Origin: Deltaproteobacteria bacterium | GTDB taxonomy: Bacteria > Desulfobacterota > SM23-61 | Direction: 5' to 3' | Assembly (NCBI GenBank): GCA_029857975.1 | Contig: JAOUFX010000087.1 | Coordinates: 1 to 8,488 of the forward strand | Length of the DNA: 8,488 bases | Shown: piece after piece, positions 1 through 8,488 of the stretch | Position numbering within the stretch: position 1 is the stretch's first letter | Layout of the letters: each line of letters starts with the position of its first letter | Position numbers and translations under genes: made by a program | The notes under the pieces: model-generated | What the model was told of the DNA's origin: nothing | The model's input: the letters and a program-made list of their open reading frames with translations, nothing else | Databases searched by the model: none

Positions 1-73
1 TGAGGATGCGATCCACCAAAAGAAAGGGGTAGCGGTGCGGCAGGATGCTCTGAATTTCCCGGTTTTCCATCAT
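1..73 (-). CDS. fabZ: 3-hydroxyacyl-ACP dehydratase FabZ, N-terminal fragment (runs off the window)
   Basis: Only the first 24 codons are present. The reading frame starts at an ATG at 73, which overlaps the TGA of the upstream gene as ATGA; a second ATG follows at once at 70. The translated start, MMENREIQSILPHRYPFLLV followed by DRIL, carries the ILPHRYPFLLVDR block that opens canonical FabZ proteins (family knowledge). FabZ dehydrates 3-hydroxyacyl-ACP to trans-2-enoyl-ACP in the cytoplasmic fatty-acid elongation cycle. The catalytic His and Glu would lie beyond the window edge and cannot be checked. The 4-base overlap indicates translational coupling with the hotdog-fold gene upstream, so two FabZ-superfamily genes sit in tandem and may work on related substrates or as a hetero-oligomer (inference). 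Confidence 0.85.
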   Translation of the reverse strand, partial: MMENREIQSILPHRYPFLLVDRIL

Positions 74-498
74 AGCTCGAACCCCACTTCCCGGACGTCC
101 ACCTTTAGGATCACGTCAGCCTCCGCTGCAACTTCAGCGCCAACTTGCGCTTTCCCCTTGAACTTCCAGAGATTTCTTTCCTTGCCGGTGAGACTGACCA
201 GAAAATCCAGCCGGTCACCGGGGAGGACAGCACGTTTGAATCTCAAGCGCTCCACTTTTTCAAGGGAGATGTGTATATTCCTTCGGGTGAACGATTCTTC
301 CAAAAAGATAAGGGCGCTCTGAATCAATCCTTCCAGAGTAAGGACTCCCGGCATGATAGGCTCGCCTGGAAAGTGCCCGGAAAGGTAGAGCTCATCGGCC
401 GTGACCCACTTGACGGCTTTGATTCTTTTTTCCCGCTCCAGCTCCTCCACCCGGTCGATCACCACCGTGGGAAAAGGATGGCCGAAACGGAGAAACAC
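70..498 (-). CDS. FabZ/FabA-family hotdog dehydratase, divergent paralogue
   Basis: This 142-residue product (from the GTG at 498) is a beta-hydroxyacyl-ACP dehydratase-like hotdog protein. The core motif SGHFPGEPIMPGVLTLEG at about residues 40-57 retains the catalytic His (H42) and, 14 residues later, the catalytic Glu (E56), the spacing used by FabZ. The opening block reads FGHPFPTVVIDRV instead of the usual LPHRYPFLLVDRV, so it is a divergent paralogue rather than housekeeping FabZ. The start is uncertain. The GTG at 498 has GGAGG only 2 bases before it, too close for normal initiation. The frame stays open upstream to 573, and an ATT at 549 lies 6 bases after a good GGGAGG. That start would give 159 residues, with an added tryptophan-containing, charged N-terminus. 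No ATG or TTG exists in that stretch. The stop overlaps the downstream fabZ start, implying an operon. Substrate unknown; lipid, polyene or exopolymer chemistry are possible. Confidence 0.85.
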   Translation of the reverse strand: MFLRFGHPFPTVVIDRVEELEREKRIKAVKWVTADELYLSGHFPGEPIMPGVLTLEGLIQSALIFLEESFTRRNIHISLEKVERLRFKRAVLPGDRLDFLVSLTGKERNLWKFKGKAQVGAEVAAEADVILKVDVREVGFEL

Positions 499-643
499 TT
501 CCTCCCATTTTTTCCGTTCAACCCAGCCGACGTTTTCTGCGTTTATAATGTTTAACCTCCCTGGGGCTTTTTCCTACACCCACCCCGCTCAACGACGAAC
601 GTCACCTGAAAAACGTCAATGAGGAAGCCTTTTTTTGAGTGTG

Positions 644-671
644 CAGTTCCCCCTCCGGGGTTCCGGAACTG
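644..671. repeat. Small inverted repeat in the gap between the membrane-protein and dehydratase genes
   Basis: CAGTTCC (644-650) and GGAACTG (665-671) form a 7-bp stem around a GC-rich 14-nt loop that itself contains CCCC/GGGG. No T-run follows on either strand, so it is not a standard intrinsic terminator. The only long T-run on the minus strand lies just before it (681-688 read backwards) and follows a weak, bulged stem. The rest of the 499-756 gap shows no gene. It holds the GGGAGG site and ATT codon discussed for the dehydratase, plus a TGACGTT motif repeated twice near 596-619 on the minus strand. Confidence 0.35.
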
Positions 672-756
672 TAAGAGAGAAAAAAAAGATTATTGCCGGA
701 GAGAGCCGAGCTTCCCCACGTAGCAGCAAATCAATGCGGGCAAAAAAACGAAATCC

Positions 757-966
757 TTATTCTGTGGATTCTTTTTTCGTCTCTTCTTCTTTGGAGGAGG
801 CTGAGGTTTTCACATCCTCGATTCCTAAATAAATCGCTAAAGCCCCACCCAGCACTAAAATGATGGGGATAACCCCTTTGAGGACTTCCAGGAAGTCAAC
901 CCACCAAACAATCAAGCCCACCACGCCGATGATCATAGCCACGATTCCACCGAGTAGTATCTTCAT
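757..966 (-). CDS. Small two-helix membrane protein, MamI-like
   Basis: I chose the ATG at 966 (69 residues) because AGGAGG sits 10 bases upstream. An in-frame start at 1017 would lie upstream of the promoter's -10 region. The protein has two hydrophobic helices: residues about 3-22, ending in a WW pair, and about 29-50. A short turn containing D-FLEVLKG-P separates them, and a charged Lys/Glu/Ser-rich tail of about 18 residues follows. The pattern of helix, WW, (E)-FL-(K/R)G--P, helix, short tail resembles, from memory, the small magnetosome protein MamI. Nothing else in the window is magnetosome-related, so this may simply be a broader family of small inner-membrane proteins. It has its own consensus promoter, so it is independently transcribed and may lead the transcript into the dehydratase pair. 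Function unknown. Confidence 0.7.
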   Translation of the reverse strand: MKILLGGIVAMIIGVVGLIVWWVDFLEVLKGVIPIILVLGGALAIYLGIEDVKTSASSKEEETKKESTE

Positions 967-996
967 CTCTTTGGTTCCTCCTTGTTTTTTTATATA

Positions 997-1025
997 ATCA
1001 TATTGAAACTGATTCAATTTGTCAA
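997..1025 (-). promoter_or_regulatory. Sigma-70-type promoter for the small membrane protein gene
   Basis: On the minus strand, TTGACA (1025-1020) and TATGAT (1002-997) are separated by exactly 17 bases: a perfect -35 and a 5/6 -10. Transcription would start near 990, giving a leader of about 25 bases with AGGAGG before the ATG at 966. The promoter lies in the 75-bp gap after the hydrolase stop codon. Confidence 0.75.
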
Positions 1026-1041
1026 AGGATGAAATTAAGAC

Positions 1042-1707
1042 CTACAAGTAGTCCAAGAAGTTGGACCGAATGTAGGAAAAGTTGCGCTCAATGTTGCTCT
1101 TGCCCTGGATAACCTCACCATGGCCGGAAAGGAGCCATTCCGCATCTAACCGGGAAAGCTTTTCGATGGAATCACGCAGGAGCGCTCCATCCCCTCCCGG
1201 GAAATCGGTCCGCCCGACACCCATGGGGAAGACGACGTCGCCGGTGAAAAGGGCCTTCTTCTCCGGCCAGTAAAGGCTGATCGACCCGGGAGAATGGCCG
1301 GGGGTGTGCAGCACCTCCAATGTTTTTGTTCCCAGCTTCAGCTCCCCCTCTTGGAGATAAAAATCTACTTTGAGCTCGGGTTTTTCCAGGCCGAAAGCTC
1401 CGTAAAACTCGCCTCCAACCTCTTGCATAAATTTTTCTTCCTCCTGATGGAGGGTCAGCACCACGCCGGATCGGGCAAAGGTCTGGACGGCTTCAAAGTG
1501 GTCCGGATGGATATGTGTAACGAGGATCATACCGATATCTTCGAGCTTGTTTCCGTCTTTTTCCATTTGCCGGATTAAATTCTTGACGAGATGCTGGTGG
1601 CCGGGGTCGATCAGCACGGGCAGATTCCCGCCGATCACGTAGCTGTTACAGTTATTCTCCTGCATACTTTTCCAGGGATAAGCATAAAGATCAGAATCGA
1701 GTTTCAT
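1042..1707 (-). CDS. Metallo-beta-lactamase-fold hydrolase, glyoxalase II-like
   Basis: This 221-residue cytoplasmic protein has the full set of dinuclear metal ligands of the MBL-fold hydrolases. They are the THIHPDH motif (H65, H67, D69, H70), H138 in HTPGHSPGS, D157 in FTGD and H196 in LSGHGE. The length and the GHSPGS/TGD/SGHG spacing fit the short glyoxalase II-like (GloB-related) group, which hydrolyses thioesters such as S-lactoylglutathione or other acyl thiols. It lacks the C-terminal extension of true glyoxalase II, so the substrate is open. The start is well supported: GGGAGG lies 8 bases before the ATG. No signal peptide is seen. It follows the M23 peptidase gene after an 80-bp gap holding a short repeat, so co-transcription is plausible but not proven. 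A thioester hydrolase would fit beside a CoA-transferase (inference). Confidence 0.88.
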   Translation of the reverse strand: MKLDSDLYAYPWKSMQENNCNSYVIGGNLPVLIDPGHQHLVKNLIRQMEKDGNKLEDIGMILVTHIHPDHFEAVQTFARSGVVLTLHQEEEKFMQEVGGEFYGAFGLEKPELKVDFYLQEGELKLGTKTLEVLHTPGHSPGSISLYWPEKKALFTGDVVFPMGVGRTDFPGGDGALLRDSIEKLSRLDAEWLLSGHGEVIQGKSNIERNFSYIRSNFLDYL

Positions 1708-1721
1708 GAAATCTCCCTCCC

Positions 1722-1780
1722 ATTGCGGATTGCGGATTGTAAAACTTTAATTCCGCATTCCGAAATCCGAATTCCGCAAT
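1722..1780. repeat. Intergenic imperfect inverted repeat built from ATTGCGGA units
   Basis: The left side reads ATTGCGGATTGCGGATT (1722-1738), a tandem of a 7-base unit. The right side (1751-1780) contains TTCCGCATTCCGAAATCCG and ends in TCCGCAAT. The outer 8 bases are perfect inverted copies, and the next part of the stem pairs with one bulge and one mismatch. Iterated ATTGCGG-type intergenic repeats of this kind are, to my recollection, common in some deltaproteobacterial genomes. It sits between the stop of the M23 peptidase gene and the ribosome site of the hydrolase gene, so it would lie in the mRNA if these are co-transcribed and could act as a processing or attenuating hairpin. Confidence 0.6.
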
Positions 1781-1787
1781 CTTATAA

Positions 1788-2621
1788 TCATTTCTTCGTT
1801 GCTTTTTCCAGAAGGTCTTCGATGGTCAAGGGCAGAATCGGTAAAGGATCCATAGGGCGACCGTCGTGCCGTAATTCAAAGTGAAGGTGCGGCCCAGTAG
1901 ATTTCCCCGTACTACCCACTCCTCCGATGGCCTGCCCCTGACGCACAGACTCCCCTTCTCTGGCGATCATTACGTTCATATGCCCGTAGATCGTTGTATA
2001 GCCCAGATCATGCCGCAATACCACTACGTTCCCATACCCGGTTCGGGACTTACGGGAGAGAACCACTTCCCCGTCCATGGCCGCTTTAACTTCTTGATAT
2101 GAGGGGGAAGCAATGTCGATCCCGGCGTGAAGCTTCTTCCTCCGGGGGCCAAACGGCGAATTGATCTTCCCCGGGATAGGCCAGACGATGTCCAGTTCTT
2201 TCCCCAGCCAGGGGGGCTTTCCTGCCTCCTTTTCAACGCTTGCTGAGGGCATTGGTTTTTCCTCAGTTTCCAGTGAACTCTCCAGATCCCTTTTTTCTAA
2301 AGACGACAGCGGCAAGGAAGGCGCGACCGATAAAACTGCTTTGGCCCCGGGAATAAAAATTTTTTGCCCCACTTTGAGAGCCGAGGGAGAGGTTAAACCA
2401 TTGGCCTCCACGAGTTTGGCAATGGGAATGTTGTAAGCCAGGCTAATCCGGTAGAGCGTTACTCCCTGGGTCACCGGATGATAAATCCCGTTTTTTTTAG
2501 CGATCGCCGTTAGGGGGGGAAAAAGAATAAAAAACAAAACGGCCATTAGGAGATTGAGGAGAACTCCGCGACTGAATTCCTTACTGGGTGCAGAAATTTT
2601 CCCGATATTTCGTTTCTCCAT
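1788..2621 (-). CDS. LysM and M23 peptidoglycan peptidase, NlpD/EnvC-like
   Basis: I chose the ATG at 2621 (277 residues). It gives a basic N-terminus, a hydrophobic segment at about residues 19-38 and an AIA-type signal-peptidase site near residue 41. A TTG at 2669 would add 16 residues and also lacks a clear ribosome site. There is no lipobox cysteine, so the protein is probably periplasmic or membrane-anchored, not a lipoprotein. A LysM peptidoglycan-binding domain spans about residues 47-92 (from YHPVTQGVTLY to KIFIPG). An acidic/Ser-rich linker follows, then an M23 domain at about 150-262 with the zinc site complete: HAGID (H165, D169), YGH (H214) and HLH (H245, H247). With all ligands present it is more likely an active endopeptidase than a degenerate EnvC/NlpD activator. 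It lies 89 bp after the CoA-transferase stop codon. Confidence 0.9.
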   Translation of the reverse strand: MEKRNIGKISAPSKEFSRGVLLNLLMAVLFFILFPPLTAIAKKNGIYHPVTQGVTLYRISLAYNIPIAKLVEANGLTSPSALKVGQKIFIPGAKAVLSVAPSLPLSSLEKRDLESSLETEEKPMPSASVEKEAGKPPWLGKELDIVWPIPGKINSPFGPRRKKLHAGIDIASPSYQEVKAAMDGEVVLSRKSRTGYGNVVVLRHDLGYTTIYGHMNVMIAREGESVRQGQAIGGVGSTGKSTGPHLHFELRHDGRPMDPLPILPLTIEDLLEKATKK

Positions 2622-2710
2622 GCTGCGAATTTTAAGATAACAGGGGAGGATATAAAATGCAATATGCAAAATTTATCTTGTTGGTGCAGCAAGTGGATTG
2701 GTTCTCGCAT

Positions 2711-4489
2711 TTACTTGATATAGTATTTCTGGGGGTCGAAAATCCTGAGGAGCCTCAGCTCGTCCAGCGTGGGGGGCGGAACCGCTGTGGGCTCTCTGGC
2801 CACTTTCAATTTCCAGCCACAGTTTTCTTTGATTTTTCTAACGATCCCCTCCGTCGATGAAACGTCCCGGTCGGAGAAGTATTTGGTCAGGGTAAACTCT
2901 TCATCGCCATCCAGCTTTTCAAATACGCCCATGGTGGAGACCAGTGTTTTTACTTTGGCACCGGGAGCAGTGATAAAGGGTACTTTTTCTAAAAAACGGT
3001 GCCGCGACTGCTGCATGATCACCATTGTTTCTCTGGCTCCACTGGCTACATCATTCGCACCGCCCGAGCCGGTGATATATAAATCGCCTGTAACCCAGTG
3101 AGAGTTAATATTGCCATACTTATCTATCTGCCCTCCACCCAGAACGCCGATGCATCGATTCGTGGCACCACAGGCAATGACTCCCAGAGTATCTAACGTT
3201 TCAGTCAACATCTTACAGGTGGCAAAATTGCCGAAGTTGAGAAGGAAGGGCTCCGCGGGGCGTGGGGAGTTTCCGTAATATCCCAGCTCCACCAGGAGTT
3301 CCACAATGTAGCCTTCTTTCTGCAGATGGTATTTAGCCACCCAGGCAGCCAGGTTAGCCGTTCCTGCCCCGGCCAGCATCGTTTTATGCTGGCTGCGAAG
3401 GATCCTGTCCTTAATCTCCCGAGCGGCGATGATCACCATCCTTTCAACATTATTGTATTCTTCTTTTTCGGATATCGTGCCTTCCAGGGCATCCAACTGG
3501 TATCGCCAGGCGTCCCGATCAGCATTGCCTTTGAGGGAAAGGATTCTATCCCGTCCCAGCTTGAACTTATAATCGTCAAAGGAGGGGCAGTCAAGCACCC
3601 ATTCCTGAATCCAGGCATCAAGGGACCTGGGGCTTTTACAGGTCTGATTGAACTGGGTCATGAATTCATAGTCCTCAGCGTAAGCTTCAAATTCCTCCAT
3701 CCCCTGGTTCCATACACCGCCGGGGTGCGCCCCCAAAGGTACGACCGATACGGAGTTCACCATATAGGCCGGCAGCTTTACCAGGTGAGAGTGCTGCCTG
3801 ATGAAATCGGTGCTGACCAGCTTTTCCACGGTAACCACCACTCCCCCGGTACTGGCTTTCGCACCCCAGAGGCTCTCACTATAAGGAGCCGTGAGGATGG
3901 TATTCCCCTCCCGATCGGCCGCCACCCCGTGGATGATGGAGATATCAGGGTTCAGCGCTTTCAGGAGACCAATCTTTTTCCCACTGCCAAACGGGTCGTC
4001 GATCACTCGGAAGGAGTCTTTGTTCTTTTCGGCCAGGGAGCTCCCGACGATCGATGTCGTAGACATAACGCCGACTCCAAGAGCTCCGGCCATGAGCATC
4101 AGTGGAAAGGTTAGGATCGACCAGTCTTCCAGCTCCACCTCTTTATTGGCATAGGCCTTTTGGCTTACAGGATTGGGACTGTACCACGGATAGACGTTTC
4201 CGGAGAAGGTGGTAATAACCTTCTTGATCAATCCCAAATGAAGCAGAATCGTGACGGTATCCCTGATCCCCCTTATAATCAGGGTGAAATCGGGCTTCCT
4301 TCCATAAAACTGCCGGGCAATCTCAAGGATGGCGGCACCGGAACAGCAATGGGTAACGCCAATGTGTATTTTGGCACCCGGCTTTATATTGCGCCCAATC
4401 GCTTCCTTGAGGCTTATAACTTTGTCCTCGCCCTCGTCTTCTTTTATTTTAAAGGTGCTTTCAAGCAGGTCGTTAAATCTGCCGGCCAT
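2711..4489 (-). CDS. Fused alpha-beta family I CoA-transferase, glutaconate CoA-transferase-like
   Basis: This 592-residue protein fuses two CoA-transferase folds normally encoded by two genes. The alpha half (about 25-310) shows the GctA-like segment DFTLIIRGIRD at 67-77, SGNVYPWYSPNP at 96-107 and HGVAADREGNT at 187-197. The beta half (about 345-592) shows AGAGTANLAA at 373-382, VELGYYG at 400-406 and GGGQIDKYGNINS at 451-463. In this family a Glu in the beta part forms the glutamyl-CoA thioester; by position E401 of VELG is the best candidate (inference). The enzyme moves CoA between acyl-CoA and a free acid in the cytoplasm; the actual acids cannot be read from sequence. The start is firm: AGGAGG lies 5 bases before the ATG. 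It diverges from the synthetase gene across a 304-bp control region. It could also act on 3-oxoacids or aromatic acids. Confidence 0.88.
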   Translation of the reverse strand: MAGRFNDLLESTFKIKEDEGEDKVISLKEAIGRNIKPGAKIHIGVTHCCSGAAILEIARQFYGRKPDFTLIIRGIRDTVTILLHLGLIKKVITTFSGNVYPWYSPNPVSQKAYANKEVELEDWSILTFPLMLMAGALGVGVMSTTSIVGSSLAEKNKDSFRVIDDPFGSGKKIGLLKALNPDISIIHGVAADREGNTILTAPYSESLWGAKASTGGVVVTVEKLVSTDFIRQHSHLVKLPAYMVNSVSVVPLGAHPGGVWNQGMEEFEAYAEDYEFMTQFNQTCKSPRSLDAWIQEWVLDCPSFDDYKFKLGRDRILSLKGNADRDAWRYQLDALEGTISEKEEYNNVERMVIIAAREIKDRILRSQHKTMLAGAGTANLAAWVAKYHLQKEGYIVELLVELGYYGNSPRPAEPFLLNFGNFATCKMLTETLDTLGVIACGATNRCIGVLGGGQIDKYGNINSHWVTGDLYITGSGGANDVASGARETMVIMQQSRHRFLEKVPFITAPGAKVKTLVSTMGVFEKLDGDEEFTLTKYFSDRDVSSTEGIVRKIKENCGWKLKVAREPTAVPPPTLDELRLLRIFDPQKYYIK

Positions 4490-4519
4490 ATCTTCCTCCT
4501 GTGACTCTTTAATGATTCA

Positions 4520-4548
4520 AGCTTACAAGAGACAGCTATGCCTGTCAA
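4520..4548 (-). promoter_or_regulatory. Candidate promoter for the CoA-transferase gene
   Basis: On the minus strand a perfect TTGACA (4548-4543) is followed after 17 bases by TAAGCT (4525-4520), a weak -10 matching 3 of 6. The predicted start near 4513 leaves a leader of about 24 bases containing AGGAGG. The weak -10 suggests an activator or modest basal expression. Confidence 0.5.
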
Positions 4549-4561
4549 TCGACGCCAGCTC

Positions 4562-4653
4562 CTTGCCCACCTCTACTTTTGTGTTCTCGCCCGGACCCTT
4601 CAGCCCGGGCCGGGCAGCTCCTGCATAAAAAACAGAGGGAGGCCAAGGGCAAG
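4562..4653. mobile_element. Short MITE-like element, related to the 6417-6767 element
   Basis: This 92-bp segment begins CTTGCCC (4562-4568) and ends GGGCAAG (4647-4653), a 7-bp terminal inverted repeat. It shares a series of ordered blocks with the longer element at 6417-6767: CTTGCCC, ACTTTT, GCCCGGAC (4589-4596), the 13-mer CCGGGCCGGGCAG (4605-4617), CTGCA, an A-rich run and CCA(A)GGGCAAG. GCCCGG and CCGGGC pair across a short loop. No clean target duplication is visible at its edges; the best flanking match is partial. A 9-bp direct repeat TTCAAGCTT (4516-4524 and 4655-4663) brackets a slightly larger segment. It lies between the divergent promoters of the CoA-transferase and the synthetase. 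A decayed or internally deleted copy of the same family is the best reading. Confidence 0.5.
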
Positions 4654-4676
4654 CTTCAAGCTTTTTTAAAAATATC

Positions 4677-4705
4677 TTGACAAGAGGAGTCCCTAAGGCT
4701 ATTTA
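4677..4705 (+). promoter_or_regulatory. Candidate promoter for the acyl-CoA synthetase gene
   Basis: A perfect TTGACA (4677-4682) is followed after 17 bases by TATTTA (4700-4705), which matches the -10 consensus only in its TAT. Transcription would begin near 4712, about 80 bases before the start codon. It is divergent from the CoA-transferase promoter, with the short mobile-element-like segment between them. Confidence 0.4.
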
Positions 4706-4793
4706 TTCGCTAAGAGCTGCCTGCCAGATGCCCCAGAATTGTTTATATCCTTGGACCAGGAAAAAATTCCCTGTTGAGAAATGGAACGCGTAG

Positions 4794-6194
4794 ATGAAGG
4801 TTGAAAATCCGATGAAGCTTTTATTTCATCCCCGAACGATTGCTGTAATCGGCGCTTCGGATGACCTTTCCCGAATCGGCGGATTACCCCTCCGCTTTTT
4901 ACGCCAGCACGGGTATGGCGGGAAAATCTTTCCGGTGAATCCGCGATACCAAGAGATTGCCGGTCTGCCCTGTTTTCCTTCTCTGACCGATATTTCCGAG
5001 CCCGTAGATTTGGCCCTGATCGCCGTTCCTCGAAAATTTGTGCGGGAGGCCTTCCAGCAGTGCGCTGGCAAAAAGGTCCCTTATGCCATTCTATTCAGCG
5101 CGGGTTATGCGGAGATGGGTAGAGAGGGAAAGAAAGAGCAGGAGGAGTTGGGAAAATTTGTGCACGAAACAGGGATCCGGGTTGTTGGCCCGAACTGTAA
5201 CGGCATCATCAATACCCACGGGCATGTGGCCACCTCTTTTACAACCGGGCTGGAGATCGATTCCCTGGTCCCCGGGGCCGTCGGCCTCATCACCCAGAGC
5301 GGTGGGATCGGCAATTGCATCTTTACCCGGGGTATCGACCGTTCCATCGGCTTGAGTTATTTTATATCCTCCGGCAATGAGCTTGACTTGGAGGTCTCCG
5401 ACTTCCTGGAATACTTCATCCAGGACGAGGCGACGCGGTCCATCGCCCTCCTGCTGGAGGATTTGAAGAATCCCAGAAAATTTTCTTGCGTCGCTGACCA
5501 GGCCTTCCGCGCGGGCAAACCCATTGTGGTCCTCAAGGTGGGCCGTTCGGAAAAAGGGCGGGAGGCCGCGGCTTCCCATACCGGTGCCATGTCCGGAGCG
5601 GATACTTATTATGATGGACTCTTCCGGCAGAAAGGCATCAGCAGGGTTTTTGATATTGATGATTTAATTGAAGTATCCCACCTTTTCTCCTGCTATAAAC
5701 CTCCGGCAGGCAACCGTATCGCCATCCTTACGTCCTCCGGCGGAAGCGGAGCCTTAATGGCCGACTTAGCCTCAGATCACCAGCTTCGTCTTCCTCATCC
5801 GTCGGCCCGCGCCCGGGATCAACTGCACGATGTAATCCCGGCGGTGGCAGAAATCGCCAACCCCATGGACATTACAACCCAGTTCATGAACAATCCGGAT
5901 GTCATTGCCCGCTACCTCCGGGTTTTTGCCGAGGATGAGAACTTTGACGTGTTGATCATCACCTTCACGACTTCCACACCCGACACAACCTTGCGTCTGG
6001 CCGAGAAGATCGCCGCCACCGCCCCCTCTCTGCCTAAACCCTTAGTGGTCTGCTGGCCCGTTGGCAATATGGCCCGCCCGGCCTTCCATTGCCTGGAAAG
6101 AGCCGGCATCCCTCTTTTTTTCCATCCCTCTCGTTGCTTGTCGGCTGTGGGCCATTTCACCCGGTACGCCATACACCAGAAAACGCACGTTTAA
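4794..6194 (+). CDS. Acyl-CoA synthetase (NDP-forming), alpha-type subunit
   Basis: This 466-residue protein has the layout of the alpha subunit of ADP-forming acetyl/acyl-CoA synthetase. It has an N-terminal CoA-binding Rossmann domain (about 7-105, starting FHPRTIAVIGASDD), a middle domain with VGPNCNG (131-137) and TQSGGIG (167-173), and a C-terminal ligase-CoA domain (about 305-460, TSSGGSGAL). The phosphorylated His of the family is H262 in ASHTGAMSG; E222 in LLLEDLK matches the Glu that contacts it. The length fits archaeal-type stand-alone alpha subunits of about 460 residues. The enzyme interconverts acyl-CoA + ADP + Pi with acid + CoA + ATP but needs an ATP-grasp beta subunit, which is absent here and nearby. 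The start is ambiguous: neither the ATG at 4794 nor the one at 4812 has a strong ribosome site, and 4812 gives MKLLFHPRTIAV, closer to the usual family start. Confidence 0.88.
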   Translation: MKVENPMKLLFHPRTIAVIGASDDLSRIGGLPLRFLRQHGYGGKIFPVNPRYQEIAGLPCFPSLTDISEPVDLALIAVPRKFVREAFQQCAGKKVPYAILFSAGYAEMGREGKKEQEELGKFVHETGIRVVGPNCNGIINTHGHVATSFTTGLEIDSLVPGAVGLITQSGGIGNCIFTRGIDRSIGLSYFISSGNELDLEVSDFLEYFIQDEATRSIALLLEDLKNPRKFSCVADQAFRAGKPIVVLKVGRSEKGREAAASHTGAMSGADTYYDGLFRQKGISRVFDIDDLIEVSHLFSCYKPPAGNRIAILTSSGGSGALMADLASDHQLRLPHPSARARDQLHDVIPAVAEIANPMDITTQFMNNPDVIARYLRVFAEDENFDVLIITFTTSTPDTTLRLAEKIAATAPSLPKPLVVCWPVGNMARPAFHCLERAGIPLFFHPSRCLSAVGHFTRYAIHQKTHV

Positions 6195-6416
6195 TCGTAT
6201 GGACCAAGGAAAGGCAAGAGGAGTCATCTCTTCCTGAGTGCAGGAACTCTGTAACATTTTAGCTCTTTGAAAAAATTGGCTAAACTCCAACGCCCCATGC
6301 AAAAGTTTGAAAATTTCGATATGACTATGATTTGACGGAAAAATTGGCATTTTTCACTTTTCAATGAAATTTAGCGTGTCTTTTCAAAACGCTAAATTGA
6401 TATAGAACTCTTAATC
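6195..6416. other. AT-rich non-coding stretch with two related hairpins
   Basis: No gene is seen here. TTCCTG-AGTG-CAGGAA (6231-6246) is a 6-bp stem with a tetraloop soon after the synthetase stop, but no T-run follows, so it is at best a weak 3' structure. TTTAGC (6258-6263) can pair with GCTAAA (6279-6284). The same arms recur in a stronger hairpin at 6368-6398. AAAAATTGGC is repeated directly at 6271-6280 and 6339-6348. The last 10 bases (6407-6416) are the left copy of the direct repeat flanking the mobile element. Confidence 0.55.
6368..6398. repeat. 10-bp stem hairpin
   Basis: AATTTAGCGT (6368-6377) and ACGCTAAATT (6389-6398) are perfect inverted copies around an 11-nt loop. No T-tract follows on the plus strand, but the stem could protect the 3' end of the synthetase transcript or be a protein-binding dyad. 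Confidence 0.55.
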
Positions 6417-6464
6417 CTTGCCCCCACTTTTCAATGGATCGATGAATTTAATTTGATTAACGGA

Positions 6465-6516
6465 GCCCGGACGGGAGGGTGATGAAAAGGGGAGAGATTC
6501 ACCCTCCCGTCCGGGC
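6465..6516. repeat. Perfect 18-bp stem hairpin inside the mobile element
   Basis: The arms 6465-6482 and 6499-6516 are exact inverted complements (beginning GCCCGGACGG and ending CCGTCCGGGC) around a 16-nt purine-rich loop. There is no T-run after it on either strand, so it is not an ordinary terminator. The right arm can alternatively pair with 6530-6540. Confidence 0.85.
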
Positions 6517-6532
6517 CGGGCAGTCTCTTCCC

Positions 6533-6719
6533 GGACCCGGCGGGGAGATGCTGCGCTGGGCCAAAAGGCGGTGGTTCTTCCATGACTTGGAGCTTTACTT
6601 CCACCGCTGTAGCAAAGATATATGTTGTTTGTGCTCTCTTTTTGCGGAGGCAAAGTGAGGGGTGCCGAAAGGTTTGATCCCACCGTTTGGCCGGCGCGCA
6701 GCACCTCCCCGCCGGGTCC
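6533..6719. repeat. Long imperfect inverted repeat (24-bp arms) inside the mobile element
   Basis: The arms 6533-6556 and 6696-6719 pair over 24 positions with a single mismatch (A6548 against C6704). Further inward, GGCCAAA followed by CGGTGG (6559-6574) pairs with CCACCG and TTTGGCC (6680-6692) with a small bulge, extending the stem. A small hairpin TTTGC-GGAG-GCAAA (6641-6654) lies in the apical part. The whole would fold into a rod of about 190 nt in RNA or single-stranded DNA. Confidence 0.8.
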
Positions 6720-6780
6720 TGATAATTCTTCTGCAATCATGAGAGAAAATAAAAACCAGGGGGCAAGACTCTTAATCCTG

Positions 6781-6809
6781 TTGACAGGCTATGCCAAATT
6801 TAATACATT
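6781..6809 (+). promoter_or_regulatory. Sigma-70-type promoter for the 103-residue protein gene
   Basis: TTGACA (6781-6786) is followed after exactly 17 bases by TACATT (6804-6809), a perfect -35 and a 4/6 -10. Transcription would start near 6816, giving a leader of about 59 bases. It begins 3 bases past the right copy of the direct repeat flanking the mobile element, so the core promoter is intact but everything upstream of it has been displaced. Confidence 0.6.
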
Positions 6810-6874
6810 CTTATTGCCTTGCAACGAGAAACTCTGCCGGGCGAAGAAATGCTTTCAATGGATGTGGAGGAATT

Positions 6875-7186
6875 ATGAGAATCAAAGTACGGGACGAAAA
6901 GATCATCAAGGCCATTAAAAAACTGGAGGGAATTGATATTATTCTTAAGAATGTAGAAGATGCCAAAAACGCCATGCGTCTCATCCTCCGCAAGACGGAA
7001 ATATCCCGCAGTAAAGAATACGAAGGCCTTAAAGACATTACCATTACCCAGGTCTTCGAACATGCCACCAGCGCCATGGAATATTATTCTTTTTACGAAG
7101 TCGAATTCATCCTTAACGACGACCGTTTTATGGAAATGGAGATCGCTTTGATTAAGGAACTCCAGACTATGTTTGAAAAATTATAG
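6875..7186 (+). CDS. Uncharacterised small charged protein, 103 residues
   Basis: I do not recognise this protein. The start at 6875 is chosen because GGAGG lies 4 bases upstream; the same frame is open further back to 6791, but that part overlaps the promoter and has no ribosome site. The product begins MRIKVRDEKIIKAIKKLEG and is rich in Lys, Glu, Ile and Met, with no Cys or Trp. It looks largely helical. A middle stretch (about 52-75) contains a His and Ser/Tyr pairs (QVFEHATSAMEYYSFYEVEF), and the C-terminal helix (about 78-103) is acidic and could form a coiled coil. There is no signal peptide or membrane segment. It stands alone between the mobile element and the cyclase-family gene, with its own promoter. 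The gap that follows begins with a perfect 12-bp palindrome, ATCATATATGAT (7202-7213). Confidence 0.75.
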   Translation: MRIKVRDEKIIKAIKKLEGIDIILKNVEDAKNAMRLILRKTEISRSKEYEGLKDITITQVFEHATSAMEYYSFYEVEFILNDDRFMEMEIALIKELQTMFEKL

Positions 7187-7333
7187 CTGGGGCTGGGAAG
7201 AATCATATATGATGCTATGGTTAGAATCATCCCATCATCGAGGAAAAAAATCAATCCGGCCTTTACCTTGACAAGCCAGAAGCAGGTTCGACAACTCATC
7301 ATTGTCAATCATTTTATCAGGGAAGAGAAAAAA

Positions 7334-7350
7334 TAGTGCCAGTGGCACTA
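7334..7350. promoter_or_regulatory. Operator-like 17-bp palindrome upstream of the cyclase-family gene
   Basis: TAGTGCCA (7334-7341) and TGGCACTA (7343-7350) are perfect inverted copies around a single G. It ends 36 bases before the chosen ATG, in the expected position for a repressor site in the leader. The symmetry and size suit a dimeric regulator of the GntR, TetR or LacI type (inference). A TTGACA at 7268-7273 lies upstream, but no good -10 follows at normal spacing. Confidence 0.5.
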
Positions 7351-7386
7351 AACACTCCATCTGCCACTTCTTTACGGGAGGTTTTC

Positions 7387-8184
7387 ATGCTGGCCAGAGC
7401 GATGAAAGAATTGATCGTCAGGGGCAATATTTATGATTTAGGGCAGCCCTACTTCCCGGGCATGCCCCACCACCCCAACCATCCTCCGTTCGCTTTTTCT
7501 CTGACTAAAAAGCACGGGGATGTCATGTACCCGAATCAGGTCAGTTCGGCCAATGACCTCTTTGCCACCGGCGGCCATACCGGAACCCATCTCGACTCCC
7601 TCGGGCACATATCCAAGAAGGGTAAACTTTTTGGAAACGTGGATGCTTCCAAGGTTCAAAGTTATAGCAGGGGGTTGAAAAGGGGAGGAATCGATGTCAC
7701 CCCGCCGGTTATACGAAGGGGAATTCTGCTGGATGTGGCCAGGGCCCTGGGGAAAAATGTTCTCTCCCCTGCCTTTCCTATCGGCCCCAAAGAATTGGAA
7801 AAGACAGCGGCCAAAGAAGGCGTCACTTTTAAAGCCGGAGATGTTGTGCTCATCCGTACCGGGTGGGCAAAGTACTGGGGAGACCCCAAGAGATTCGTGG
7901 CCAACGAGAAAGGTGCGCCAGGGGTAAATCTGGAAGGAGCAAAGTGGCTGGTCCGCTATAAGATGGCCTTCACCGGCTCAGACACCACGGCTTACGAAAA
8001 GACGCCAGCCCATGACCTGCCGGTGCACGTTTTCCTTCTAAATCAGAGGGGAATCCAGCTCATGGAAATGCTCAACTTGGAGGAGATTGCCCGGGATAGA
8101 GTTTATGAGTTCCTGTTTGTGGCCTTGCCGCTTAGAATCATGGGTGGAACTGCCTCCCCCGTCCGCCCGGTGGCGATTTGTTAA
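7387..8184 (+). CDS. Cyclase-family metal-dependent hydrolase, kynurenine formamidase-like
   Basis: The ATG at 7387 (265 residues) follows GGGAGG by 5 bases. The same frame is open from a GTG at 7336, but that one has no ribosome site and lies within the palindrome. The protein has the family signature HTGTHLDSLGH, giving metal ligands H64, H68 and D70, with H74 following. It also has the usual ending PLRIMGGTASPVRPVAI. A late stretch, VHVFLLNQRGIQLMEMLNLEEIA, also fits the family. Members of this cyclase/KynB-like family hydrolyse amide or ester bonds in formylkynurenine, isatin or cyclic compounds, or act in polyketide ring closure; the substrate cannot be told from sequence. It is cytoplasmic, with no signal peptide. 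No tryptophan-catabolic genes are near, so kynurenine use is not supported. A palindromic operator-like site upstream suggests substrate-responsive control. Confidence 0.88.
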   Translation: MLARAMKELIVRGNIYDLGQPYFPGMPHHPNHPPFAFSLTKKHGDVMYPNQVSSANDLFATGGHTGTHLDSLGHISKKGKLFGNVDASKVQSYSRGLKRGGIDVTPPVIRRGILLDVARALGKNVLSPAFPIGPKELEKTAAKEGVTFKAGDVVLIRTGWAKYWGDPKRFVANEKGAPGVNLEGAKWLVRYKMAFTGSDTTAYEKTPAHDLPVHVFLLNQRGIQLMEMLNLEEIARDRVYEFLFVALPLRIMGGTASPVRPVAIC

Positions 8185-8248
8185 AAGGCGTAAGGCGAAA
8201 AAATAGGCCAGAGGCGGCAATAGGCAATAGGGTTTAAGGGAAAAAAGC

Positions 8249-8488
8249 ATGAGTAATCTGTTCGCCGTCTGCATACCAGGGCTCGAGGATTTTACGGCCC
8301 AAGAACTTGAACAACTGGGCCTGGGAGTCAAACGTACCCTTTCTCCATGGGTAGATTCTCCTCCGGGGCGAAAACCGGATGATACGGGGGGTGGCGTAGA
8401 ATTTCGCGGGTCGCTGCCCGATATTTACCGGGTCAACCTGCACCTGCGCACGGGGAGTCGGGTGCTGGTTCGACTGGGCACGTTTTAC
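8249..8488 (+). CDS. rlmL: RlmL-type 23S rRNA guanine-N2 methyltransferase, N-terminal fragment
   Basis: The first 80 codons are present and the frame runs off the window end. The ATG at 8249 has AAGGG 8 bases upstream. The start MSNLFAVCIPGLEDFTAQEL, followed by GVEFRGSLPDIYRVNLHLRTGSR, matches the N-terminal ferredoxin-like/THUMP region of RlmL (YcbY), whose E. coli member starts in the same style with GLE, GGV-F-G and SR blocks. RlmL makes N2-methylguanosine in 23S rRNA using S-adenosylmethionine. The methyltransferase domain is outside the window, so RlmL cannot be separated from the wider THUMP-methyltransferase group. An insertion rich in Pro, Gly and Asp at about residues 33-48 is longer than in E. 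coli. The 64-bp gap before it holds GGCAATA and AAGGCG short direct repeats. Confidence 0.82.
   Translation, partial: MSNLFAVCIPGLEDFTAQELEQLGLGVKRTLSPWVDSPPGRKPDDTGGGVEFRGSLPDIYRVNLHLRTGSRVLVRLGTFY

Follow-up and report, generated by a model that had tools for sequence, protein, structure and literature searches.

We propose that a 351-bp segment at positions 6417–6767 of the window (the whole stretch of 8,488 nucleotides analyzed here) is a miniature transposon, or MITE, with ends of the form CTTGCCCNCCTTCACTTTT, that it is moved in trans by a DDE transposase of the IS4/Tn5 type, and that its integration is anchored on sigma70-type promoters; we put the probability of this reading at about 0.8. 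The evidence consists of the ends and target duplications of the family, one empty site that carries its promoter, two elements at one junction, a 3-bp register to the −35 box, and an excess of −10-like hexamers. The preliminary description of this DNA recognized an insertion of a type it could not name; that type is a family that inserts at a constant distance from promoter −35 boxes.

A multi-copy miniature element and its empty site

The window element is bounded by perfect 9-bp inverted repeats, CTTGCCCCC at 6417–6425 (forward strand) and GGGGGCAAG at 6759–6767 (reverse strand), each altered within the first nine bases relative to the 19-bp consensus end of the family, CTTGCCCNCCTTCACTTTT. 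The 10-bp target duplication ACTCTTAATC abuts both ends (6407–6416 and 6768–6777), as had been described. The exact direct repeat around the element is 12 bp long (ACTCTTAATCCT), not 10, because the CT with which the element begins is found again directly after the right copy; the boundary is placed at 6417 because the family-wide end CTTGCC fixes it there. Both strands fold far more strongly than dinucleotide shuffles (RNA folding z −8.7 and −9.5 for the two strands; DNA z −8.1 for the forward strand), which agrees with the strong secondary structure noticed earlier. This strength is owed mainly to a hairpin at 6465–6516, with an 18-bp perfect stem (6465–6482/6499–6516) and a 16-nt loop (DNA z −7.6), and to a 24-bp stem with one mismatch (6533–6556/6696–6719) that closes an internal module (6533–6719) recurring in other copies. 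Mechanically called open reading frames of at most 109 aa cross the body; a Pfam scan of the three longest gave none at cut-off, and an Rfam scan of the window gave no family at gathering score.

Copies of the segment are numerous and dispersed. BLAST against the nearest genome, G001, returned 25 whole or partial matches, and relatives of the window element there are 80–83% identical over most of its length; matches occur in 6 of 59 relatives, including all four genomes of the genus. Family ends with at most one mismatch occur 97 times in forward and 92 times in reverse orientation (189 in all) in the eight genomes of the class, which we take to be SM23-61 in GTDB, against none for the reversed pattern. 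The family was found in all eight of these genomes and in a few other deltaproteobacterial genomes, and its hosts are uncultured bacteria of lakes, sediments, and groundwater. An exact end scan of 84,980 species, one genome each, gave 85 stretches, compared with about 7.5 expected by chance on our own estimate: 63 in the class, six in other Deltaproteobacteria or Syntrophaceae-labelled genomes, and 16 in scattered taxa. Two further stretches with a family end were found in viral contigs. Interiors are interchangeable, lengths differ greatly, both orientations occur, and the ends are what all copies share. The same ends are accompanied by different duplications of 8–11 bp, within the range of 8–12 bp that had been predicted. 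Being short and non-coding, with terminal inverted repeats, a target duplication, an empty site, and many dispersed copies, the element has the features of a MITE, and the original view of it as a non-autonomous insertion with a perfect target duplication is supported.

Individual copies vary widely in structure. The smallest (L193, 4931–4986) is 56 bp long, roughly two ends back to back, and lies 13 bp from GTCAA with a duplication in which 9 of 10 bases match; since it is little more than two ends and fits the target rule described below, the ends alone may suffice for targeting. A 606-bp copy (L094/L145, G003 C144 5683–6288) looks like a 298-bp copy into which other repeats were inserted, and it has GTCAA at offset 13 on both sides. 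In three copies (L097 and L098 in G003, L047 in G004) the ends seem extended outward, reading CTTTTAATGGGTGCCC or similar; L097 has GTCAA 13 bp outside the longer end, and these copies could represent a sister subfamily.

An empty site is present in the nearest genome. At locus L139 of G001, the ortholog of the 103-aa gene downstream of the window element (94% identical protein) is preceded by GGAACTCTTAATCCTGTTGACAGGCTATGCCAAATTTAATACATTC, with a single copy of the duplication and neither the element nor a neighboring insert of about 155 bp; the predicted empty-site sequence, GGAACTCTTAATCCTGTTGACAGGC, is there. This site carries the −35 box, so a promoter exists there without insertion. The segment is thus not a single-copy, conserved stretch, and an aligned empty site exists. 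The earlier description needs one correction, in that the left flank in the window is itself interrupted by the ~155-bp insert. When the joined flanks of 38 copies were searched in the available loci, no empty site other than L139 was found.

The same junction appears to have been used twice. A contig of genome G002 (L035) reads CTCTTAATC followed directly by CTTGCCC, which is the window junction with the element the opposite way round, and breaks off within the element. The L035 copy matches another G002 copy (L031) at 168 of 170 positions, compared with 149 of 166 for the window copy, and on these sequence similarities we interpret it as a separate insertion event that struck the identical base pair; an inversion in place is the less likely alternative.

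The ~155-bp insert (approximately 6251–6405) lies just upstream of the element, is flanked by GAACTCT, and is absent from both L139 and L035. It has the ends TGTAACATTTTAGC and GCTAAATTGATATA, one of which recurs at six other loci (L216, L176, L197, L223, L222, and L243) and in part at L218, marking another MITE-like family. Identity between the window and G001 steps from 76.7% on the left (4853–6250) to 96.3% on the right (6768–8488), although the 150 bases immediately left of the site also resemble G001 closely; the step points to a boundary of recombination or transfer within the CoA-ligase gene.

The strong folding of both strands and the constant position relative to promoters would also suit a promoter-associated regulatory element or structured RNA that is not mobile. 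We regard this as hardly tenable given the target duplications, the empty ortholog, the occurrence of both orientations, and interiors that are interchangeable down to 56 bp, and there is no Rfam match. A mobile MITE may nonetheless have a regulatory side effect on the promoter beside which it lies.

Insertions are registered on the −35 box

In the window, the right copy of the duplication is followed by a 3-bp gap, CTG (6778–6780, forward strand), and then by the −35 box TTGACA (6781–6786, forward strand), which stands 13 bp outside the element. With the −10-like hexamer TACATT (6804–6809, forward strand) at 17-bp spacing, this box makes up the promoter that serves the 103-aa protein gene (6875–7186, forward strand), whose product has no Pfam family. 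A probable second copy of the family, degenerate and 92 bp long, lies at 4562–4653; its left end has 2 mismatches and no target duplication was found around it. Another TTGACA (4543–4548, reverse strand) stands 13 bp outside this copy, ahead of a CoA-transferase gene (2711–4489).

The same arrangement recurs across the family. In 36 of 39 non-redundant copies, TTGAC (at least 4 of 5 letters) is found 13 bp beyond an end, on the left in 17, on the right in 18, and on both sides in 1. These copies were selected with no target criterion, by ends with at most 5 mismatches (at most 3 in the better end) and duplications with at most 3 mismatches in 10, so that end pairs with a duplication below 7 of 10 were left out. 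Recounted without the duplication filter, an exact GTCAA at offset 12–14 is present in 49 of 61 end pairs, in two of them at both ends; among the 12 that lack it, some pairings are spurious, and L208, L186, and L112 are real deviations. Counted by single ends, GTCAA lies at offsets 12, 13, and 14 in 12, 54, and 3 of 150 distinct class ends with at most 2 mismatches, and at each other offset from 0 to 35 in at most 3, which is near the possible maximum because one of the two ends faces the promoter. This count excludes L263–L268, L271–L274, L029, L030, and L034 and keeps the 16 loci from scattered taxa apart; GTCAA was found at offset 12–14 in none of the 15 ends from those taxa. Outside the class, the rule holds for four copies (L233, L193, L181, and L230) and, across an assembly gap, for L220, but fails for L186.

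Genome-wide, the pattern GTCAA-N13-CTTGCC occurs 151 times in the eight class genomes versus 17 times for the reversed pattern, which is a poor null because genomes outside the class also exceed it. Such genomes include G136 (26 versus 2), G372 (21 versus 0), G221 (21 versus 1), and G114 (18 versus 0), where the excess may reflect composition or further elements.

Copies with an exact duplication define the register to the base pair. Their duplications range from 8 to 11 bp and are 10 bp long in 19 of 25, and duplication length and TTGAC offset change together: 8 with 11 (one copy), 9 with 12 (four), 10 with 13 (18), and 11 with 14 (one). The length of the gap between duplication and −35 box is therefore constant at 3 bp in 24 of 25 copies, and since the duplication varies while the gap does not, the promoter-side cut is fixed 3 bp from TTGAC and it is the distal cut that varies. 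The remaining copy, L208, combines TTGAT at gap 3 on one flank with TTGAC at gap 0 on the opposite flank. Within the duplication, counting from the element’s promoter-side end, position 7 shows the strongest preference, for A or T.

This register bears on the question of whether the pattern could result from selection rather than targeting. Elements near genes are under selection and intergenic copies survive better, and insertion might accordingly be random, with only those copies retained that lie just upstream of promoters, where they are harmless or help expression. We judge this very improbable, because survival would leave unexplained both a register of single base pairs, in which 24 of 25 copies keep a 3-bp gap although the duplication runs from 8 to 11 bp, and the repeated use of one junction in the window and L035.

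Are the targets promoters or merely the word TTGAC? Taking a −10-like hexamer as one with at least 4 of the 6 letters of TATAAT, we found one at 17-bp spacing on 20 of 37 promoter sides versus 1 of 37 distal sides. In a larger set, obtained by collapsing near-identical flanks (157 ends reduced to 143) and excluding L263–L268, L271–L274, L029, L030, L034, L275–L305, and the 16 scattered-taxa loci, the hexamer was found at 17 bp at 32 of 64 promoter-side ends versus 7 of 79 other ends, and at a spacing of 16–18 bp at 52 of 64 versus 18 of 79. A good hexamer at exactly 17 bp is thus absent from half of the promoter-side ends. Control TTGAC sites without an element, counted after removal of 22 loci outside the class and of sites preceded by an element-like end at about 13 bp, have the hexamer at 17 bp in 34 of 210 intergenic and 28 of 559 coding cases. 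The excess over intergenic TTGAC (Fisher p = 2.6 × 10−6 for the 37 sides and 1.5 × 10−7 for the 64 ends) argues that promoters are hit, and not merely the word TTGAC. By crude ORF calls, the first downstream ORF lies on the promoter’s strand in 25 of 37 cases and on the other strand in 8, with none in 4.

A transposase that reads the word TTGAC and a spacing, promoter function and RNA polymerase playing no part and promoters being hit simply as intergenic locations of that word, is a serious possibility that we hold at somewhat less than even odds. Across the 37 promoter sides the letters TTGA never vary and C rarely does, in part because these sides were chosen for at least 4 of 5 letters, whereas conservation of the −10 region is only moderate; PMC2266710 describes, for some IS4-family members, conserved arms of the target that lie outside the duplication. 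It is against this possibility that the −10 excess over other intergenic TTGAC sites weighs.

Under promoter-anchored integration, the transposase would mobilize the element by its ends, with one strand joined exactly 3 bp ahead of TTGAC in the −35 box and the other joined 8–11 bp (usually 10) further upstream. This would place the element near −49, within the UP-element region and in either orientation; the −35 and −10 boxes would stay intact, and upstream control DNA would be displaced by the length of the element. We infer that the mobilizing complex recognizes as its target the −35 box, or RNA polymerase bound there: TTGAC might be read by the transposase itself, or the transposase, with or without the accessory protein OrfA described below, might meet RNA polymerase at the promoter. 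The −10 excess favors the meeting with polymerase and the near-invariance of TTGAC favors direct reading, and the two are compatible if elements land at −35 boxes to which sigma binds strongly.

A candidate mobilizer

Among the loci examined, only one longer stretch with genes is bounded by family ends. This locus (L144, G003 C41 37115–38217) is a decayed 1.1-kb copy in which ends with 0 and 2 mismatches surround orfA, encoding 107 aa, and half of orfB, the stop of orfA overlapping the GTG of the broken orfB. The orfB remnant is 94% identical to protein P0122 over 108 residues before a frameshift with two stops; similarity is lost soon after the second catalytic D, and the E region is missing from the remnant. 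The flanks of L144 itself show no duplication and no TTGAC at the expected place. The search that had been suggested for a full insertion sequence (IS) with CTTGCCC ends thus led to one decayed copy with family ends, but to no intact IS with such ends in the genomes searched.

Relatives of the two proteins are common in the protein collection (960 for OrfA and 554 for OrfB at E 0.001), and many of the best 120 of each lie on contigs of 1–3 kb. In relatives OrfB is a single 404-aa ORF, and most of the best 120 of 554 are about 400 aa long. The residues D123, D186, and E289 and the set Y282, R285, E289, and K296 are invariant in 50 OrfB relatives, which show the spacings D(60–110)D(100–150)E and Y(2)R(3)E(6)K. 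The six best Foldseek matches of an OrfB model (mean pLDDT 68) are the Tn5 transposase or its inhibitor, and the best NCBIfam IS4 model, NF033591, scores 108–120 bits, below its cut-off of 152; a sequence search of OrfB against solved structures gave no match. On the strength of the shared ends, the orfA–orfB IS of which L144 is a remnant is likely the mobilizer of the family.

Within 395 genomes of the phylum, an OrfA profile matched in five, closely only in G003, and P0122 gave a single match, the G003 remnant itself. The OrfB relative P0231 was found neither in the five genomes reached through the loci, four of which carry family ends outside the class, nor in 23 genomes of the class of G399. 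Searched against plasmids, P0231 found only distant IS4-like transposases, the best named being ISTth2 (32% over 57% of the query), and OrfA had no match in plasmids or viral contigs.

OrfA is modeled as a winged helix (mean pLDDT 73.8), to which generic winged helices fit. The best named match of its relatives is the delta subunit of RNA polymerase (HARE-HTH), with all scores below curated cut-offs: E 0.0003–0.0028 and 18.5–21.6 bits against PF05066 (cut-off 25.9), and E 0.0011 and 19.1 bits for P0054 against TIGR04567 (cut-off 42). A chain of a S. aureus RNA polymerase complex (8x6g_E, E 0.028) ranked fourth in Foldseek among generic winged helices; a second fold search gave generic winged helices with no delta entry among the best 50 matches listed, and a sequence search against solved structures gave an unrelated chain as best match (E 0.065). 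A distantly delta-like OrfA might tether the transposase to RNA polymerase and thereby let the transcription machinery set the site at about −49, a speculative extension that we consider rather unlikely. In G272, G138, and G089 (L263, L265, and L266), OrfA relatives adjoin other transposase-like ORFs, as read by eye, which points to a recurring accessory protein of ISs. One distant OrfA-bearing IS (L273, G089) differs in its ends, carries a duplication of 9 bp, and lacks TTGAC at the expected position. With relatives beside other transposases and L273 lacking promoter targeting, OrfA alone need not be the cause of the target rule.

Matches to the Y1 transposase family Y1_Tnp are also common in the class genomes, with 32 in G003 versus 3–13 in the seven others, and one broken copy (L101) has a RAYT-like reading next to it. 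We nevertheless reject the idea of a REPIN-like element moved by a RAYT, to which we assign almost no probability: we know of no Y1 enzymes that make ~10-bp duplications, no family end with fewer than 3 mismatches occurs in 30 Y1_Tnp loci (L146–L175), and apart from a nested repeat in L165 these loci contain no match to any of six element bodies. The RAYT-like reading at L101/L143 is a fragment beside a broken copy.

Relation to known systems

Insertion measured from the −35 box avoids genes and allows many copies, as the 189 ends in eight genomes attest, and the element slips between promoters and their upstream control DNA. With insertion anchored on promoters, a simple system would become available in which to test whether the bacterial transcription machinery guides target choice, and the positions of elements would flag promoters in uncultured bacteria; placing DNA immediately upstream of promoters is a possible technical use.

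What is known here is the kind of element, a MITE of an IS4/Tn5-type IS; what is new is the target rule, together with ends that fit no named subgroup. Hallmarks of the IS4 family, according to PMC2266710, are the DDE spacing and the YREK motif, and OrfB relatives share with Tn5/IS50, IS10, and IS231 this spacing, the complete YREK, and a Tn5-like fold; the MITE’s duplication of 8–11 bp, about one helix turn, is a further likeness. The 5′-CT of the ends is found in IS10, IS50-type, and ISPepr1 elements, but CTTGCCC fits no end signature beyond CT among the seven named subgroups in Table 1 of that source, and IS10, which shares only this minimal CT, makes a 9-bp duplication (PMC2266710). The family also differs from IS4 elements in the second gene, orfA, that precedes and overlaps orfB, in the fixed distance of the target from a −35 box, and in OrfB scores below the NCBIfam IS4 cut-offs, which make the protein IS4-like without filing it under those models. 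Members with specific target arms are known, and a −35-like target arm may exist among the IS4 elements of PMC2266710. A search of openly accessible literature found no report of −35-anchored insertion, which appears unusual for bacterial transposons.

By description, the family resembles bacterial MITEs and MICs such as MIC231 of IS231 and MITEAba12, which are short, have inverted ends and target duplications, lack a transposase, and occur in many copies; it is set apart from them, again by description, by its promoter-anchored target. Group IIC introns insert behind terminators and so likewise take a transcription signal as target, but their mobility is RNA-based and the signal is a different one. 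The closest parallel in working, with no relation implied, is with the yeast elements Ty3 and Ty1, which integrate at a set distance from Pol III promoters but are retroelements that use eukaryotic factors; if OrfA does dock the transposase on RNA polymerase, the family would be a bacterial counterpart of Ty3’s use of the Pol III machinery.
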